Below, piece by piece: positions 1-64,000 of a DNA stretch of 64,000 bases (positions within the stretch are counted from its first letter, which is position 1; every line of letters starts with the position of its first letter). The notes below the pieces were generated by a model. It made no database searches and was not told the DNA's origin. It saw nothing but the letters and a program-made list of their open reading frames with translations. The DNA comes from Paenibacillus piri (GTDB lineage: Bacteria; Bacillota; Bacilli; Paenibacillales; NBRC-103111). The translations under genes and the position numbers were made by a program. The stretch lies in NCBI RefSeq assembly GCF_004354045.1, contig NZ_SMRT01000001.1, positions 620,001 through 684,000 of the forward strand. The letters are read 5' to 3'.

Positions 1-1
1 T

Positions 2-1123
2 TCCCGTGGCGGCAACCCGCCATGGCTCCGTTATGGCACGGGCGCAGCCATTGCGATGCACGGCTCGGGTCTTGGGTACGGGCTGCCCGATCCTGCCGGA
101 GGCAGGCTCAGGCTGAACGAACATGGACGGATCGAGGCCTCTTTCGGATATGAGGAATTTGGCCAAGGGCTTATCGCTACGCTGGAAATTTTATTGATCG
201 AGCGCTTCGGCTGCTCCAAGTCCGATGTCGATATCGTGATTGGAGATACGGCGCGGGTGCCGCATAGCGGCTCCAGCACGGCTTCACGGGCAACCAGCAT
301 GATGTGGCAGGCTTTGGCGCGGATGGGGCCGGAATTTTCACGGAAGCTGGTCGCTGCGGCCTCCGGGCTGACCGGCATCCCGGCCGGCATGCTGGAGACA
401 GGGCAGGGTGGGATCTGGCGCAAAAGCGCCGCGGCCGCGGCCGGCGAATCAGCTGCAGGGTTAGCGTCGCGGACGGAGCCTGCTTCCGGTCCGGTCATCA
501 GCTACAGCGAGTTGGCGGAACGGATCGCGGACGCACCGATCGAATGCGAGTCTGCATTCGATTTCCCGACAACGCCGGATGAAATATTCGGAGCTCATTA
601 TTTATACACGTATACGGCTCTGGCCGTAGAAGTCGAAGTGAATCTGTTAACCGGAAAAGTCAGGGTGACGGATCAATATCACGCCGTCGCCGCCGGGCCT
701 GTGGTGAACCCGATGGGCTATCTCGGCCAAATCGAAGGGGCGAGCAGCATGGCGATCGGCTTCTCGTTGACGGAAGACGCTGTGATGAAGGATAGCCGCT
801 ATTTGACGAACAATTTCGACTCGTATTTGATTCCGACCGTCAAGGATATGCCGGCGGCGCTGCAGTTGGATGCGATCGATAAACTGCCGGAAGGAGATCC
901 GTTCGGTCCAAGGGGCGTAGGCGAAATCGGCACGGTTGCCGTAGCGCCCGCCATTGCCGCCGCCGTTCACAGCGCTGTAGGCGTGCGGGTTCGGAAGCTG
1001 CCGATTGCGCCCGGGGATCTTATATCGGAGCCGTTCGGATGGATGGGAGGGAACGCTGATGATTCAACGGGTACCGGGTCATATGCTGTCGCTGAGGATC
1101 AACGGCAGGCCGATGAAGCTTGA
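2..1123 (+). CDS. pucD: Xanthine dehydrogenase molybdenum-binding subunit (C-terminal part, 5' end outside window)
   Basis: This is the C-terminal part of the large molybdopterin subunit of xanthine dehydrogenase, which hydroxylates hypoxanthine and xanthine to urate. The frame is open from the first bases, so the start lies upstream of the window. The conserved glycine-rich stretch RGVGEIGT near the end carries the Glu expected in the molybdenum site, and SSTASRATS earlier is also typical of the family. After the usual C-terminal end (near RVRKLPIAPGDLI) the frame runs on for about 30 residues and overlaps the next gene by 65 nt. That tail looks unselected. The small iron-sulfur subunit follows directly, as in puc operons. 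Confidence 0.9.
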   Translation, partial: SRGGNPPWLRYGTGAAIAMHGSGLGYGLPDPAGGRLRLNEHGRIEASFGYEEFGQGLIATLEILLIERFGCSKSDVDIVIGDTARVPHSGSSTASRATSMMWQALARMGPEFSRKLVAAASGLTGIPAGMLETGQGGIWRKSAAAAAGESAAGLASRTEPASGPVISYSELAERIADAPIECESAFDFPTTPDEIFGAHYLYTYTALAVEVEVNLLTGKVRVTDQYHAVAAGPVVNPMGYLGQIEGASSMAIGFSLTEDAVMKDSRYLTNNFDSYLIPTVKDMPAALQLDAIDKLPEGDPFGPRGVGEIGTVAVAPAIAAAVHSAVGVRVRKLPIAPGDLISEPFGWMGGNADDSTGTGSYAVAEDQRQADEA

Positions 1124-1592
1124 CGTATCGCCGTCCCGCCGCGTGATCGATCTGCTGCGGGACGATTTGGTAATGACCGGGACGAAAGTAGCTTGTGAAA
1201 TCGGGCGATGCGGCGCTTGCATGATTTTACTCGACGGCCAGCCCGTTAATGCATGCCTCCTGATGGCTTACCAGCTGGAGGGCCGGTCGGTCGTCACCAT
1301 CGAGGGACTGTCCGACGGGGAAAAGCTGCATCCCGTTCAACAGGCTTTTTTGGAGGAAGGCGGCTTTCAATGCGGCTACTGTACGCCGGGCATGGTCATT
1401 TCGCTTGCCGGCTTGCTGGAGCATAACCCGGAGCCGACCCAGGATGAGCTTGCGGACGGTCTGTCCGGCAATCTGTGCCGGTGTACGGGCTATGGCGGCA
1501 TCCTGCGCGCGGCTGAATCGGCCGTACGAAAAATGAGCCGCCCGGCAGCACAGATTGCGGCTGCGGAACAGGAGAAGGAGTCCCGATCATGA
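1059..1592 (+). CDS. pucE: Xanthine dehydrogenase [2Fe-2S] subunit
   Basis: Small electron-transfer subunit of xanthine dehydrogenase, about 177 residues, the usual size. Two [2Fe-2S] clusters are visible: the plant-ferredoxin type set CEIGRCGAC followed by a further Cys, and the C-terminal set CGYC with CRCTGYGG. It passes electrons from the molybdenum subunit toward FAD; no FAD subunit (pucC) is in view and it may lie upstream. ATG 1059 was chosen because GGGAGG at 1045-1050 sits 8 nt upstream. This start lies 65 nt inside pucD. An ATG at 1083 is possible but has no good ribosome site. Confidence 0.92.
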   Translation: MIQRVPGHMLSLRINGRPMKLDVSPSRRVIDLLRDDLVMTGTKVACEIGRCGACMILLDGQPVNACLLMAYQLEGRSVVTIEGLSDGEKLHPVQQAFLEEGGFQCGYCTPGMVISLAGLLEHNPEPTQDELADGLSGNLCRCTGYGGILRAAESAVRKMSRPAAQIAAAEQEKESRS

Positions 1593-2116
1593 AAACCTAC
1601 GCGATCCGACAATTGAACCTGATGGACCGGCGGTCATTTACGGACGCGCTGGGCGAAATTTTCGAGCATTCCCCATGGATCGCGGAGCGGGCCTGGAATT
1701 CGCGCCCATTTGCCGGCAAGGAACAGCTGCATGCGGTTATGCTGACCATTGTAGACGAGGCCTGCGAGGAGGAAAAGCTCGGGCTGATCAGGGCTCATCC
1801 GGATTTAGGGGCGCGGCTGCGCATGAGCGAGCTGTCGGTCAACGAGCAAAAGGGAGCCGGGCTATCGGAGCTGACAGCCGACGAGTTTGCCGAATTCAGC
1901 GCCTGCAACCAGGCTTATACGCAGCGGTTCGGGTTTCCTTTTATCATCGCCGTCAAAGGCAAATCGAAGGAAGCGATTTTGGAAGCGATGAAGCATAGGC
2001 TGACGCTGGATCGCGAGGAGGAAAAGCGGCAAGCGCTGAATCAAATCGCCGCTATTACCCGTTTTCGGCTCAATGATTTGATTCCATTGGAGGAGGAGAG
2101 CAATGATGGAGCATAA
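1589..2116 (+). CDS. uraD: OHCU decarboxylase (2-oxo-4-hydroxy-4-carboxy-5-ureidoimidazoline decarboxylase)
   Basis: This enzyme decarboxylates OHCU to (S)-allantoin, the third step after uricase and HIU hydrolase. The 175-residue product has the family's LIRAHPDLG motif, whose His is catalytic, and RFGFPFIIAVKG near the C-terminus. It starts with an ATGA overlap with pucE, so translation is coupled, and GGAGAAGGAG lies upstream. In Bacillus subtilis this domain is fused to uricase as PucL. Here it is a separate gene whose 3' end overlaps the uricase gene by 14 nt. Confidence 0.93.
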   Translation: MKTYAIRQLNLMDRRSFTDALGEIFEHSPWIAERAWNSRPFAGKEQLHAVMLTIVDEACEEEKLGLIRAHPDLGARLRMSELSVNEQKGAGLSELTADEFAEFSACNQAYTQRFGFPFIIAVKGKSKEAILEAMKHRLTLDREEEKRQALNQIAAITRFRLNDLIPLEEESNDGA

Positions 2117-3095
2117 TTCAATCAAACGCACCATGCATTACGGAAAAGGGGATGTCCTTGTTTATCGTACATTCGTTAAACCGCTGCACGTTCAGCCGAT
2201 TCCGGAATCCGCTTTTACCGGAACGGACAATGTCGTTTTCGCGTTGAACGTCAAAATTACCGTATGGGCGGATGCTCTCCTGTCCTCTTTTTCGGAAGGA
2301 GATAACACGCTGGTCGTTGCGACCGATTCGATGAAAAATTTTATTTTGCGGCGTACGGCCGATTTTACGGGAAGTACGGTGGAGTCGTATTTACAGTTTA
2401 TGGCGACTGTTTTCATGGATAAATATACGCATTTGACAGGCATTGAGCTGTCGGCCGAACGCATTCCGTTCGATCCGGTACTCGTCCCGTCCGATGAGAC
2501 TCCGTTTCAGGAAAGCGGACTTGTGTATCGTCATTCCCGCAACGAAAGCGGTGTGTATACCTTTAGGATGGAACGCGGCGAAAACGGCTACCGGATCGTC
2601 GGGCAATCCGCCAAGCTGTCCAACCTGCATCTGATCAAAGTCAAAGGCAGCATGTTTGCCGGGTTTGTGCGTGACGAATACACGACGCTGGCCGAAAGCT
2701 TCGACCGCCCTTTATATATTTATTTAAATATCGGCTGGGAATACGCGGATTATGGAGATGCGCTGCTGGAAGAAGCGGAACGTTATGTGCCCGCGGAGCA
2801 GATCAGCGATATTACCCACACGCTGTTTCATCAACTGAACAGCCCGTCCATCCAAAAGTTAATTTACGATGTCGGTCTGCGCATTCTTGAGCGGTACCCG
2901 CAGCTCGGCAAAGTATGGTTCGAATCGAATAACCGGACCTGGGAAACGATCGTTGAGCAGGTTCCGGGCTCTGAGGGCAGAGTCTACACCGAGCCGCGAC
3001 CGCCATACGGCTTCCAGGGCTTCTCCATGACCCGGAGCGATCTGCAGGCGGCGAAGCGGGTGCAGGAGGCCGCCGCAGCGGCGGAATCGAAATGA
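2103..3095 (+). CDS. pucL: Urate oxidase (uricase)
   Basis: Cofactor-free uricase that oxidises urate to 5-hydroxyisourate. The 330-residue protein has the tandem T-fold layout. Visible family features are YGKGDV with the catalytic Lys near the N-terminus, TGTDNVVFALN with the catalytic Thr, and the C-terminal PRPPYGFQGF stretch. It lacks the N-terminal decarboxylase domain of B. subtilis PucL, which is encoded by the preceding gene. GGAGGAGAG lies 4 nt before ATG 2103; ATG 2106 is an equally reasonable start. The stop overlaps the start of the next gene as ATGA. Confidence 0.94.
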   Translation: MMEHNSIKRTMHYGKGDVLVYRTFVKPLHVQPIPESAFTGTDNVVFALNVKITVWADALLSSFSEGDNTLVVATDSMKNFILRRTADFTGSTVESYLQFMATVFMDKYTHLTGIELSAERIPFDPVLVPSDETPFQESGLVYRHSRNESGVYTFRMERGENGYRIVGQSAKLSNLHLIKVKGSMFAGFVRDEYTTLAESFDRPLYIYLNIGWEYADYGDALLEEAERYVPAEQISDITHTLFHQLNSPSIQKLIYDVGLRILERYPQLGKVWFESNNRTWETIVEQVPGSEGRVYTEPRPPYGFQGFSMTRSDLQAAKRVQEAAAAAESK

Positions 3096-3463
3096 GCGGG
3101 CGGCTGACCTCCCATGTTCTGGAGCTGTCCGCCGGGCGGCCGGCGCAAGGGATGCGTCTGACGCTGTACCGGCTGTCGGAAGCAGACGGCGCCGTCAAGC
3201 TCGCCGAGGCGGTGACGAATCGCGACGGCCGGCTGGACGAACCGCTGCTGAACGGCGGCAGCATGGAGACGGGGACTTACGAGCTGCTGTTTGAAGTCGG
3301 CGAGTATTACCGGAGCCGGAGCCGGGGGCAATTGCAGGAGCTGGAGCCGCCGGGCTTATGGGAGGCTGTTCCGATCCGGTTTCGCATCGGCAGCACGGAG
3401 GAGCATTATCATATCCCGCTGCTGATCGCTCCAGGCGGATACAGCACGTATCGGGGCAGCTGA
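3092..3463 (+). CDS. pucM: 5-hydroxyisourate hydrolase (transthyretin-like)
   Basis: Hydrolyses 5-hydroxyisourate to OHCU, between uricase and OHCU decarboxylase. The 123-residue protein is of normal family length. It shows the N-terminal SHVLE motif (His8), the HYHIPLLIAPGGYSTYRGS end (His105 and His107), and the C-terminal YRGS signature that separates this enzyme from true transthyretins. It begins inside the uricase stop (ATGA), so all three urate-to-allantoin steps are translationally coupled. Confidence 0.95.
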   Translation: MSGRLTSHVLELSAGRPAQGMRLTLYRLSEADGAVKLAEAVTNRDGRLDEPLLNGGSMETGTYELLFEVGEYYRSRSRGQLQELEPPGLWEAVPIRFRIGSTEEHYHIPLLIAPGGYSTYRGS

Positions 3464-3499
3464 TCGTCGACGTTTGTCTGCAAGAAGGAGGAGAGGCCT

Positions 3500-4903
3500 G
3501 TGCTGGATTTGAAAATTACCGGAGGCCATGTCGTATTGCGAGGCGAAGTCCTGCGGCTCGATATCGGGGTCAAGGATGGCACGGTCGTCCGCTTGGAGGA
3601 GAGCTTGGCCGACGAGGCGGCCGAACGGCATTACGAAGCGGCAGGCAAGCATGTGCTGCCGGGGATGATCGATGCGCATGTGCATTTTAATGAGCCTGCA
3701 ATGGGACATTGGGAAGGCTTTGCAACCGGATCCGCCGCCTTGGCGGCCGGAGGCTGTACGTCATACATGGATATGCCGCTGAACGGGCTGCCGCCCACCG
3801 TATCGATAACCGCGCTGAAACGCAAGCTGGAGGCGGCCGAGGGACGCTCCAGAGTCGATTATGCTTTGTGGGGCGGGCTGGTCCCGGGCAATGCGGACCA
3901 GCTGGCGCCACTTGCCGAAGCCGGAGTCATCGGCTTCAAGGCCTTCATGTCCGAGCCGGGCGGCGAAGGCGAGGACCGCTTTCAGCGCGTCGATGACGAA
4001 GCGCTGCTGGAAGGGATGAAGCGGATCGCCAAGCTGAACCGCGTGCTTGCGCTGCACGCCGAGGACGAGGCGATGACGGTCAGGCTGGCCCGGCAGGCGG
4101 CTGCCGAGGGACTTACGGGCGCGCTCGATTATGCCGCCTCGCGGCCCATTGCCGCCGAGTGCGAAGCGGTGCGGCGGGCGCTGCTCATGGCTGAGCGGAC
4201 GGGCTGCCCGCTGCATTTCGTCCACATCAGCAGCGCAGCTGCCGTGGAGCTGATCCAGGCGGCCAAAGACCGGGGGCTCGACGTAACATTGGAGACGTGC
4301 CCGCATTATTTGACGTTAACCGAGGCAGACACGGTCAGCCTCGGCGCGGTTGCCAAATGCGCTCCTCCTTTACGCAGCGCGGAGGAGCGGGATAAGCTGT
4401 GGCAGGCTTTGGCGGACGGCAGGATCGATCTCATTGCGTCCGACCATTCGCCAAGTCCGCCTGAATTGAAGCGGGCGGATCGCTTTTTCGACGCATGGGG
4501 CGGCATCGCCGGCGCCCAGAGCACGTTCGAGCTGATGATCGGCGAAGGTCATTTGAAACGGGGATTGTCCCTACCGTTTTTATGCAGCTTGCTCTCCCTC
4601 CGCCCGGCGGAGCGGTTCGGACTGCATCCGCGGAAGGGGGAGATCGCTCTGCAGGCGGACGCGGACTTCGCGATTATAGATTTGAATCGTCCCTACAAGC
4701 TGAGCGCCGAGCATTTAAAGCAGCGCCATGCCTACAGTCCTTACACAGGCCGGATAATGGGCTGCCGGGTAAGCGCAACGGTTTTGAGGGGAAATTTCGT
4801 ATATTTGTACAATTCAGACGATGCCCGCACAGATGATTACTCTGCCGCAAGTGCAGATGACAGCATGAAGGGAGACGGGAAATGGCTCCGCTATCGGTAT
4901 TAA
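3500..4903 (+). CDS. allB: Allantoinase
   Basis: Binuclear zinc amidohydrolase that opens allantoin to allantoate. The 467-residue protein has the cyclic-amidohydrolase metal ligands in order: DAHVH (His60, His62), the carboxylated Lys in GFKAFMS (about residue 147), His in LALHAEDE, His in HFVHIS and Asp in IASDHS. It starts at GTG 3500 with GAAGGAGGAGAG about 4 nt upstream; there is no better ATG nearby. It corresponds to pucH of B. subtilis and lies 36 nt after the HIU hydrolase gene. Confidence 0.95.
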   Translation: MLDLKITGGHVVLRGEVLRLDIGVKDGTVVRLEESLADEAAERHYEAAGKHVLPGMIDAHVHFNEPAMGHWEGFATGSAALAAGGCTSYMDMPLNGLPPTVSITALKRKLEAAEGRSRVDYALWGGLVPGNADQLAPLAEAGVIGFKAFMSEPGGEGEDRFQRVDDEALLEGMKRIAKLNRVLALHAEDEAMTVRLARQAAAEGLTGALDYAASRPIAAECEAVRRALLMAERTGCPLHFVHISSAAAVELIQAAKDRGLDVTLETCPHYLTLTEADTVSLGAVAKCAPPLRSAEERDKLWQALADGRIDLIASDHSPSPPELKRADRFFDAWGGIAGAQSTFELMIGEGHLKRGLSLPFLCSLLSLRPAERFGLHPRKGEIALQADADFAIIDLNRPYKLSAEHLKQRHAYSPYTGRIMGCRVSATVLRGNFVYLYNSDDARTDDYSAASADDSMKGDGKWLRYRY

Positions 4904-4979
4904 ACCGATGACCGGCCGGATCGTATGGAGATAAGGGGGGATTTATCTGGAACGAAACGATGCCCGGGAAGCAAACCGG

Positions 4980-6380
4980 ATGACGGGGCCGCTGGAGACG
5001 TCGGCGGTAGAGGCGCAGCCGATGCCGACACCGCCGATAAAGACAGGTACGGTACAGCACCAGCTAGCATCCGTGCATTCAGCCGAGATGCCTTTATCGA
5101 CAGCTGCAACAGATGCATCGTCGCCTGCCGATGCTTCCGGCGAACAGCTGATCCGCCGCTTTGCTTGGCAAGCCGTCGACATGCTGGATTGGCTGGCGCA
5201 GTTCGGCGGCGAGACGGATGGAGGAGTCACAAGGCTTCTGTACAGCCCGGAATGGCAGCAGGCGCAAACGGCGTTGAGCCGGCGCATGCTGCAGCTTGGC
5301 TTCGAGCCTTATTATGACGAGGCCGGCAATCTGTTCGGTCGGCTGGCAGGCAAGCAGCCGGATTCCCGCGCCGTTCTGACCGGCTCCCATATCGATACCG
5401 TGCTTCACGGCGGCCGCTATGACGGCGCTTACGGCATTATCGCAGGCTTGATTGCCGCGGCTTACTTGAGAGAGCGCTACGGCCAGCCGCTGCGTTCGAT
5501 CGAGATCGTTGCTTTCGCCGAAGAGGAAGGCAGCCGGTTCCCGTTAACCTTCTGGGGATCGGGCAACGCAACCAGGATATATTCGGCGGATAACCCCCCG
5601 CCGGTCCGGGACGCCGATGGCGTGACGCTGGCGGATGCGATGCATGCGGCCGGCTTCGGGCTGAACCGGTTCGAACCGGCTGGCCGCAACGATTGGGAAG
5701 CGTTTGTGGAGCTTCACATTGAGCAGGGCAGCGTGCTGGAGCGCGAACGCTGCGCGGTCGGCATCGTTCAAGGCATCGTAGGCCAGCAGCGGTTTACATT
5801 TGAAGTAACCGGCGTTTCAAACCATGCCGGCACGACGCCGATGGGCGACCGGCAGGACGCCTTGTGCGGGGCAAGCGAGATGATTTTGGCGGTTCGGGAG
5901 GAGGCGGTCAAGTTCGGGGACCCTATGGTCGCTACCGTCGGGCAGCTGACGGTCGTATCCGGGGCATCCAATGTGGTGCCCGGACACGTCCATTTCACAA
6001 TGGATGCCCGCCATCCCGATCCTACCGAGCTGGACCTGTTTTGCCGGACGATCGAGAAGCGGCTGGAGCGCTTGGCCGGACGTTCCGGCCTCTCCTTGAC
6101 AAGCCGGCGCTGGATGACGGCGGCGCCGATCCCGATGAATGCGGAATTGGCGGCGGCAGGAGAAAGCAGCTGCCGCGCGCGCGGCTTAAGTTTCAGAAGC
6201 ATGTACAGCGGCGCCGGACATGACGCCCAATTGTTTGCTGCGGTTTGCCCGACGGCTATGATATTCGTACCGAGCCGAGCCGGGATCAGCCATTCGCCGG
6301 ATGAGCATACGGAGCCGGAGCAGCTTGGCGCGGGCATTGCGGTTTTGGCCGATTTGCTTCATTCGCTCGCTTACCGGTAA
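4980..6380 (+). CDS. allC: Allantoate amidohydrolase
   Basis: M20-family amidase that releases ammonia and CO2 from allantoate to give ureidoglycine. Metal ligands of the family are visible: SHIDTV, GRYDGAYG, AEEEGSRF, ELHIEQG and GISHSPDE. The enzyme core begins near residue 60; the first 55 or so residues are low-complexity and probably unstructured. ATG 4980 has a weak ribosome site (GGGAAG). The strongest site, AAGGGGGG at 4933-4940, is 6 nt before an in-frame CTG at 4947, so the true start may be that CTG. Equivalent to B. subtilis pucF. Confidence 0.92.
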   Translation: MTGPLETSAVEAQPMPTPPIKTGTVQHQLASVHSAEMPLSTAATDASSPADASGEQLIRRFAWQAVDMLDWLAQFGGETDGGVTRLLYSPEWQQAQTALSRRMLQLGFEPYYDEAGNLFGRLAGKQPDSRAVLTGSHIDTVLHGGRYDGAYGIIAGLIAAAYLRERYGQPLRSIEIVAFAEEEGSRFPLTFWGSGNATRIYSADNPPPVRDADGVTLADAMHAAGFGLNRFEPAGRNDWEAFVELHIEQGSVLERERCAVGIVQGIVGQQRFTFEVTGVSNHAGTTPMGDRQDALCGASEMILAVREEAVKFGDPMVATVGQLTVVSGASNVVPGHVHFTMDARHPDPTELDLFCRTIEKRLERLAGRSGLSLTSRRWMTAAPIPMNAELAAAGESSCRARGLSFRSMYSGAGHDAQLFAAVCPTAMIFVPSRAGISHSPDEHTEPEQLGAGIAVLADLLHSLAYR

Positions 6381-6410
6381 TATATAGGAAAAGAACCAGG
6401 GGGGAACGAT

Positions 6411-7670
6411 ATGAACAAGTACAGAGATTTAGCCCCGTCTTTACGAACGATCATGACCCCGGGTCCGGTAGAGGTCGATCCCCGCGTTTTACGGGCGATG
6501 TCATTTCCGATTTTGGGGCAGTTCGATCCGGAATTTACGCATTTGATGAATGAAACGATGGAAATGTTGAGGCAGCTGTTCCAAACGAACAACCGGCGGG
6601 CCTACCCGATCGACGGCTCTTCGCGTTCCGGAATCGAAGCGCTGCTGACCAGCTTAATTGAACCGGGCGATCGGGTGCTGGTTCCGATATATGGCCGCTT
6701 CGGCCATCTGCTGGTGGAAATTTCCGAGCGATGCGGCGCGGAAGTGATCACGATGGAGCGGGAGTGGGGCGCCGTATTCGAGCCGGCCGATATTATCGGG
6801 CGCATACGGGAAACCGGGCCGTCGCTCGTGGCGATGGTTCACGGCGAAACCTCGACGGGCTGCATGCAGCCGCTTGACGGGATCGGCAAAGCTTGTCGGG
6901 AGCTGGGAGCGCTGCTTGTCGTCGATGCTGTCGCTACCGTCGGCGGCGTCGAGATCAAGACCGACGAATGGATGCTGGATGCGGTGATCGGCGGCACGCA
7001 GAAATGCTTGTCGGTTCCGGCGGGCATGGCGCCTATCACTTACAACGACAGAGCCGAGTCGAAGCTGTTAAAACGCAAAAAAATCGAGCGCGGACTGCGC
7101 GATCCGGCTTTATCCACCGCTATGGATAGTACGGCAATCCGCAGCAACTATTTCGACCTGAGCCAGCTTCAGGATTATTGGAGCCCAGCAAGATTGAATC
7201 ATCACACGGAAGCGACGTCCATGCTGTATGCGCTGCGCGAAGGCGTCAGGCTGACGCTGGAGGAAGGCTTGCCGGAGCGGGCAGCCCGTCACAAGTATCA
7301 TGAGAGGGCGCTGGTCGCGGGGATTCAAGCAATGGGGCTGTCGCTATATGGCGACCCGTCCTGCAAGCTTCCGGTAGTAACCTGTATTCTCATCCCGGAA
7401 GAAGTGGACGGGGAGGAGGTCCGCAGCATGCTGCTTGATGATTTTGGCATTGAAATCGCCAGCTCGTTCGGCCCGTTGAAAGGACAAATATGGAGAATCG
7501 GAACGATGGGCTTCAGCTGCAGCAAAAAAAATGTGCTGCACACCCTCGGTGCGCTCGAAGCGACCTTGCTTCGGTACGGCTGCAAGGTTCCGGCGGGCGA
7601 AGCGGTTCAGGCTGCGCTTGAGGCCTATGCGCTAACGGCTGTCAACGGGGCCGTCCCCGCCGTAAATTAA
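6411..7670 (+). CDS. pucG: (S)-ureidoglycine-glyoxylate aminotransferase
   Basis: PLP-dependent class V aminotransferase that moves the amino group of ureidoglycine to glyoxylate, linking purine breakdown to glycine. The 419-residue protein has the PLP-pyridine Asp in VVDAVATVGG (Asp172) and the Schiff-base Lys in GGTQKCLS (Lys198). Related serine/alanine-glyoxylate aminotransferases share this fold. The preceding allantoate amidohydrolase gene makes PucG the best call. A ribosome site (GGGGGGA type) precedes ATG 6411. This is the last gene of the purine operon; a terminator follows. Confidence 0.93.
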   Translation: MNKYRDLAPSLRTIMTPGPVEVDPRVLRAMSFPILGQFDPEFTHLMNETMEMLRQLFQTNNRRAYPIDGSSRSGIEALLTSLIEPGDRVLVPIYGRFGHLLVEISERCGAEVITMEREWGAVFEPADIIGRIRETGPSLVAMVHGETSTGCMQPLDGIGKACRELGALLVVDAVATVGGVEIKTDEWMLDAVIGGTQKCLSVPAGMAPITYNDRAESKLLKRKKIERGLRDPALSTAMDSTAIRSNYFDLSQLQDYWSPARLNHHTEATSMLYALREGVRLTLEEGLPERAARHKYHERALVAGIQAMGLSLYGDPSCKLPVVTCILIPEEVDGEEVRSMLLDDFGIEIASSFGPLKGQIWRIGTMGFSCSKKNVLHTLGALEATLLRYGCKVPAGEAVQAALEAYALTAVNGAVPAVN

Positions 7671-7742
7671 AGGCAGTCGGCGCGTACGAATTTCAGTCGG
7701 GCTATACCGAACCGCAAGCGTCCTGACGGGCTCCATAATACG

Positions 7743-7783
7743 AAAAGCTATTCCTTTATCGGACACACGGGAATAGCTTTTTT
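7743..7783 (+). terminator. Rho-independent terminator of the purine operon
   Basis: A perfect 12-bp stem, AAAAGCTATTCC pairing with GGAATAGCTTTT, is followed by a T-run. It lies about 75 nt after pucG and just past the 3' end of the convergent SDR gene. It may also slow transcription from that side, but the T-run there is only four bases. Confidence 0.88.
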
Positions 7784-7835
7784 GACGTGTACCCGACTTC
7801 TCCGATAGGCTCCCGTTGAAAGGACGGGAACACCT

Positions 7836-8618
7836 TTATTTTCCGATAAAGCCGCCCTCCGACCTAATGAGCTGGCCCGTCATCCACTGTGCTTCGTCGC
7901 TGCACAACAGAGCAATGCCGTTTGCCGCATCCTCCGGCAATCCGATGCGTCCCGCCGGAAATAACGGCTGCAGCCGTCCGCGAATTTCGTCGCTCATCCA
8001 TCCGGTGTCGGTCGGGCCGGGGTCGATGCAATTTACGGTGATTCCTAGCGGCGCCAAAGCTACGGATAATGGCTCCGTCAATGCGATAAGCGCACCTTTC
8101 GTTGCCGTATAGGCCAAGTTGTCAGGATCAGGGCCTTTCGAAACCAGGAATACGATGCGTCCGGGCGCTATACCTTGAAGCTGCTGCTCGAACTGTTTGG
8201 CAAACTCCATGCTTAGCATCGAGGTGCCGCGAATGTTGACCCGGTAATGCCGGTCCAGCAGCTCCGAGGTCATTTCGTGAAACCCGCAGCCTACACAATA
8301 GCATGCATTGTTAATAAGAATCGAGGGTGCCCCAAGCTCTTTCCGCGTATATTCGATTATCGCTGCCGGCACATCGGGATCGGCCAAATCCGCTTCCAAA
8401 CGAGCCGAACGAACGCCCATCCGTGTCAATTCCTCTTGAAGGCTTGTCGGCCAATCATGCTCCGCTCCGCAGCCGTCGCTTTCATCGTAGCGGCCCCAGT
8501 GGGTAAACATAATATTCGCGCCTTCGGCGGCAAGCGCTCTGCATACGGCGGTCCCTATGCCTCGTTCGCGGCTAGCCCCGGTAACTATGGCAACCCGCCC
8601 CGTCAACCGTCTGCTCAT
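7836..8618 (-). CDS. SDR-family NAD(P)-dependent oxidoreductase
   Basis: A classical short-chain dehydrogenase of about 260 residues. It has the Rossmann nucleotide motif [10 protein letters not shown] near the N-terminus, an NNAC version of the NNAG motif, the catalytic Ser in FLVSKG and the YTATK catalytic Tyr/Lys pair. The substrate cannot be told from sequence; 3-ketoacyl-ACP-reductase-like proteins of this type are common in Bacillales. ATG 8618 was chosen over the in-frame GTG at 8627 because AAAGCGGG lies about 8 nt upstream of it. It stands alone between the purine operon and thiM. Confidence 0.85.
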
Positions 8619-8808
8619 CAACAGCACCCGCTTTCAGTTTTCTCATTGCTATCAACCTCTATTTTACCCGGGAACAGCGCGATTCGGCATGGAAAGTTCG
8701 TTTAAAAACAATTTCGACCTGCAGGCATCGACCGCCACTTTATTTATCGTTTCCGTTCATAAATATGGTACAATTTTCTCAGTTGTTAAAACGAGGAGTG
8801 TTACTAAA

Positions 8809-9615
8809 GTGGAGCTTGAACGATTGATCGCCTGTTTGGACAAGGTTCGCGCTGCGAGTCCGCTTGTTCATAACATCACGAATGTGGTCGTAACGAATTT
8901 TACCGCGAACGGCTTGCTTGCGCTGGGGGCTTCCCCCGTCATGGCATATGCCAAGCAGGAGGCTGCCGATATGGCCGCGATTGCGGGCGCTCTTGTACTG
9001 AATATTGGCACCTTAAACGAGACGGAAGTGGAAGCGATGATGCTCGCGGGCCGATCCGCCAACCGGCATGGCGTGCCGGTCATTTTCGATCCGGTCGGCG
9101 CAGGTGCGACCCGTTACCGGACCGATACGGCGAGGGCCATTTTAAAAGAGGTGAACGTTTCGGTTATCCGGGGCAATGCGGCGGAAATCGCCAATGTCAT
9201 CGGAGAAGCGTGGGAGATTAAAGGAGTCGATGCCGGTCAGGGCTCCGGCGATACGGTCGCCCTTGCGCAGCAAGCCGCGGCACGGCTTGGATGCATTGTC
9301 GCGGTAACGGGTAAAACCGATGTCATCTCGGATGGCGCCGCAACCTATCTCGTGAACAACGGGGATGCGCTGCTCACGAGAGTGACGGGCACAGGCTGCC
9401 TGCTTACCTCGGTGATCGGCGCTTTTGCCGCAGTTGAGCCGGACAAGCTGCTGGCCGCGACGGCTGCGCTTGTTTATTACGGCACGGCCGCCCAAGCGGC
9501 AGCAAAAATAAAAGGGCAGGAAGGACCTGGAAGCTTTCAGGTTGAATTTTTAAATCAGCTGTCGCATGTGACGGGCGAAGACATTCGTCAGCTCGCCTCC
9601 GTCAACAAGCTTTAA
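8809..9615 (+). CDS. thiM: Hydroxyethylthiazole kinase
   Basis: Salvage kinase that phosphorylates 4-methyl-5-(2-hydroxyethyl)thiazole for thiamine synthesis. The ribokinase-like fold is clear: [26 protein letters not shown] at the N-terminus (split here as a description), DPVGAGAT in the middle and the active-site GTGC loop near residue 190. The family begins at about this point, so the long open frame upstream is not coding. GTG 8809 has AGGAG 10 nt upstream. It is a single gene with no thiD, thiE or visible TPP riboswitch. A possible -10 box TACAAT lies at 8769-8774 without a good -35. Confidence 0.9.
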
Positions 9616-9701
9616 AACGGTTCGCTTTAAGAGGTCGCATGATTACATAAAAACAATTGCGGCCTTCATTCATTTTCAATAGCAGGGGAGAGTACGATAC
9701 G

Positions 9702-10865
9702 ATGACGGTTTCGTTTCAATTTCAGGTGAATGCCGGTCCGCGCGACCGGAATGAATGTCCTGTCGGCTTTGCTATGGGCAAGGACGACCCCCGGTTGAAC
9801 GGCGGCAGGCTGGAATCGCTAAGCGTCTGCGACGAGGACGGACGTCCAGTGCCCGTACAATGCTGCGAAGAAGAAGGCCGGTATATCATCCGGCTGATCG
9901 TGGATCGATTGGCCAAGGGCTCCGGCAAAACTTACTCGGCAGTCGTTCATGACCGTGCAGCCGCCGAGTCCGATCCGTCCGCGGGCGGAGTGGAGGTTCA
10001 TCCGAACCGCCATAAGCTCGATATCAGTATCGACGGCCGTTATTTCACGTCCTATGTGTTCGATCCGGCGGTGGCGAAGCCTTATTTGGGGGCTGTCGCG
10101 GGACCGCACGGAGACAGCTTTACCCGGCTCGATTTTGAAACGAAGGAGCATCCTCATCATCGTTCACTGTGGCTCGCCATCGGCGATGTCAACGGGATCG
10201 ATATGTGGAACGAGCCGGAAGGCAGGCACGGCAAGCAGCGGCACCTGCACTTTTCCCGCGCAGCCGGAGGTCCTGTATGCGCGACGATTACGGCGCATAA
10301 TGTGTGGACAAGCTTCGCGGACAAGCCGCAAATTGACGAAACGCGAACGCTGACCGTTTACCGTACGCCGGCTGCCGGCCGGATCGTCGATGTGGATGCA
10401 ACGTTTACGGCCAATTACGGCCAGGTCGAATTTGGGGCGACGAAGGAAGCGGGACCGCTCGGCATTCGCGTCACCGAATCGATGAAGGTCGACAATGGCG
10501 GAACCATGGTCAATTCATACGGCTCCATCGGGGAACAAGAATGCTGGGGCCAACGCGCGGAGTGGTGCGATTATTACGGAGCGGTCGGCGATTATACATA
10601 CGGGATCGCCGCATTCGACCATCCGGACAATGAAAACTATCCGACCTATTGGCATATCCGCAACTACGGCTTGCTCGCGCCCAACAACTTTTATTTTGCC
10701 GGCGGGAAGCTGATTAAACCGGGGGAAAAAGTAAACTACCGCTATCGGGTTTATTTCCATGAGGGGGATTCGGCCGTTATCAGGATTATATCCATCCGCC
10801 CCAGGTTACGATACTGTAACAAACAAGTATACTCATCGCCCGGGAGTATCCGTTTTTTATGTTGA
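9702..10865 (+). CDS. DUF6807/PmoA-like family protein with probable 3' frameshift
   Basis: A family usually annotated as 'PmoA family' or DUF6807 and not biochemically settled. The core motif KEHPHHRSLWLAIGD with the following DMWNE is present, and His residues suggest metal binding. ATG 9702 has AGGGGAG 11 nt upstream. The annotated C-terminus (after HEGDSA) is a basic tail unlike the body. Reading from 10775 in the next frame gives GRYQDYIHPPQVTIL and a stop at 10817-10819, which fits a natural family end. One base therefore seems to be missing near the G-run at 10763-10775. Either a real mutation or a sequence error is possible. It is a lone gene. Confidence 0.75.
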   Translation: MTVSFQFQVNAGPRDRNECPVGFAMGKDDPRLNGGRLESLSVCDEDGRPVPVQCCEEEGRYIIRLIVDRLAKGSGKTYSAVVHDRAAAESDPSAGGVEVHPNRHKLDISIDGRYFTSYVFDPAVAKPYLGAVAGPHGDSFTRLDFETKEHPHHRSLWLAIGDVNGIDMWNEPEGRHGKQRHLHFSRAAGGPVCATITAHNVWTSFADKPQIDETRTLTVYRTPAAGRIVDVDATFTANYGQVEFGATKEAGPLGIRVTESMKVDNGGTMVNSYGSIGEQECWGQRAEWCDYYGAVGDYTYGIAAFDHPDNENYPTYWHIRNYGLLAPNNFYFAGGKLIKPGEKVNYRYRVYFHEGDSAVIRIISIRPRLRYCNKQVYSSPGSIRFLC

Positions 10866-10889
10866 ATTGAAATGAATCCGTAATTGCGC

Positions 10890-10922
10890 AGGACCTCTTT
10901 GCAAGCCGGGGAGGTCTTTTTT
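10890..10922 (+). terminator. Rho-independent terminator after the DUF6807 gene
   Basis: Stem GACCTC (10892-10897) pairs with GAGGTC (10911-10916), then six T. It closes the single-gene unit. Confidence 0.75.
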
Positions 10923-11059
10923 CTATGGGTAAAGCTCAAGGCGATACGAACATTATAGCGGTACGATACGGTTATCCTGGAGGGCGGTTTAAAATGCGCA
11001 AGCATGCAGATTATAAGAGATAGCCGGCTTCCTTGTACTGGAAAGGACGGAACCGAAAC

Positions 11060-11088
11060 TTGAAATCCTTTTCCATATGAACTATAAT
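11060..11088 (+). promoter_or_regulatory. SigA-type promoter for the MFS gene
   Basis: TTGAAA (11060-11065), a 17-bp spacer and TATAAT (11083-11088) form a near-consensus vegetative promoter 29 nt before the start codon of the exporter. Confidence 0.75.
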
Positions 11089-11116
11089 AACCGGGTTTAA
11101 AGAAGGAGGGAATTTA

Positions 11117-12574
11117 ATGAATGCGAGCGGTGCTGCAGCCTCCGCATCCCAACCGATAGGGGATGTAAAGAGACTGCCGATTTTGATTTCGCTAATGATT
11201 GGCGCCTTTTTCTCGATATTGAATGAAACGCTGCTGAATGTTGCGTTTCCGGAGCTGATGGTTGAGCTTAACGTGACGGCTCCCACGCTCCAATGGCTGG
11301 CAACCGGATACATGCTGGTTGTCGGTGTGCTGGTTCCCGCTTCCGCCTTGCTTGTACAGTGGTTCACGACAAGGCAAATGTTTTTGGGAGCAATGTTTTT
11401 GTTTACCGTCGGAACGCTTGTATGTGGAGCTGCGCCGCATTTTTCCGTACTGCTGATTGGCCGCTTGCTCCAGGCGGCAGGTACCGGCCTGATGCTGCCG
11501 GTATTGATGAATACGATTCTTGTGCTATACCCTCCGGAGAAACGCGGAGCGGCGATGGGGAGCATCGGTCTGGTCATCATGTTCGCTCCGGCTATCGGCC
11601 CGACGCTCTCCGGTCTGATTCTTCAGTCGCTGCAATGGCGTTGGCTGTTTTTCATAGTGCTGCCGTTTGCGATTTTCTCGATTGTGTTTGCGTTCATTTA
11701 TTTAAAGAATGTATCGCAGCCTACCAAGCCGAAAGTGGATGTCGTGTCGATCATTCTTTCGACATTCGGCTTCGGCGGCATCGTTTACGGGTTCAGCAGC
11801 TCGGGCGAGTCGCATGGCGGATGGGCAAGCACGCAGGTATTCGTAGCCGTTCTGATCGGCGCCATCTCGCTTTTGCTGTTCGTTCTGCGCCAGCTTCGGG
11901 TGAAAGAGCCGCTTATGGATCTTAGGGCGTTCCGTTATCCGATGTTCACGCTGACAACCGTTCTGCTTGTCATCATGATGATGACGCTGTTCTCGACGAT
12001 GTCGCTGCTTCCGTTTCTGTTTCAGGGAGCGCTGGGGATGACGGTTTTTGCGTCGGGTCTGCTTATGCTGCCAGGCAGCTTATTGAACGGTCTCATTTCG
12101 CCGCTTACGGGTAAATTGTTCGACAAATTCGGTCCTCGCGCTCTGGTCATCCCGGGAATGGTATTTCTCGTCGTCATAATGTGGTTGTTTACGCGGGTTG
12201 ATCTGGATACTACCAAAATGGTACTCCTCGCGCTGCATATTTGTTTGATGGTCGCCATAGCCATGATCATGATGCCGACGCAGACGAATGGCTTGAACCA
12301 GCTGCCGCAGCATTATTATCCGCACGGGACGGCCATATTGAATACGATGCAGCAGGTGGCCGGAGCAATCGGCGTCGCTTTCTTTATCAGCATTATGTCC
12401 ACGGGACAAGGCAGATATTTGGCAGGGTCGTCCAACCCGACCGCCCCTGCGGAAATAGCGAAGGCAATGGTTGCCGGCGTTCACAATGCCTTTGTCATCG
12501 GACTCGGCTTTGCAGTGGCCGCGCTTGTTCTGTCGCTGTTCATCAAGCGCACCCAGGGGCCGACAATGAAATGA
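11117..12574 (+). CDS. DHA2-family MFS drug exporter (EmrB/QacA type)
   Basis: A 485-residue proton-driven membrane exporter with about 14 hydrophobic segments, the size and segment number of the DHA2 subfamily (LmrB, QacA, EmrB). The first helix region contains ILNETLLNVAFPELM, a typical variant of the DHA2 TM1 motif, and LLIGRLLQAAGTGLMLP is the helix 4 region with motif B (R..QG). Substrate is unknown; these proteins export lipophilic compounds. AGAAGGAGGG precedes ATG 11117. It has its own promoter and terminator, so it is a single unit without a visible local repressor. Confidence 0.9.
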   Translation: MNASGAAASASQPIGDVKRLPILISLMIGAFFSILNETLLNVAFPELMVELNVTAPTLQWLATGYMLVVGVLVPASALLVQWFTTRQMFLGAMFLFTVGTLVCGAAPHFSVLLIGRLLQAAGTGLMLPVLMNTILVLYPPEKRGAAMGSIGLVIMFAPAIGPTLSGLILQSLQWRWLFFIVLPFAIFSIVFAFIYLKNVSQPTKPKVDVVSIILSTFGFGGIVYGFSSSGESHGGWASTQVFVAVLIGAISLLLFVLRQLRVKEPLMDLRAFRYPMFTLTTVLLVIMMMTLFSTMSLLPFLFQGALGMTVFASGLLMLPGSLLNGLISPLTGKLFDKFGPRALVIPGMVFLVVIMWLFTRVDLDTTKMVLLALHICLMVAIAMIMMPTQTNGLNQLPQHYYPHGTAILNTMQQVAGAIGVAFFISIMSTGQGRYLAGSSNPTAPAEIAKAMVAGVHNAFVIGLGFAVAALVLSLFIKRTQGPTMK

Positions 12575-12615
12575 TTGAATCCGGACAAGCCTTTACAATA
12601 GGATAAGCCCGGAGC

Positions 12616-12651
12616 AAAAGAGCCTGTGACGTAATGTCGAGGCTCTTTTTT
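12616..12651 (+). terminator. Rho-independent terminator after the MFS gene
   Basis: AAAAGAGCC (12616-12624) pairs with GGCTCTTTT (12641-12649), followed by further T. A copy of the dispersed repeat family 2 begins two bases later. Confidence 0.85.
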
Positions 12652-12653
12652 CA

Positions 12654-12744
12654 GTTGAATAGAAGGTATAAGATGCTATACTTTGCTTCGCACAACCTTG
12701 ACAAACGCGCTCGTTCCCAAGGACGGCGAAACCGTTTATCCTTG
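12654..12744 (+). repeat. Dispersed repeat family 2, copy A
   Basis: About 90 bp shared with 53270-53357 and, more weakly, with 31312-31391. Shared blocks include GTTGAATAGAA, CTTTGCTTCGCACAACCTTG and GGACGGCGAAACCGTTTATC. The last block can form a small ACGG/CCGT hairpin. All three copies point the same way and each starts just after a strong hairpin. No open reading frame is present. Confidence 0.8.
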
Positions 12745-12853
12745 CTATTTTATAGATTATGCGTTTTAAATCCGGAATAGTAATACCGTACCCTGCAGGG
12801 ATGTGGTAGTATAAGATTGTTTATTGGCATATAGCGAGGGGCAAAAGATAAGC

Positions 12854-13783
12854 ATGAAAAATAAAGGGGTATTTATGGTGCTGGGCGCGGCCGTCTGCTG
12901 GGGGTTGTCGGGGAGCGCGGCACAGCTGTTTTTTCAGCATTTTCAATCCACACCGGGTCTATTGGTCGCCGTCCGGCTATTGTCGGCCGGCATCCTGATG
13001 ATTGTGCTGCAGTGTTTGGTCAAAGGTACGGGCAGCGCTTTTTCCGTTTGGTCGCACAGGAAAGACCGAATTACGCTGCTTATTTTCGGAATATTGGGGA
13101 TGCTCGGCGTTCAGTATACGTTTTTTGCAGCGATCCATTACGGCAATGCGGCTACAGCGACGCTGCTGCAGTTTTTGGGACCGGTGTTCATTATTGTTTT
13201 CGTATCCATGCGGCTAAGGCAAAGGCCCGGGGGTAAAGAGCTGATTGCGTTTGTTTTGGCGCTGGTCGGCATTTTTTTTATGACGACGGGCGGCTCTGTC
13301 AGTACGTTATCCATTTCGGTCGAAGCGTTTGTATGGGGTATTTTATCGGCATTGGCCGCCGCCTTTTATACGTTATACCCGAGGAAGCTGCTGGCGGTCT
13401 GGGGGCCTGTACCGGTTGTTGGCTGGAGCATGGTTATCGGCGGCGTCGGATTGAGTATGTTCAATCCGCCGTGGCATTTTGATTGGAGTCAAGGGTCGTT
13501 ATCCTTGTATGCCCTGCTGCTGTTTATCGTCATTATCGGGACAATCATCCCTTTTTATTTGTTTTTGGACAGCCTCCGGTTCGTCACGCCCGCGCAGGCA
13601 AGCATTTTGAGCAGCGCCGAGCCGTTGACCGCCGTGCTGGTCGGTATCGCGTTTCTGCAGACGGCGATGGATGCGGTGCAGCTGATCGGAAGCCTGTGTA
13701 TCATCGTCGCCGTCGTTGTTCTCACATTCCGTCCGGCGCGCAAACATTCCGTCGGCGGCAAGGCAAATGACGCGGGTTTATAA
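12854..13783 (+). CDS. EamA/DMT-family permease
   Basis: A drug/metabolite transporter superfamily protein of about 309 residues with ten predicted membrane helices in two EamA repeats. The first repeat begins VLGAAVCWGLSGSAAQLFF and the second near VEAFVWGILSALAAAFY. Members export amino acids, nucleosides or other small metabolites; the substrate here is unknown. ATG 12854 was chosen because the protein begins cleanly with MKNKG before the first helix. The upstream in-frame TTG at 12824 is possible, since GCGAGGGG is then internal. Confidence 0.85.
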   Translation: MKNKGVFMVLGAAVCWGLSGSAAQLFFQHFQSTPGLLVAVRLLSAGILMIVLQCLVKGTGSAFSVWSHRKDRITLLIFGILGMLGVQYTFFAAIHYGNAATATLLQFLGPVFIIVFVSMRLRQRPGGKELIAFVLALVGIFFMTTGGSVSTLSISVEAFVWGILSALAAAFYTLYPRKLLAVWGPVPVVGWSMVIGGVGLSMFNPPWHFDWSQGSLSLYALLLFIVIIGTIIPFYLFLDSLRFVTPAQASILSSAEPLTAVLVGIAFLQTAMDAVQLIGSLCIIVAVVVLTFRPARKHSVGGKANDAGL

Positions 13784-13900
13784 TCATCAACCTCTACGAG
13801 CTATTAAAGAGGCATGCATCAAACCGATAGACAGCCATGCACTGAATTGCGGCCTGGCTCAATCGGATTCCGAATAAAGGCAACAGAGGCATATCCAATG

Positions 13901-13937
13901 AAAGCACGTTTTCCGCGCATGCGGATGCGTGCTTTTT
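13901..13937 (+). terminator. Rho-independent terminator after the EamA gene
   Basis: AAAGCACG (13901-13908) pairs with CGTGCTTT (13928-13935), then T. It lies about 120 nt after the permease stop and separates it from the phosphonate operon. Confidence 0.7.
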
Positions 13938-14067
13938 TGCAGTTTTCGAGGCTGCGTTCGGACCGTCGATAATGCGGCCTTAATATAATCTTTATTTAAC
14001 GATAACATTGCTCTGATGTCGACAAGTTACCTTCAAGTCATGAAGTGATCATGATGATGGAGGTGTA

Positions 14068-14805
14068 ATGATGCACATGGAGTTGGATCTGCTCGAAGCC
14101 ACTCCCCGCTATGTTGAAATAGCCGACATGCTGCAAGCCGAGCTTGAAGACGGCCCTTACCGGCCGGGCGAAAAATTTCCCTCGGAGTCCGAGCTGTGCA
14201 AACGATTTCGCGAAAACCGCTATACGATCAGACAGGCGCTCGATCTTCTTGTACACACGGGCGTAATCCGTTCCCATCAAGGCAAGGGCTACTATGTTTG
14301 CGACAAGCCATTGGACATTCAATATACGATCACTCCGGCCATGCGATTTTCCCATGTGATGCGGCTGCTTGGCTGCACGCCGGGCGCGAAGCTGATGAAG
14401 CAGGAGAAGCTGGCGCCGCCGGAAGCCGTGAGAAACGGGCTGGAGCTGGACGAGGGGGAGGAAGCGTTCCGCCTGGAAATATTGCGCTACGCGGACGGCA
14501 TTCCGCTTACATGGAACGTTACCTGGCTGCCTGTTGCATACTTTCCGGAGCTGCTGGATCATACGGCCGCGTTCGATTCGCTGTACGCACTGCTTGAAGA
14601 GGTGTATGCGGTACAGCTGGAGCGGATTTGGTCGACGTTTCAAGCGATATACCCGACCGCCAGGGAAGCGCGTTACCTGCAAATTTCACCGAACACGAAT
14701 TTGCTCCATATCGAAAGCGTGATGAGAGACGAGAAGCGGCGGCTGGTCGAATATACATCGGCCAAATACAGAGGGGACCTGTGCCGCGTGTCCATCCAAT
14801 TTTAA
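14068..14805 (+). CDS. phnF: GntR/UTRA transcriptional regulator of the phosphonate operon
   Basis: A 245-residue HutC-type regulator. The N-terminal winged helix (about residues 10-75) shows YRPGEKFPSESELCKRF and NRYTIRQALDLL, the usual GntR recognition region. The UTRA ligand domain fills the C-terminal two thirds and ends with a YTSAKYRGD motif typical of effector-binding domains. It is the first gene of a phosphonate operon, the place PhnF holds in many bacteria, so it probably represses the operon and responds to a phosphonate or phosphate signal. GGAGGTG lies upstream of ATG 14068; ATG 14071 is an alternative. Confidence 0.88.
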   Translation: MMHMELDLLEATPRYVEIADMLQAELEDGPYRPGEKFPSESELCKRFRENRYTIRQALDLLVHTGVIRSHQGKGYYVCDKPLDIQYTITPAMRFSHVMRLLGCTPGAKLMKQEKLAPPEAVRNGLELDEGEEAFRLEILRYADGIPLTWNVTWLPVAYFPELLDHTAAFDSLYALLEEVYAVQLERIWSTFQAIYPTAREARYLQISPNTNLLHIESVMRDEKRRLVEYTSAKYRGDLCRVSIQF

Positions 14806-14856
14806 CTTGAGCCGCAATTGCACAAACCCATATTTAAAAATGAATGAGGAATGAAT

Positions 14857-15855
14857 ATGATGTTCAGCAGAAAGAAACCGTTGCCGTCATGGAAAGGAAG
14901 CACTGCCTTCGTATTGGCCATGCTGTTGGCGCTCATTACAGGGTGTGGAACCGCGCCGGCTTCCGGATCGGGCAACAATATGGCGCAGGGCGCTGCGCCG
15001 GCCGCTCCAGGAACTGCCGTAAAAAACGAGAAAGCCGGCGCATGGCCGGAGGTGCTGCGGATCGGCGTACTGCCGGGTGAGGAGGAAGGCAAGCTGTCGC
15101 GGGGCAACAAGAAATTCGCCGAGGATTTGGGCAAGGCGGTAGGCATCAAGACCGAGCTGTTCGTCGGGGATGACTACACGGCGGTTGTAGAAGCGATGCG
15201 CACGAAAAAAATCGATATCGCCTCGTACGGTCCTTTTTCATATGTCATTGCCGCTGAGCGGAGCGGTGCGGTGCCTTTCGCCGTCAAAGCGAAAAGCCAG
15301 AAGGACGCCTTTTACTACAGCTTGATCGTCGTACCCGCCAGCTCCAAGGCGCAATCGCTCGCCGACCTGAAAGGCAAAAGCTTCCTGTTCGCCGACCCGG
15401 CTTCCACGTCCGGTCATCTGTTTCCAAGAGGCAGCCTGATCAAAACGTTGGGCATTACGAACGATCAGGTCGAAGGCTTTTTCTCCAACGTTTCATTTTC
15501 CGGCGGTCATGACAAGTCCATCCTGGCAATTGCCAAAGGGACGGCTGACGGCGCGGGCGTATGCGACACATGTATCCAGCGAGTCGTAGACGCGGGTCTG
15601 GTGAAGGATTCGGACTACCGGGTGTTGGCCAAGTCGGATCCGATCCCGTCGGGGCCAATGACGTACCGCAAAGATTTGCCGGCCGATCTGGTTGAGAAGG
15701 TGAAGCAGTTTATGTTCAACTACCATAAGGAAAACCCGGATTATTTCAGCAACGGCACCCAGGCGTTTTATCCGATTGAGGACAAGGATTATCAAATTGT
15801 GAAGGATACGGCAAAAGCATTGAATATGAGTCCCGACGAGCTTCTTAAAAAGTAG
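14857..15855 (+). CDS. phnD: Phosphonate ABC transporter, substrate-binding lipoprotein
   Basis: Extracellular phosphonate-binding lipoprotein for the PhnCDE importer. It has a basic N-terminus, a hydrophobic stretch and the lipobox LITGC; the mature part contains the PhnD-type core LRIGVLPGEE and SYGPFSYV. Length (about 333 residues) is normal. ATG 14857 was chosen because GAGGA (14845-14849) is 7 nt upstream; ATG 14851 is too close to it. It lies about 50 nt after phnF and 18 nt before phnC. Confidence 0.93.
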   Translation: MMFSRKKPLPSWKGSTAFVLAMLLALITGCGTAPASGSGNNMAQGAAPAAPGTAVKNEKAGAWPEVLRIGVLPGEEEGKLSRGNKKFAEDLGKAVGIKTELFVGDDYTAVVEAMRTKKIDIASYGPFSYVIAAERSGAVPFAVKAKSQKDAFYYSLIVVPASSKAQSLADLKGKSFLFADPASTSGHLFPRGSLIKTLGITNDQVEGFFSNVSFSGGHDKSILAIAKGTADGAGVCDTCIQRVVDAGLVKDSDYRVLAKSDPIPSGPMTYRKDLPADLVEKVKQFMFNYHKENPDYFSNGTQAFYPIEDKDYQIVKDTAKALNMSPDELLKK

Positions 15856-15873
15856 GAAGGTGGGAAGAAGAAA

Positions 15874-16617
15874 ATGGCGGCGATTCTGGAAATCCGTAAT
15901 TTGAAAAAAGTGTATGCGGACGGAACGGCGGCGTTGCAAGGGGTAAGCCTGCAAGTGGAGCGCGGCGAGTTCGTAGCCGTAATCGGCCCGAGCGGCGCGG
16001 GAAAAAGCACGCTGCTGCGCTGCATTAACCGGCTTGTGGAGCCGACGGAGGGCGCCGTACTGTTCAACGGGACGGATACCTCCAAGGCAGGCGGTCAACA
16101 GGTGCGCAAGCTGCGCCGCGAGGTCGGCATGATTTTCCAGGGCTTTAACCTGATCCAGCGCGTTTCGGTGCTGCGGAATGTGCTGCACGGCCGACTCGGT
16201 TACATGAGCAGCATGACCGGCGCATTAGGCTTTTATTCGAAAAGGGACACGGAAGAGGCGCACAGCATACTGCAGCGGCTCGGCCTGAACCAGCAAATGT
16301 ATAAGCGTGCGGATGAGCTGAGCGGGGGCCAGCAGCAGCGCGTCGGCATCGCCCGCGCCCTGTCGCAGAAGCCGCAGGTCATATTGGCCGATGAGCCGAT
16401 CGCCAGTCTGGACCCGGTTACCTCGGAAAACATCATGCAGTATTTGTACACCATTTGCCGCGAGGACGGCATTACTTGCCTGGTCAATCTGCATCAGGTG
16501 GAGGTAGCCAGAAAATACGCTACCCGCATTATCGGCATTCACAAAGGCGCTGTCGTGTTTGACGGGGCTCCGGACGAGCTGACGGATGAGGTAACCGGCC
16601 TCATCTACAACAAATAG
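15874..16617 (+). CDS. phnC: Phosphonate ABC transporter ATP-binding protein
   Basis: ATPase of the phosphonate importer, 247 residues. Walker A is GPSGAGKST, the signature is [15 protein letters not shown] and Walker B is VILADEP. The family-typical insertion with [16 protein letters not shown] is present. Order phnD-phnC-phnE-phnE is the common Gram-positive arrangement. Confidence 0.95.
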
Positions 16618-16640
16618 CGGAAGGAGGCGAAACTGCAGCA

Positions 16641-17429
16641 ATGGAAGCACGGTTAATGGAAATTCGGCGGGATAAAAAACGGACCTCATGGATGATCGCG
16701 CTCGGTATTTTGGCGATAACGGTCTGGTCCGCCGTCGAAACGAAATTTTCGCTGTTCGGTTTGTACAGCGGGCTCGGAGAAATTTTCCGGTTTATTGTTT
16801 TCGATTTTTTTCCGCCGGATTTTTCCAGCTTCAAGAAGCTGATCGGTCCTGCGCTCGATACGGTCTACATCAGCTTTGTCGCGATGGTGATCGGTTCGTT
16901 AATCTCGTTTATATTGGCTTTTTTTGCGGCGGCCACGACAGCGCCCCACCCGGCGTTTCAGGCGATCGTCCGCGGCATGAATTCCATTTTGCGAAACATT
17001 CCGACGTTAATTTGGGGCATATTGCTCGTTTCCGCTTACGGCTTGGGCACGCTGGTCGGCACACTGGCGCTCATCATCACCTCAATCGGCACATTGACCC
17101 GGGCGTATGCGGAAATGCTCGAGGAAATCGATATGGGGCAGGTCGAAGCGCTTAGAGCGGTCGGCGCTACTTATATCCAGGTGTTGTCGCAGGCGGTACT
17201 GCCGCAATTTATGCCGGGCTTTATCGGCTGGTCTCTATATAAGTTGGAGCTGAACATTCGCGCTTCTACACTCATCGGGATGGTTGGCGGCGGCGGCCTC
17301 GGATTTGCGATTCAAAAGGGATTGAAGCTGTTTCAATTTCAAGAGGTTTGTTTGGCGATTTTGATGGTGGTGGCGCTGATCACAATAACGGAATGGACGA
17401 CGAGTAAAATAAGGGGGCGAATCATTTGA
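16641..17429 (+). CDS. phnE: Phosphonate ABC transporter permease (first copy)
   Basis: Inner-membrane permease with about six helices, 262 residues. The EAA-loop region (EALRAVGATYIQVLSQAVLPQ, given here only as a landmark split over residues 170-190) contacts PhnC. AAGGAGG lies 14 nt upstream of ATG 16641, slightly long. The stop overlaps the TTG start of the second permease (TTGA). Two PhnE subunits probably form a heterodimer. Confidence 0.92.
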   Translation: MEARLMEIRRDKKRTSWMIALGILAITVWSAVETKFSLFGLYSGLGEIFRFIVFDFFPPDFSSFKKLIGPALDTVYISFVAMVIGSLISFILAFFAAATTAPHPAFQAIVRGMNSILRNIPTLIWGILLVSAYGLGTLVGTLALIITSIGTLTRAYAEMLEEIDMGQVEALRAVGATYIQVLSQAVLPQFMPGFIGWSLYKLELNIRASTLIGMVGGGGLGFAIQKGLKLFQFQEVCLAILMVVALITITEWTTSKIRGRII

Positions 17430-18265
17430 GCACGGAACTTATTCCAGCGGCTCTCCGTGACGTAGGAATGAACAAGCCTTTGTCGGAGCCGCTTCCGCGA
17501 AAACCGCGTAAGGACCCGTTCTTAACGGGAATTGCCGTAGTGGGCGCCGCATTCTTCGTCTTTTGCCTGGTGCAGTTGAACTTCGATTACATCAAAATAT
17601 GGAACGGAACGATGAAGTTCATCGCTTCCCTTGCATTGATGTTTCCTCCGAAGGCGGATGAGTGGAGGCATGTGCTGGCGGCCGCATTGGAGTCGCTGCA
17701 AATTGCGCTGGTCGGGACGGTATTAGCGGTAATCATCGCTTTCTTTCTATCGTTTTTGGCGGCTGAAAATATATCCCCCCGTACCTCGTGGCTGATCAAA
17801 GGCTTCGCATCGCTGCTGCGTGCGATACCTACGCTCGTATGGGCGCTTATCTTCATCGTCGCCGTCGGGATGGGCCCGTTCCCCGGTATTCTTGCAATCT
17901 GCACGCATGCGGTCGGCATGCTGGTCAAGGTGTTTGCCCAATCGATCGAAGAGGTCGACGAAGGGGCTGTCGAAGCGATGCGGGCAACCGGAGCCGGCTG
18001 GCTGCAGATTGTGTTTCAGGGCGTTGTGCCCAGCGTTTTTACATCCTTTGTCGCCTGGAGCGTATTCCGTCTTGAGGTCGATATCGCCGAATCGTCGATT
18101 CTCGGCATTGTCGGCGCGGGCGGGATCGGTTGGGAGATCGCCAACGCGATGCGGCAGTACGAGTTTGACCAGGCCAGCTTCGTGGCGCTCGTCATATTCG
18201 TTATGGTGTTCAGCGTGGAGTTCGTCAGCAACCGGCTGAAAATTAACATAAGAAGAAAGGGATGA
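17426..18265 (+). CDS. phnE: Phosphonate ABC transporter permease (second copy)
   Basis: A second PhnE, 279 residues, with an N-terminal cytoplasmic extension of about 35 residues and six helices. The EAA loop reads GAVEAMRATGAGWLQIVFQG. It starts at TTG 17426, which overlaps the stop of the first phnE; AAGGGGG at 17411-17417 sits 8 nt upstream and supports this start. It differs enough from the first copy to be an old paralogue, not a recent duplicate. Confidence 0.92.
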   Translation: MSTELIPAALRDVGMNKPLSEPLPRKPRKDPFLTGIAVVGAAFFVFCLVQLNFDYIKIWNGTMKFIASLALMFPPKADEWRHVLAAALESLQIALVGTVLAVIIAFFLSFLAAENISPRTSWLIKGFASLLRAIPTLVWALIFIVAVGMGPFPGILAICTHAVGMLVKVFAQSIEEVDEGAVEAMRATGAGWLQIVFQGVVPSVFTSFVAWSVFRLEVDIAESSILGIVGAGGIGWEIANAMRQYEFDQASFVALVIFVMVFSVEFVSNRLKINIRRKG

Positions 18266-18270
18266 CAGCT

Positions 18271-18708
18271 GTGAAAATGTCACAAATAACGCGCGTTTTA
18301 ATCGAGGGCGATCCTGGATTGCTGGCGCGTCTTTGCGGACAAGTGGAGCGGAGCTATGAGGTTCGGACCGTCAGGCAGCCGGAAAAAAGCCTCGTGATGA
18401 GCAAGGCGCGGGACTCGGTATCACGGCAGCCTTTTTTCATGGGAGAAATTTTGGTGACCGAATGCACGGTCGAGATCGGAGAGGTTTACGGCTTCGGAGT
18501 GCTGATGGGGGAAGATGCGGAAAGAGCTTACCAGTTAGCGGTAGTCGACGCGGCGCTGCATGCCAAGCTCCCGATCACCGAGTCCTGGACCGCGCTGCTG
18601 TTTGAAGAAGAGCAAAATATCGCGCAGCGGCACCGGAAGGAGCACAATCAGGCGATGAAGTCAAAGGTGAACTTTGACACGATGGAGGAGTACAATGCCA
18701 AACGTTGA
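18271..18708 (+). CDS. phnG: C-P lyase subunit PhnG
   Basis: Small subunit of the carbon-phosphorus lyase core complex (PhnGHIJ), about 146 residues. Landmarks are PFFMGEILVTECTVEI and GMGED-like VLMGEDAERAYQLAVVDA (each partly quoted). With PhnI, PhnH and PhnL it attaches the phosphonate to the ribose of a purine nucleotide. GTG 18271 is preferred because AAAGG ends 10 nt before it; the ATG at 18262 overlaps the phnE stop but is only 1 nt from the ribosome site. Confidence 0.9.
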   Translation: MKMSQITRVLIEGDPGLLARLCGQVERSYEVRTVRQPEKSLVMSKARDSVSRQPFFMGEILVTECTVEIGEVYGFGVLMGEDAERAYQLAVVDAALHAKLPITESWTALLFEEEQNIAQRHRKEHNQAMKSKVNFDTMEEYNAKR

Positions 18709-19450
18709 GGAAGCGGTGTTTGACCGGGTGCATGACACTCAATTTATGTACCGGCAGCTGCTGGATGCGTTGGCGCGGCCGGGTCGAATCGGCAGCATTG
18801 CAGAGCCCGGCTGCAAGCTCGCACTGCCCGGCAGCGGGCTGAACATGGCGGCTGCGCTGGCGATAACGCTATTGGACGGCGAGGTCGGTTTTGCGGTATG
18901 CGGCTGCAGCTGCGCCGGGGGAGAAGCCGTTATAACGGAGCTGGAAGACTATATCCGCCGGCACACGTTCAGCAAAACTGCCACCGTGGAGGACGCGGAT
19001 TATGTGTTTGCCTGCGGCTGCTTGCCCGATGATGATATTCACGCTGTGATGGAGATCGTCCACCGCGGGTCGCTGACCGCGCCGGAGCGGGGTGCGACGC
19101 TGTTCATGCAGGTCGATTTCCTCGCCGCCGCTGATGTGGACGGGAGCGTTGGGCCGGCCGGGGAAGAAGCGGAGGGCAGCATCTGGCCGGAGCCGGCCGT
19201 GGCAGCATCGGAAGGCGGCGCCGGCTTGAGACCGGCTGAAAAGGGAGCGGATGGCGTTTGGCTGCTTCAGGGGCCGGGCATTCGCGGCAGCCGGAGGCTG
19301 ACTATCGGCGGCATGAGTCAAGTATGGTTCGATGAGCGCGCCAAAGCGAACGCGGAATACCCGATGGGCATCGATATGATATTGTTCACGGCAGACGGGC
19401 AGCTGGCCGCACTGCCGAGAACGACTCTGATCCGAAAGGAGCGTGCGTAA
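18695..19450 (+). CDS. phnH: C-P lyase subunit PhnH
   Basis: Core-complex subunit, about 251 residues. The N-terminal HDTQFMYRQLLDALARPG and the C-terminal ANAEYPMGIDMIL are recognisable PhnH landmarks. A stretch at about residues 145-190 rich in Gly, Ala and Glu is probably a loop longer than in the E. coli protein. ATG 18695 has GGAGGAG 5 nt upstream and overlaps phnG by 14 nt, so translation is coupled. Confidence 0.9.
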   Translation: MPNVEEAVFDRVHDTQFMYRQLLDALARPGRIGSIAEPGCKLALPGSGLNMAAALAITLLDGEVGFAVCGCSCAGGEAVITELEDYIRRHTFSKTATVEDADYVFACGCLPDDDIHAVMEIVHRGSLTAPERGATLFMQVDFLAAADVDGSVGPAGEEAEGSIWPEPAVAASEGGAGLRPAEKGADGVWLLQGPGIRGSRRLTIGGMSQVWFDERAKANAEYPMGIDMILFTADGQLAALPRTTLIRKERA

Positions 19451-19451
19451 C

Positions 19452-20711
19452 ATGGCTTACGTTGCTGTTACCGGCGGGCAGGAAGCGATAGCCCGTGCGA
19501 ACGAGCTGGTCGGCTGCTACAGGCTAAGAGGCTCGGAGCACAGCCTCGATGTCAAGCAGCTGGAGCGGCAGCTTCGATTGCTGGTCGACCGGATGATGGG
19601 CGAAGGCGGGCTGTATGCCCCCGAGTATGCCGCTCTTGCGTTAAAGCAGGCGGAGGGCGATCCCGCGGAGGCGGCCTTCCTGCTTCGGGCCTACCGCTCG
19701 ACGCTGCCGAGAAATCATTATTCGCGGATGATGGAGCCGTCGGAGATGCGGGTGATCCGCCGCATCTCCTCCTCTTTTCGCGATATTCCGGGCGGTCAAG
19801 TGCTAGGCCCGACTTACGATTATACGCACCGGATGCTGAACTTCTCCTTGCGGGGAGAGAGCGCTGCGGATATCGCCGCCGCGATGCAGCCGTTTATGGA
19901 GGATACGTTGGACGGAATGGCGGAATACAGCGCTGAAGGCGACAGCCGGTATTCGTTTAAAAAGGTGGCGGATTTGCTGCGCGAGCAAGGACTCATGGCG
20001 CAAGTCCGTTCAACCGGGGCGCAGGAGCGGGAAGAGGAACCGTTCGACATTACGCGGCAGAAGCTGACGATTCCCGCCTCAAGATCGGCCCGTCTGCAAT
20101 CGCTGGCCCGCGGCGAGACGGGAGCGATGACGGCTCTTGCTTACAGCAGCATGCGCGGATACGGCGTCGTGCATCCGACGATCGGAGAGCTTCGCGTCGG
20201 CTACACGCAGGTGCACATCCCGCATCCGTTTCGGCAAGCCGGCGAAGCCGGGGAAGACAGCGGCGATAGCGTGTACATCGGCGAAATGCTGATGACCGAG
20301 GTGGAGACGATCAATTCGTTCAAGCAGGATTCGGAGTCGGGAAACGTGCAGTTTATTTTGGGCTACGGCTTATGCTTCGGCCAAAATGAGCTGAAGGCGA
20401 TCGCCATGGCGATTCTCGAAAGAAGCCTGGAGACGAAGGGCGCAGCTCCGGCGCAGGACGAAGAGTTCGTGCTGCTGCATATCGACAGCGTGGAATCGGG
20501 CGGCTTCGTCTCGCACTTGAAGCTGCCGCATTATATTACGTTCCAATCGTCGCTGGACCGGATCAGACAGGCGCAGCAAACGCAAATGACGCGGCGGGAC
20601 GACAAGCAGTCTGAAGGGCCGCAAGCGAAGCCGAAGGAGGAGAAGACAGATGCAAATGACCGTGCGAAAGCAGAACGCGAATCAGGGGCCGTTTCAAGTA
20701 TCGGCATATAA
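19452..20711 (+). CDS. phnI: C-P lyase subunit PhnI
   Basis: Nucleosidase subunit of the C-P lyase core, about 420 residues. It begins MAYVAVTGGQEAI, close to the PhnI consensus, and has YSSMRGYG and GEMLMTEVETI in the catalytic half. It displaces adenine from ATP in favour of the phosphonate, with PhnG, PhnH and PhnL. AAGGAG lies 9 nt before ATG 19452. The last 62 nt overlap phnJ in another frame, and the C-terminal tail (Gln/Lys/Asp-rich) is probably disordered. Confidence 0.93.
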   Translation: MAYVAVTGGQEAIARANELVGCYRLRGSEHSLDVKQLERQLRLLVDRMMGEGGLYAPEYAALALKQAEGDPAEAAFLLRAYRSTLPRNHYSRMMEPSEMRVIRRISSSFRDIPGGQVLGPTYDYTHRMLNFSLRGESAADIAAAMQPFMEDTLDGMAEYSAEGDSRYSFKKVADLLREQGLMAQVRSTGAQEREEEPFDITRQKLTIPASRSARLQSLARGETGAMTALAYSSMRGYGVVHPTIGELRVGYTQVHIPHPFRQAGEAGEDSGDSVYIGEMLMTEVETINSFKQDSESGNVQFILGYGLCFGQNELKAIAMAILERSLETKGAAPAQDEEFVLLHIDSVESGGFVSHLKLPHYITFQSSLDRIRQAQQTQMTRRDDKQSEGPQAKPKEEKTDANDRAKAERESGAVSSIGI

Positions 20712-21531
20712 CTTTGCCTTTTTGGATGAAGGCTCGAAGCGGGAAATACGCCGCCAGTCGTTGAAGGCCGTGGCGATACCGGGATATCAAGTGCCGTTTG
20801 CATCCCGTGAGCTGCCGATTGGCAGAGGCTGGGGCACCGGCGGCTTGCAGCTTACGCTTTCGCTGCTGGGACGCGACGATACGTTCAAGGTTATTGACCA
20901 GGGCAATGACGATAGCGTCAATGCGGTCAGCATCCGCAGGCTTGTGGAAGAAACAAGCGGCATTCGGACGACGGAGGATACGGCCGAGGCCTCGATCATT
21001 CAATCGCGTCACCGGATTCCGGAGGAACGGCTGGGCGAGGAGCAAATTCTCGTGCTGCAGGTTCCGCAGCCCGAACCGCTGCGCAAGGTCGAGCCCCGCG
21101 AGGAAATGACCCGTCGCCGCCATGCGGAGATGGATTACAGCGCGATGTGGCTGACGCTGTACGAAAGCATCGTCCGCTGGGGCAGCATTACGCTGGGCGC
21201 GGACTATCCGGTCATGGTGCACCGCCGCTACATTATGGCGCCGAGCCCGATTCCCCGCTGGGATAACGAAAAGCTGCATCAGGCCGACCATCTCAGCTTG
21301 TTCGGAGCCGGCCGCGAGAAAAAAATTTATGCGGTTCCCCCTTACACGGACGTGACGCCGCTGCAGTTTGAAGACTACCCGTTCGAAATCGAAACATTCG
21401 CAGGCCGTGCCTGCCGTCATTGCGGCAGTGCGCATACGTTTCTGGACGAGGTGACGGATGAAACGAATGCGACTGTCTATCAATGCTCGGATACGGCCTA
21501 CTGCCAAAAGCGGCAGGGAAAGAGAGGATAA
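20650..21531 (+). CDS. phnJ: C-P lyase radical-SAM subunit PhnJ
   Basis: Catalytic subunit that cleaves the C-P bond of 5-phosphoribosyl-1-phosphonate with a [4Fe-4S] cluster and SAM. The non-standard cysteine set is visible at Cys255, Cys258, Cys279 and Cys285 (CRHC and CSDTAYC), with the 3/21/6 spacing expected for the family. GWGTGGLQLTL and the C-terminal QCSDTAYCQKR are strong matches. AAGGAGG (20635-20641) supports ATG 20650. Confidence 0.96.
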   Translation: MQMTVRKQNANQGPFQVSAYNFAFLDEGSKREIRRQSLKAVAIPGYQVPFASRELPIGRGWGTGGLQLTLSLLGRDDTFKVIDQGNDDSVNAVSIRRLVEETSGIRTTEDTAEASIIQSRHRIPEERLGEEQILVLQVPQPEPLRKVEPREEMTRRRHAEMDYSAMWLTLYESIVRWGSITLGADYPVMVHRRYIMAPSPIPRWDNEKLHQADHLSLFGAGREKKIYAVPPYTDVTPLQFEDYPFEIETFAGRACRHCGSAHTFLDEVTDETNATVYQCSDTAYCQKRQGKRG

Positions 21532-21533
21532 CG

Positions 21534-22481
21534 ATGTCGATCATGGAATCCTATGTTCCCGAGGAGCTCGCGGGCGCGAATGAAGCGGCCGTTCCGGATG
21601 AAGCTTCAACAGATTCGGCGGCGGTCTCGGCAAGCGACATAGACGTCGAGATCCCGCTGCTGCAGGTGCGCGGGCTCAGCCAACGGTTCGGCCCCGGCTG
21701 CGCGTATTGCGCCGAGCCGACAATCCGCGGCGAGGAAAGCAACCGCTGCCCGCGCTGCGGCAGCATCTGGGCTTGCCGCAGCTTGAGCTTCGAGCTGTAC
21801 CCCGGCGAAATATTGGGGGTCGTTGGCGAAAGCGGCTCAGGCAAAAGCACGATGGTCAAATGCCTCTATTTCGACGAGCAGGCTTCGGCAGGCAGCATGA
21901 CCGTATCCTCGTATGAGAACGGCTCGGTCAACTTATTTACCCGGTCGGCACAACAAAAGCGGTATATCCGCAATCATGTGATGGGGATGGTATACCAGAA
22001 TCCGTATCTCGGCCTGCGCATGAACTTCTCCAGCAGCGGCAACATTGCGGAAAAGCTGATCGCGGCGGATCATTTTCATGTAGGACGAATTCGCGAACGC
22101 GCGGCCGATCTGCTCGGCAAGGTGGAAATCCCTTTATCGCGGATGGACGAACCGCCCCGCAATTTTAGCGGCGGCATGCAGCAGCGCGTGCAAATCTCGA
22201 AGGCGCTTGCCAACAACCCGCCGCTGCTCTTGCTCGATGAGGTCACGACAGGCCTCGATTTATCCGTTCAGGCGAAGGTGCTCGATCTGATCCGCAGCAT
22301 CCAGCGGGAATTGAATGTGGCGATGATCGTCGTCTCCCATGATTTGGGCGTGATCCGCATGCTGGCCAACCGGACGATGGTGCTCCGCCAAGGGTTGATC
22401 GTCGAGCAAGGCTTGACCGACCAAATTTTGGAAGACCCGCAGCATCCTTATACGCAGCTGCTTGTTCATTCATTATTGTAG
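21534..22481 (+). CDS. phnK: C-P lyase ATPase subunit PhnK, with Cys-rich insertion
   Basis: ABC-type ATPase that docks on the PhnGHIJ core. Walker A is GESGSGKST (about residues 98-106), the signature is FSGGMQQRVQISKAL and Walker B is LLLLDEV. It begins with about 40 residues of acidic, low-complexity sequence. Before Walker A, where E. coli PhnK has a short strand, there is an insertion with five cysteines (Cys56, 59, 72, 75, 81) as CAYC and CPRCGSIWAC, which looks like a zinc ribbon. ATG 21534 has AGAGAGGA 5 nt upstream. Confidence 0.93.
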   Translation: MSIMESYVPEELAGANEAAVPDEASTDSAAVSASDIDVEIPLLQVRGLSQRFGPGCAYCAEPTIRGEESNRCPRCGSIWACRSLSFELYPGEILGVVGESGSGKSTMVKCLYFDEQASAGSMTVSSYENGSVNLFTRSAQQKRYIRNHVMGMVYQNPYLGLRMNFSSSGNIAEKLIAADHFHVGRIRERAADLLGKVEIPLSRMDEPPRNFSGGMQQRVQISKALANNPPLLLLDEVTTGLDLSVQAKVLDLIRSIQRELNVAMIVVSHDLGVIRMLANRTMVLRQGLIVEQGLTDQILEDPQHPYTQLLVHSLL

Positions 22482-22495
22482 AAAGCGGTGATTTC

Positions 22496-23215
22496 ATGCT
22501 GAAGGTGGAACGATTAACGAAATATTTCGAACTGAACATATCCCGCAGTATGAAGGTACAGCCTTTTAACGACATTTCGTTCGAGGTGGAGCAAGGCGCG
22601 TTTCTGGGCATCGCCGGGCCGAGCGGCATCGGCAAATCGTCGATTTTAAAATGTATCTACCGCACTTATATCCCGACAGCGGGTAAAGTTTGGTACGATT
22701 CGGCGAAGTACGGAACGATCGATTTGGCTCGGGCGAGCGAACGTCAAATCACGCATTTGCGCGTGCGTGAAATCAGTTATGTATCGCAGTTTTTGAAGGT
22801 TATCCCCCGCGTGTCCGCGGAAGACGTCGTAGCTGAACGGCTGCTTCCGTTTGGACAGTCTCTGGAACAGGCGCGGGCGGAGGCACGGCAGATGCTGAAG
22901 CGGCTGAACATTCCTGCGTCACTGTGGGAGGCGTATCCGGCCACATTCAGCGGCGGCGAGCAGCAGCGGGTCAATCTGGCCAGGGCGTTCATCGTGCGTC
23001 CGCGTCTGCTCATACTCGACGAGCCGACCGCGTCACTGGACAATGAAACGAAGCAGCATGTGCTGGATCTGCTGAACGACATGAAGCGGCAGGGTACGAC
23101 CATGATCGGCGTATTCCACGATTGGGATGTGATGGGCAAGGTGGCGGACCGCATCCTGGACCTGCGCACGGTTCAAATGAGCGCCGAATACAAGCAGTTG
23201 GCCGAAGCGGAGTAA
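22496..23215 (+). CDS. phnL: C-P lyase ATPase subunit PhnL
   Basis: Second ABC-type ATPase of the C-P lyase system, 239 residues. Walker A GPSGIGKSS, signature FSGGEQQRVNLARAF and Walker B LLILDEPTASLD are all intact. PhnL is needed with PhnGHI for phosphonate transfer to the nucleotide. It follows phnK after 14 nt. Confidence 0.94.
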   Translation: MLKVERLTKYFELNISRSMKVQPFNDISFEVEQGAFLGIAGPSGIGKSSILKCIYRTYIPTAGKVWYDSAKYGTIDLARASERQITHLRVREISYVSQFLKVIPRVSAEDVVAERLLPFGQSLEQARAEARQMLKRLNIPASLWEAYPATFSGGEQQRVNLARAFIVRPRLLILDEPTASLDNETKQHVLDLLNDMKRQGTTMIGVFHDWDVMGKVADRILDLRTVQMSAEYKQLAEAE

Positions 23216-23242
23216 GACTTAAGCCTGAAAGGGGAGACAGCT

Positions 23243-24463
23243 ATGAGTCGAATTCGAAAAATAGTCGGAGGCAATATCGTCACGCCGAGCGGAATTGTAA
23301 CGAACGGGACGCTGGTTATTGAAGACGGGGTTATCGCGGACATTCAGCCTTTTAGCGGCGTCGGCTCTGCGGCGGATTGCGACGCTTCCGGTCTATGGGT
23401 CATGCCCGGCATGATCGACGTGCACAGCGATGCGATCGAGCATGAAATGAGGCCGAGACCGACCAGCCGGTTTCCGCTGCCGTTTTCCTTTTACGAGCTG
23501 GAACGCAAGCTGGCCTGTCAGGGCATCACGATGATCTACCATTCGCTCAGCATGCTCGGGGAAAATTCGGATAATGAAGCGCGCCGCAATCAGAGCGTCA
23601 AATCGTTTGTCGAGCAAATTGTCGAGCTGCGCCGTCAGCATCACTTGATCCGCCACAAGGTGCATCTCCGGTTTGAGATTACGAATTTGCAAGCCGTTCC
23701 CTTTATTGAGGAATTAATGGAAGCGGGATATGTCGAGCTGCTCTCGTTCATGGACCATACGCCCGGACAAGGGCAGTACCGCGACCTTGAAATACAGAAG
23801 AAATTCATTATGGAGCGGCAAAAGAAAACGGAAGCCGAGGTGGTGCAGCTTCTGGAGGAGCGGAAAAACCGCCCGAAGGTCGACGGAGCGCAGCTTCGGC
23901 GGCTGGCCGGGCTTGCCTGGAGCCAAGGCGTTCCGCTCGCTTCCCATGACGACGATTCCATCGCCAAGCTCGATCTGGTCACGGAATGGAACGCGGGGAT
24001 CAGCGAGTTTCCGGTCGATATGGAGGTTGCCCTGGAGGCCAAACGGCGCGGACTGCAGGTCGTCATGGGAGCGCCCAATGTAATGCTGGGCCGGTCGCAC
24101 AGCAACAATTTATCGGCGCAGGAAGCGATTCATGCCGGTGCGGTCGACATCTTATGCTCCGATTATTATCCCCCGGCAATGCTGCGCGCCGTATTTCTGC
24201 TGCATCACCAAGGGCTCGGTCTGCCCGAGACGGTCAATATGGTCTCCCTGAATCCGGCCAAAGCGCTCGGGCTGGACGCCGTTACGGGCTCAATCGAAAT
24301 CGGCAAGCGGGCCGATCTGCTGCTCGTCAAGGAGCACAAGCAAAGCCCGGTTATTCAAAAGGTATGGGTCAACGGGCAATTGGTGTGCCAAATGGATTAT
24401 TTGACAGGCAGCGGTCCCGCCGCGGCCGCCGAAGGGAAGGGAGCGGAATACATTGAAGCTTAG
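23243..24463 (+). CDS. phnM: 5-phosphoribosyl-1-phosphonate diphosphohydrolase
   Basis: Amidohydrolase-fold enzyme that removes pyrophosphate from phosphoribosyl-1-phosphonate 5'-triphosphate to give the PhnJ substrate. MPGMIDVHSDAIEHEM carries the first metal ligands, and ASHDDDSI and the C-terminal SDYYPPAML are family landmarks. Length (406 residues) is slightly above the E. coli protein. AAGGGGAGA precedes ATG 23243. Its 3' end overlaps the next gene by 11 nt. Confidence 0.94.
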   Translation: MSRIRKIVGGNIVTPSGIVTNGTLVIEDGVIADIQPFSGVGSAADCDASGLWVMPGMIDVHSDAIEHEMRPRPTSRFPLPFSFYELERKLACQGITMIYHSLSMLGENSDNEARRNQSVKSFVEQIVELRRQHHLIRHKVHLRFEITNLQAVPFIEELMEAGYVELLSFMDHTPGQGQYRDLEIQKKFIMERQKKTEAEVVQLLEERKNRPKVDGAQLRRLAGLAWSQGVPLASHDDDSIAKLDLVTEWNAGISEFPVDMEVALEAKRRGLQVVMGAPNVMLGRSHSNNLSAQEAIHAGAVDILCSDYYPPAMLRAVFLLHHQGLGLPETVNMVSLNPAKALGLDAVTGSIEIGKRADLLLVKEHKQSPVIQKVWVNGQLVCQMDYLTGSGPAAAAEGKGAEYIEA

Positions 24464-25418
24464 AGGCGCGGGAGTCAGTCTGCTGTCCAACGATACCGTA
24501 AGCCAATTCGATAAGCTGCGGGCCAAGCTGGCCAAAGTGAAGGAAGCGGGGTTCGACGCGGTCGAGCTGCCTATCGCCGGAATGAAGCTGATTGTGAACG
24601 GAGCGATCGACCGGGCGCGATTGGATGCTTATGTCGGGCTTCTGCGCGAATTTCCGCTGCAGGTGACGGTTCACGCTCCCTTTGATATGAACCTGTTCCG
24701 GCAGGATCACCTTCAATCCGAGCAGCGGGTGTTTATGGCTTCGCTTGAGATTGCAGGCGCCATCGGGGCGCAAATGATGGTCTATCATGTCGGCCGGTTT
24801 GTCGGGGAGGAACAGTTCATGCATCCCCATACGTGGAAAATCTATTCCGAATCGGAGAAGCAGCGACTTATGGAGGAGGAGATCGAGTTTCTCCGGCTGG
24901 CCGGCAACCGGGCGAGGCAGCTGAGCCTGCGGATCGGCATGGAAAATATGCGGCCGTACCTGGATTGCCGAGACTATTGCTACTCGGTTATCCCGCAGGC
25001 GCTGGCGCTTCAGGTCGAAGCCATCAACCATCCGCATGTCGGGATCGCACTCGATGTCGGTCATCTGCATATGGCCGTCCGCATGTACGAGCTGAATCTC
25101 AGGCAGCAGCTGGAAGCGATGCTGCCGTATGTCATGCATTTGCACATTCACGATAATTTCGGCAGGGCGTCGTTCTCGACGGAAAAAAATCAGTACGAGC
25201 TCGTCCAGCTCGGCCGTGGCGATATGCATGTCCCGATCGGGAATGGCGAGGTGCCGATTCGGGAAATAGTTTCCATGCTTGCTCCGACGTTCGATGGCTT
25301 TCTCATTCATGAAATCCGCGATCAGTATGAGTCTGTTTGGGCCGAGCTGCCCAAGCGGTTCGACCAGCTCCCGGACGCCGGTACGGCGGGTGACGGCTTG
25401 CGCACGTTTGCCGGATGA
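24453..25418 (+). CDS. TIM-barrel sugar phosphate isomerase/epimerase-like protein, last gene of the C-P lyase operon
   Basis: A 321-residue AP-endonuclease-2/xylose-isomerase-like TIM barrel. Likely metal ligands include MYVH-like MVYHVGR, Glu in RIGMENMRPYL, His in ALDVGHLHMA, the HLHIHDN strand and the final Glu in FLIHEIRD. It starts at TTG 24453 with AAGGGAGCGG upstream, inside the end of phnM, so it is co-translated with phnM. No phnN or phnP is present. It may act on the ribosyl product of the C-P lyase pathway, but that is only inferred from position. Confidence 0.8.
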   Translation: MKLRGAGVSLLSNDTVSQFDKLRAKLAKVKEAGFDAVELPIAGMKLIVNGAIDRARLDAYVGLLREFPLQVTVHAPFDMNLFRQDHLQSEQRVFMASLEIAGAIGAQMMVYHVGRFVGEEQFMHPHTWKIYSESEKQRLMEEEIEFLRLAGNRARQLSLRIGMENMRPYLDCRDYCYSVIPQALALQVEAINHPHVGIALDVGHLHMAVRMYELNLRQQLEAMLPYVMHLHIHDNFGRASFSTEKNQYELVQLGRGDMHVPIGNGEVPIREIVSMLAPTFDGFLIHEIRDQYESVWAELPKRFDQLPDAGTAGDGLRTFAG

Positions 25419-25436
25419 CTGTAAAAGCGCAAGAAA

Positions 25437-25483
25437 AAAGCAAAAGCATGGCCTCCCATACGGGAAGTCATGCTTTTTGCTTT
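25437..25483. terminator. Bidirectional terminator between the phn operon and the sortase gene
   Basis: A long stem pairs AAAGCAAAAGCATG (25437-25450) with CATGCTTTTTGCTTT (25469-25483), with T-runs on both strands. Its right arm includes the last codons and stop of the minus-strand sortase gene. Confidence 0.85.
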
Positions 25484-26136
25484 AGCTGTGCGTGTAAAAT
25501 GAGCCGTTGAACGCCTTCCTCATCGCAAGTAATGAGGGTAAGAATTCGGTCGGTGTCATTGCGATTCAGCACGGACAAGTCTGTCGGCTCCACCAGCTTC
25601 TTTTCATAAATGACGTAGTCGTACGTTTTGCCGCCGGACTCGACGGTAATATCGTCTCCAGGTTCAAGCTCTTCCAGCCGGTTGAACATGCGGCCGTACG
25701 AATAGCTGCGGTGGCCGGCTATGACCGCATTGCCGATCTCGCCGGGAAGCGAGGTGCCGGGAATATGGCCCGGTGCGTCCTTCAGATTGTCCACGCTGAC
25801 GCCCTCGACAAACGGAAGCTTCAGCTTGATGATATCGATCTTGATCGTTCCGAGCGCTCCCGTTCCTGCTGTGGACGCCGGTTTCGGCTTTTCCGTCCTG
25901 GCGGCTTCCGGCGTCTCGGCCGCTTCCGGGCTTTGCGACCGGATCGTCGAAGCCTGCACGAGCAGCCGCTTCAGTTCATCGTCCGCGGACGGTGAGGCTG
26001 CAGCGGATGAGGCTGCGGTACGGTCCAGGCTGCGGAGCAGCCGCTCCTGCTGAAGATCCTTCGCCCACAGATGGATGGTCGGAAACAGCAGTATAGCGAG
26101 ACCTGCAAGGATCAATGGGATTGCAAACTTACGCAT
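25468..26136 (-). CDS. Class D sortase
   Basis: Membrane-bound transpeptidase that anchors surface proteins to peptidoglycan. The 222-residue protein has an N-terminal signal-anchor helix (residues 5-24), a charged linker of about 65 residues rich in Ala, Ser and Pro, and the sortase beta-barrel from about residue 93. Catalytic residues are His142 (AGHRS), Cys204 (TLITC) and Arg211 (QRLILHA). Fold order and the missing class-specific inserts point to class D. It lies 100 nt after an LPKTG protein gene on the same strand, which is its probable substrate. Confidence 0.9.
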   Translation of the reverse strand: MRKFAIPLILAGLAILLFPTIHLWAKDLQQERLLRSLDRTAASSAAASPSADDELKRLLVQASTIRSQSPEAAETPEAARTEKPKPASTAGTGALGTIKIDIIKLKLPFVEGVSVDNLKDAPGHIPGTSLPGEIGNAVIAGHRSYSYGRMFNRLEELEPGDDITVESGGKTYDYVIYEKKLVEPTDLSVLNRNDTDRILTLITCDEEGVQRLILHAQLKQKA

Positions 26137-26190
26137 TGCTTTCTCGCCTCCATCATTGATGCGGCCTTGGCGGAATAGCGGGAAGGGATG

Positions 26191-26211
26191 GAGGAGCCGT
26201 TAAGGCTCCTC
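26191..26211 (-). promoter_or_regulatory. Intercistronic hairpin between LPKTG-protein and sortase genes
   Basis: A perfect 8-bp stem, GAGGAGCC and GGCTCCTC with a 5-nt loop, lies between the two genes with no T-run on the minus strand. It could limit read-through or protect the upstream mRNA so that less sortase than substrate is made. Confidence 0.5.
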
Positions 26212-26236
26212 GCATGACTCCACGCAGTGCTTCCGA

Positions 26237-27844
26237 TCAGGAGCGGCCTTTTCTTCTGAGCAGCAGGGAGCCCGCCAAGGTCAACAGCGCGCCTGCCGCA
26301 TACATGCCGTAAGGAGCTTTCTCGCCGGTTTTCGGCAGCACCGAAAGATCCGCGTCCGACGGCTTCGACAAGACAGGCACCCCGCCGGCTTTGATGCCGC
26401 CGGTACCGTCTCCGCCTGCCGGTACGGTTGGCGCAGGCGCTCCTGAGCCGCTGCCGGCAGAACCGGACCCGCCTGTTCCGGACCCCGAACCCGACCCGGA
26501 TCCGCCTGTTCCGGAGCCCGAACCCGAACCCGACCCGGATCCGTTTGTTCCGGAGCCCGAACCCGATCCAGATCCGCCTGTTCCGGAGCCCGAATCTGAC
26601 CCGGACCCGGATCCGTTTGTTCCGGAGCCCGAACCTGACCCCGAACCCGATCCGCCTGTACCGGAGCCGGATCCGCCCGAACCTGTCCCTGAGCCTGTAC
26701 CGTTGCCGTTTGAGGAACCGGGCGTTTTGGAGCCGGATGTGCCGGACGAACCGATAATCTCATAGCCTTGATGTTCGGAGACGACCATATGCTGGGCCTC
26801 GCCATGATTTTCCGCAAGCGTAACTTTTTCGCCTGGTTGAATCTTATTGGAGCCGCCTAGATCCGTCCCTTCGATTCTCCAGTTCAAATTGACGACGGAA
26901 TCGCTTGTATTTTCGGCAATCCACGACCATGTGTTCGTCGTTTTATCGGTTGGGACCAGCGTGACATTCAGCTTTTTCATCACGACGGCGGACAGTTCCG
27001 CGGAGCTGCCGTTGACCGGCTTCCACGCGCCGCCGGATTCTTTGCCCCACAGTACGATGGACACGTCCTTAGCGGTGTTCTGGACGATTTCAAGACTGTA
27101 CAAATCGTTATTTTTCGGCAAATCGACTTCTACGCTCTGTTTTCCGGCGTTATAGCTGCCGTTCTTTTTCGTGTAGATGGTCCGCCCGTTATCGGTTTTT
27201 TTGTAGACAATGACGTCCAGATCGACAGGAGTTTTGCCCTCCGAAACCTGGAAGGTGACCGTCGCTTTGCCGGCTGCGTCCGTACTCGCTACATCCGTCA
27301 ATACTTTATCGCCGCGTACGGTTTTCTCCGAGCCGCCTACGGCGGCATTTTTGGCAAGCTTCCATTCTTTATCGGAGGATGCCCGCGTTGCGATTACGAC
27401 TCTGGAATTGTCCGGACGTTTGTACGAAGCTTCCAGCACATATTCTTCCGGCTTGGGAGGCAGCTCGATAGCGATGGAATATTGGCCCGACGTATATGTA
27501 CCTGTTGCTTTGGAATAAAGGGCGGTGCCGGTAGCCGTCTTTCTGTAACTGAAGAAATCGATATCGGTCGCATCTTTCAAATTGGATACCGAAAAGGAAA
27601 TGATGCGCTTGCCGGCGTCCTCCGCGTCGGAAATCGCCGAAATATCGACGCTGGTCGCGGCCGTCTGGATTGCCGCAGAAGCAGTCGAGCTCCCGGTATT
27701 CGACTTGGTTTGCGAATCCACTGCGTATACGGATGTACCCACATTGTCCGCCAGAGCGGGCGCAGTAAGGCTAAGGAGCGCCAATGTGCTCCCCATCACC
27801 CAAAACGCAGGCTTTCTCATTCGCTTGGATACGTTTTTTTTCAT
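26237..27844 (-). CDS. LPKTG-anchored cell-surface protein with Gly/Ser repeat stalk
   Basis: A 535-residue secreted, wall-anchored protein of unknown role. It has a signal peptide ending near ALADN, then two related beta-rich domains of about 115 residues each. The second (FQVSEGKTPVDLDVIVYKK) clearly resembles the first (FSVSNLKDATDIDFFSYRK). A third smaller domain follows, then a long stalk of Gly-Ser-Thr-Asn repeats, then LPKTG (about residue 503), a hydrophobic helix and a basic tail (LLRRKGRS). The stalk DNA is itself repetitive. It is probably the main substrate of the sortase gene downstream. Confidence 0.88.
   Translation of the reverse strand: MKKNVSKRMRKPAFWVMGSTLALLSLTAPALADNVGTSVYAVDSQTKSNTGSSTASAAIQTAATSVDISAISDAEDAGKRIISFSVSNLKDATDIDFFSYRKTATGTALYSKATGTYTSGQYSIAIELPPKPEEYVLEASYKRPDNSRVVIATRASSDKEWKLAKNAAVGGSEKTVRGDKVLTDVASTDAAGKATVTFQVSEGKTPVDLDVIVYKKTDNGRTIYTKKNGSYNAGKQSVEVDLPKNNDLYSLEIVQNTAKDVSIVLWGKESGGAWKPVNGSSAELSAVVMKKLNVTLVPTDKTTNTWSWIAENTSDSVVNLNWRIEGTDLGGSNKIQPGEKVTLAENHGEAQHMVVSEHQGYEIIGSSGTSGSKTPGSSNGNGTGSGTGSGGSGSGTGGSGSGSGSGSGTNGSGSGSDSGSGTGGSGSGSGSGTNGSGSGSGSGSGTGGSGSGSGSGTGGSGSAGSGSGAPAPTVPAGGDGTGGIKAGGVPVLSKPSDADLSVLPKTGEKAPYGMYAAGALLTLAGSLLLRRKGRS
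26440..26715 (-). repeat. Tandem GC-rich repeats coding the Gly/Ser stalk
   Basis: Imperfect units coding runs such as GSGSGTGG, GSGSGTNG and GSGSDSG. Such repeats change length easily by slippage, so stalk length may vary between strains and the assembly may be less reliable here. Confidence 0.85.
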
Positions 27845-28005
27845 ACAATCACCTCGTTATGGAATATGAATCTTACATTAGATCATGTATATGTATTCTT
27901 CAAACTATTAAACCAATTCGAAGCAATTCAATCGAATAAGTCCGCGTGCTTTTTGAAAAAATTTTCCAAAATTTTCTGCGGTCCGCTTTGGCTTGCATGT
28001 CCGCT

Positions 28006-28039
28006 ACTAACTATAACGTAAGTTAGTCAACTATAGTTG
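28006..28039. promoter_or_regulatory. Adjacent inverted repeats between the LPKTG gene and the aldo/keto reductase gene
   Basis: ACTAAC (28006-28011) faces GTTAGT (28022-28027), and directly beside it lies the perfect palindrome CAACTATAGTTG (28028-28039). They sit just upstream of a promoter for the reductase gene. They look like operator sites for a dimeric repressor or activator that is not encoded next door. Confidence 0.55.
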
Positions 28040-28044
28040 CGTTA

Positions 28045-28073
28045 TTTTGACTTTACGGTTTACAAGGTATAAT
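28045..28073 (+). promoter_or_regulatory. Promoter of the aldo/keto reductase gene
   Basis: TTTTGA (28045-28050) with 17 bp to TATAAT (28068-28073). TTGACT at 28047 gives a closer -35 but only 15 bp of spacer. It lies 48 nt before the start codon. Confidence 0.6.
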
Positions 28074-28121
28074 GAGACCATAGAAGGCAAAAATGTGCCA
28101 TGGAATAGAGGAGGAACACAG

Positions 28122-29105
28122 ATGCAATATCGGCAATTGGGATCGACGGAGCTTTCCGTCAGCGAGGTGAGCTTCGGCACATGGGCGATCGGCGGAGCTT
28201 GGGGGAAGGTCGACGACAACGAGTCGCTGCGCGCCTTGGCGCGCGCTATGGATGCGGGCGTCAATTTTTTCGACACGGCGGATGTGTACGGCGACGGCCA
28301 CAGCGAGCGGCTGCTGGCGAAGGCAACCAAAGGCAAAGAGGACCGCATTCATATTGCCACCAAGTTTTGCCGTGCGGGTAACATTCATGACCCGGCGATT
28401 TATACCGAGGCATCTGTCAGGGCCTATTGCGAGCAAAGCTTGAAACGGCTGGAGCGCGAGCGGATTGATCTGTATCAAATTCATTGTCCGCCCATTGAGA
28501 TTTTACGCGACGGGTCGGTATTTGCAGTGCTCGATAAGCTGCAGCGGGAAGGAAAAATACGCCATTACGGCGTCAGCGTGGAGACGGTCGAGGAAGGCTT
28601 GCTCTGCCTGGAGTCGCCGGGAGTCAAAGCGCTGCAAGTCATTTATAATTTGTTCAGACAAAAACCGCAGCGGCAGTTGTTCCCGAAGGCGAAAGAGCAG
28701 GGTGTCGGAATTTTGGTCCGGCTGCCGCTCGCTAGCGGCTTGCTGACGGGCAAATTCAAGGTGGACTCCGTGTTTGAGGAAGGCGACCACCGCAATTTTA
28801 ATCAAAACGGAGACAGCTTCAACGTCGGCGAAACGTTTGCCGGCCTGCCGTTCAAGAAAGGCGTTGCATTAAGCCGCGAGCTGGCTTGGATCGCCGAGGG
28901 CAGAGGCAACATGACGCGGGCCGCGCTGCGCTGGATTCTCGATAACCCGAATATCACATGCGTGATCCCGGGCTTTAAAAATGTCGCTCAGGTAGAGGAC
29001 AACTTGGGCGTGCTGGAGGCTCCGTCCTTTAGCGCTGCCGAGCTTGAGCGGCTGCAGTCGTTTTACGAGCAGGAAGTGCATGCGCATATCCGGGGCGGCT
29101 ATTAA
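28122..29105 (+). CDS. Aldo/keto reductase
   Basis: NAD(P)H-dependent oxidoreductase of about 327 residues with a TIM barrel. The catalytic tetrad is visible: Asp and Tyr in FFDTADVYGDGHSE, Lys in IATKFC and His in YQIHCPP. The C-terminal cofactor-binding stretch CVIPGFKNVAQVEDN is also standard. Substrate is unknown. ATG 28122 follows AGAGGAGGA by 6 nt; upstream in-frame codons lie within the promoter. The nearby palindromes suggest inducible expression. Confidence 0.9.
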   Translation: MQYRQLGSTELSVSEVSFGTWAIGGAWGKVDDNESLRALARAMDAGVNFFDTADVYGDGHSERLLAKATKGKEDRIHIATKFCRAGNIHDPAIYTEASVRAYCEQSLKRLERERIDLYQIHCPPIEILRDGSVFAVLDKLQREGKIRHYGVSVETVEEGLLCLESPGVKALQVIYNLFRQKPQRQLFPKAKEQGVGILVRLPLASGLLTGKFKVDSVFEEGDHRNFNQNGDSFNVGETFAGLPFKKGVALSRELAWIAEGRGNMTRAALRWILDNPNITCVIPGFKNVAQVEDNLGVLEAPSFSAAELERLQSFYEQEVHAHIRGGY

Positions 29106-29143
29106 CAGGCTGTTCTGCAAACAAATAGGCTCAGCCAGAAGGG

Positions 29144-29177
29144 TCCCCGTTTCCGGTATGGAGACGGGGATTATTTT
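29144..29177 (+). terminator. Terminator after the aldo/keto reductase gene
   Basis: TCCCCGTTTCC pairs with GGAGACGGGGA (one G-T pair) and is followed by TTATTTT. Confidence 0.75.
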
Positions 29178-29225
29178 CGTGTGCCGGCTCAAGCGCTTAT
29201 TTTTCATGCGATGGTTGGAAAAGGA

Positions 29226-29254
29226 TTGATAACCGGGCGGCTTTACACTATACT
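29226..29254 (+). promoter_or_regulatory. SigA-type promoter of the mgtC-lacI unit
   Basis: TTGATA (29226-29231), 17-bp spacer, TATACT (29249-29254). A LacI/CcpA-type operator lies about 22 nt downstream of the -10 box. Confidence 0.7.
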
Positions 29255-29275
29255 AGCAAGAAAAAGACGTTAGGG

Positions 29276-29289
29276 GAAAGCGCTTTACT
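29276..29289. promoter_or_regulatory. cre-like or LacI-type operator upstream of mgtC-like gene
   Basis: GGAAAGCGCTTTAC has the palindromic core AAAGCGCTTT, which matches most of the cre consensus and also general LacI-family operators. A near copy (GGAAAGCGCTTAAC) lies after the iol promoter at 31507. Both sit just downstream of the -10 box, a position that suits repression. Confidence 0.6.
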
Positions 29290-29360
29290 GTCCGGCATTC
29301 GCATCCAGTTGCCTGCAACCTGAAACGTCATTCGGCGAAACGGAAAGAAGGGCTGCGCTG

Positions 29361-30044
29361 ATGATGTACGATATTTTGATAAAGCTGTGCATATCTTTGT
29401 TTTTAGGGTTTTTGATCGGGATAGACCGTCAGTTGAAGCATAAACCGCTCGGCATGAAAACGAGCATGGTTATTTCTGTCGCCAGTTGCCTTATTACGAT
29501 CGTATCGATCGAGTCGTCGCACCGGTTCGCGATTCCCGGGCAGACGAACATGGACCCGCTGCGGCTGGCCGCACAAATTGTGAGCGGCGTCGGTTTTATC
29601 GGGGCCGGGGTTATTTTGCGCCGGCAAAACGACGTTATTTCCGGGCTGACGACGGCGGCTATGGTATGGGCGGCTTCTGCGCTCGGCATCGCTTCGGGGG
29701 CGGGCTTTTATTATGAGGCGTCCGTGGCCGTGGTTCTGATTATCGTGTCCGTAAATTTGCTGCCGCTGGTTATCAAGCTGTTCGGACCGACCAAATTAAA
29801 TGAGCGCGATCTATCCTTGAATGTCGTCGTGGAGCACATTGACGCGATGACCGCCTTGATCGGGCAGCTGCAAAACGAATCGATGCGCGTCAAGCACAGC
29901 AAGGTGAAGGATGTGAATGACGATCTCCAGCAAATTCATCTGGTCATCTCGGCATCCAGCAAAGTTCCGATTACCGAGGTTTATCAAAAAATCCGGCAGC
30001 TGCAGCATGTGAAAGCCGTCGAGGTGGAATATATCAGCTCGTAG
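29361..30044 (+). CDS. MgtC/SapB-family membrane protein
   Basis: A 227-residue protein with an N-terminal MgtC membrane domain of four to five helices (FLGFLIGIDRQLKHKPLGMKT carries the conserved IGxxRQxxxKxAG-like signature) and a C-terminal cytoplasmic ACT-like domain from about residue 150. Related proteins are linked to magnesium or phosphate stress, but the function here is unknown. It is followed after 36 nt by a LacI regulator and probably shares its transcript. Confidence 0.85.
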   Translation: MMYDILIKLCISLFLGFLIGIDRQLKHKPLGMKTSMVISVASCLITIVSIESSHRFAIPGQTNMDPLRLAAQIVSGVGFIGAGVILRRQNDVISGLTTAAMVWAASALGIASGAGFYYEASVAVVLIIVSVNLLPLVIKLFGPTKLNERDLSLNVVVEHIDAMTALIGQLQNESMRVKHSKVKDVNDDLQQIHLVISASSKVPITEVYQKIRQLQHVKAVEVEYISS

Positions 30045-30080
30045 AAGCAGCGTATCAGGAAAGGGGAAGTAATTGATTTT

Positions 30081-31085
30081 ATGAAGCGCACCATATATGA
30101 TGTGGCCGACGCAGCGGGCGTCTCGATCGCTACCGTATCCAAGGTGATTAACGGAACAGGGCGCATCAGCGATAAAACGCGCAAGCATGTGATTGCCGTA
30201 ATGGACCGTCTGCAGTATAAACCGAGCATGGTCGCTTCCGCGCTGACAGGGAAGAGCACGTATACGATCGGACTTACGCTGCCCGATCTCGCCAACCCGT
30301 ACTTCGCGGAAATCGCCCGGGCGGTCGAGGACCGCGGCCATGAGTACGGCTTTAGTTTATTTATTTGCAGCACGGATAACGATCCGGAGAAGGAGGACCG
30401 ATACTTTTCCCTGCTGACGCAGAAGAGGGTGGACGGGATTATCGTGGCTACCCGCACGACCAAGGAGCTATTCCTCAAACAGCTTGTCCAAAGAAAAATA
30501 CCGATCGCCCTGATCGCCGGCGAAATGCCGTCGCTCGCGCTGGATGCGGTTATGGTGGACGATTACCTCGGCGGCTATCAGGCCGGTTCGCATTTGGTCG
30601 AATTGGGCCATCGGCGAATTGCCATATTGGCCGAGGATATGGAGCATGTCAGCAACCGGGAACGCATCCGCGGCTGCGTGCAGGCGATGCAGGATGCCGG
30701 CATCGCCAATGACGAAGCTCTGACGCGAGTCGGCGGGTTCTCGCTGGACACCGGCAGAGCCGCCGCCACCGGTCTGCTGACCGGTCCGGAGCCGCCGACG
30801 GCGCTGTTCGCCTGCAATGACCTGCTTGCCATTGCCGGCATTCAGGCGGCGCGGGAGCAGGGGCTGCAGGTGCCTGCGGATTTGTCGGTCGTCGGCTTCG
30901 ACAACACGATTTTGGCGACGATGATCGACCCGTCCCTGACGACGGTCGCCCAACCGACGCAGGAAATCGGCAGACAAGCGGTTGACCTGCTCGTTCAGGA
31001 AATCCGCGGCGAGAAAACGGGGAAGCAGCGTGCCGTGCTGCTGCCCGAGCTGATTGTGAGGCAGTCGACCGCAGCATTGCCATAG
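30081..31085 (+). CDS. LacI-family transcriptional regulator
   Basis: A 334-residue repressor. The N-terminal helix-turn-helix (IYDVADAAGVSIATVSKVIN) and the hinge helix (KPSMVASALTGKS) are intact, followed by a periplasmic-binding-like sugar domain with SLALDAVMVDDYLGG and SVVGFDNT landmarks. It may recognise the AAAGCGCTTT-type sites before its own unit and before the iol operon 470 nt downstream; CcpA is the other candidate. Effector is not known. Confidence 0.9.
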   Translation: MKRTIYDVADAAGVSIATVSKVINGTGRISDKTRKHVIAVMDRLQYKPSMVASALTGKSTYTIGLTLPDLANPYFAEIARAVEDRGHEYGFSLFICSTDNDPEKEDRYFSLLTQKRVDGIIVATRTTKELFLKQLVQRKIPIALIAGEMPSLALDAVMVDDYLGGYQAGSHLVELGHRRIAILAEDMEHVSNRERIRGCVQAMQDAGIANDEALTRVGGFSLDTGRAAATGLLTGPEPPTALFACNDLLAIAGIQAAREQGLQVPADLSVVGFDNTILATMIDPSLTTVAQPTQEIGRQAVDLLVQEIRGEKTGKQRAVLLPELIVRQSTAALP

Positions 31086-31125
31086 CAAGGGCGAGGCTTT
31101 GAGGCTTACTGCTGTGCCGTACGCG

Positions 31126-31234
31126 AGTGAACTCGTTCAGCTTTGCTGAACATCAATCAGATGGGGACTCTACCCCACCTGATATTCAAGGCCCACCTTG
31201 GAGGTGGGGGTCTTAACCCGATAAAGTCGTAATC
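31126..31234 (+). repeat. Dispersed repeat family 1, copy 1 (IS200/IS605-end-like)
   Basis: About 109 bp shared with 44656-44766 and 57470-57579 (both inverted relative to this copy). It starts AGTGAACTCGTTCAGC, with the hairpin GTTCAGC/GCTGAAC, then holds stems from ATGGGGACTCTACCCCAC and GCCCACCTTGGAGGTGGG (partly paired), and ends GATAAAGTCGTAATC. Structure and conserved ends resemble the right end or guide-RNA part of a TnpB-type element, with no protein gene left. It begins 40 nt after the LacI stop. Confidence 0.7.
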
Positions 31235-31266
31235 GAATAAATTAGGCAAACGCCGCATATAGGTAA

Positions 31267-31304
31267 GCATGCAGACCGTCCGGGCAGCCGGACGGTCTGC
31301 ATGC
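31267..31304. repeat. Perfect 17-bp inverted repeat (hairpin)
   Basis: GCATGCAGACCGTCCGG pairs perfectly with CCGGACGGTCTGCATGC around a 4-nt loop. There is no T-run, so it is not a classical terminator. It lies between the two repeat families, upstream of the iol promoter, and could still isolate the iol operon from the LacI gene. Confidence 0.8.
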
Positions 31305-31311
31305 ATTACCG

Positions 31312-31391
31312 GAAAGTATAAGTTCCATACTTTGCTTTGCAATTTTGATACACGAGCCCGCCATTGAAGGACGGCGAAACCGTTTATTATG
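31312..31391 (+). repeat. Dispersed repeat family 2, copy B (divergent)
   Basis: Shares AAAGTATAAG, CATACTTTGCTT, TTGATACACG and GAAGGACGGCGAAACCGTTTAT with copies A and C. It begins about 8 nt after the perfect hairpin at 31267-31304. Confidence 0.7.
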
Positions 31392-31464
31392 AGCGTTCTA
31401 CAGGGCGGCTCCGAATGGCTTGTGGCCGGGTGTCAGGAAGTTGCACTTTAGGCCATTTTGATGA

Positions 31465-31495
31465 TTGACAGTCGTAGTACACCTCATGGTATAAT
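31465..31495 (+). promoter_or_regulatory. Promoter of the inositol operon
   Basis: Consensus TTGACA (31465-31470) and TATAAT (31490-31495) with a 19-bp spacer, two longer than ideal, which suits a regulated promoter. Confidence 0.75.
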
Positions 31496-31506
31496 AAACC
31501 TGGCAG

Positions 31507-31520
31507 GGAAAGCGCTTAAC
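31507..31520. promoter_or_regulatory. cre-like or LacI-type operator after the iol promoter
   Basis: GGAAAGCGCTTAAC carries the same core as the site at 29276. It covers the expected transcription start, where a bound repressor would block RNA polymerase. Confidence 0.65.
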
Positions 31521-31556
31521 CTTCATTTAATTAAAACGTTAGGATGTGAGTTGTGC

Positions 31557-33419
31557 ATGGCAACGGTTCGCTTAACGATGGCGCAGGCATTAATCCGGTT
31601 TTTGAGTAATCAGTACATTGAGTTTGACGGGCAGGAAACCAAATGCTTCAAAGGCGTTATGGGCATTTTCGGTCATGGCAACGTGACGGGCGTCGGTCAG
31701 GCGCTGGAGCAGTATAAAGACGAAATCTTATATATTCAAGGCAAAAATGAACAAGGCATGGCACATGCGGCGATCGCTTTCGCCAAACAGAGCAACAGGC
31801 TGCAAATGTTCGCCTGCACCTCGTCGATCGGTCCGGGTGCGCTGAACATGGTGACGGCGGCCGGGACGGCGACGGTGAACCGCATTCCGCTGCTCCTGCT
31901 GCCGGGCGATACGTTTGCCAGCCGTCAGCCCGATCCGGTGCTTCAGCAAATCGAGTATCCGCTCGATTATACGGTGACGGCGAACGATGCGTTCAAGCCG
32001 GTCAGCAAGTTTTGGGACAGGATCGTCAGGCCGGAGCAGCTGATGTCGTCGGCCATTCAGGCGATGCGGGTGTTGACGGACCCTGCCGAGACCGGCGCCG
32101 TCACGTTATCGCTGCCGCAGGACGTACAATGCGAAGCGTATGACTATCCGGCGGACTTTTTCCGCAAGCGCGTGCATCGCATCGACCGCAAACCCGCCGC
32201 AGTCCCGGCCGTTGAGCGGGCCGCACAATTGATCGCCGGCAGGAAGCGTCCCGTGCTTCTGTGCGGCGGCGGCGTCCATTACTCGTTGGCGACCGAAGCG
32301 GTGCGCCGCTTTGCCGAGCGGTTCGGCATCCCCGTCGTGGAGACGCAGGCCGGCAAGAGCGCGATCTCGTGGGAGCATCCGCTCGCCTTTGGCGGCGTCG
32401 GTGTAACCGGGACGCTCGCAGCGAACCGCCTCGCCGCCGAAGCCGACCTGCTGCTGTGCGTAGGGACCCGGCTCGCCGATTTCGCTACGGCTTCCAAAAC
32501 CGCCTTCCATCCGGAAGCGGCGGTCGTTCATATCAACGTATGCCCGATGGATGCGTTCAAGCTGGAAGGGGCGGCGATTGTCGCCGATGCCGCGGCCGGA
32601 TTGGAAGCGCTGTCGGAACAGCTCGCCAAGCGGAATTACCGGTCTTCTTACGAAGCCGGAACGCTTGCCGCTTTACAATCGCAATGGAATGACGAGGTCG
32701 ACCGCCTGTACAGTCTCGACATGGAGCAGGGGCTGGCGCAGACGCGCGTGCTGGGCGAGATCAACCGGTTTATCGGTTCGAAGGACGTCATTGTTTGCGC
32801 CGCAGGCAGTCTGCCCGGCGATCTGCACCGCGTATGGAGGACGACGGAGCCGAAAACGTATCATATGGAATACGGCTTCTCCTGCATGGGCTACGAAGTA
32901 TCCGGCGCCTTCGGCGTGAGGCTTGCGGAGCCGGGCGGCGAAGTTTACGCGCTGGTAGGCGACGGCAGCTACCTGATGCTGCATTCCGAGCTAGTGACGA
33001 GCATTCAGGAAGGCCGCAAAATAACGGTTCTGCTGTTTGACAACCATGGCTTTCAATGCATTCACGGCTTGCAAACAAGTCAGGGCGGCGGCAGCTTCGG
33101 CAATGAGTTCCGCCGGCGCGGCGACGGGGCACGTCAGTTGAACGGCGATTATATGCCGATCGATTTTGCCGCCCATGCCCGCAGTATGGGAGCCGCCACG
33201 TATTCCGCCACAACCGTGGAGGAACTGCGCGACGCGCTTGCCAAGGCGAAGGCCGAGCCGGGCACTACGCTGGTCGATATCAAGGTGCTGCCCGGAACCG
33301 GCACCGACGGCTACGAATCGTGGTGGCATGTCGGCGTTTCCGAAGTATCCGAATCGGACAGCGTGCAGGCTGCCTACGAGAGCATGAAACGGAAGCGGGA
33401 AACCGCCAGAGCGTGGTAG
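31557..33419 (+). CDS. iolD: 3D-(3,5/4)-trihydroxycyclohexane-1,2-dione hydrolase
   Basis: ThDP enzyme that opens the ring of the inositol breakdown intermediate to 5-deoxyglucuronate. The 620-residue protein has the three-domain ThDP fold: the activating Glu in KNEQGMAHAAIAFA, a central Rossmann domain, and the ThDP motif GDGSYLML ending in DNHGFQCIHGLQ. ATG 31557 (MATVRLTMAQA) matches the usual IolD start. The 99 nt of open frame before it hold the promoter. First gene of the operon. Confidence 0.95.
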   Translation: MATVRLTMAQALIRFLSNQYIEFDGQETKCFKGVMGIFGHGNVTGVGQALEQYKDEILYIQGKNEQGMAHAAIAFAKQSNRLQMFACTSSIGPGALNMVTAAGTATVNRIPLLLLPGDTFASRQPDPVLQQIEYPLDYTVTANDAFKPVSKFWDRIVRPEQLMSSAIQAMRVLTDPAETGAVTLSLPQDVQCEAYDYPADFFRKRVHRIDRKPAAVPAVERAAQLIAGRKRPVLLCGGGVHYSLATEAVRRFAERFGIPVVETQAGKSAISWEHPLAFGGVGVTGTLAANRLAAEADLLLCVGTRLADFATASKTAFHPEAAVVHINVCPMDAFKLEGAAIVADAAAGLEALSEQLAKRNYRSSYEAGTLAALQSQWNDEVDRLYSLDMEQGLAQTRVLGEINRFIGSKDVIVCAAGSLPGDLHRVWRTTEPKTYHMEYGFSCMGYEVSGAFGVRLAEPGGEVYALVGDGSYLMLHSELVTSIQEGRKITVLLFDNHGFQCIHGLQTSQGGGSFGNEFRRRGDGARQLNGDYMPIDFAAHARSMGAATYSATTVEELRDALAKAKAEPGTTLVDIKVLPGTGTDGYESWWHVGVSEVSESDSVQAAYESMKRKRETARAW

Positions 33420-33455
33420 CGCTGCTGCAGTCTTAATCCAAGGAGGCTTAAGGTA

Positions 33456-34337
33456 ATGAAGGTCAAATACGGCATTTCCGCAATCAATTGGGTAAATGAG
33501 GATATTATGGCGCTTGGCGACCATTACACGGCAGAGCAAGTGTTATCGCAAATGTCGGAGCTGGGCTTTGAAGGGACCGAGTTTTGCCGCAAATTTCCGC
33601 GCGACCCCGACACGTTGAAGCAGCTGCTTTCCCGCTATGGGATGGTATTGACGTCGCAGTGGAAATCGGTCCATTTTAGCGATAGGTCCAAACATGCCGG
33701 GGAGCTGCAGTCGTTTCGCGAGCATGCCGACTTTTTATATGAGATGGGCTGCAAGCATGTCGTTACGTGCGAAACCGGCAATGCGTTTGAGGATTTGAGC
33801 AAAAACAGCGTGCATATCGAGCCGCTGACGGATGAGCAGTGGAGCGGCATGGTTGAAGGGCTTCACGAAGCGGGCCGTTACTGCAAGCAGCTCGGCATGA
33901 AGCTGGTCTATCATTTTCACGGGGAAACCGTCGTGGAGAGCAGGGAGGAAATCCGGCGTCTGATGGACGCGACCGATCCGGAGCTGGTTTACATGCTTTA
34001 CGATACGGGCCATGCGTATTTCGGAGGCAGCGATCCGCTGGAAATTTTGCAAGCCTACTATGATCGCATCCCCTATATCCATTTGAAGGATGTCCGTAAC
34101 GATGTACTGGAATGGAAGCGGGCGAACGGCATCCGGTTCCGCGAGGCGGTTCGCAAGGGCATTTTTACCGTGCCGGGGGACGGGGCCATCGATTTCGCGC
34201 CGATTTACAGCGAGCTGGCGAAGCGCGGCTATGAAGGCTGGATAACGATTGAGGCCGAGCAGGACCCTGCAATTGCTGAGCCTGTAACCTACGCGCGCAT
34301 CGCGAAGCAGTATTTGTCGCAGATTACGCCGGCTTGA
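33456..34337 (+). CDS. iolE: Myo-inosose-2 dehydratase
   Basis: Metal-dependent TIM-barrel dehydratase, 293 residues, that converts scyllo-inosose to the trihydroxycyclohexane dione used by IolD. It begins KYGISAINWVNEDI, typical for IolE, with KLVYHFHGETVVE, YMLYDTGHAYFGG and IHLKDVR around the metal site and a final Glu in WITIEAEQDP. AAGGAGG precedes ATG 33456. It lies 36 nt after iolD. Confidence 0.93.
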   Translation: MKVKYGISAINWVNEDIMALGDHYTAEQVLSQMSELGFEGTEFCRKFPRDPDTLKQLLSRYGMVLTSQWKSVHFSDRSKHAGELQSFREHADFLYEMGCKHVVTCETGNAFEDLSKNSVHIEPLTDEQWSGMVEGLHEAGRYCKQLGMKLVYHFHGETVVESREEIRRLMDATDPELVYMLYDTGHAYFGGSDPLEILQAYYDRIPYIHLKDVRNDVLEWKRANGIRFREAVRKGIFTVPGDGAIDFAPIYSELAKRGYEGWITIEAEQDPAIAEPVTYARIAKQYLSQITPA

Positions 34338-34407
34338 CGAAAAGGAACGCGTAAAGGTTAAGTAAATTTTTCAGGCTTGCAGTTTATTTTGAAAGAGGTC
34401 AGCACTT

Positions 34408-35418
34408 ATGACAAAAATAAAAATCGGCATTATCGGCGTTGGCCGAATCGGCAAGCTGCATGCAGGGCATCTCGTACGGCAGCCGAATGCGGAGGTGAGC
34501 ATCGTTTCGGACGTAGCGGTTACGGAGGAGCTGCGGCAGTGGGCCGCAGAGCTGGGAATTCCCCGCATCAGCGCGGATTACCGGGACGTATTGCGGGATC
34601 CGGACATACAGGCGGTTTACATTTGCTCCTCTACGCATACGCATGTTCCGCTGATCGAAGAAGCGGCGGAGCAGGGCAAGCATATTTTTTGCGAAAAGCC
34701 GGTCAGTATGGATTACGTGCAGACAGAGCGCGCGCTGGAGGCCGTCAAAAAGCACGGCGTTTTGCTGCAAACCGGGTTTAACCGGAGGTTCGACCATAAC
34801 TTCAAGCGGGTCCGCGATTGCGTGCAATCCGGACAAATCGGCGATCCGCATCTGATTAAAATAACGTCCCGCGATCCGGCTCCGCCTCCGGCCGACTATA
34901 TCCGTGTGTCCGGCGGACTGTTTATGGATATGGCGATCCATGATTTCGACATGGCGCGGTTTGTTGCGAACAGCGAGGTACAGGAAGTATATGCGCAGGG
35001 GGCGGTATTGATCGACCCGGCGATCGGCGAGCTGGGCGATATCGACACGGCGATTACGACGCTCAAGTTCGCCAACGGCGCGTTGGGCGTTATCGACAAC
35101 AGCCGTCAGGCCGTATACGGCTATGATCAGCGTGTAGAGGTGTTCGGCTCGGCGGGCTGCATTCAGATCGCCAACGACCATTCGAATACGGCCGAAATCA
35201 GCACCAAGGATGCCGTATTCCGCGACAATCCGAAATATTTTTTCCTGGAGCGCTACGAGCAGGCTTATGCCGACGAAAACCGGGCCTTTCTCCAAGCCAT
35301 TGCGAGCGGCGGGCAGACGCCGGTTGACGGCAACGACGCGCTGCAGGCGGAACGTATCGCCGCTGCAGCCAAACGTTCCTTGCAGGAAGGCAGGCCGGTT
35401 AAGCTGGAAGAACTGTAA
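34408..35418 (+). CDS. iolG: Inositol 2-dehydrogenase (Gfo/Idh/MocA family)
   Basis: NAD-dependent dehydrogenase that oxidises myo-inositol to inosose, the first step. The 336-residue protein has an N-terminal Rossmann domain (IGIIGVGRIGKLHAGHL), the conserved FCEKPVS motif with the catalytic Lys, and the Asp/His pair in MDMAIHDFDMARF. Placement between iolE and iolB supports the inositol role. GAAAGAGG lies upstream of ATG 34408. Confidence 0.92.
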   Translation: MTKIKIGIIGVGRIGKLHAGHLVRQPNAEVSIVSDVAVTEELRQWAAELGIPRISADYRDVLRDPDIQAVYICSSTHTHVPLIEEAAEQGKHIFCEKPVSMDYVQTERALEAVKKHGVLLQTGFNRRFDHNFKRVRDCVQSGQIGDPHLIKITSRDPAPPPADYIRVSGGLFMDMAIHDFDMARFVANSEVQEVYAQGAVLIDPAIGELGDIDTAITTLKFANGALGVIDNSRQAVYGYDQRVEVFGSAGCIQIANDHSNTAEISTKDAVFRDNPKYFFLERYEQAYADENRAFLQAIASGGQTPVDGNDALQAERIAAAAKRSLQEGRPVKLEEL

Positions 35419-35460
35419 ATCTGCGCGAGTAAATCGATAAATGAGGAGGACTCACTCAAC

Positions 35461-36285
35461 ATGGCCAAATCCGAATTGATCGTACCCGGCGCTCCGGAGC
35501 CGGGAGCCAACGGCAGCATGGTTACCGTGACGCCGGCATCGGCAGGATGGACATATGTAGGCTTTGAAGTATTCCGGTTGACGCCGGGCCAGTCGTTTCA
35601 ACGGGAGGCGGACGGTTCGACGGAGCTGTGCGCGGTACTGCTGAGCGGCAAGGCGAATGCATCCGCAGGCGGCAAGAGCTGGAGCGGGATTGGCGAGCGG
35701 ATGAGCGTGTTCGAGCATAAGCGGCCGTATTGCATATACGTTCCACCGGGTCAACAGCTTGAGCTTGAAGCGTTAACCGGCGTCGAGCTTGCCGTTTGCA
35801 GCGCGCCGGCCGAAGGGAAGCTGGAGGCACGCCTGATCGAGCCGGAGGACATTGAAGTGGAAATTCGCGGTCAGGGGAATACGGAGCGCCGCATTCATCA
35901 AATTTTACCTGAAACCAAGCTTGCGGAAAGCCTGCTCGTCGTCGAGGTGTATACGCCGAACGGCCATTGGTCCAGCTATCCGCCGCATAAGCATGATGAA
36001 GACAATTTGCCTGCCGAGTCGTATTTGGAGGAAACGTACTACCACCGGATTCAGCCTGAGCACGGTTTTGCCGTTCAACGCGTATATACGGACGATCGTT
36101 CGCTGGATGAGACGCTGATCGTCAATAACGGCGACACGGTGCTCGTCCCGCGGGGCTACCATCCGGTATCCGCGCCTCCGGGCTATGATGTGTACTACTT
36201 GAACGTCATGGCCGGACCGGTCCGCACGTGGAAGTTCCATAACGATCCCGACCATGAATGGATTTTTAACGAGTGGAAGAAGTAA
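35461..36285 (+). CDS. iolB: 5-deoxy-glucuronate isomerase
   Basis: Two-cupin isomerase, 274 residues, that converts 5-deoxyglucuronate to 5-keto-2-deoxygluconate. The second cupin carries the metal-binding residues in YPPHKHDED and the Glu/His of LEETYYHRI with PRGYHPVSAPPGYDVYYLN. It lies 42 nt after iolG. Confidence 0.94.
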   Translation: MAKSELIVPGAPEPGANGSMVTVTPASAGWTYVGFEVFRLTPGQSFQREADGSTELCAVLLSGKANASAGGKSWSGIGERMSVFEHKRPYCIYVPPGQQLELEALTGVELAVCSAPAEGKLEARLIEPEDIEVEIRGQGNTERRIHQILPETKLAESLLVVEVYTPNGHWSSYPPHKHDEDNLPAESYLEETYYHRIQPEHGFAVQRVYTDDRSLDETLIVNNGDTVLVPRGYHPVSAPPGYDVYYLNVMAGPVRTWKFHNDPDHEWIFNEWKK

Positions 36286-36336
36286 CTCGCTGCCGGCATC
36301 ATATTTCATCGATTATGAACGGAAGGGGGCTCGGAC

Positions 36337-37329
36337 ATGAGCCTGTTATCTTTTGAGCAAATCCGCACTCTCGATTTTATCGGTTTAGGCCGTCTGTGCA
36401 TCGATTTGAATGCGAATGAAATCCATCGTCCGATGGAGGAAACCCGTACCTTTACGAAATACGTCGGAGGCTCTCCGGCCAATATTACGATTGCGGCAGC
36501 CCGGCTCGGCATGAAAGCCGGCTTTATCGGCCGCGTGTCGGACGATCAGCACGGCCGGTTTATTACCGGCTATTTGCGCAAGGAAGGCATCGATACCTCC
36601 AGTGTCATTACGGACCGATCGGGCACGGTAACGGGGCTCGCGTTCACTGAAATTTTGTCGCCGACGGAATGCAGCATATTGATGTACCGCGACAATGTCG
36701 CCGATTTCAAGCTGGAGCCGGGCGACGTCTCCGAGGCTTACATCAGCAGCGCCAAGGCGATTCTCATTTCCGGCACGGCGCTGGCCAAAAGCCCGTCGAG
36801 AGAAGCGGCGTTCAAGGCGATCGAATTGGCGAGAAAGCACAAGGTCGTCGTCTTTCTCGATATCGATTACCGGCCGTACAGCTGGACTTCGCGCGAAGAA
36901 GCGGGCATTTACTGCGGACTCGCCGCCGAGAAAAGCGACGTAATCCTGGGCGGTAGAGAGGAATTTGATCTGATGGATGCCGTGTACGGCACCGCGGAGC
37001 GCAGCGACCGGGCGACGGCCGACCGCTGGTTCGGCCATCACGCCCAAATCGTGCTTGTCAAGCACGGAGGAGACGGCTCGGCGGCATTTACGAAAGACGG
37101 CCGCGTGCTGACGGGCAGAACGTTCCCGGCCAACGTCGTGAAAACGTTCGGTGCGGGCGATTCGTTCGCCGGCGCGTTTATTTACGGGCTTATGAACGGC
37201 TGGGATATCGGACGCTGCCAGGAGTTCGGAAGCGCGTCCGCTTCGATCGTCGTATCCAACCACAGCTGCTCGGACGCCATGCCGACCGCAGAGCAAATAC
37301 AGGCGGTCATTGACGCCAATCCGGCATAG
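36337..37329 (+). CDS. iolC: 5-dehydro-2-deoxygluconokinase
   Basis: PfkB-family kinase, 330 residues. YVGGSPANITIAAARLG is the substrate-side signature and FGAGDSFAGAF the C-terminal ATP/catalytic motif with the base Asp. It phosphorylates 5-dehydro-2-deoxygluconate for the following aldolase. GGAAGGGGG precedes ATG 36337. Confidence 0.94.
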   Translation: MSLLSFEQIRTLDFIGLGRLCIDLNANEIHRPMEETRTFTKYVGGSPANITIAAARLGMKAGFIGRVSDDQHGRFITGYLRKEGIDTSSVITDRSGTVTGLAFTEILSPTECSILMYRDNVADFKLEPGDVSEAYISSAKAILISGTALAKSPSREAAFKAIELARKHKVVVFLDIDYRPYSWTSREEAGIYCGLAAEKSDVILGGREEFDLMDAVYGTAERSDRATADRWFGHHAQIVLVKHGGDGSAAFTKDGRVLTGRTFPANVVKTFGAGDSFAGAFIYGLMNGWDIGRCQEFGSASASIVVSNHSCSDAMPTAEQIQAVIDANPA

Positions 37330-37529
37330 CGACATCATATGCTTGTGCAGACAAGACCGTTATTAAGTCATATTATATAACTATGGTAATTTTAGATTGC
37401 CGCTCGCTAAATGGAGTCTGGCTGCTGCAGGTATGAGGCGGGCAGATCTGGCCGGTACTACAGTTCCGGGTATGTTCGATTGACTGGCCCATTTTTCTGC
37501 AAGCGCAGCGGGAGGGGAGGTAGACATAT

Positions 37530-38375
37530 ATGCTAGTTACGTTAAAAGAACTCGTTGACCGCGCGGCAGCGGGCGACTATGCCGTGCCTGCATTCAACGT
37601 TTACGGCTACGAGGATATTGCTCCGGTAATTCGGGCGGCGGAGGAGCTCGGCGCGCCGGTCATCCTTGCCGCCAACATTCCGGCGATCAAGCATATGCCG
37701 CTCGACTATTTGGCGCCGCAAATGCTTGCGGCCGCACAGGGCGCATCCGTGCCGGTATGCGTTCATCTCGACCACGGCAAAGATTTGCCGTCTTGTATGG
37801 AGGCGATCCGCCACGGCTTCAGCTCCGTCATGTATGACGGATCGCAGCTGCCGCTCAAGGACAACATCCGGACGACCGAAGAAATCGCCGAATATGCGCA
37901 TGCGCACGGCGTTTCCGTCGAAGCGGAGATCGGCTCGGTCGGCTACTCCGATCCGTCGATCGCGATGAAGCACATCCTTTCCGATCCCGAGGAAGTGGAG
38001 CTGTTCGTGCGCAAAACGGGGATCGACGCCGTTGCCGTATCCGTCGGGACGGTGCACCGGATGGAAACGCAGGGCGCCAGCATCGACTTCGGGCTGCTGC
38101 AGCGCATTGAAGACAGCGTTCGCGTTCCGCTTGTCATCCACGGCTCGAGCGGTGTGCCTGATGCGGATTTGACCAGGCTCGTCAAGACGCGCGTCGGCAA
38201 AATCAACATCGGCACTGCGCTACGCATGGCTTTCGGCCATACGATGCGGGCCGAGATGGAGCGCAATCCGCAGGCATTCGACCGGGTCAGCTTGTTTCAA
38301 GAGCCGATGAAGGCGGTCGAAGCGGCGGCCAAACAAAAATTGATCCTTATGGGATGCAGGGGGAAAGGGCTATGA
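37530..38375 (+). CDS. iolJ: Class II aldolase for 6-phospho-5-dehydro-2-deoxy-D-gluconate
   Basis: Zinc-dependent aldolase, 281 residues, that splits the phosphorylated acid to DHAP and malonate semialdehyde. VCVHLDHGK carries the Zn His and catalytic Asp, and EAEIGSVG and [15 protein letters not shown] are class II landmarks. It resembles fructose-bisphosphate aldolases, but the iol context favours IolJ. A 200-nt gap with no gene precedes it; GGGAGGGGAGG supports ATG 37530. It ends with an ATGA overlap with iolA. Confidence 0.9.
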
Positions 38376-39820
38376 CCGTACCGACATTAAAAAACTGGAT
38401 TGGCGGCGAGTGGGTCGCAGCGGCATCCGCGCCTGTTGTAGAGGTACCGAATCCGGCTACAGGCGAACCGATCGCCATGGTGCCGCATTCGACGAAGGAA
38501 GATTTGGACCGCGCCGTAGCCGCCGCCAAGGCGGCTTTCCAGGAGTGGAAGCAGGTGGCGGTCCCGCGCCGGGCAAGAATATTGTTTAAATACCAGCAGC
38601 TGCTGGTCGATCATTGGCAGGAGCTGGCTGAGTTGGTAACCCGGGAGAACGGCAAGGCACTCTCCGAAGCGCTGGGCGAAGTGCAGCGCGGCATCGAATG
38701 CGTCGAGTTTGCCGCCGGAGCGCCTACGCTGATGATGGGCAGCACGCTGCCGGATATCGCGACGGGGCTCGAGTCGAACTTTCACCGTTACCCGATCGGA
38801 GTCGTCGGCGGCATTACGCCGTTCAACTTTCCGATGATGGTCCCCTGCTGGATGTTCCCGCTTGCGATCGCCTGCGGCAACACGTTCGTGCTGAAGCCTT
38901 CGGAACGTACCCCGCTGCTGGCCAATCGGCTGGCGGAGCTGTTTGCCGAAGCCGGGCTGCCGGCCGGCGTGTTGAACATTGTGCACGGCGCCCATGATGT
39001 GGTGAACGGGCTGCTGGAGCATCGCGATGTGAGCGCGATCTCATTCGTCGGCTCGCAGCCTGTGGCCGAATACGTGTACAAAACCGCGGCCGCGGGCGGC
39101 AAGCGGGTGCAGGCGTTGGCCGGCGCCAAAAATCACTCAATCGTCCTGCCGGACGCCAATCTCGATCTGGCGGTCAAAGAAATCGTCAATGCGGCGTTCG
39201 GCTCCGCCGGCGAGCGCTGCATGGCGACTTCCGTAGTCGTAGCTGTCGGCTCGATTGGCGATGCACTGGTTGACAAACTGGTCGAGGCGGCCAAATCGAT
39301 CCGCATCGGCAACGGCATGAACGAGGGCGTGTTTCTCGGACCTGTCATCCGTGACTCGCATAAAGTCCGTACGCTCGGCTACATCGAGAGCGGCGAGCAG
39401 CAAGGAGCCAAGCTCGCGCTGGACGGCCGAAACGCTGCAGAAGCTGCAGGCGCCGGCTATTTCGTCGGGCCGACCGTGTTCGATCAGGTGAAGCCGGGAA
39501 TGAAAATTTGGAGCGACGAGATTTTTGCGCCTGTCCTATCGGTTGTCCGTGCCGACAGTCTGGATGAGGCGATCGAGATCGCCAATCAGTCGGAATTTGC
39601 CAACGGCGGCTGCCTGTATACGGATAGCGCCAAGGCGATTCGTCATTACCGGGAGCATATCGATGCCGGAATGCTTGGCATTAATGTCGGCGTACCTGCG
39701 CCGATGGCGTTTTTCCCGTTTTCCGGCTACAAGAAATCGTTCTACGGCGATCTGCATGCCAATGGCAAGGACGGCGTCGAATTTTATACGCGCAAAAAAA
39801 TGGTGGTTGCCCGCTACTAA
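38372..39820 (+). CDS. iolA: Methylmalonate/malonate-semialdehyde dehydrogenase (CoA-acylating)
   Basis: Aldehyde dehydrogenase superfamily, about 482 residues. It turns malonate semialdehyde into acetyl-CoA and CO2, closing the inositol pathway. The catalytic Cys lies in GSAGERCMA, and [18 protein letters not shown] is the characteristic MmsA stretch (partly quoted). ATG 38372 has GGGGGAAAGGG about 3-5 nt upstream and overlaps the iolJ stop. Confidence 0.94.
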
Positions 39821-39952
39821 TATCTGGAAACTCATTACCGGACGTTTCCGGCGATCCGTCGGCGCTTGCCGCCGACAGGCATTGACCGGGGTCCGGACAT
39901 GGATGCGAAACGACACTGTTTGACGCCGAAAGTCCGAAAGGAGAAATAACGG

Positions 39953-40987
39953 ATGAAAGCTCTTGTAAAGACCGAGCCCGGCCCGGGCCATGTCGAGCTG
40001 ATCGATGTGCCGGAGCCGCGCTGCGGCGAGCATGACGTCAAAATCGAAATCCGGTATACCGGTATTTGCGGTACCGATCTGCATGTTTTGCACGATACAT
40101 TCAAAAATTACCCGCCGGTTATTTTGGGACATGAGTTTTCCGGCGTAATCGCGGAAACCGGCTCCTCGGTAAGCAGCGTGCGTATAGGCGACCGCGTCGC
40201 CGTCAATCCGTCAACTGCCGTCACCTGCGGCCACTGCGACGACTGCCGGCAAGGCTATTATATGTTTTGCCCGATTCGTCGCGGTATGGGCCACGGCGTG
40301 AACGGGGCGTTCACGAAATATGCGGTTGTTCGGGACGACCAGGTGCATAAGCTGCCGGACGACGTGACATTGGAGGAAGCCGCGTTAGCCGAGCCGCTCG
40401 CTTGTGCCGTGCAGGCAGTGGAGGAGCTGACGGACATTCATCTCGGCGACACGGTGCTGCTGTCGGGGCCGGGGCCGATCGGCACGCTGTGCCTTCTGCT
40501 GCTGGTCGCCAAAGGCTGCAATGTGATCGTCGCCGGAACGACGCAGGACCGGCTGCGCCTCGAGCTGGCGCAGCAGCTTGGCGCCGCGCTGACCATAGAC
40601 GTGCTGCAGGAGGATCTGCAGCAGGTGGTCCAGCGCGAAACCGGCGGCCGCGGGGTCGACGTCGCCATGGAATGCGCGGGCGTCGAAGCTTCCGCGGCTG
40701 CCTGTTTGCAGGCGGTGAAGCGTCGCGGCCGCTACGTTCAGGTCGGTATCTATGGCAAGGAAATCCGCATTGCCTTCGATACGATCCTGTACAAGCAGCT
40801 GATTGTGGCGGGCACGCTGGCCCATTCCATGCAGACGTGGAGCCGCACCCTCCAGCTGCTCCGCCAGCGAAAACTGCCGCTAGCGCATACGATTACGCAT
40901 ACGATACCGTTAAGCCGCTGGCAGGAAGGCTTTGCCCTATGCGAAAAGAAGCAGGGCTTAAAGGTGCTGCTGACTTACGATGAGTAG
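39953..40987 (+). CDS. Zinc-dependent medium-chain alcohol/polyol dehydrogenase
   Basis: An MDR-superfamily dehydrogenase of 344 residues. Catalytic zinc ligands are in GICGTDLH and LGHEFSG, the structural zinc set is CGHCDDCRQGYYMFC, and the NAD fold has SGPGPIGTL. It resembles sorbitol/threonine dehydrogenases. Being last in the iol operon (132 nt after iolA, before the terminator), it may oxidise an inositol isomer or related polyol; that is inferred. GAAAGGAG precedes ATG 39953. Confidence 0.88.
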   Translation: MKALVKTEPGPGHVELIDVPEPRCGEHDVKIEIRYTGICGTDLHVLHDTFKNYPPVILGHEFSGVIAETGSSVSSVRIGDRVAVNPSTAVTCGHCDDCRQGYYMFCPIRRGMGHGVNGAFTKYAVVRDDQVHKLPDDVTLEEAALAEPLACAVQAVEELTDIHLGDTVLLSGPGPIGTLCLLLLVAKGCNVIVAGTTQDRLRLELAQQLGAALTIDVLQEDLQQVVQRETGGRGVDVAMECAGVEASAAACLQAVKRRGRYVQVGIYGKEIRIAFDTILYKQLIVAGTLAHSMQTWSRTLQLLRQRKLPLAHTITHTIPLSRWQEGFALCEKKQGLKVLLTYDE

Positions 40988-41036
40988 TGGAAGCGTTCCG
41001 TTTCCCGGGGATAAGGTTATGCCCATTGCAATGAAA

Positions 41037-41085
41037 ATGAAAAAGCATCATTCGACGTGACCTCGCCGAATGGTGCTTTTTCATT
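41037..41085 (+). terminator. Terminator of the inositol operon
   Basis: A 19-bp stem (41037-41055 with 41067-41085, one mismatch) with A- and T-rich ends stops transcription on the plus strand about 50 nt after the dehydrogenase gene. Confidence 0.85.
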
Positions 41086-41228
41086 GTACGAACTAATCGA
41101 ACGCATGCCTCTGGACGGCCGGGTAACGGCGCGGGAGGCAGCATAAATCGTGCAACCGGTAAGTGTGACGATTAAAGTAGTTGAAATAATCAAGAGTTTA
41201 GAGATTTGCAGCAGGTGTGGAAGCGCGA

Positions 41229-41275
41229 TAGCAACTTCGAGGAGTAGCTTAAAGCTGCATCCAAGCTAGTTGCTA
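41229..41275. other. Gap 41086-41304: nested inverted repeat, no gene
   Basis: The gap holds no coding frame of merit. TAGCAACT (41229-41236) faces AGTTGCTA (41268-41275), and inside it AGCTTAAAGCT is also self-complementary. With no T-run it is not a clear terminator for the minus-strand LacI gene that ends at 41305, though it may act as one. Confidence 0.45.
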
Positions 41276-41304
41276 AAGGCCACCACGGCCCGCTGAATCG
41301 TGCC

Positions 41305-42336
41305 TTATCGTGCCATATTCCGAGCCGTGCTGTCCCTGATGATCAACTCCGGCTTCTTCGGCATTTCTATGGTTACCGGCTTGCCCTCAATCCGCTGCAG
41401 CAGAAGATCGACCAGTTTGGCGCTGGCCCAGGAAATATCGTAGCTGACGTTGGTCAGATTCGGCCGCAAGCTCCGGAAAAACTCGGAAGGACCAAAGCCG
41501 ATCACCGATACATCCCGTGGCACCCGGTATCCATTGTCTGTGAAGTAGTTCAAGGCGGCAACGGTTGTGATTTCGTTGGAAATCATAAGGGCCGTCGGCC
41601 TTTCCGTCTGAAACAGCATATGGATGCCGTTATAGCTCTCATTCATTTGCCCTTGGACTTTGACAATCATTTCCTCCCTGAACGGAACATGGTACATATC
41701 CAGCGCCTTCTTGAAGCCTTTAATACGGTCCGCATTAAAGGGCAAATAGCCTCCCTTCACGTTGCCTACCAGGAAACGAATGTCCGTATGGTTCAAATCC
41801 AGCAAGTATTTGCCGGCAATAAACCCGCCTTCAACATCGTCCGAAGACACGTAATAGTGGTCTTCGGGTTTGTCCGAATACTTCATGTTAAAGACATAAG
41901 GAATTTCCGCCTCCTCCAGCAAGGAAGTCAGTCCGTCGTTATGCGATGGGCTAAAGATGATAAATCCGTCCGCCACCTGATTTTTGATCACTTCAAAATA
42001 CGACTCGGAATCTCCTTCTGCGGAAGTGATAAGCAATATGTTATATCCTTCCTTATGGGCTTTCTCCGTCAGCGCTTTGAATTGAGCCTGGAATCCGGCA
42101 TTGAACATGATATGACTGATATGAGATTGGCTGATGACGAGGCCGAGGATGTAGCTTTTACCGGATTTGAAGATCCGGGCGGTTTGACTTGGAATATATC
42201 CTAGACTCTCTATAGCGTCCAACACATTCTGCCTTGTGCGGGGTTTGACGAGAGCAGATTGGTTTAATACTCTGGATACGGTAGAGGTCGTCACTTTCGC
42301 TTTCTCAGCTACATCGCGGATCGTGGGCTTTTTAAT
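41305..42336 (-). CDS. LacI-family regulator 1 of the glycohydrolase island, apparent ATT start
   Basis: A 343-residue LacI repressor. A complete N-terminal helix-turn-helix (KKPTIRDVAEKAKVTTSTVS) is obtained only if translation starts at ATT 42336. A TGA lies three codons upstream, and the next usual start (GTG 42294) would cut off half the DNA-binding domain. AAGGAG is only 1 nt from the ATT, but AGGGG lies 10 nt away. The paralogue at 43591-44622 shows the same ATT. Operator site 1 overlaps its own promoter, so it is probably self-repressed. Effector is unknown, likely the imported glycoside. Confidence 0.85.
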   Translation of the reverse strand: MKKPTIRDVAEKAKVTTSTVSRVLNQSALVKPRTRQNVLDAIESLGYIPSQTARIFKSGKSYILGLVISQSHISHIMFNAGFQAQFKALTEKAHKEGYNILLITSAEGDSESYFEVIKNQVADGFIIFSPSHNDGLTSLLEEAEIPYVFNMKYSDKPEDHYYVSSDDVEGGFIAGKYLLDLNHTDIRFLVGNVKGGYLPFNADRIKGFKKALDMYHVPFREEMIVKVQGQMNESYNGIHMLFQTERPTALMISNEITTVAALNYFTDNGYRVPRDVSVIGFGPSEFFRSLRPNLTNVSYDISWASAKLVDLLLQRIEGKPVTIEMPKKPELIIRDSTARNMAR

Positions 42337-42372
42337 TCTCCTTCACCCCTAACAAAAAATAAATAACCTAGA

Positions 42373-42392
42373 ATGGGAACGATATCATTATA
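42373..42392 (-). promoter_or_regulatory. Operator site 1 and -10 box of LacI regulator 1
   Basis: ATGGGAACGATATCAT (42373-42388) matches 13 of 16 positions of the palindrome ATGGTATCGATACCAT found at 49671. On the minus strand a TATAAT box at 42392-42387 overlaps its edge, placing the operator at the transcription start of the LacI gene. Confidence 0.65.
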
Positions 42393-42449
42393 ACAGTTTT
42401 TTTCGATAAAAACATCCATTTTCCGATTTGAATTCTCCCCAAAATCGAG

Positions 42450-42478
42450 TTGACATACGTGATGAGTAGTAATAATAT
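42450..42478 (+). promoter_or_regulatory. Promoter of the AraC regulator gene
   Basis: TTGACA (42450-42455), a 17-bp spacer and TAATAT (42473-42478). Operator site 2 lies about 36 nt downstream. Confidence 0.7.
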
Positions 42479-42514
42479 GAAAACATAAGTGCTTATAAAT
42501 ATGCGAATTCAAAA

Positions 42515-42530
42515 ATGGCAACGATACCAT
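42515..42530. promoter_or_regulatory. Operator site 2, upstream of the AraC gene
   Basis: ATGGCAACGATACCAT matches 14 of 16 positions of the site at 49671 and is flanked by A-run and T-run, extending the symmetry to AAAAATGG/CCATTTTT. Bound repressor would block transcription from the promoter at 42450. Confidence 0.7.
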
Positions 42531-42656
42531 TTTTGACTCAATACCCCGCAATTAGGTCCTATCCGCATTCCGTTATGTACACCCCAAGCCAGATGTTGAA
42601 ATCAGGTTATCTGAGCTATATCATCGATCAAAAAAACGAGAGAAGAGGGGATGGCA

Positions 42657-43493
42657 ATGCAACATTCATACCGAATTATGGAGAAACCGGTTCAAAATTA
42701 TAGCTTCTCCGACGTGGTCCCTGTATATTATCATTCTTCTCAAAGCCCTCGCACCGTGCCGCAAAACAGACCGAACCTGACGCAGAAGTTCGAGAGCAGC
42801 ATGTCTAATGAATACGCTAATGTAATCGAGTTGGAAGAGAGACTAAGTAAGACGGTCATGAAATGCACTGCCAGAAAGCTTCGGGAAACAATGGACTCTA
42901 TCGCTATTTCCTTGGATTACATACAGCAGGCAGATACGGTGGCCGCCCGCAGGGTTTACCTTCAACTGATCCACGCCATGATTCGAACGATATACAAATC
43001 CGGTATCTCTCTCCACGAAGTATTGAGAAATCATGCCGACTATCATGCCGACATCGAACAATTCCAAACGAAGCAGGAGATTCATGAGTTTGTTGAACAA
43101 TTGTGCATTTCGATTTGCAGTAATTTAGCCGATCCGCGTATTGACAAATATCACCGGATCGTATGGGAAGTCACATCCTACATTGATGAGCATTTTAATC
43201 AGGATTTCGGATTGGGGCAATTGTCCGAGCGAATGAATTGCTCTTCAACCTATATTAACCGTTTACTGAAGCAGCACACGGGCAGCACTTTTTACAACCT
43301 GCTCACAGAGAAGCGCATCATTCACTCCAAACAGCTGCTGTCCATGAATGATTTGACGATTAACCGGATCAGCGAGGAAGTGGGATATAATAATGTGCAC
43401 AGTTTCATTCGCGCCTTCAAACGCAGTGAAGGAATTACTCCTGGTCAATTTCGCGAGTTTCTGATGGGAGATGGGATGGAATTCGAGTGCTGA
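42657..43493 (+). CDS. AraC-family transcriptional regulator without receiver domain
   Basis: About 278 residues. The C-terminal double helix-turn-helix is typical (DFGLGQLSERMNCSSTYINRLL and INRISEEVGYNNVHSFIRAFKR regions, ending GITPGQFREF). The N-terminal half is helical and resembles the linker of YesN-type response regulators, but there is no receiver domain, cupin or membrane segment. ATG 42657 was chosen because AGAGGGG ends 6 nt before it; ATG 42651 is too close. It may activate the ABC transporter or nucleoside hydrolase genes. Confidence 0.85.
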   Translation: MQHSYRIMEKPVQNYSFSDVVPVYYHSSQSPRTVPQNRPNLTQKFESSMSNEYANVIELEERLSKTVMKCTARKLRETMDSIAISLDYIQQADTVAARRVYLQLIHAMIRTIYKSGISLHEVLRNHADYHADIEQFQTKQEIHEFVEQLCISICSNLADPRIDKYHRIVWEVTSYIDEHFNQDFGLGQLSERMNCSSTYINRLLKQHTGSTFYNLLTEKRIIHSKQLLSMNDLTINRISEEVGYNNVHSFIRAFKRSEGITPGQFREFLMGDGMEFEC

Positions 43494-43590
43494 CGAAGCG
43501 AACAAAAACTCCGTATGCAGCGACCGGATCGAAATCGTCGGCGCTTCCCACATACAAAGTTTTATTCAACGGCCTTTGCAGGCAAGCTTT

Positions 43591-44622
43591 TTACGGCCTA
43601 AAATTACGCATGGTGCTATCCCTAATAATCAGCTCGGGCTTTTTAGGCCATTCGGGAGTTACCATCTTGCCTTCGATCCGCTGCAGCAGAAGATCGACCA
43701 GCTTATCGCTGGACCAGGTGATGTCATAGCTGACATTCGTTAAATTCGGCCTGAGATTCCGAAAAAATTCCGAAGGTCCGAAGCCGATCAAGGATACATC
43801 CTGCGGCACGCGAATCCCATGGTCGTGAAAATAGTTTAAGGCAGCCACCGTCGTTGTTTCGTTGGAAATCATCAGTGCAGTCGGCCAGTGTGACTGGAAC
43901 AATTGATGAATCAGATTGTAGCTTTCCTCCATTTGTCCGGGGATGCCGACGATCATTTCCTCTTTGAACTCTATGCTGTACTCATTCAGTGCCCTCTTGA
44001 AGCCGTTAAGTCTGTCCACATTGAAAGGCATTAGGCTCCCCTTGACAACACCCACGATAAAACGAATATCCGTATGGTTCAAATCCAGCAAATACTTGGC
44101 AGCCATGTATCCACCCTCAATATCATCGGAGGAGACGTAGTAAATGTCTTCAGGATTGGTGGAATATTTCATATTGAACACATACGGAATGCCTGCTTCC
44201 TCGAGCAAAGAGGTCAATGATTCGTTTGCAGACGGGCTTAGTATGATAAAACCGTCGGCTACCTGATTTTTGATGACCTCGAAGTAGGAATCACAGTTGG
44301 CGTCGGTGGAGGAGATAATCAATATATTGTATCCTTCGTTATGCGTTTTGACGGTTAGAGCTTTGAACCTCGCTTGGAATCCGGCGTTATAGACGAGCTC
44401 GCTAATATGCTGCGTACTAATGACAAGTCCAAGGATACGGCTCCTACCGGTTTTGAACACTTGAGCCGTCTTGTTAGGAATATAACCGAGACTCTTCACG
44501 GCTTCCAGCACCCTCTGTCTTGTGTGAGGCTTAACAAGACTGGAATCGTTCATCACCCGGGAGACAGTGGAGGGCGTTACATTCGCTCTTTCAGCGACAT
44601 CATGAATGTTCGGCTTCTTAAT
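43591..44622 (-). CDS. LacI-family regulator 2, paralogue of regulator 1, apparent ATT start
   Basis: A 343-residue LacI repressor very similar to regulator 1 along its whole length, including identical stretches such as SEFFR.LRPNLTNVSYDI and the RDST end. A complete helix-turn-helix (KKPNIHDVAERANVTPSTVS) again needs an ATT start at 44622, here with GAAGGAGGG at a good 8-nt spacing and a TGA six codons upstream. The next usual start (GTG 44556) would lose the recognition helix. Its upstream region holds a repeat family 1 copy and the nucleoside hydrolase gene, which may share its transcript. Confidence 0.86.
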   Translation of the reverse strand: MKKPNIHDVAERANVTPSTVSRVMNDSSLVKPHTRQRVLEAVKSLGYIPNKTAQVFKTGRSRILGLVISTQHISELVYNAGFQARFKALTVKTHNEGYNILIISSTDANCDSYFEVIKNQVADGFIILSPSANESLTSLLEEAGIPYVFNMKYSTNPEDIYYVSSDDIEGGYMAAKYLLDLNHTDIRFIVGVVKGSLMPFNVDRLNGFKRALNEYSIEFKEEMIVGIPGQMEESYNLIHQLFQSHWPTALMISNETTTVAALNYFHDHGIRVPQDVSLIGFGPSEFFRNLRPNLTNVSYDITWSSDKLVDLLLQRIEGKMVTPEWPKKPELIIRDSTMRNFRP

Positions 44623-44655
44623 GGTACGATCCCTCCTTCAATGTCGATTTCATCC

Positions 44656-44766
44656 GATTACGACTTTATCGGGTTAAGACCCCCACCTCTAAGGTGGGCC
44701 TTGAATCAGGTGGGGGAGAGTCCCCATCTGATTCCCCGATGTTCAGCATAGCTGAACGAGTTCACT
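44656..44766 (-). repeat. Dispersed repeat family 1, copy 2 (IS200/IS605-end-like)
   Basis: Inverted relative to copy 1, so that read on the minus strand it begins AGTGAACTCG 7 nt after the nucleoside hydrolase stop and ends GATAAAGTCGTAATC before the LacI 2 ribosome site. Compared with copy 1 it keeps four more bases (GGGG) after TGAACATC. Confidence 0.72.
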
Positions 44767-44773
44767 CAGATGC

Positions 44774-45709
44774 TTAGGAGTGCTGCCTCAGCTTGGCAAA
44801 TAGGTCCATGAAGACCTCGTTGCGATCAATATCCATAGCCTCTTTATAAAAATGCCGGGAATCATCGAAGGAATAAGTAAAGTTCGGATTGAGGATCGGT
44901 GTCCGCCGAACCGACGAGGGGACCCATTGCTCGTTCAGCAGCCAGGCAATTGCGGATACATCCCAAAGCACCTTGGACCATCCCATTCGATTTTGCCCAA
45001 ACTTCGTAAACCGCCCCCGGATCATGTCGCTGAAGTAGGTGCCTAACTTATTGGCTCCCCGCAAGCAGGCATCAATCTCATAAGGTGTCGTCAGCAGATG
45101 GGAGGCTACCCCATGGCAAGGAAGGACGACCAGCGGAACGCCGCTGTCATAGATCAGCGAGGAGGCATGATAGTCCTGCGACACGTTAAATATTCGCTGA
45201 GTAGGCCAATAGTGAGCGTTTGGACCGAGCCATACGACGACGATATTGCGGATAATGTCAGGACATTTGGCGATTGCCGACGCTACATTCGTAATCGCCC
45301 CGATGGCCACTACATATAGCGGTTTGGAGGAAGACAGAGCAAGCTCGATGATTTTATCAGCTGCTTCGCTCGTTACCGGTTCATCGTGACTGCTCATGTA
45401 CTGCGTGGAGCCTTTATATACCGGAGGCGCATTCTTCAATTCCATCAGGTCAAAGATGTTAAAAATTTCTTTGTAGCTCTTTTCCATTCCGTCTGCCGGG
45501 CTAACCGAGTTCCAATTATAGAACGGTGCTGCCGTTACGGCCAGAAGATCAATCTTTTCCGGACAAAGCAGCGTGTAGGAGAGGGCGAACTGATCATCCA
45601 CCTCGTTGAAAGTATCGGTATCGAGTACCATACGGACGCGTCCTTCAGGACAAGCAAGTCTTTGCAACATCGTACTGTCATCCAGTTTGGGCCATGCGGA
45701 GCTGTTCAT
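44774..45709 (-). CDS. Nucleoside hydrolase (IUNH family)
   Basis: Cleaves the N-glycosidic bond of nucleosides to base and ribose. The calcium-binding aspartate cluster reads DTDTFNEVDDQFAL, a variant of the DTDPGxDD motif; the last calcium Asp lies in LWDVSAIAWLL and the N-terminal half also has VAIGAITNVASA. Length is about 311 residues. ATG 45709 was chosen because TAGGAGG is 12 nt upstream; ATG 45721 abuts the ribosome site. It is divergent from an ABC importer and near two ADP-ribosylglycohydrolases, suggesting a joint pathway. Confidence 0.88.
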   Translation of the reverse strand: MNSSAWPKLDDSTMLQRLACPEGRVRMVLDTDTFNEVDDQFALSYTLLCPEKIDLLAVTAAPFYNWNSVSPADGMEKSYKEIFNIFDLMELKNAPPVYKGSTQYMSSHDEPVTSEAADKIIELALSSSKPLYVVAIGAITNVASAIAKCPDIIRNIVVVWLGPNAHYWPTQRIFNVSQDYHASSLIYDSGVPLVVLPCHGVASHLLTTPYEIDACLRGANKLGTYFSDMIRGRFTKFGQNRMGWSKVLWDVSAIAWLLNEQWVPSSVRRTPILNPNFTYSFDDSRHFYKEAMDIDRNEVFMDLFAKLRQHS

Positions 45710-45887
45710 TGTGTGTTCCATCCTCCTAATAATAGCCATTATTTTGTAATTGCTTACGGGCCTCCCTAAAGTAATTAAAATTATTCCTCTTAAGGGCTGA
45801 GTCTCTTTTGGGGGACTTTGCTTGTATTATAGGGGATACATCGGAAAGTCTGGAATATTCAATTATCTAACTGGATCCTGATTATGG

Positions 45888-45955
45888 AATTGTACATTTG
45901 TTTCATAATTGTACAGTTAGGCGACTAAACTGTTCATTTACTTCAAGTTGAACAG
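45888..45955. promoter_or_regulatory. Candidate activator site between nucleoside hydrolase and ABC importer
   Basis: Two direct repeats AATTGTACA (45888-45896 and 45907-45915) start 19 bp apart, a layout that suits AraC-type activators. Next to them CTGTTCA (45930-45936) faces TGAACAG (45949-45955). The 343-bp divergent gap holds no gene. Confidence 0.55.
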
Positions 45956-46052
45956 GGCGCTAAGATTAAGCTATCAAACGGAAATGGTTGGAAGTAATGA
46001 TGCACAATCTAAAGCGCAATCAGTACCTGTCCATCGATCGTGAGGTGCTTAT

Positions 46053-47000
46053 ATGAGAGAAGAACTGTGTTCGCAGCCCGAAAGCTCCGCTCTTCAGCTT
46101 ATGCCGCTGGCTAGGTTAATGAAAAATTTGGTCCGCTATAAGTTTTTCTATTTGATGCTCGTTCCTGGACTTCTGTATATAGCCATTTTCCATTATGCCC
46201 CGATGTTCGGACTCGTCATTGCTTTCCAAGATTACAAGGTGTTTAAAGGGGCAACGGGCAGTCCATTTGTCGGCTTCGCTAATTTCGTGTACTTGTTCAA
46301 GTCGCCTCAATTTATTACAGCTATGAAAAATACGTTTATTATAAGCGCTTACAAAATCATTATTGGATTTCCGGTTCCCATTCTGTTAGCTCTTCTAATC
46401 AATGAAGTTCGCTATATCATCTTCAAACGCAGCGTGCAGACGATTCTATACCTGCCGCACTTTCTGTCGTGGATTGTCATGTCCGGCCTGCTGTTCAATT
46501 TCCTGACCGAGCAAGGACCTGTCAATAATCTGATCAAGATGACGGGCCGGAAGGCCATATTCTTCTTCAGTGATGAGGTGTATTTCCGAAGCATACTGGT
46601 GCTTTCCGACATCTGGAAGGAGATGGGATGGAACGCCATTATTTACTTGGCCGCACTCACCGTTGTTTCCCAGGAAATGTACGAGGCAGCCAAGATCGAT
46701 GGAGCGACCCGGTTCCAATGCATGATGAAAATTTCTATGCCCAGCATTATGCCTGTCATCATGATCATGCTCCTGCTGAGGATGGGCAGCATCCTTAACG
46801 TAGGCTTCGAGCAAGTATTCAATCTGTACAATCCGATGCTGTACAGTGTGGGAGACATCATTGACACGTATGTATACCGGATCGGTGTGCTGGAGAATAA
46901 ATTCCATATTTCCGCTGCAGCCGGAATGTTCAAATCCGTCATCGCCTGCATCATGGTAATTACCACCTACTATTTTTTGGAGAAAGTGGAGGATAAGTGA
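46053..47000 (+). CDS. CUT1-type ABC transporter permease (LplB family)
   Basis: Membrane permease of 315 residues with six helices. LMLVPGLLYIAIFHYAPMFG and the late EAAKIDGATRFQCMMKISMP loop (the EAA contact with the ATPase) are family landmarks. LplB/YtcP systems import oligosaccharides and related glycosides; the shared ATPase (MsmX type) is usually encoded elsewhere, and none is seen here. It is the first gene of a three-gene transporter unit. Confidence 0.92.
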   Translation: MREELCSQPESSALQLMPLARLMKNLVRYKFFYLMLVPGLLYIAIFHYAPMFGLVIAFQDYKVFKGATGSPFVGFANFVYLFKSPQFITAMKNTFIISAYKIIIGFPVPILLALLINEVRYIIFKRSVQTILYLPHFLSWIVMSGLLFNFLTEQGPVNNLIKMTGRKAIFFFSDEVYFRSILVLSDIWKEMGWNAIIYLAALTVVSQEMYEAAKIDGATRFQCMMKISMPSIMPVIMIMLLLRMGSILNVGFEQVFNLYNPMLYSVGDIIDTYVYRIGVLENKFHISAAAGMFKSVIACIMVITTYYFLEKVEDK

Positions 47001-47923
47001 TGAAACCGAGACGACAGCAAGCTGCCGGACCGCGCCGCAGAAAAAATGTTTTCGACGCAGACCACATTTTTGGAGCGTGTAACCTATTGTTCTTAACCAT
47101 AATTACACTGGTAACGCTGCTCCCGGTCATCGCCGTCCTGCTCAGCTCCGTAACGCCAATGGATGATGTGATCAAGCATCCCAGCTCGTTCATCGTCATC
47201 CCCAGCAGCCTCACGTTCGATTACTATGCGTGGTTATTTCGTGGCAGCTCAAGCATTATCGATGCCTACACGATCACGATTCTTAGAACGCTTGTCGGGA
47301 CAGCCATCAGCCTTGCTCTTACCATTGTGACCGCGTATCCGCTATCCAAAAAGTTTTTGCCGGGGCGCGGCGGGATCATGTCGATCTTCTTCTTCACCAT
47401 GCTGTTCTCCGGCGGGATCATTCCTACGTTTCTGATCGTTAACGGCCTGCATTTGACCAACTCGTTCTGGGCGCTCATTATTCCTAGCGCATTAAGCGTT
47501 TACAACCTGATCATTATGCGGACCTTTTTCCAAACGATACCCATTGAATTAGAGGAATCGGCCTATATCGACGGCGCTTCCGAGATGACTACACTACTAA
47601 GAATCGTCTTGCCGGTATCTTTGCCATCACTCGCTACGATCAGTTTGTTCTATGCCGTGTTTCATTGGAATGCGTTCTTCGACGCGGTCATGTACATCAC
47701 CAATCGAAAGCTGTGGCCGCTGCAGTTGATACTGCGAGAGATCTTGGTTAAGAACGATATCGGCGATCTCGCACTCGGCGGCTCACTGTCTGAGGTCAGA
47801 CCGCCTAGTTCGGTGCTGATCAATACGACCATTGTGGTTGCCGTACTTCCTATAATGTGTGTGTATCCATTTCTGCAGCGCTATTTTATTCAGGGCATGA
47901 TGGTCGGCTCCATTAAGGGATAA
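47000..47923 (+). CDS. CUT1-type ABC transporter permease (YtcP/CarB family)
   Basis: Second permease, about 307 residues. FTMLFSGGIIPTFLIV and ESAYIDGASEMTTLLRIVLP are characteristic; it ends FIQGMMVGSIKG, the normal end of this subfamily. ATG 47000 overlaps the LplB stop as TGATG, with GTGGAGGA 6 nt upstream. Confidence 0.92.
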   Translation: MKPRRQQAAGPRRRKNVFDADHIFGACNLLFLTIITLVTLLPVIAVLLSSVTPMDDVIKHPSSFIVIPSSLTFDYYAWLFRGSSSIIDAYTITILRTLVGTAISLALTIVTAYPLSKKFLPGRGGIMSIFFFTMLFSGGIIPTFLIVNGLHLTNSFWALIIPSALSVYNLIIMRTFFQTIPIELEESAYIDGASEMTTLLRIVLPVSLPSLATISLFYAVFHWNAFFDAVMYITNRKLWPLQLILREILVKNDIGDLALGGSLSEVRPPSSVLINTTIVVAVLPIMCVYPFLQRYFIQGMMVGSIKG

Positions 47924-48003
47924 ACGGCCTGTTCAAGCCACCTGCAAACCCCGCCAGCAGGAAGGTTTGTAATAGAACCAAACAATATGGGAGGTTATGG
48001 GAA

Positions 48004-49512
48004 ATGAAAGGAAAGCAAAAAGCCAGCTTAGGCCTGTCCGCCACACTGCTTCTGTCTATTGCTGCCGCTTGCACCAACAATGATGCAGCACCGCCAGCTG
48101 CAAGCTATGGAAAAGATTCCGGTCCGATCAAGCTATTGTATACGAAGGGCGGTTTTGAGAAGGCTCCGGACGGCAATCCCATTAAAGAAGCAATTGAAAA
48201 AGGTTCGGGCGTGAAATTCGATCAAACTTCTCCGCCATCGGCCAACTACGCGGATCAAGTGCCTGTGATTATGGCTTCCAATGATAAGCCGGACGTCGCG
48301 GTAATGCCTACGAATCATGCCATCTTTGACTACGCCAAACAAGGCGCACTGCTGGATTTGAAGCCTTACTTGAATCTCATGCCGGATGTGCAAAAGTCGG
48401 TTCCGAAGGAAGCGCTCGACTACTTTACCGAGAACGGCAAATTGTGGGCCATTCCGATTTGGACCAGCCCGCAGCGCTATAATTTTGTTATTCGTGGCGA
48501 TTGGTTGAAAAAGCTTAGCCTCCAAGTGCCAAAGACGCTTGACGAACTGCACAACGTTCTGGTTGCCTTTACTGAGAAAGACCCTGACGGCAATGGCGTC
48601 AAGGATACCTATGGGATTAGCGGGTTGGGCCTCGATTCGCTCGACGGCATATTCGGTGCATTCGGTGTTGTTGCAGGCGATGCACCTTGGGTAAGCCCAA
48701 CGAAAGCGAGCGTCTATTTCGTTGAACAGAACGGCAAGCTGATTCCACAAACAACGCGTCCGGAAGCCAAAGAAGCTTTGACTCTGCTCGCCAACTGGTA
48801 TAAGGAGGGCCTCATCGATCCGGAGATGTTCACTCAAACCTCAGCCGTACGAGACGAGAAATTTGTTAAAAACCGCTACGGCGTAACGGCCAACTGGTGG
48901 ACTTGGGAATCCAACCAGGAAGTAACGATGAAGAAGACGGATCCAAACGTCCAGCTGCTGCGAATTGCTCCGCCGATCGGACCTCGTGGTGAATCGGGCT
49001 TACGCGGTACACCACTCGTTGCCCGTGGCGTAGTTGTCATGGCGAACACCAAGCATCCCGAGGCTTCGGCCAAATTTATGAACTACTTCAACTCCGATGA
49101 AGGCGCAATGAATACGTACACAGGGATTGAAGGCATTCATTGGGAGAAAAAGGACGGCAAAATCTTAACAATGCCGCAATTTGATAAAGACAGCAAGTGG
49201 ATTCAATGGTATTCCTTATTCGAGAACGAAGCTCCGCTGCTCAAAGTGGAAACTTATGCAGTTCAGTCCCGTCGGGATGCTTTTAATTGGAAGGTCATCA
49301 AAAATGCCGCCGATCTGATGAGTTCCCAGGCTGAGCTCAAATATTCCGCCGATCTGCGTGCATTGACAGCCGATTATTACGCCCGTTTCATTACCGGCAA
49401 AACTCCGCTGTCCGACTTCGACAAGTACGTACAAGAATTCAATAAACGCGGCGGCCAAGAATGGACGGATGAGGTGAATAAAATTTATCAGGACAAAAAA
49501 GCGAAGAAATAG
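48004..49512 (+). CDS. Extracellular solute-binding lipoprotein of the importer
   Basis: A 502-residue LipO/family-1-like binding protein. The signal ends with lipobox SIAAAC (Cys23). DPDGNGVKDTYG is the calcium-loop-like motif common in these proteins. It follows the two permeases after 80 nt, which contain a short CAAACC/GGTTTG hairpin. It sets the substrate range of the importer, probably a glycoside or nucleoside-like compound. Confidence 0.9.
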   Translation: MKGKQKASLGLSATLLLSIAAACTNNDAAPPAASYGKDSGPIKLLYTKGGFEKAPDGNPIKEAIEKGSGVKFDQTSPPSANYADQVPVIMASNDKPDVAVMPTNHAIFDYAKQGALLDLKPYLNLMPDVQKSVPKEALDYFTENGKLWAIPIWTSPQRYNFVIRGDWLKKLSLQVPKTLDELHNVLVAFTEKDPDGNGVKDTYGISGLGLDSLDGIFGAFGVVAGDAPWVSPTKASVYFVEQNGKLIPQTTRPEAKEALTLLANWYKEGLIDPEMFTQTSAVRDEKFVKNRYGVTANWWTWESNQEVTMKKTDPNVQLLRIAPPIGPRGESGLRGTPLVARGVVVMANTKHPEASAKFMNYFNSDEGAMNTYTGIEGIHWEKKDGKILTMPQFDKDSKWIQWYSLFENEAPLLKVETYAVQSRRDAFNWKVIKNAADLMSSQAELKYSADLRALTADYYARFITGKTPLSDFDKYVQEFNKRGGQEWTDEVNKIYQDKKAKK

Positions 49513-49670
49513 CAGACCTTCTGGCGCGTTGCAGGATTTTCGACAATCGCCATCAAAGGAGCGATCAACTATGAAGCGGAGATTCGTGTGCTCTACGGCA
49601 ATGCTTCGGGAGTTAAAGTATCCGCTTGTGGCAAGGAATTTATACTGTGAGAAAGGAATTGTGTTCAAAA

Positions 49671-49686
49671 ATGGTATCGATACCAT
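49671..49686. promoter_or_regulatory. Operator site 3: perfect palindrome before the glycohydrolase genes
   Basis: ATGGTATCGATACCAT is a perfect 16-bp palindrome, typical of LacI-family operators, 40 nt before the first glycohydrolase gene. TTGTGT at 49659 with TACCAT at 49681 could be the promoter, in which case the operator lies across the spacer and -10. Confidence 0.75.
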
Positions 49687-49725
49687 ATATATTTTTCATA
49701 AGAACAAATGAGGAGAGAAAAATCT

Positions 49726-50793
49726 ATGAGCGAACAAGTAAGCTTAAGAGAGAAATTTTACGGATGTATTGCCGGAGTTCATATCGGTTCTGCGATGGGA
49801 GCGCCAGTCGAGGGCTGGGATTTCGAGCGGACGGAAGCAACCTATGGGATTTTGGATAAATTAGTATCCTACGAGCATTTCAACAACGGTTGGGTACGTG
49901 AGGCTGGTACGACCGAGGATGGTGTCGAAAGACAGAAGCTGATGATCTCCGCCATTATTGAAAAACAGGATCGAGTGACTGCAGAGGATGTCCGCAGACA
50001 GTGGTTATTGAAAATTAAACCAGAGTCGGCAGGGATGATCTCGGAGCCGTTCGAAGCGGTGCTGCTCGCGATGGCGAAGAGCGGTATTCCGGCCAGAGAT
50101 ATCGGTAAATATTGCGACTATGCCGGGCTGAACAGCATGTCCCGTTCGTGCCATCCGATCGGGTTAATTAATGCCGGAGATATCGAAAATGCAATTAACG
50201 ATGTGAATGAGGTTGGACAGCTGTACCAGACGTCAAATGGACGCGGCTTGAAATGGGCGGCGGTAACGGCATCGGCCATTGCAGCCGCAACCAAACCGAA
50301 TGCAACGGTGGATAGCGTCATCGGAGCGATCTATAACTACTGCGATCCGGATGTGGTCGTGAAGGAGATTGACCGCGAGCTGGGGCGTACACAGCACATC
50401 TCCGATATTCGCGAACTGCGCAAAGCTTTACATGAGTCCTATAGTATCAGAGGCATTCCTTACGAAGTGAGCTATGCAAACGAAGTCGTAACGAAAGCTT
50501 TATGCATTTTCAAAATGGTGAATGCCAACGTCAAGGAAGCTTTGATTACGGCGATCAATATGGGAAGAGATACGGACTGCATTACGGCGGTTGCTGCAGG
50601 GATTTCCGGAGCGCTCAGCGGCACAAGCTCGATCCCTGAGGAATGGATTAAGCAGGTCGATTATGCCACTTCACTGCATGTCGTAAGCAATTCGCATCGA
50701 ACGATGAAAGAGCATGCAGAAGGCTTGTATCAGGCTTACCATTCAAGGTTGATAAGATTGAAGGCTTATTCCGAGCAGATGGCTGCTATTTAA
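49726..50793 (+). CDS. ADP-ribosylglycohydrolase-family protein 1
   Basis: About 355 residues, all-helical ARH/DraG fold. YGCIAGVHIGSAMGAPVEG is the N-terminal glycine-rich entry. Where classic members have a TDDT metal motif, this has GTTEDGVERQK; the C-terminal metal motif is GRDTDC instead of GGDTDT. Magnesium binding is still plausible, but substrate is likely not protein-bound ADP-ribose. AGGAGAGA supports ATG 49726. It is the first of two tandem paralogues and is led by a perfect operator. Confidence 0.87.
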   Translation: MSEQVSLREKFYGCIAGVHIGSAMGAPVEGWDFERTEATYGILDKLVSYEHFNNGWVREAGTTEDGVERQKLMISAIIEKQDRVTAEDVRRQWLLKIKPESAGMISEPFEAVLLAMAKSGIPARDIGKYCDYAGLNSMSRSCHPIGLINAGDIENAINDVNEVGQLYQTSNGRGLKWAAVTASAIAAATKPNATVDSVIGAIYNYCDPDVVVKEIDRELGRTQHISDIRELRKALHESYSIRGIPYEVSYANEVVTKALCIFKMVNANVKEALITAINMGRDTDCITAVAAGISGALSGTSSIPEEWIKQVDYATSLHVVSNSHRTMKEHAEGLYQAYHSRLIRLKAYSEQMAAI

Positions 50794-50831
50794 ATCATGC
50801 ATCATTCTAACTATGTGAGGAGAGTTCAACC

Positions 50832-51947
50832 ATGAGTCAAAATATTCGCCTTAAAGATAAATTTTATGGCTGCATTGCGGGAGTTCATGTCGGGGCAGCG
50901 ATGGGCGCTCCTGTCAAGGGCCTCAGCCATCAGGAAATCGAAGCGAAATACGGCATTGTGGACCGCTTATTGCCATACGAGCGCTATAAAAACGGCTGGG
51001 CCCGCGCTGCAGGTACGACGGAAGATGGCGTTGAGAGACAGAAGCTGATGATCACGGCCATTATCGAAAAGCAGGATCGTGTGAATGCGGAAGATATTCG
51101 CTCCATCTGGGTCAGGGACATTAAGTCGGAAGCAGCCGGTACTATCGCGGAGCCGTTTGAAACGACCTTGCTATCCGTTGCCAGAAGCGCTGTTCCTGCC
51201 AGAGACATCGGTAAGTATTGCGATTATGCGGGACTAAGCACGGCTTCAAGCGCATGCCAGCCGATCGGTCTGATTAACGCTGGCGACGTCCGCAATGCGG
51301 TAGCTGACGCGTTCGAGATCGGGCAGCTGTATCAAACCTCCAAAAGCTACGCCGTACGGTGGGCCGGAGTTTCCGCTGCTGCGATTGCTTCAGCCGCTAA
51401 GCCAGGTGCAACTGTGGATAGCGTGATCGGCGACATCTTCCGATATTGCGATTACTCGGATCTTACTCATAAGATTGACGGCTCCAAGTATGGGTATCTT
51501 CGCGATAACGTCATTCAGGAGCTCGATTCGGGCTTGAAGCGTACGGCACACTGTACAGATTTTCATGAATTGAAAGTGGCGTTTGACAGTATTTACTACG
51601 GCTGCGGCGTTCCTTATTGTAACAGCTTCGCCAACGAAGCGATGACGAAAGCGATCTGCATTCTTCGATTGGTGAAAGGAAATGTGTATGATGCCATCCT
51701 GGCCGGAGTAAATATGGGAAGAGATACGGATTCCGTTGCCGCTGTTGCCGGCGGGCTGGCCGGTACACTACAAGGTGCAGCGGCACTGCCTGCGGAGCTT
51801 ATCAAGCAAGTGGATCAAGCTACGGCTTTGAATCCGTTTACGAATAATCAAAGAACGATCAAGGAGCAAGCTGACGGATTGTACCAGGCATTCCACGCGA
51901 GACTGCAAAGAATTAATACATTTACCGAAACGATGCTAGCTATTTAA
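50832..51947 (+). CDS. ADP-ribosylglycohydrolase-family protein 2 (tandem paralogue)
   Basis: 371 residues, closely similar to protein 1 from end to end, with the same YGCIAGVHVGAAMGAPVKG, GTTEDGVERQK and MGRDTDS motifs. It has an insertion of about 15 residues near position 215 (SDLTHKIDGSKYGYL). It lies 38 nt after protein 1 with GTGAGGAGAG upstream. Two forms may handle related substrates or work as a heteromer; a tandem duplication is the likely origin. Confidence 0.87.
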   Translation: MSQNIRLKDKFYGCIAGVHVGAAMGAPVKGLSHQEIEAKYGIVDRLLPYERYKNGWARAAGTTEDGVERQKLMITAIIEKQDRVNAEDIRSIWVRDIKSEAAGTIAEPFETTLLSVARSAVPARDIGKYCDYAGLSTASSACQPIGLINAGDVRNAVADAFEIGQLYQTSKSYAVRWAGVSAAAIASAAKPGATVDSVIGDIFRYCDYSDLTHKIDGSKYGYLRDNVIQELDSGLKRTAHCTDFHELKVAFDSIYYGCGVPYCNSFANEAMTKAICILRLVKGNVYDAILAGVNMGRDTDSVAAVAGGLAGTLQGAAALPAELIKQVDQATALNPFTNNQRTIKEQADGLYQAFHARLQRINTFTETMLAI

Positions 51948-52026
51948 CAAAGATCTTGCAAAAGGGAGGCGGTGCAGATGTACTTCTTCCCTTTCAAGAG
52001 AAGTCGATCGGGGAGGAAGATCAATC

Positions 52027-53106
52027 GTGCCCAAATTGAAAATAGGAATTATCGGTCTTGGTGAGGTTGCCCAAATTATTCATTTGCCTGTACTTGAAAG
52101 CTTGTCCGATAAGTTTGAAATTACCGCAGTCTGCGACATTTCTCCCAAGCTTCTGGAGGTTGCCGGGGACCGGTACAATGTCTCTAATCGTTACACGAAC
52201 GCCGCTGAATTGGCAAGTCTGTCGGAATTGGATGCCGTTCTTGTTTGCAACAGCGACGAATATCATGCCGATTGCGTTATTGCCGCCGTTCAAAACAAGA
52301 AGCATGTGCTGATTGAAAAACCGATGTGATTAACCTTGCAGGAAGCAGACGAGATTATCCGTGTTCGAGACGAGATGGGTGTTAAAGTGATGGTCGGCTA
52401 CATGAGAAGGTATGCTCCGGCATACTTGCAGCTGGTGGAGGAAGTCAAGAAGCTGGATAAAATCAATTATGTGAGAGTCCGCGATATTATCGGGGGCAAT
52501 CATTTGTTTATTAACCAATCCAGCAATGTGTACCGTTTCGATGATATTCAGGAACATGATAAACAAGAACGTGCTGAGCGGGCCCATAGATTAGTGGAGG
52601 ATGCCATCGGCGATGCACCTGCGGACCTGCGGTCAGCGTATCGGTTACTCTGCGGACTGGGCAGTCACGATCTATCTGCGATGCGGGAAGTGATCGGCCT
52701 CCCCAAGAGGGTTGTTTCGGCCAGGCAGTGGAATAACGGCCGCTTCATGAGCGCGATACTGGAATATGACGGATTCCATGTGACCTATGAAACCGGGATT
52801 GACAATATACGCCGATTCGACGCGTGTATCGAGGTTTACGGCAGCGATAAGTCGCTGAAGGTACAATATAATACGCCCTATATGCGTCATCTGCCGACAA
52901 CCTTGCAGGTGAATGAAACGATCGGGGAAGCGTATCATGAGACTGTAGTTCGTCCTACCTTTAAAGATGCGTACACCTGCCAATTTGAATATTTTTACGA
53001 TGTGGTTATGAAGGGTTTAACGCTGAAGACGACACCGGAGGATGCGAAAGAAGACTTGAAGCTGTTCCGCAAGCTAATCGAAGCGATGAAGGAGAGTAAC
53101 GAATAG
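52027..53106 (+). pseudogene. Gfo/Idh/MocA oxidoreductase interrupted by in-frame TGA
   Basis: An NAD(P)-dependent sugar dehydrogenase-like gene in one frame but with a TGA at 52327-52329. The first part (GTG 52027, GGGAGG upstream) has the Rossmann start KIGIIGLGEVAQIIHLPVLE and ends at IEKPM. The second part continues in phase with LTLQEADEIIRVRDEMG. Many relatives have Cys or Ser after EKPM, so a point mutation to TGA is likely. Both halves otherwise look intact, so the loss may be recent or a sequence error. It is the last gene after the glycohydrolases. Confidence 0.82.
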
Positions 53107-53220
53107 CGGCACGCTTCCTTCGATGGCAGTGCGGTCGAGTTTGCGGTGAAAAATGGCGAAATCTATCGCATCGCTTCAACCGTCTGGGCGAAACGTAAAC
53201 GAATATCGGAAGTTTAGCAG

Positions 53221-53268
53221 AACCTTGTCGAACGGCCATTTTTGGCCTCGACAGGGTTATTTTATTTT
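53221..53268 (+). terminator. Terminator after the glycohydrolase/oxidoreductase unit
   Basis: AACCTTGTCGA (53221-53231) pairs with TCGACAGGGTT (53248-53258; G-T pairs included), with an inner GGCC/GGCC stem and a T-rich tail to 53268. Confidence 0.75.
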
Positions 53269-53269
53269 G

Positions 53270-53357
53270 GTTGAATAGAAAGTGTAAGATTTAAACTTTG
53301 CTTCGCACAACCTTGATAAACGTGCTCGTCCTCGAAGGACGGCGAAGCCGTTTATCC
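53270..53357 (+). repeat. Dispersed repeat family 2, copy C
   Basis: Closest to copy A at 12654; both contain GTTGAATAGAA, ACTTTGCTTCGCACAACCTTG and GGACGGCGAA.CCGTTTATCC. It starts just after the terminator tail at 53268. The rest of the gap to the HD-GYP gene holds no other feature. Confidence 0.8.
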
Positions 53358-53452
53358 CTGGCATCTCTTACCTATATTTAACATTGTTTACAAAGAACGG
53401 AGCAGTGTGCGGATCGGGAGGACGACCTTATCCTTTTGGGGGTGGATGTGCG

Positions 53453-54472
53453 GTGCATGCAAAGATCGGCGTTTCTGTTAAAAAGGATATCTTTAACCGG
53501 GTGGGTATTCTGCTGGTACCGGCTCACACGAGGCTGAAGCAAGAGGATATCAAGCGGCTGATCAGACACCGGGTTGACCTGGCGGAGGTCGAGTTCGGAA
53601 ACGAACCGGACGGCGGCGGAGAGACGGCAGCCGATTCCGAAAATCAGCTTATCGAGGATGCGACCGCCCAGGTGAAGGAACTATTTGACCGGATCCGTTT
53701 CGGACACTACATCCCTATCCGGCAAATCAGCAGCACGCTGTTGCCTGTCATAAGGCAGGCTGCGGACTCGCCGAACCTGTTCAGGCTGCTCAACGGGCTG
53801 CGCTCCAAGGATAACTATACGTACAAGCATAATATCGGAGTCGGGGTACTGTCCACCCTGATCGGCAAATGGATGAATATGGATGAGGAAGAGCTCACGC
53901 TGCTGGCGATGGCAGCCACCCTGCATGATGTCGGCAAAATGAAAGTGCCTATCGAAATCATAAATAAGCCCGAAAAGCTGACCGAGGCCGAATATCGGTT
54001 GATGAGAAGACATACGATCCACGGCTATGAGCTGCTGAAAAGTACGGCGGGCGCTCCGCACCGGATCGCTCTAGTTGCGCTGCAGCATCACGAGCGGGAG
54101 GATGGAAGCGGCTATCCGTTCGGCCTGAAAGGGGACAGGCTCGATCCGTTTACGAAAATCGTCAGTATCGCCGACGTTTTCCACGCCATGACCTCGAAAC
54201 GGTCCTACCACGACGCTTCCTCTTTTTTCACGGTGATGAATGAGATGAATACGGATGTGTTCGGCAAGCTGAACAGCAACATTTTCCTTTTATTTATGAA
54301 AAAAATGATGGAGTCGATGGTCGGCAGCTATGCTCTGTTGACAGACGGGCGGACAGGCAAAATCGTGTTGGCGAACCCGTTCGAGCCGATCAGTCCTTTG
54401 ATTCAGATCGACAGTCTGTTCTTAGACTTGAGCAAAGACCGGACCGTTCGATTGCAAGAAATCGTAGGCTAG
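53453..54472 (+). CDS. HD-GYP domain protein (probable cyclic-di-GMP phosphodiesterase)
   Basis: About 339 residues. An N-terminal domain of about 90 residues is followed by an HD-GYP domain with YTYKHNIGVGVLS, the catalytic LHDVGKMKVP, HHEREDGSGYPFGL and DVFHAMTSKRSY, all intact, so it should hydrolyse cyclic-di-GMP to pGpG or GMP. GTG 53453 (giving MHAKIGVS, a normal start for these proteins) has GGGGGTGG 7 nt upstream; the open frame back to 53384 is less likely coding. Confidence 0.88.
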   Translation: MHAKIGVSVKKDIFNRVGILLVPAHTRLKQEDIKRLIRHRVDLAEVEFGNEPDGGGETAADSENQLIEDATAQVKELFDRIRFGHYIPIRQISSTLLPVIRQAADSPNLFRLLNGLRSKDNYTYKHNIGVGVLSTLIGKWMNMDEEELTLLAMAATLHDVGKMKVPIEIINKPEKLTEAEYRLMRRHTIHGYELLKSTAGAPHRIALVALQHHEREDGSGYPFGLKGDRLDPFTKIVSIADVFHAMTSKRSYHDASSFFTVMNEMNTDVFGKLNSNIFLLFMKKMMESMVGSYALLTDGRTGKIVLANPFEPISPLIQIDSLFLDLSKDRTVRLQEIVG

Positions 54473-54557
54473 TCGATGCAGGAATTATGACGAATGGCGT
54501 CGAAAATGGAATGTTATGACAAACCAATGACAAACGAGTCTTGAGGGAGATGAGCTT

Positions 54558-54860
54558 ATGAAATATTCCATTTGCCAATTCGTTAAAATAGTCGACATGA
54601 ACGAGGAGATTCTATCGGAAGTGCTGTTTCAGCACGGAGAGCATGAGCTGCCGGCATTGTCGGTAGGCGCGTCGGTCATTACGTATCAGCTGGGCTTGCA
54701 GCAATTTGAAGTCGTTTCCGACAAAAGAGACGGCAAACAGCAGCGCAGCAAAATCGTCGACATCCAAATCGACCTGCTGACAAAACCGGCGACAACCCGC
54801 GCTTATTTGGAGCCGGCTACATTGATTATCGGTCAGCATGACGTAGGCCAAATCGTATAA
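54558..54860 (+). CDS. Small protein of unknown function
   Basis: A 100-residue acidic protein without signal peptide or membrane segment. It is rich in beta-forming residues (ALSVGASVITYQLGLQQFEV). GAGGGAGATGAG lies before ATG 54558. I do not recognise a family. It follows the HD-GYP gene by 85 nt. Confidence 0.6.
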   Translation: MKYSICQFVKIVDMNEEILSEVLFQHGEHELPALSVGASVITYQLGLQQFEVVSDKRDGKQQRSKIVDIQIDLLTKPATTRAYLEPATLIIGQHDVGQIV

Positions 54861-54990
54861 CCCGAGCTGCTTGGCTTGTGCGACGTACCCTTAATCAAAA
54901 ACAACAGGCTGCCGACGTCGGATCGGCGGCCTATGATGCGTCATCGCCTCAACGAAGCACTCGTATGTTGCCCCCGCACATTCAAATTCT

Positions 54991-55326
54991 CTACTTTATC
55001 CGCTTCGATTTTATATAAAAAGCTGCATAGGTCATGAGGACAGGCACAAGCAGCACTGCACTTACGGCTGCGATCGCAATCGGAATATTGGCTGCCACAG
55101 AGCTGCTCAAGTAATTGCGTGAAATGTAACTCAGGATCAGAGAAACAATGGCTGTCAAAGCAAGAACCGCCAGCATGATCCTGAGGAGCTTCACACCGCG
55201 GCGATATTTCTCGGATAACGTAGCTTGATCGGTATAAATCGGTTTAGTGCCGGGTTTGCCGCTAAAAATATGAATCGAATTACCCGACTCCTGATTTATA
55301 TTTGTCAAATTGAACGAGATTGGCAT
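54991..55326 (-). CDS. Small membrane protein of unknown function
   Basis: About 111 residues with two membrane helices near the C-terminus (IMLAVLALTAIVSLILSYI and IPIAIAAVSAVLLVPVLMTYA regions) and a basic end KSKRIK. The start ATG 55326 (MPISFNLTN) was chosen because upstream codons run into the divergent gene; its ribosome site AAAGGA is 12 nt away and weak. No family is recognised. Confidence 0.55.
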   Translation of the reverse strand: MPISFNLTNINQESGNSIHIFSGKPGTKPIYTDQATLSEKYRRGVKLLRIMLAVLALTAIVSLILSYISRNYLSSSVAANIPIAIAAVSAVLLVPVLMTYAAFYIKSKRIK

Positions 55327-55386
55327 CAGGCGGCAAAATCCTTTATGATGATTAACAGGAAGTAGTGAAGGAAGCATGGCACGGAG

Positions 55387-55782
55387 GTGAATAACATAAA
55401 CGCGAGATTTATTGCAATCGGGAGTATATGCGCTCTGCTGTCGGTCGCCTTTGGCGCCTTTGGCGCCCATATGCTGAAAGGCGTGCTGTCGCCCGACGAT
55501 CTGGCGGTATTTCAGACGGGAGTGCAGTACCATATGACGCATTCGCTTGGCTTAATCGCGGTTGGCTTGGCAGCCGGTTGGATGCCGGGCAGCAAAAATT
55601 TGACGAGAGCCGGCTGGTTTCTGTTCGCCGGCATCCTACTGTTCTCGGGCAGCCTGTACGTGCTCAGTCTGTCAGGCATCAAAATACTCGGGGCCATCAC
55701 GCCGTTTGGCGGCGTCTCTTTTATGATCGGCTGGTTTTTGGTCGCTTTGGCCGCTTTACAGCACAGCAAGAAACAAGGATAG
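55387..55782 (+). CDS. DUF423-family membrane protein (YwdK-like)
   Basis: A 131-residue protein with four membrane helices. LSVAFGAFGAHMLKG is the DUF423 signature near the N-terminus. Function is unknown. The GTG at 55387 lies inside the strong ribosome site GGAGGTG (55383-55389), so it is a poor start. An ATA at 55396, 6 nt past that site, would give the usual family N-terminus and may be the real start codon. Confidence 0.85.
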   Translation: MNNINARFIAIGSICALLSVAFGAFGAHMLKGVLSPDDLAVFQTGVQYHMTHSLGLIAVGLAAGWMPGSKNLTRAGWFLFAGILLFSGSLYVLSLSGIKILGAITPFGGVSFMIGWFLVALAALQHSKKQG

Positions 55783-55938
55783 ACGGATTCGCCTTCCTCA
55801 AGAACGAGCGCTTTTATCAAGGTTATGTGCAGCAAAGTGAAGTGAAGCAAGCGTCGAACCGGAAGAACAGGCGGCGGCGAATGTGCCGATGCAGCGGCGA
55901 TCGCGAGCTGCCGGCATACGGCATGACCGTTTAAAAGG

Positions 55939-55971
55939 ACAAAATAAGCCCGGCGGATTCCCGCCGGGCTT
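55939..55971 (-). terminator. Terminator of the minus-strand gene at 56024
   Basis: AAGCCCGGCGG (55946-55956) pairs with CCGCCGGGCTT (55961-55971). Read on the minus strand it is followed by ATTTTG. It lies 53 nt past the stop of the unknown gene. Confidence 0.75.
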
Positions 55972-56023
55972 GCATTCGCTGCTCTGTAAAGCTGGTTCCC
56001 TTAATTCCGCAAGCAATGTCCGC

Positions 56024-56536
56024 TCACGAATGAATGACATAATCGTCAATCTCATGAATATTGAACAAATAAACCTGCTTCTCGTCGACATGATAGACGG
56101 AAACATTGCCGCTGGCCGGATCAACGTTCAGAATGCGGCAGGGGACGCTTAATTTGACGCCTTTGCCCTTGATGGCGGATAGCCGGATCAGAGTGTTGTC
56201 CTCCTTGTACTTCTGGAATTGCTCCCAGATGAGGCTGTGCGGATCTTCTTGTACAGCTTCCTTAGCGACTGAAGAAGCGGGCGAAGTCGATTGCGGCTTG
56301 CCGGCTTCCGCCGTATCCCGCTGCTGCAGCGATAGCTTCCTCGTGTTCATCGTTTCTCTCATTGCTATCTCAATGGATTTCCCTAATTGAATTCCGTCCT
56401 TGATTTGGTAGTCCTCAAACTCGGTTGTGTTTAATACGCTAAGGAGCTTTTCCAGTGCGCGCCCATTGTTCACTTCTTCAATAAGGATATTTACGTTAAA
56501 TAAAAATTTGCCGGTGCTTTTTTGTTCCATACCCAT
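56024..56536 (-). CDS. Conserved-looking protein of unknown function
   Basis: 170 residues. The first 70 or so residues are mixed alpha/beta (FLFNVNILIEEVNNGRALEKLL), then a Ser/Ala/Pro-rich linker (about 75-100), then a C-terminal beta-rich part (GVKLSVPCRILNVDPASGNVSVYHVDEKQVYLFNI). No signal peptide or membrane helix is seen. AAGGAG lies 4 nt before ATG 56536; ATG 56530 is possible. I do not recognise it. Confidence 0.65.
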   Translation of the reverse strand: MGMEQKSTGKFLFNVNILIEEVNNGRALEKLLSVLNTTEFEDYQIKDGIQLGKSIEIAMRETMNTRKLSLQQRDTAEAGKPQSTSPASSVAKEAVQEDPHSLIWEQFQKYKEDNTLIRLSAIKGKGVKLSVPCRILNVDPASGNVSVYHVDEKQVYLFNIHEIDDYVIHS

Positions 56537-57000
56537 GGCGCTCCTTCTTTCGACCTAACTGCTATTCTGTCTAGTCTACTATATCATTTTCTTTGGGATA
56601 AAAGTAGCACCTAAATACTTCTATTTCTAATTATTTCTGGGGCATAAGCCCCGTCAGGGTACCGTCGTACACAGAGAGGCTGCTTCGCCCGAAAATGATC
56701 CGATAACACTATACTATTCGATAGAATATTTCCTTTTATTACCGTATGTATGATTTTTGTTTTTGCCGCGACCGCTCGGCCTGCAATCTGTAACCACTTT
56801 CGCCGGTTGCTGCATTTGCCGCAAAAAAAATGAAGGGCATGCTGCTGCAATTTGATTACAAGGACCGCCGCCACAAACTTCGTGAAGTCTGCGAATCGGC
56901 TTTGTTTGGCGTTTGCCTATCTTATGCAGACCTGCTCACCTGCGGTAATTCGCGTTCATATAATAGATTATAACCTATATTCCTTACAAAGGAGATGCTG
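56537..57000. other. Intergenic region without a gene
   Basis: 464 bp between divergent genes with no convincing coding frame, repeat or hairpin. TATAAT at 56959-56964 may be the -10 box of the next gene, but a matching -35 is not clear. Confidence 0.5.
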
Positions 57001-57306
57001 ATGATGATGCGTATGGAACCCGTTGACCTGGACGGCTTTACCGCAACAGCCATCGAGGTTAAGCTGCCGAAGACAACCTTGCTCGTCGTAACGACCGACA
57101 AAGGATATATCATGTGCGGTGCTTTAGATGTAGGCTTGCTGAATGAACGGCTTCAGGATCGTCATATCATTGCCGCCCGGGCGACGGGGGTACGTACGAT
57201 CGAACAGTTGCTGGAGGCGCCTTTGGACATGGTGACTTTAGAGGCGGAGAGGTTGGGTATAGTACCGGGCATGAGAGGGAGAGACGCCGTTCTGAAAATG
57301 AGGTAA
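57001..57306 (+). CDS. DUF1805 family protein (YunC-like)
   Basis: A 101-residue protein. The stretch LLVVTTDKGYIMCGALDVGLLNERLQDR is the recognisable DUF1805 core (partly quoted). The B. subtilis homologue YunC is of unknown function. AAAGGAG at 56988-56994 gives a 6-nt spacing to ATG 57001; the ATG at 56995 abuts it. Confidence 0.85.
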   Translation: MMMRMEPVDLDGFTATAIEVKLPKTTLLVVTTDKGYIMCGALDVGLLNERLQDRHIIAARATGVRTIEQLLEAPLDMVTLEAERLGIVPGMRGRDAVLKMR

Positions 57307-57383
57307 GAGCCGGATCAGGCAACAGCTGCGGGGAGATTGACGATGGGGAGCTGACAGATAGCGGAGTTGAACGAAAAAGGCGT

Positions 57384-57460
57384 GAGGCTGTTGAACATTA
57401 TAACTGAGCTGTCGATGAATAGGGAAAAACCCGCCATAACATCGACAGTCTCAACAGCCT
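57384..57460. repeat. Nested inverted repeats
   Basis: AGGCTGTTGA (57385-57394) pairs with TCAACAGCCT (57451-57460), and inside it CTGTCGATG (57409-57417) pairs with CATCGACAG (57440-57448). Together they form a long two-part hairpin of about 77 nt. It may be a terminator or the remains of a small mobile element. It is directly next to repeat family 1 copy 3. Confidence 0.65.
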
Positions 57461-57469
57461 GTTTGATCT

Positions 57470-57579
57470 GATTACGACTTTATCGGTTAAGACCCCCACC
57501 TCTAAGGTGGGCCTTGAATCAGGTGGGGTAGAGTCCCCATCTGATTCCCCGATGTTCAGCAAAGCTGAACGAGTTCACT
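57470..57579 (-). repeat. Dispersed repeat family 1, copy 3 (IS200/IS605-end-like)
   Basis: Inverted relative to copy 1 and nearly identical to copy 2. On the minus strand it begins 11 nt after the stop of the solute-binding protein gene and ends GTAATC. Confidence 0.72.
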
Positions 57580-57590
57580 TGGGTGCCGGA

Positions 57591-59189
57591 CTACTGCCGG
57601 TTCATCGCATCGTATGCCGACTGGTAAGCTTTTTCCAGCTCCTCAACACCGATTTTGCGCAGCGTGGCCCGGAATTCGTCCCATTTGTTAAAGCTCAGCT
57701 CCCCCGTCACAAACGGAGGGATCGCTTCGGCGACGAACTTGTCCACGTCCGATTTGATAGGGGAGATGCGCTCGAATGTCGCTTTATCGAAGATCGGCGA
57801 GCTGTATACGGCCTTCGGCAAGTAAGGAATCAATGCGGCATGCGCTTCAATAACCGAGGGCGGGTCGATAAAGCTGTCGTTGCTTTCGCTGATCCAATGC
57901 GGCGAGCCGCCGCCGGTCATGTTGTTGATCTCGCCGAGCGCTGCGGTCGGGCCTCTCGGATCTTTCAAAATTTTATCGGTGAACTCCGGCTTGCCGGACG
58001 CATTTAGCTTGTACGTATCGCCTTTAATCCCGAAGCGGTAAAATTCCGCGCCCTCCTCGCTGTAAAAATAATCAATCCACCGCATCGTAACCTCCGGATG
58101 TCCGTTCGCTTTCGTAATGGCGAAACCGCCCGGGTCGACAACGATCGGGTTGAAGGCGGAAACCTTTTGCTGACCTTCGGGTCCCTGGTAAGGGGCGATG
58201 CCCATATAGTCGGCTTCGACATCCTTGAACCGGTCGGTGCTGCCGAGATAAAAGTTGCCGATAATGCCCTGGTTCATCTTGGCAAAATATGTCGCTCCGT
58301 CCTGGGTGAAAATTTCTTGATCGAGCAGTTTTTCCTCGTACAGCCGGTTAAAAAACATAATCATTTCTTTAAATCGCGGATCGGTCAGCCACAGCCGGAC
58401 ATGGCCGTCTTCGATGTTGAAATAATATTTGAACTGGTTTTCAAGCCCCCAGGAGCCTCCCATGGCAAGAATCAGGTTGGTAATAGATTCGGCGCTCAGC
58501 GGAATTTCATCCGCAATCCCGTTGCCGTTCATGTCGGAATCGCGGAAAACCCGGTACATCGCGATCAGCTCGTCGATCGTCGCAGGCGGTCGCAGCCGGG
58601 CTTTTTGCAGCCACTTCTTATTTACCCATGGCTTCAAATAGGTGCGGTACGCGTCGGCCGTCGTCAGTAAAGGCAAGGTATAAATGTGGCCGTCGGACGC
58701 GGTCATCGATTTGCGCACCTCCGGGTACTTGTCGAACAGCGCATTCACATGCGGCGCATGGTCCCGGATCAAGGAATCCAGCGGGACGAGCAGCTTTTCG
58801 CTCATGCCGTAGCGCATAATTTCCGTAGTCGTCAAGTTTGCCTTGAAAAAAGCGTCAGGCAGCTCGCCCGAGGCGAACAGCAAATTTTTCCTTTCCGTGA
58901 AGCCCGGCATCGGTACGTCCTCGAAAACGACCTTGACATTCGATTTGCGTTCATATTCCTTGAATACGACCATCCGGTTCCACGGAATCTGGCTCTGGTC
59001 CCGCCGGCCGAACATGCGGATGCGGACCTGCTGGTTCACGATTGGAAATCCTTGATTCAATGCGTTGTCTTGCGCCGTTTCCGGCGCTTTCGGCTGCGGG
59101 GCTGCCGGCAAATCGCCGGAGCATCCGGCGGCGGACAGCAATGACAGGGAGACAAGCAAAAAGAAGGCGTGTTTCCAATAGTTGATCAT
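57591..59189 (-). CDS. Extracellular solute-binding lipoprotein
   Basis: About 532 residues, a family-1/LipO-like sugar-binding protein. It has lipobox SAAGC (Cys23) and a calcium-loop-like DSDMNGNGIADE. No permease genes are next to it in the window. ATG 59189 follows GGGGGA at a 7-nt spacing. It lies 39 nt after an enolase-superfamily gene on the same strand and near a YesM/YesN pair, so it may serve uptake or sensing of an acid sugar. Confidence 0.88.
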   Translation of the reverse strand: MINYWKHAFFLLVSLSLLSAAGCSGDLPAAPQPKAPETAQDNALNQGFPIVNQQVRIRMFGRRDQSQIPWNRMVVFKEYERKSNVKVVFEDVPMPGFTERKNLLFASGELPDAFFKANLTTTEIMRYGMSEKLLVPLDSLIRDHAPHVNALFDKYPEVRKSMTASDGHIYTLPLLTTADAYRTYLKPWVNKKWLQKARLRPPATIDELIAMYRVFRDSDMNGNGIADEIPLSAESITNLILAMGGSWGLENQFKYYFNIEDGHVRLWLTDPRFKEMIMFFNRLYEEKLLDQEIFTQDGATYFAKMNQGIIGNFYLGSTDRFKDVEADYMGIAPYQGPEGQQKVSAFNPIVVDPGGFAITKANGHPEVTMRWIDYFYSEEGAEFYRFGIKGDTYKLNASGKPEFTDKILKDPRGPTAALGEINNMTGGGSPHWISESNDSFIDPPSVIEAHAALIPYLPKAVYSSPIFDKATFERISPIKSDVDKFVAEAIPPFVTGELSFNKWDEFRATLRKIGVEELEKAYQSAYDAMNRQ

Positions 59190-59228
59190 TCGGCAGTCCC
59201 CCATCATCATGCGCCATACGTTCCTGAA

Positions 59229-60374
59229 TTATCGCACCGTCCAGCCGTTATCCCCGACCTGGCGTGCGTAGTAGGCTTCATCCACCTGCAGGCCGAAGCC
59301 GGGCGCGGCGGAAACTTGGATGCGTCCGTTTCGAACGGAATAGCCGGTCGTATCGATCCCGGTAATCCATGCTTCATCCCACTCGACATACATAAAGCCC
59401 CGGATGGCCGGAGACAGATGGCAGGAAGCGAAATTGCCGTAAAAGCCCCCGTAGTTATGCGGAGCCGATTTAATGCCTCGTTCGTCCAGCCTGGCGCCGA
59501 GCGCCAGCCATTGGACAAGCCCGTAATCCTTTAAATCGTACTGTACCATATCGATCAAACCCTGCTCCGCCCAATCGACCAGCGGCCCCGCGGCCAGCCC
59601 TTCGCCGTCGGCGATCAGTACGTTCAGATTGTGCTTGGCCATCCAGTCCTTCAAGTTTTTGTAATATTCGCGATCCTCGTGAAAAGCCTCCTCAAGCCAC
59701 GTCAGGTTGGATGAGGCCGTCTGCTGCAGCACATATTTGGTCAAGCCCAGATTATAGCCGTTGTTGGCATCGATCGCAATCATGCATTCGGGTCCTACGG
59801 CTTCCCGAATTCCGTTAACGATTGCAATATCGCGGTTCGTGCCTTCCATAAGCTCCATATGCATTGCGCCGCGTCCGACTTTTATTTTAAAGCCGCGAAA
59901 CCCCTCGTTATAGCCCTGCATGGCCTCTTCCTGCAGCAGGCGAACGGCATCCTCCTCAGACTGAAGATGCAAGTCGTCAAAATACAGCGACGTATCGTAG
60001 CATGGGATCAGCAGCGGAGAGTCGTACCGCACACCGGTCAGCAGCTCATAGACAGGCTTGCCGGCCGTATGTCCGAGCCAATCGAGCAGCGGGAACTGGA
60101 TGCTTAAGAAACGGTCCCGAATCCATTGTTCGTCCGAAAAAATGTCTTGAACCGACGCTCCGACCAGCCCGGCTGCCGCGTCACGGGAAATACGGGACCA
60201 GCCGAAGCCGGTTTGGCCGCCGATCGTAATGCGGACCATGGGAAAGCTGACCGCTTTGCCGTGTACGCCGAGTCTGGCGTTGCAGCCCGCCAATCTGCGG
60301 CGCTCTCCGGTCATGACAACCTGTTCGATACGCTCGATTTTCCAATTCGGGTCCAACTGCTGTACAAAGTTCAT
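59229..60374 (-). CDS. Enolase-superfamily enzyme (mandelate racemase/muconate cycloisomerase-like)
   Basis: About 381 residues. The Lys-x-Lys acid/base motif is in RGFKIKVGRG, and metal ligands are Asp in AIDANNGYN, Glu in TWLEEAFHED and Glu/Asp near IADGEGLA. Such enzymes dehydrate or epimerise acid sugars or dipeptides; the substrate is not predictable here. ATG 60374 has GGAAGGGG 9 nt upstream, while the open frame farther upstream covers the divergent promoter. First gene of a two-gene minus-strand unit. Confidence 0.85.
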   Translation of the reverse strand: MNFVQQLDPNWKIERIEQVVMTGERRRLAGCNARLGVHGKAVSFPMVRITIGGQTGFGWSRISRDAAAGLVGASVQDIFSDEQWIRDRFLSIQFPLLDWLGHTAGKPVYELLTGVRYDSPLLIPCYDTSLYFDDLHLQSEEDAVRLLQEEAMQGYNEGFRGFKIKVGRGAMHMELMEGTNRDIAIVNGIREAVGPECMIAIDANNGYNLGLTKYVLQQTASSNLTWLEEAFHEDREYYKNLKDWMAKHNLNVLIADGEGLAAGPLVDWAEQGLIDMVQYDLKDYGLVQWLALGARLDERGIKSAPHNYGGFYGNFASCHLSPAIRGFMYVEWDEAWITGIDTTGYSVRNGRIQVSAAPGFGLQVDEAYYARQVGDNGWTVR

Positions 60375-60600
60375 GGTTTGAAGCCCCTTCCGGTTTGTGT
60401 TGGATTGTTTGGTATGGGAATTGCGCGGCCCGGGTGCTTCAGCATCCGTTCTGCCGCGGATTCGCCCACCTTTTAAGGCAATTATATATCGCTGCGCCAA
60501 CCGAAAAACATCAATATTTTTAACTAAAACAGCAAAATCGTGAAAACGCATTCAAAACCGGAAAATATGTAGTATGATACGTATTGGGAGGGAGTGAACT

Positions 60601-62427
60601 ATGCTGCGATCTCGATTACAACGGCTGCGTTCGGTCTGGCGGCACAGAGCCTTCGGCATTCAATGGAAAATATTCGCTTCATTCGGCCTCATTACCGTTA
60701 TTGCCGTCGCGCTCGTTGGAGCGGGCGCCTACTACTATGCGGCTGAAACGATCAAGCAGAACGCCGTCGCCTCGATTACCGATAGCATCGAGCATGCGAA
60801 CGACAATCTGCAAATGATGCTCGACGATATGGATAAAATAAGCACGGTTGTGGTTGAAAATAAGGAGATCGTCGCGGGCGCCATTAACAGCGGCCATACC
60901 GCTCTGTCTTACGAATGGTTTATGGAAAAAAAGCGGGTGGACGAATGGTTATCCACCTTGTCCGCGTATAAAACGTACATTTCCGGCATGACCGTCATCG
61001 GTGCAAACGGCAAACGATTCGCCGCCGACGGCAAGCAGCAGATCGGCATCGACCCGGAGGTGTTCCGGCGCATTATTGGCCAAAATAAAAAGTCGATCCA
61101 TCTCGTCGCAGGCGTCCCTGTCATCGGCAGGCCCATATACTTGAGCGGGCAGCCGGTCGGCATCGTCGCCGTCGCCTTTAATCCGGCGGTTTTGTCGAAG
61201 CTGTTTTCGATTCAGCCTTTGGCGGACAGCAACATTGCCGTGATCGATCGCAGCGGGGACATCGTGTTTCAATCGCAGCCGACCTCCGCTTCGAATGTCA
61301 TCGAACCGTCCTCCATCGCGGAGGCGGCGGGCAAGCAGAAGGAGCGGCCCGGCAGCCGGATGATTGACGTCGGAGGCCGCAGTTATTTGGCCGTCGATTA
61401 TACGTCGGCTTTTACCGAATGGACTACAATCGGGATGATTCCGGAAAATACCCTTTTGCAAAAAGTGTACCATATCCGCAGGCTGTTCATGATGATTTCA
61501 GTTGCCATCCTGCTGGCCGTCCTGCTGCTGTCGATGCAAATCTCCAATCATATTACAAAAAATTTGCGGCAGCTGCGCAATGCGATGCGCCTTGTCAGTC
61601 AAGGCCATCTGCTGGCCAAGCCGAAAATTTACACAAAGGACGAGGTGGGGCAGCTAAACGTCATTTTCAGCTCGATGATGGACAACATCCAAAGCTTGAT
61701 GCGCGATATCGAGCTGCGAGAGCGGCAAAAGCGGAGGGCGCAGCTGCAGGCGCTGCAAAATCAGGTGGCGCCGCATTTTTTGTGCAATACGTTGAATGTG
61801 ATCCATTATTTGGCCGAAATTCAGCATGCTTACAATATCAAGGAAGTATCGGGGGCGTTAATCGACCTGATGCGGGAAACGCTCGACAGCGGCCGCGAGT
61901 TCATTACGATAGCCGAAGAGCTGGAATACGCGCAAAAATATTTGAGCATCCAGAAGTACAAATTTCTCGATCAGCTGGCAGTGACGGTCGATGTCGAACC
62001 GGGCATCGAAAGCTGCTTGACTCCCAAAATGATTTTGCAGCCGATCGTCGAAAATTCGATCAAGCACGGCTTGGGCAGCCTTCCGCGCAGAGGCATGATC
62101 TCGATTAAAATTTACGCGGAGGGGGCTGACATCAAGTATGCGGTAACGGATAACGGCGTAGGCATGAACGAGGAGCAGATGAGCCGGATTATGAGCTGGA
62201 GCCAGGCGGGACCGGACGGCGTACCGCAGCGGGAGACGGTGCACAGCCTGTCCGAAGAACCGGGCGGAATCGGGCTTCGCAATGTGCATGAACGGATCGT
62301 CATGTATTACGGCGAGCGCTACGGCCTGGCGATTTTCAGCGACCCGGGTCTTTTTACGACAGTTGAAATTTCCATTCCATTGTGCAAGGGGGAGACTTAT
62401 GAAGCTGAACGTGCTTATTGCGGATGA
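60601..62427 (+). CDS. YesM-type sensor histidine kinase
   Basis: 608 residues: cytoplasmic start, TM1 (about 26-48), an extracellular sensor domain of about 240 residues, TM2 (about 295-315), HAMP, a His-kinase domain with QVAPHFLCNTLN (phosphoacceptor His) and HATPase with PIVENSIKHGLG and GGIGLRNV. It probably senses a sugar-related signal with the divergent solute-binding protein. TTCAAA-16 bp-TATGAT at 60551-60578 is a possible promoter. It overlaps the next gene by 29 nt. Confidence 0.92.
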   Translation: MLRSRLQRLRSVWRHRAFGIQWKIFASFGLITVIAVALVGAGAYYYAAETIKQNAVASITDSIEHANDNLQMMLDDMDKISTVVVENKEIVAGAINSGHTALSYEWFMEKKRVDEWLSTLSAYKTYISGMTVIGANGKRFAADGKQQIGIDPEVFRRIIGQNKKSIHLVAGVPVIGRPIYLSGQPVGIVAVAFNPAVLSKLFSIQPLADSNIAVIDRSGDIVFQSQPTSASNVIEPSSIAEAAGKQKERPGSRMIDVGGRSYLAVDYTSAFTEWTTIGMIPENTLLQKVYHIRRLFMMISVAILLAVLLLSMQISNHITKNLRQLRNAMRLVSQGHLLAKPKIYTKDEVGQLNVIFSSMMDNIQSLMRDIELRERQKRRAQLQALQNQVAPHFLCNTLNVIHYLAEIQHAYNIKEVSGALIDLMRETLDSGREFITIAEELEYAQKYLSIQKYKFLDQLAVTVDVEPGIESCLTPKMILQPIVENSIKHGLGSLPRRGMISIKIYAEGADIKYAVTDNGVGMNEEQMSRIMSWSQAGPDGVPQRETVHSLSEEPGGIGLRNVHERIVMYYGERYGLAIFSDPGLFTTVEISIPLCKGETYEAERAYCG

Positions 62428-64000
62428 CGAGCTGCTGATGCGCAACCGGCTCAGGTCGATGATCGCTTGGGAGAAGATGGGCTACAGCCTGTGCGGGGAA
62501 GCGTCCAACGGGGCGGAAGCCGAGCGGATGATCGATGAGCTGCAGCCGGAAATCGTCATCCTGGACATCCATATGCCGCTTGTAGACGGCGTATGCATCG
62601 CCAAGTCGCTGCACGACCGGCGCCGCTTCAGCAAGTTCATTGTGCTGAGCAGCTATGACAATTTCGATTACGTCAGAGACACGATGAGCTACGGTGCGAT
62701 CGATTATTTGCTGAAGCACCGGCTCGATCCGCCGACCTTGCTCGAAGCGCTGCATAAAACGCGGGAGCGGATCAGGCTGGAGGCGGCGAATCATCGCGAG
62801 AAGGAAACCGCGTTCAAATTCCGCGACATGTACAGTCCGATGCTGACGCAAAAGATGATCCACGATCTCATACTCGGCATCGGGCAAATAAAGGAGGAGG
62901 GCTATGAGCATTTGAAAGCCAGCTTCAGCCCCCACCTGTCGCGCAATATGCTTTTGCTGGTGCTCCAAATCGACCGCATCGAGGCGGTCGCCGAAAAGCA
63001 GTCGGAGGAAGAAACGGCGTCGATGATCCGGACAATCCATCAATTATGCAAGCAGGCGATCGGCGAGCTGAGACACGGCTATGTGACCTATATGGATAAG
63101 GGACGATTTGCGCTGCTGCTGTCGTTTGCCGACGTGAAAAGCGAGCATGCGATTTTCCAGACCGTCTTTACGTTCAGGCAAAGGCTGGAGCAGACGCTGA
63201 AAATGTACTTGAATTTGTCTGCCGTCATCGGGCAGAGCGGGCTGTTCCATGCGCTGGGGGAGGTGGCGTCGCGCTACCAGTCGGCGGTTCGGCAAATGTA
63301 CGAGGTATCCGGTTCGGCGCTGCGGATCAGACTGCATGATCAGCCGCTGCCGGCGATGACCATACGTCAGGAGAAAGGGCTGCTCGCCAGCATCGACGAG
63401 CTGGACGCGCCGGGCATGGAGCAGGTAGTGAAGAGCTTGTTCCGCAGCGGGGCGCTGGCCGGCGACGATGCCCAACTGCATATGCTGGTTAACGAGCTGA
63501 TGCATATCGCGGTCAAGGTATGCGCCAGATCGGGACTCGAAGCCGGCTGGATCCGCAGCGTCTGGACTTCGGTCCTGCAGATGGAGCCGGAGCCCGAACG
63601 GGTCAGAGATCAACTGATCGCGACGTTCGCCCGGCTGATCGCCCAGCTTGAGCAAAGCGCCGGCGCGAAGCGGGTATCCAAATATGTCGGGGAAGCGATC
63701 CATTATGTAAAAAGCAATTACAACAAAAATATTTCGCTGGAGGAAACGGCCGGCCAAATTAAAATTTCACCGGCCTATTTAAGCAAACTGTTCAAGGACG
63801 AGATGAACGTGCCGTTCACGGAATATTTGAACCAGGTGAGGATCGAGGCGAGCCGCAAGCTGATCGAGCACGGAAGCTTTAAAGTGAAAGATTTGTTCGA
63901 GACGGTCGGATTTAACAATTACAGCTACTTTATAAAAGTGTTCAAAGAAATCGTAGGCATGACACCGCATATATATTCCAAAAAACGGAACGGCCGCCGC
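62399..64000 (+). CDS. YesN-type AraC response regulator (3' end outside window)
   Basis: An open frame of 534 codons that runs off the window end. The receiver domain starts MKLNVLIADDE and has the phosphoacceptor Asp56 in ILDIHMP; a long helical linker follows. The C-terminal AraC helix-turn-helix is almost complete (SLEET-like NISLEETAGQIKISPAYLSKLF, FNNYSYFIKVFKEIVGMTPHIY, partly quoted). ATG 62399 has AAGGGGGA upstream within the kinase gene. It forms the pair with the kinase and likely controls the divergent unit or genes downstream. Confidence 0.92.
   Translation, partial: MKLNVLIADDELLMRNRLRSMIAWEKMGYSLCGEASNGAEAERMIDELQPEIVILDIHMPLVDGVCIAKSLHDRRRFSKFIVLSSYDNFDYVRDTMSYGAIDYLLKHRLDPPTLLEALHKTRERIRLEAANHREKETAFKFRDMYSPMLTQKMIHDLILGIGQIKEEGYEHLKASFSPHLSRNMLLLVLQIDRIEAVAEKQSEEETASMIRTIHQLCKQAIGELRHGYVTYMDKGRFALLLSFADVKSEHAIFQTVFTFRQRLEQTLKMYLNLSAVIGQSGLFHALGEVASRYQSAVRQMYEVSGSALRIRLHDQPLPAMTIRQEKGLLASIDELDAPGMEQVVKSLFRSGALAGDDAQLHMLVNELMHIAVKVCARSGLEAGWIRSVWTSVLQMEPEPERVRDQLIATFARLIAQLEQSAGAKRVSKYVGEAIHYVKSNYNKNISLEETAGQIKISPAYLSKLFKDEMNVPFTEYLNQVRIEASRKLIEHGSFKVKDLFETVGFNNYSYFIKVFKEIVGMTPHIYSKKRNGRR

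Follow-up and report, generated by a model that had tools for sequence, protein, structure and literature searches.

A predicted operator of LacI-type repressors and their probable AUU start codons at an ADP-ribosylglycohydrolase-family gene cluster of Paenibacillus piri

The gene cluster lies within a stretch of 64,000 nucleotides of the Paenibacillus piri genome, the whole of which was analysed and is called the window here. Two LacI-type proteins of 343 aa each are encoded on its reverse strand, LacI1 at 41305..42336 (Pfam PF00356 at residues 5-50; probable ATT start at 42336) and LacI2 at 43591..44622 (PF00356; probable ATT start at 44622). They are 73% identical when aligned, and both combine PF00356 with PF13377, i.e., the helix-turn-helix and the sugar-binding domain of LacI proteins. 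The other regulator is an AraC-family protein of 280 aa (42651..43493, forward strand; Pfam HTH_18 and HTH_AraC). A nucleoside-hydrolase family gene occupies 44774..45739 on the reverse strand (PF01156), and an ABC transporter with two permeases and a solute-binding protein occupies 46053..49512 on the forward strand (BPD_transp_1 twice, SBP_bac_1). Two genes of the ADP-ribosylglycohydrolase family follow on the forward strand: ARH1 (49708..50793; PF03747, E 2.4e-31) and, 38 bases 3' of it, ARH2 (50832..51947; PF03747, E 4.7e-28).

The forward strand also carries what is left of a GH116-family gene, a piece of its 3' end (49573..49647; 72% over the last 25 residues). P. cremeus and P. aestuarii have the complete gene, as judged from open reading frames and, for the P. 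cremeus gene, from Pfam, and the window strain's own genome shows only this piece and a single weak, partial match on contig C31 (36%, E 1.1e-4). Between 41 and 58 kb of the window, no known RNA element of Rfam was matched at gathering scores. Literature searches returned nothing on ADP-ribosylglycohydrolases together with LacI and Paenibacillus, with an ABC transporter, a glycoside hydrolase and LacI, or with ribose-5-phosphate isomerase and a nucleoside hydrolase.

Three predicted operators, none with a strand assigned, are found in the window. O-ARH1 (49671..49686; ATGGTATCGATACCAT), located 5' of both ADP-ribosylglycohydrolase-family genes, is the perfect palindrome reported in a preliminary description of this DNA, and the two variants given there are real as well: O-araC (42515..42530; ATGGCAACGATACCAT) has two mismatches (14/16), and O-lacI1 (42373..42388; ATGGGAACGATATCAT), the predicted autoregulatory site, has three (13/16). 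These are the only matches to the palindrome with at most three mismatches in the 64-kb window, where 0.23 are expected; three such matches were also reached in one of 100 dinucleotide shuffles. At the same threshold, the window scan found no operator upstream of the nucleoside-hydrolase gene or of the ABC transporter. The operator consensus is WTGGYAWCGWTRCCAW, an even palindrome with central CG, as is typical of LacI-family operators; the central CG was demanded by the half-site scan, and not by the window scan or the whole-genome mismatch scans.

A promoter scan gave TTGACA-17-TAATAT for araC (42450..42478, forward strand), and a TTGACA promoter with a spacing of 17-18 is present in all 11 regions compared. 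O-araC lies about 30 bases 3' of the expected araC transcription start, i.e., after the promoter, as had been described. The lacI1 promoter, read from the sequence and missing from the promoter-scan list, is a TG-extended TATAAT with a weak -35 (42387..42392, reverse strand). O-lacI1 spans the expected transcription start and had been described as lying on the -10 box; the overlap exists, but amounts to only two bases.

A partial site at the LacI2 start, ATGGTACGAT at 44621-44630, had also been proposed. These letters exist, but they cover the spacer between the Shine-Dalgarno sequence of LacI2 and its start codon, together with the initial base of that codon, and do not belong to this operator class. 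The best 16-mer among those starting at 44601-44650 has seven mismatches. In P. cremeus, where the nucleoside hydrolase gene precedes the LacI2 gene and runs into it, the equivalent place also lacks a site at three or fewer mismatches.

The preliminary description had suggested a whole-genome motif scan as a check, and the close matches prove not to be randomly placed. With at most two mismatches, the palindrome occurs in three places of the 7.97-Mb genome, two of them in the cluster locus; the third (C1:62416) has no central CG and falls within an ORF of 532 aa. Allowing three mismatches raises the count to 38, while the reversed pattern gives 13. Three of the 38 are in the cluster locus and one is upstream of LacI3, an unlinked third LacI paralogue of the same genome (contig C56) that is near an ARH gene of its own and is likewise accompanied by sites of this operator class. 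Individual inspection of the 34 remaining places covers those named here, and no wider regulon was found among the places inspected on C1, C58 and C7: the C58 place is outside any ORF of at least 80 aa but without central CG, and the C7 place is near another LacI gene (C7:118855). The flanked pattern AAATGGBAWCGWTVCCATTT yielded six places at three or fewer mismatches (the three in the cluster locus, the one upstream of LacI3 and two elsewhere), against four for its reversed control. In G081 and G096 the longer pattern gave, at the same threshold, 7 places against 7 and 12 against 8 for the reversed control; given these totals are barely above the control, only the best places carry weight.

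The sites keep their places across species, upstream of lacI and of neighbouring operons. All eight regions of the LacI1/LacI2 clade have a site whose first base precedes the lacI start codon by 29-37 bases, the P. cremeus site being counted only through the looser half-site scan, and further sites are near rpiB or araC in relatives. The O-araC 16-mer and its AAAA/TTTT flanks are identical in P. cremeus. A site before ARH1 is present in three genomes only, those of the window, P. cremeus (ATGGCATCGATGCCAT, with matched changes in both halves) and P. aestuarii (ATGGCATCGATTTCAT); a two-mismatch scan found none before ARH1 in the other seven of nine loci with LacI1/2- or LacI3-type genes. The 11 regions upstream of lacI contain 25 sites with at most two mismatches, whereas 200 dinucleotide shuffles of these regions gave 0.035 on average and never more than 1. 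A control with 300 permutations of the palindrome gave a mean of 0.25, and it is not clean: the near-identical WTGGBAAC also yielded 25 sites, and two others yielded 13.

The sites co-occur with the regulator and are rare elsewhere in the genome, as in LacI regulons, and they are nearly restricted to loci with LacI1/2- or LacI3-type genes. An association test considered the 48 loci that an ARH1 profile retrieved. The nine with LacI1/2-type (seven) or LacI3-type (two) genes hold 15 sites with at most one mismatch and 23 with at most two in 173,507 bases; the 39 without such genes hold none and one, respectively, in 597,109 bases. These loci are not independent, since the species are related. 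Three further loci (L031, L032 and L033) also have an ARH gene nearby, and their LacI proteins share 44-52% identity with LacI1 or LacI2; the strict pattern gave no site there at three or fewer mismatches. The L031 region has one site with a looser pattern and three in the half-site scan, which covered L031 alone of these loci. Half-site position 5, the only one free in that scan, differs by clade: of the 48 LacI1/2 half-sites 42 have C or T there, and of the 18 LacI3 half-sites 11 have G.

Hence, the palindrome is very likely the operator of the LacI1/LacI2 clade, defining a local, autorepressed regulon of lacI1, araC and ARH1-ARH2. This agrees in part with what had been proposed at the outset, namely one operator class read by both LacI paralogues, with self-regulation and control of araC and the glycohydrolases; such a class is supported at lacI1, araC and ARH1 (eight of eight regions; 23 sites versus 1) and not at the LacI2 start. 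From the sequence we infer that the LacI proteins bind these sites, that the control is repression and that a ligand releases it. A LacI dimer at 42373 would cover the lacI1 transcription start and cause autorepression, LacI at 42515 would block araC from about +30, and LacI at 49671 would block transcription into ARH1-ARH2. The releasing ligand would be a small molecule, probably one produced from the sugar or riboside on which the cluster acts, and the transporter operon may be reached indirectly via AraC. With an operator and a regulon for an ADP-ribosylglycohydrolase-family cluster, the identity of the inducer would point to the enzyme substrate.

The operator may be real and yet be read, in the window strain, by only one of LacI1 and LacI2 or by the unlinked LacI3, a reading to which we give a smaller but substantial probability. 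Six relatives (P. aestuarii, P. montanisoli, P. lignilyticus, P. taihuensis, CF384 and OV219) show a single LacI1/LacI2-clade gene in the stretch examined and carry the same sites, so the operator class needs no two paralogues; LacI1 or LacI2 or both may have kept it. O-lacI1 contains a LacI3-like half, ATGGGAAC, and the paralogues differ in the recognition-helix residue pair, which we take to set specificity, with Thr-Ser in LacI1 and Pro-Ser in LacI2. However, P. cremeus has Thr-Ser in both paralogues and shares the operator class with single-LacI relatives that have Pro-Ser, which suggests that either pair can go with this class.

General carbon catabolite repression, with the sites being cre boxes of CcpA instead of local LacI operators, is considerably less probable. 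CcpA itself belongs to the LacI family, and some of the sites, O-lacI1 foremost, also fit the cre consensus, O-lacI1 having one mismatch in the window and none in P. cremeus. On the other hand, O-araC has two mismatches to this consensus, and no TTGGCAACGWTGCCAA site is listed at two or fewer, in a scan that scored 42373 and 42515 of the three window sites. In addition, seven of 11 regions have a separate cre-like box (at most two mismatches) just 3' of the -10, and the window has none. The GG/CC arms are not known from cre boxes, and cre sites are many per genome, whereas the close matches here are confined to the cluster locus and the sites track the local LacI group (23 versus 1). As for chance palindromes in AT-rich intergenic sequence, the window statistics alone are modest given the one shuffle in 100 that also reached three matches, but such an origin is contradicted by place and symmetry conserved across species and by the genome-wide confinement of close matches, and is extremely improbable.

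The LacI1 and LacI2 genes very probably start at AUU, and at AUC in some relatives. For neither gene does an ATG, GTG or TTG offer a start that would leave the DNA-binding domain intact. In LacI1 a stop lies three codons upstream of the ATT with no canonical start between, and the first downstream is codon 15; in LacI2 a stop lies six codons upstream, and no canonical start follows the ATT until codon 23, where the DNA-reading helix is almost complete. GGAGG is found 9 bases upstream of the LacI2 ATT and 8-9 bases upstream in eight of the ten clade genes (seven AUU/AUC, one AUG), and the two LacI1 genes have only a weaker Shine-Dalgarno sequence of the GGGGTG type. ATT or ATC occupies the predicted start position in nine of the ten, the remaining gene having AUG. 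Four of these nine (LacI1, LacI2, P. taihuensis and CF384) have no canonical start that keeps the domain; in the other five, an ATG, GTG or TTG also occurs further upstream in the same frame, the closest being 3 to 26 codons away.

In a second LacI family, which has matches in 138 genomes, ATT, ATC or ATA stands at the predicted start in 29 of 29 genes, these being the ones read among the best-scoring 30 loci. The translation at the thirtieth locus (L164), outside the 29, also begins with Ile. A separate start-codon reading took in 30 LacI genes of 31 matches, all those with a locus. AUU and AUC are far weaker starts than GTG, of a class discriminated against by IF3, and should keep repressor levels low. 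We tentatively suggest, at slightly short of even weight, that at least two LacI repressor lineages of Paenibacillus relatives are held low by conserved AUU/AUC/AUA starts, so that repressor supply and basal regulon expression would depend on IF3 or ribosome status besides sugar; infC of the same genome appears to use a start of this class. If so, gene callers limited to ATG, GTG and TTG would cut the DNA-binding domain and hide such regulators. In an ORF list built on these starts, the LacI2 frame begins after most of the helix-turn-helix, a likely annotation error. Such starts, if used, would add sugar-type LacI repressors to the short list of bacterial genes initiated at AUU, AUC or AUA; no LacI gene with an AUU or AUC start was found among the matches listed in the literature on non-canonical starts.

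In comparison with known systems, CcpA and its cre sites share with the present case a LacI-family reader, a central CG and a partly overlapping consensus, but CcpA is a global regulator, whereas the sites described here are locus-restricted with GG/CC arms. In PMC4052901, local LacI regulons have an even palindrome with central CG for 1173 of 1303 factors, over three quarters of the local regulators control themselves, most sites precede a start codon by 30-140 bases, and the genes are of the carbohydrate type. The present regulon resembles these in all four respects, and differs in that its targets include araC and ADP-ribosylglycohydrolase-family genes and its repressor is duplicated; Paenibacillus has no occurrence in the main text of that source (Front Microbiol 2014).

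Regarding genes with AUU/AUA start codons, S. aureus ccpN and cvfC1 have rare, conserved starts of this AUN type with strong Shine-Dalgarno sequences, and ccpN is like LacI1 and LacI2 in being a metabolic repressor (PMC13009471). B. burgdorferi pncA, also with an AUN start, shows the truncation of such genes in databases (PMC13398362). Unlike these three, LacI1 and LacI2 are LacI-family repressors of the sugar type, with an AUU start predicted from the sequence. The GTG of E. coli lacI is a common alternative start, unlike the far weaker AUU/AUC predicted for the LacI1/LacI2 clade. Even so, E. coli lacI likewise encodes a LacI repressor from a weak start codon, and basal expression of its operon is raised as a result (PMC11445065).

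The palindrome ATGGTATCGATACCAT at 49671-49686, before the ADP-ribosylglycohydrolase-family gene ARH1, and its variants at 42515-42530 before araC (two mismatches) and 42373-42388 before lacI1 (three mismatches) were all confirmed as reported in the preliminary description. No other place within three mismatches was found in the scan of the 64-kb window, the gap that separates the nucleoside hydrolase gene from the transporter included. The proposal of a local operator class held at two mismatches, where a scan of the genome (7,972,962 bases) gave three places, two in this locus and one inside a 532-aa ORF. At three mismatches 38 places were found, three of them in this locus, versus 13 for the reversed pattern; given those 13, many of the 38 are noise. 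The longer pattern AAATGGBAWCGWTVCCATTT, run with up to three mismatches and with controls, yielded totals barely above the control (6 versus 4 in this genome, 7 versus 7 in P. cremeus JC52, and 12 versus 8 in P. aestuarii CJ25), yet the best two places in each of the three genomes lie in this locus or its counterpart. A further place in this genome lies upstream of the third LacI paralogue, LacI3, on contig C56. Some sites of the class are similar to cre boxes, which counts against their being read by the local LacI proteins.

LacI1 and LacI2 are 73% identical and flank the AraC-family gene; a nucleoside-hydrolase gene, an ABC transporter, ARH1 and ARH2 also lie around the palindrome. From their order and sequence, the genes upstream are read as inositol-type, two of them having been checked by Pfam. 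The order in P. cremeus is LacI1-AraC-LacI2-nucleoside hydrolase-transporter-GH116-ARH1-ARH2. The assembly holding the window has a contamination rating of 9.95%, and the P. cremeus counterpart speaks against a foreign piece at this locus. In P. cremeus and P. aestuarii an intact GH116-family gene separates the binding-protein gene from ARH1; in the window, at 49513-49660, this gene is lost and some 75 bases from its 3' end remain. An rpiB-type sugar-phosphate isomerase gene is a cluster member in relatives (L028, 7497; L056, 13374-13814) and was not found in the window. A hairpin-rich 107-bp repeat occurs at 44660-44767, between the LacI2 and nucleoside hydrolase genes, and at 57474-57579. 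It has at least 40 genome matches at 95-100%, the copy next to LacI2 included (40 of 126 first-look candidates were scored). Its predicted DNA fold is far better than that of shuffled sequences (z -6.3), and it had no match in Rfam. ARH1 relatives of 60-67% identity are also present in MAGs labelled archaeal, planctomycete and acidobacterial (L083, L084, L080, L075).

With LacI1 as query, matches were obtained in 7 of 197 genomes, this one counted, among them P. cremeus, P. aestuarii, P. thalictri and Gordonibacillus kamchatkensis. The araC site of P. cremeus is identical to the window's, and in its ARH1 site, ATGGCATCGATGCCAT, the changes in one half are matched in the other. P. aestuarii, with a single LacI, has sites upstream of lacI, near rpiB and upstream of ARH1. 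A profile scan of public genomes for ARH1 gave 48 loci, nine of which carry LacI1/2-type (7) or LacI3-type (2) genes. These nine hold 15 sites within one mismatch and 23 within two, versus none and one, respectively, in the 597,109 bases of the remaining 39. One of the 39, L085, carries a pair of distant LacI genes (29-30% identical to LacI3) and no site. The 11 regions upstream of lacI contain 25 sites within two mismatches; 200 dinucleotide shuffles of these regions averaged 0.035 and never exceeded 1, and 300 column permutations averaged 0.25, with motif-like permutations scoring 25, 13 and 13. All eight LacI1/2-clade regions have a site whose start precedes the start codon of lacI by 29-37 bases. 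A half-site scan found 24 sites in the LacI1/2 clade and nine in the LacI3 clade. At half-site position 5, left free in the scan, 42 of the 48 LacI1/2 half-sites have C or T, and 11 of the 18 LacI3 half-sites have G. The strict pattern gave no site in L031, L032 and L033, though related LacI and ARH genes are present; L031, the one of the three covered by the half-site scan, has sites under looser scans only. Directly before ARH1, the two-mismatch scan found no site in seven of the nine loci with LacI1/2- or LacI3-type genes. In the LacI protein tree, how LacI1, LacI2 and the single-LacI genes branch from one another is poorly resolved.

All 11 regions contain a TTGACA promoter whose spacing is 17-18. 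In the window the promoter scan places that of araC at 42450-42478 (TTGACA-17-TAATAT), and the araC operator begins 37 bases past the end of its -10. A separate cre-like box, called with the cre consensus, lies just 3' of this promoter in seven of the 11 regions (L026 8166, L028 7328, L059 7619, L061 7442, L029 8035, L066 6097, L068 6178) and is absent from the window. The lacI1 operator abuts a TATAAT on the minus strand (42392-42387); this promoter is missing from the promoter-scan list, and its -35 is read as weak. The sole candidate promoter of ARH1 is a weak TTCAAA-18-TATATT with the operator within its spacer, and by our reading of the alignment with the two relatives it is not conserved in either.

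Under the control we infer, its ligand and sign included, a LacI dimer on its own gene would cover the transcription start and repress lacI, one at araC would block transcription just downstream of the promoter, and one before ARH1 would block entry into ARH1-ARH2. The transporter would be reached via AraC, given the direct repeats AATTGTACA-N10-AATTGTACA at 45888-45915, a candidate AraC site in the gap between the nucleoside hydrolase and transporter genes. P. cremeus retains them as AATTGCACA repeats, and the same pattern gave no match in six other loci.

For both LacI1 and LacI2, no ATG, GTG or TTG is available that would keep the helix-turn-helix. An upstream stop closes the frame three (LacI1) and six (LacI2) codons before an ATT, and the first downstream canonical start is at codon 15 and codon 23, respectively, both within the DNA-binding domain. 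At the equivalent position ATT is found in P. montanisoli, P. taihuensis and strain OV219, ATC in both P. cremeus genes, P. lignilyticus and strain CF384, and ATG in P. aestuarii, so that nine of ten clade genes have AUU or AUC. Four of these nine have no canonical start between that codon and the upstream stop; the other five do, namely P. cremeus LacI1 (three codons up, inside the Shine-Dalgarno), OV219 (ATG, eight up), P. lignilyticus (ATG, 15 up), and P. montanisoli and P. cremeus LacI2 (TTG, 26 up). LacI3-type genes have TTG there (3/3).

The genome has 31 LacI helix-turn-helix matches, 30 of which were read for starts. A canonical start lies within 15 codons upstream of the helix-turn-helix in 27; the remaining three are LacI1, LacI2 and a distinct gene of the LacI family on contig C17 (32802-33806), which has ATT at its start. 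Relatives of the C17 gene occur in 138 of 197 genomes, and among the 29 read of the best 30 loci the start position holds ATC in 19, ATT in eight and ATA in two, with ATG, GTG or TTG in none. No canonical start occurs up to the upstream stop in 12 of the 29, and 17 have one further up. Taken together, the sequences suggest initiation at AUU, AUC and AUA codons, and conserved AUU/AUC starts, if shown, would be the new part.

A known precedent is infC, whose start in E. coli is AUU. In this genome infC reads GGAGGTGGAAGGTT-ATT. In-frame TTG and ATG codons precede that ATT by 14 and 23 codons, respectively, and C1 carries another IF3-like gene, which starts with ATG, so that the ATT start of infC rests on the Shine-Dalgarno and on known infC AUN starts, such as the AUA given for S. 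aureus (PMC13009471). Other known start-codon parallels are S. aureus ccpN (AUA) and cvfC1 (AUU) in the same source, Streptomyces sigR with GTC (PMC5472188), Borrelia pncA with AUU (PMC13398362), and E. coli lacI with GTG (PMC11445065). The operator itself matches the general description of LacI operators as even palindromes with a central CG and autoregulation (PMC4052901).
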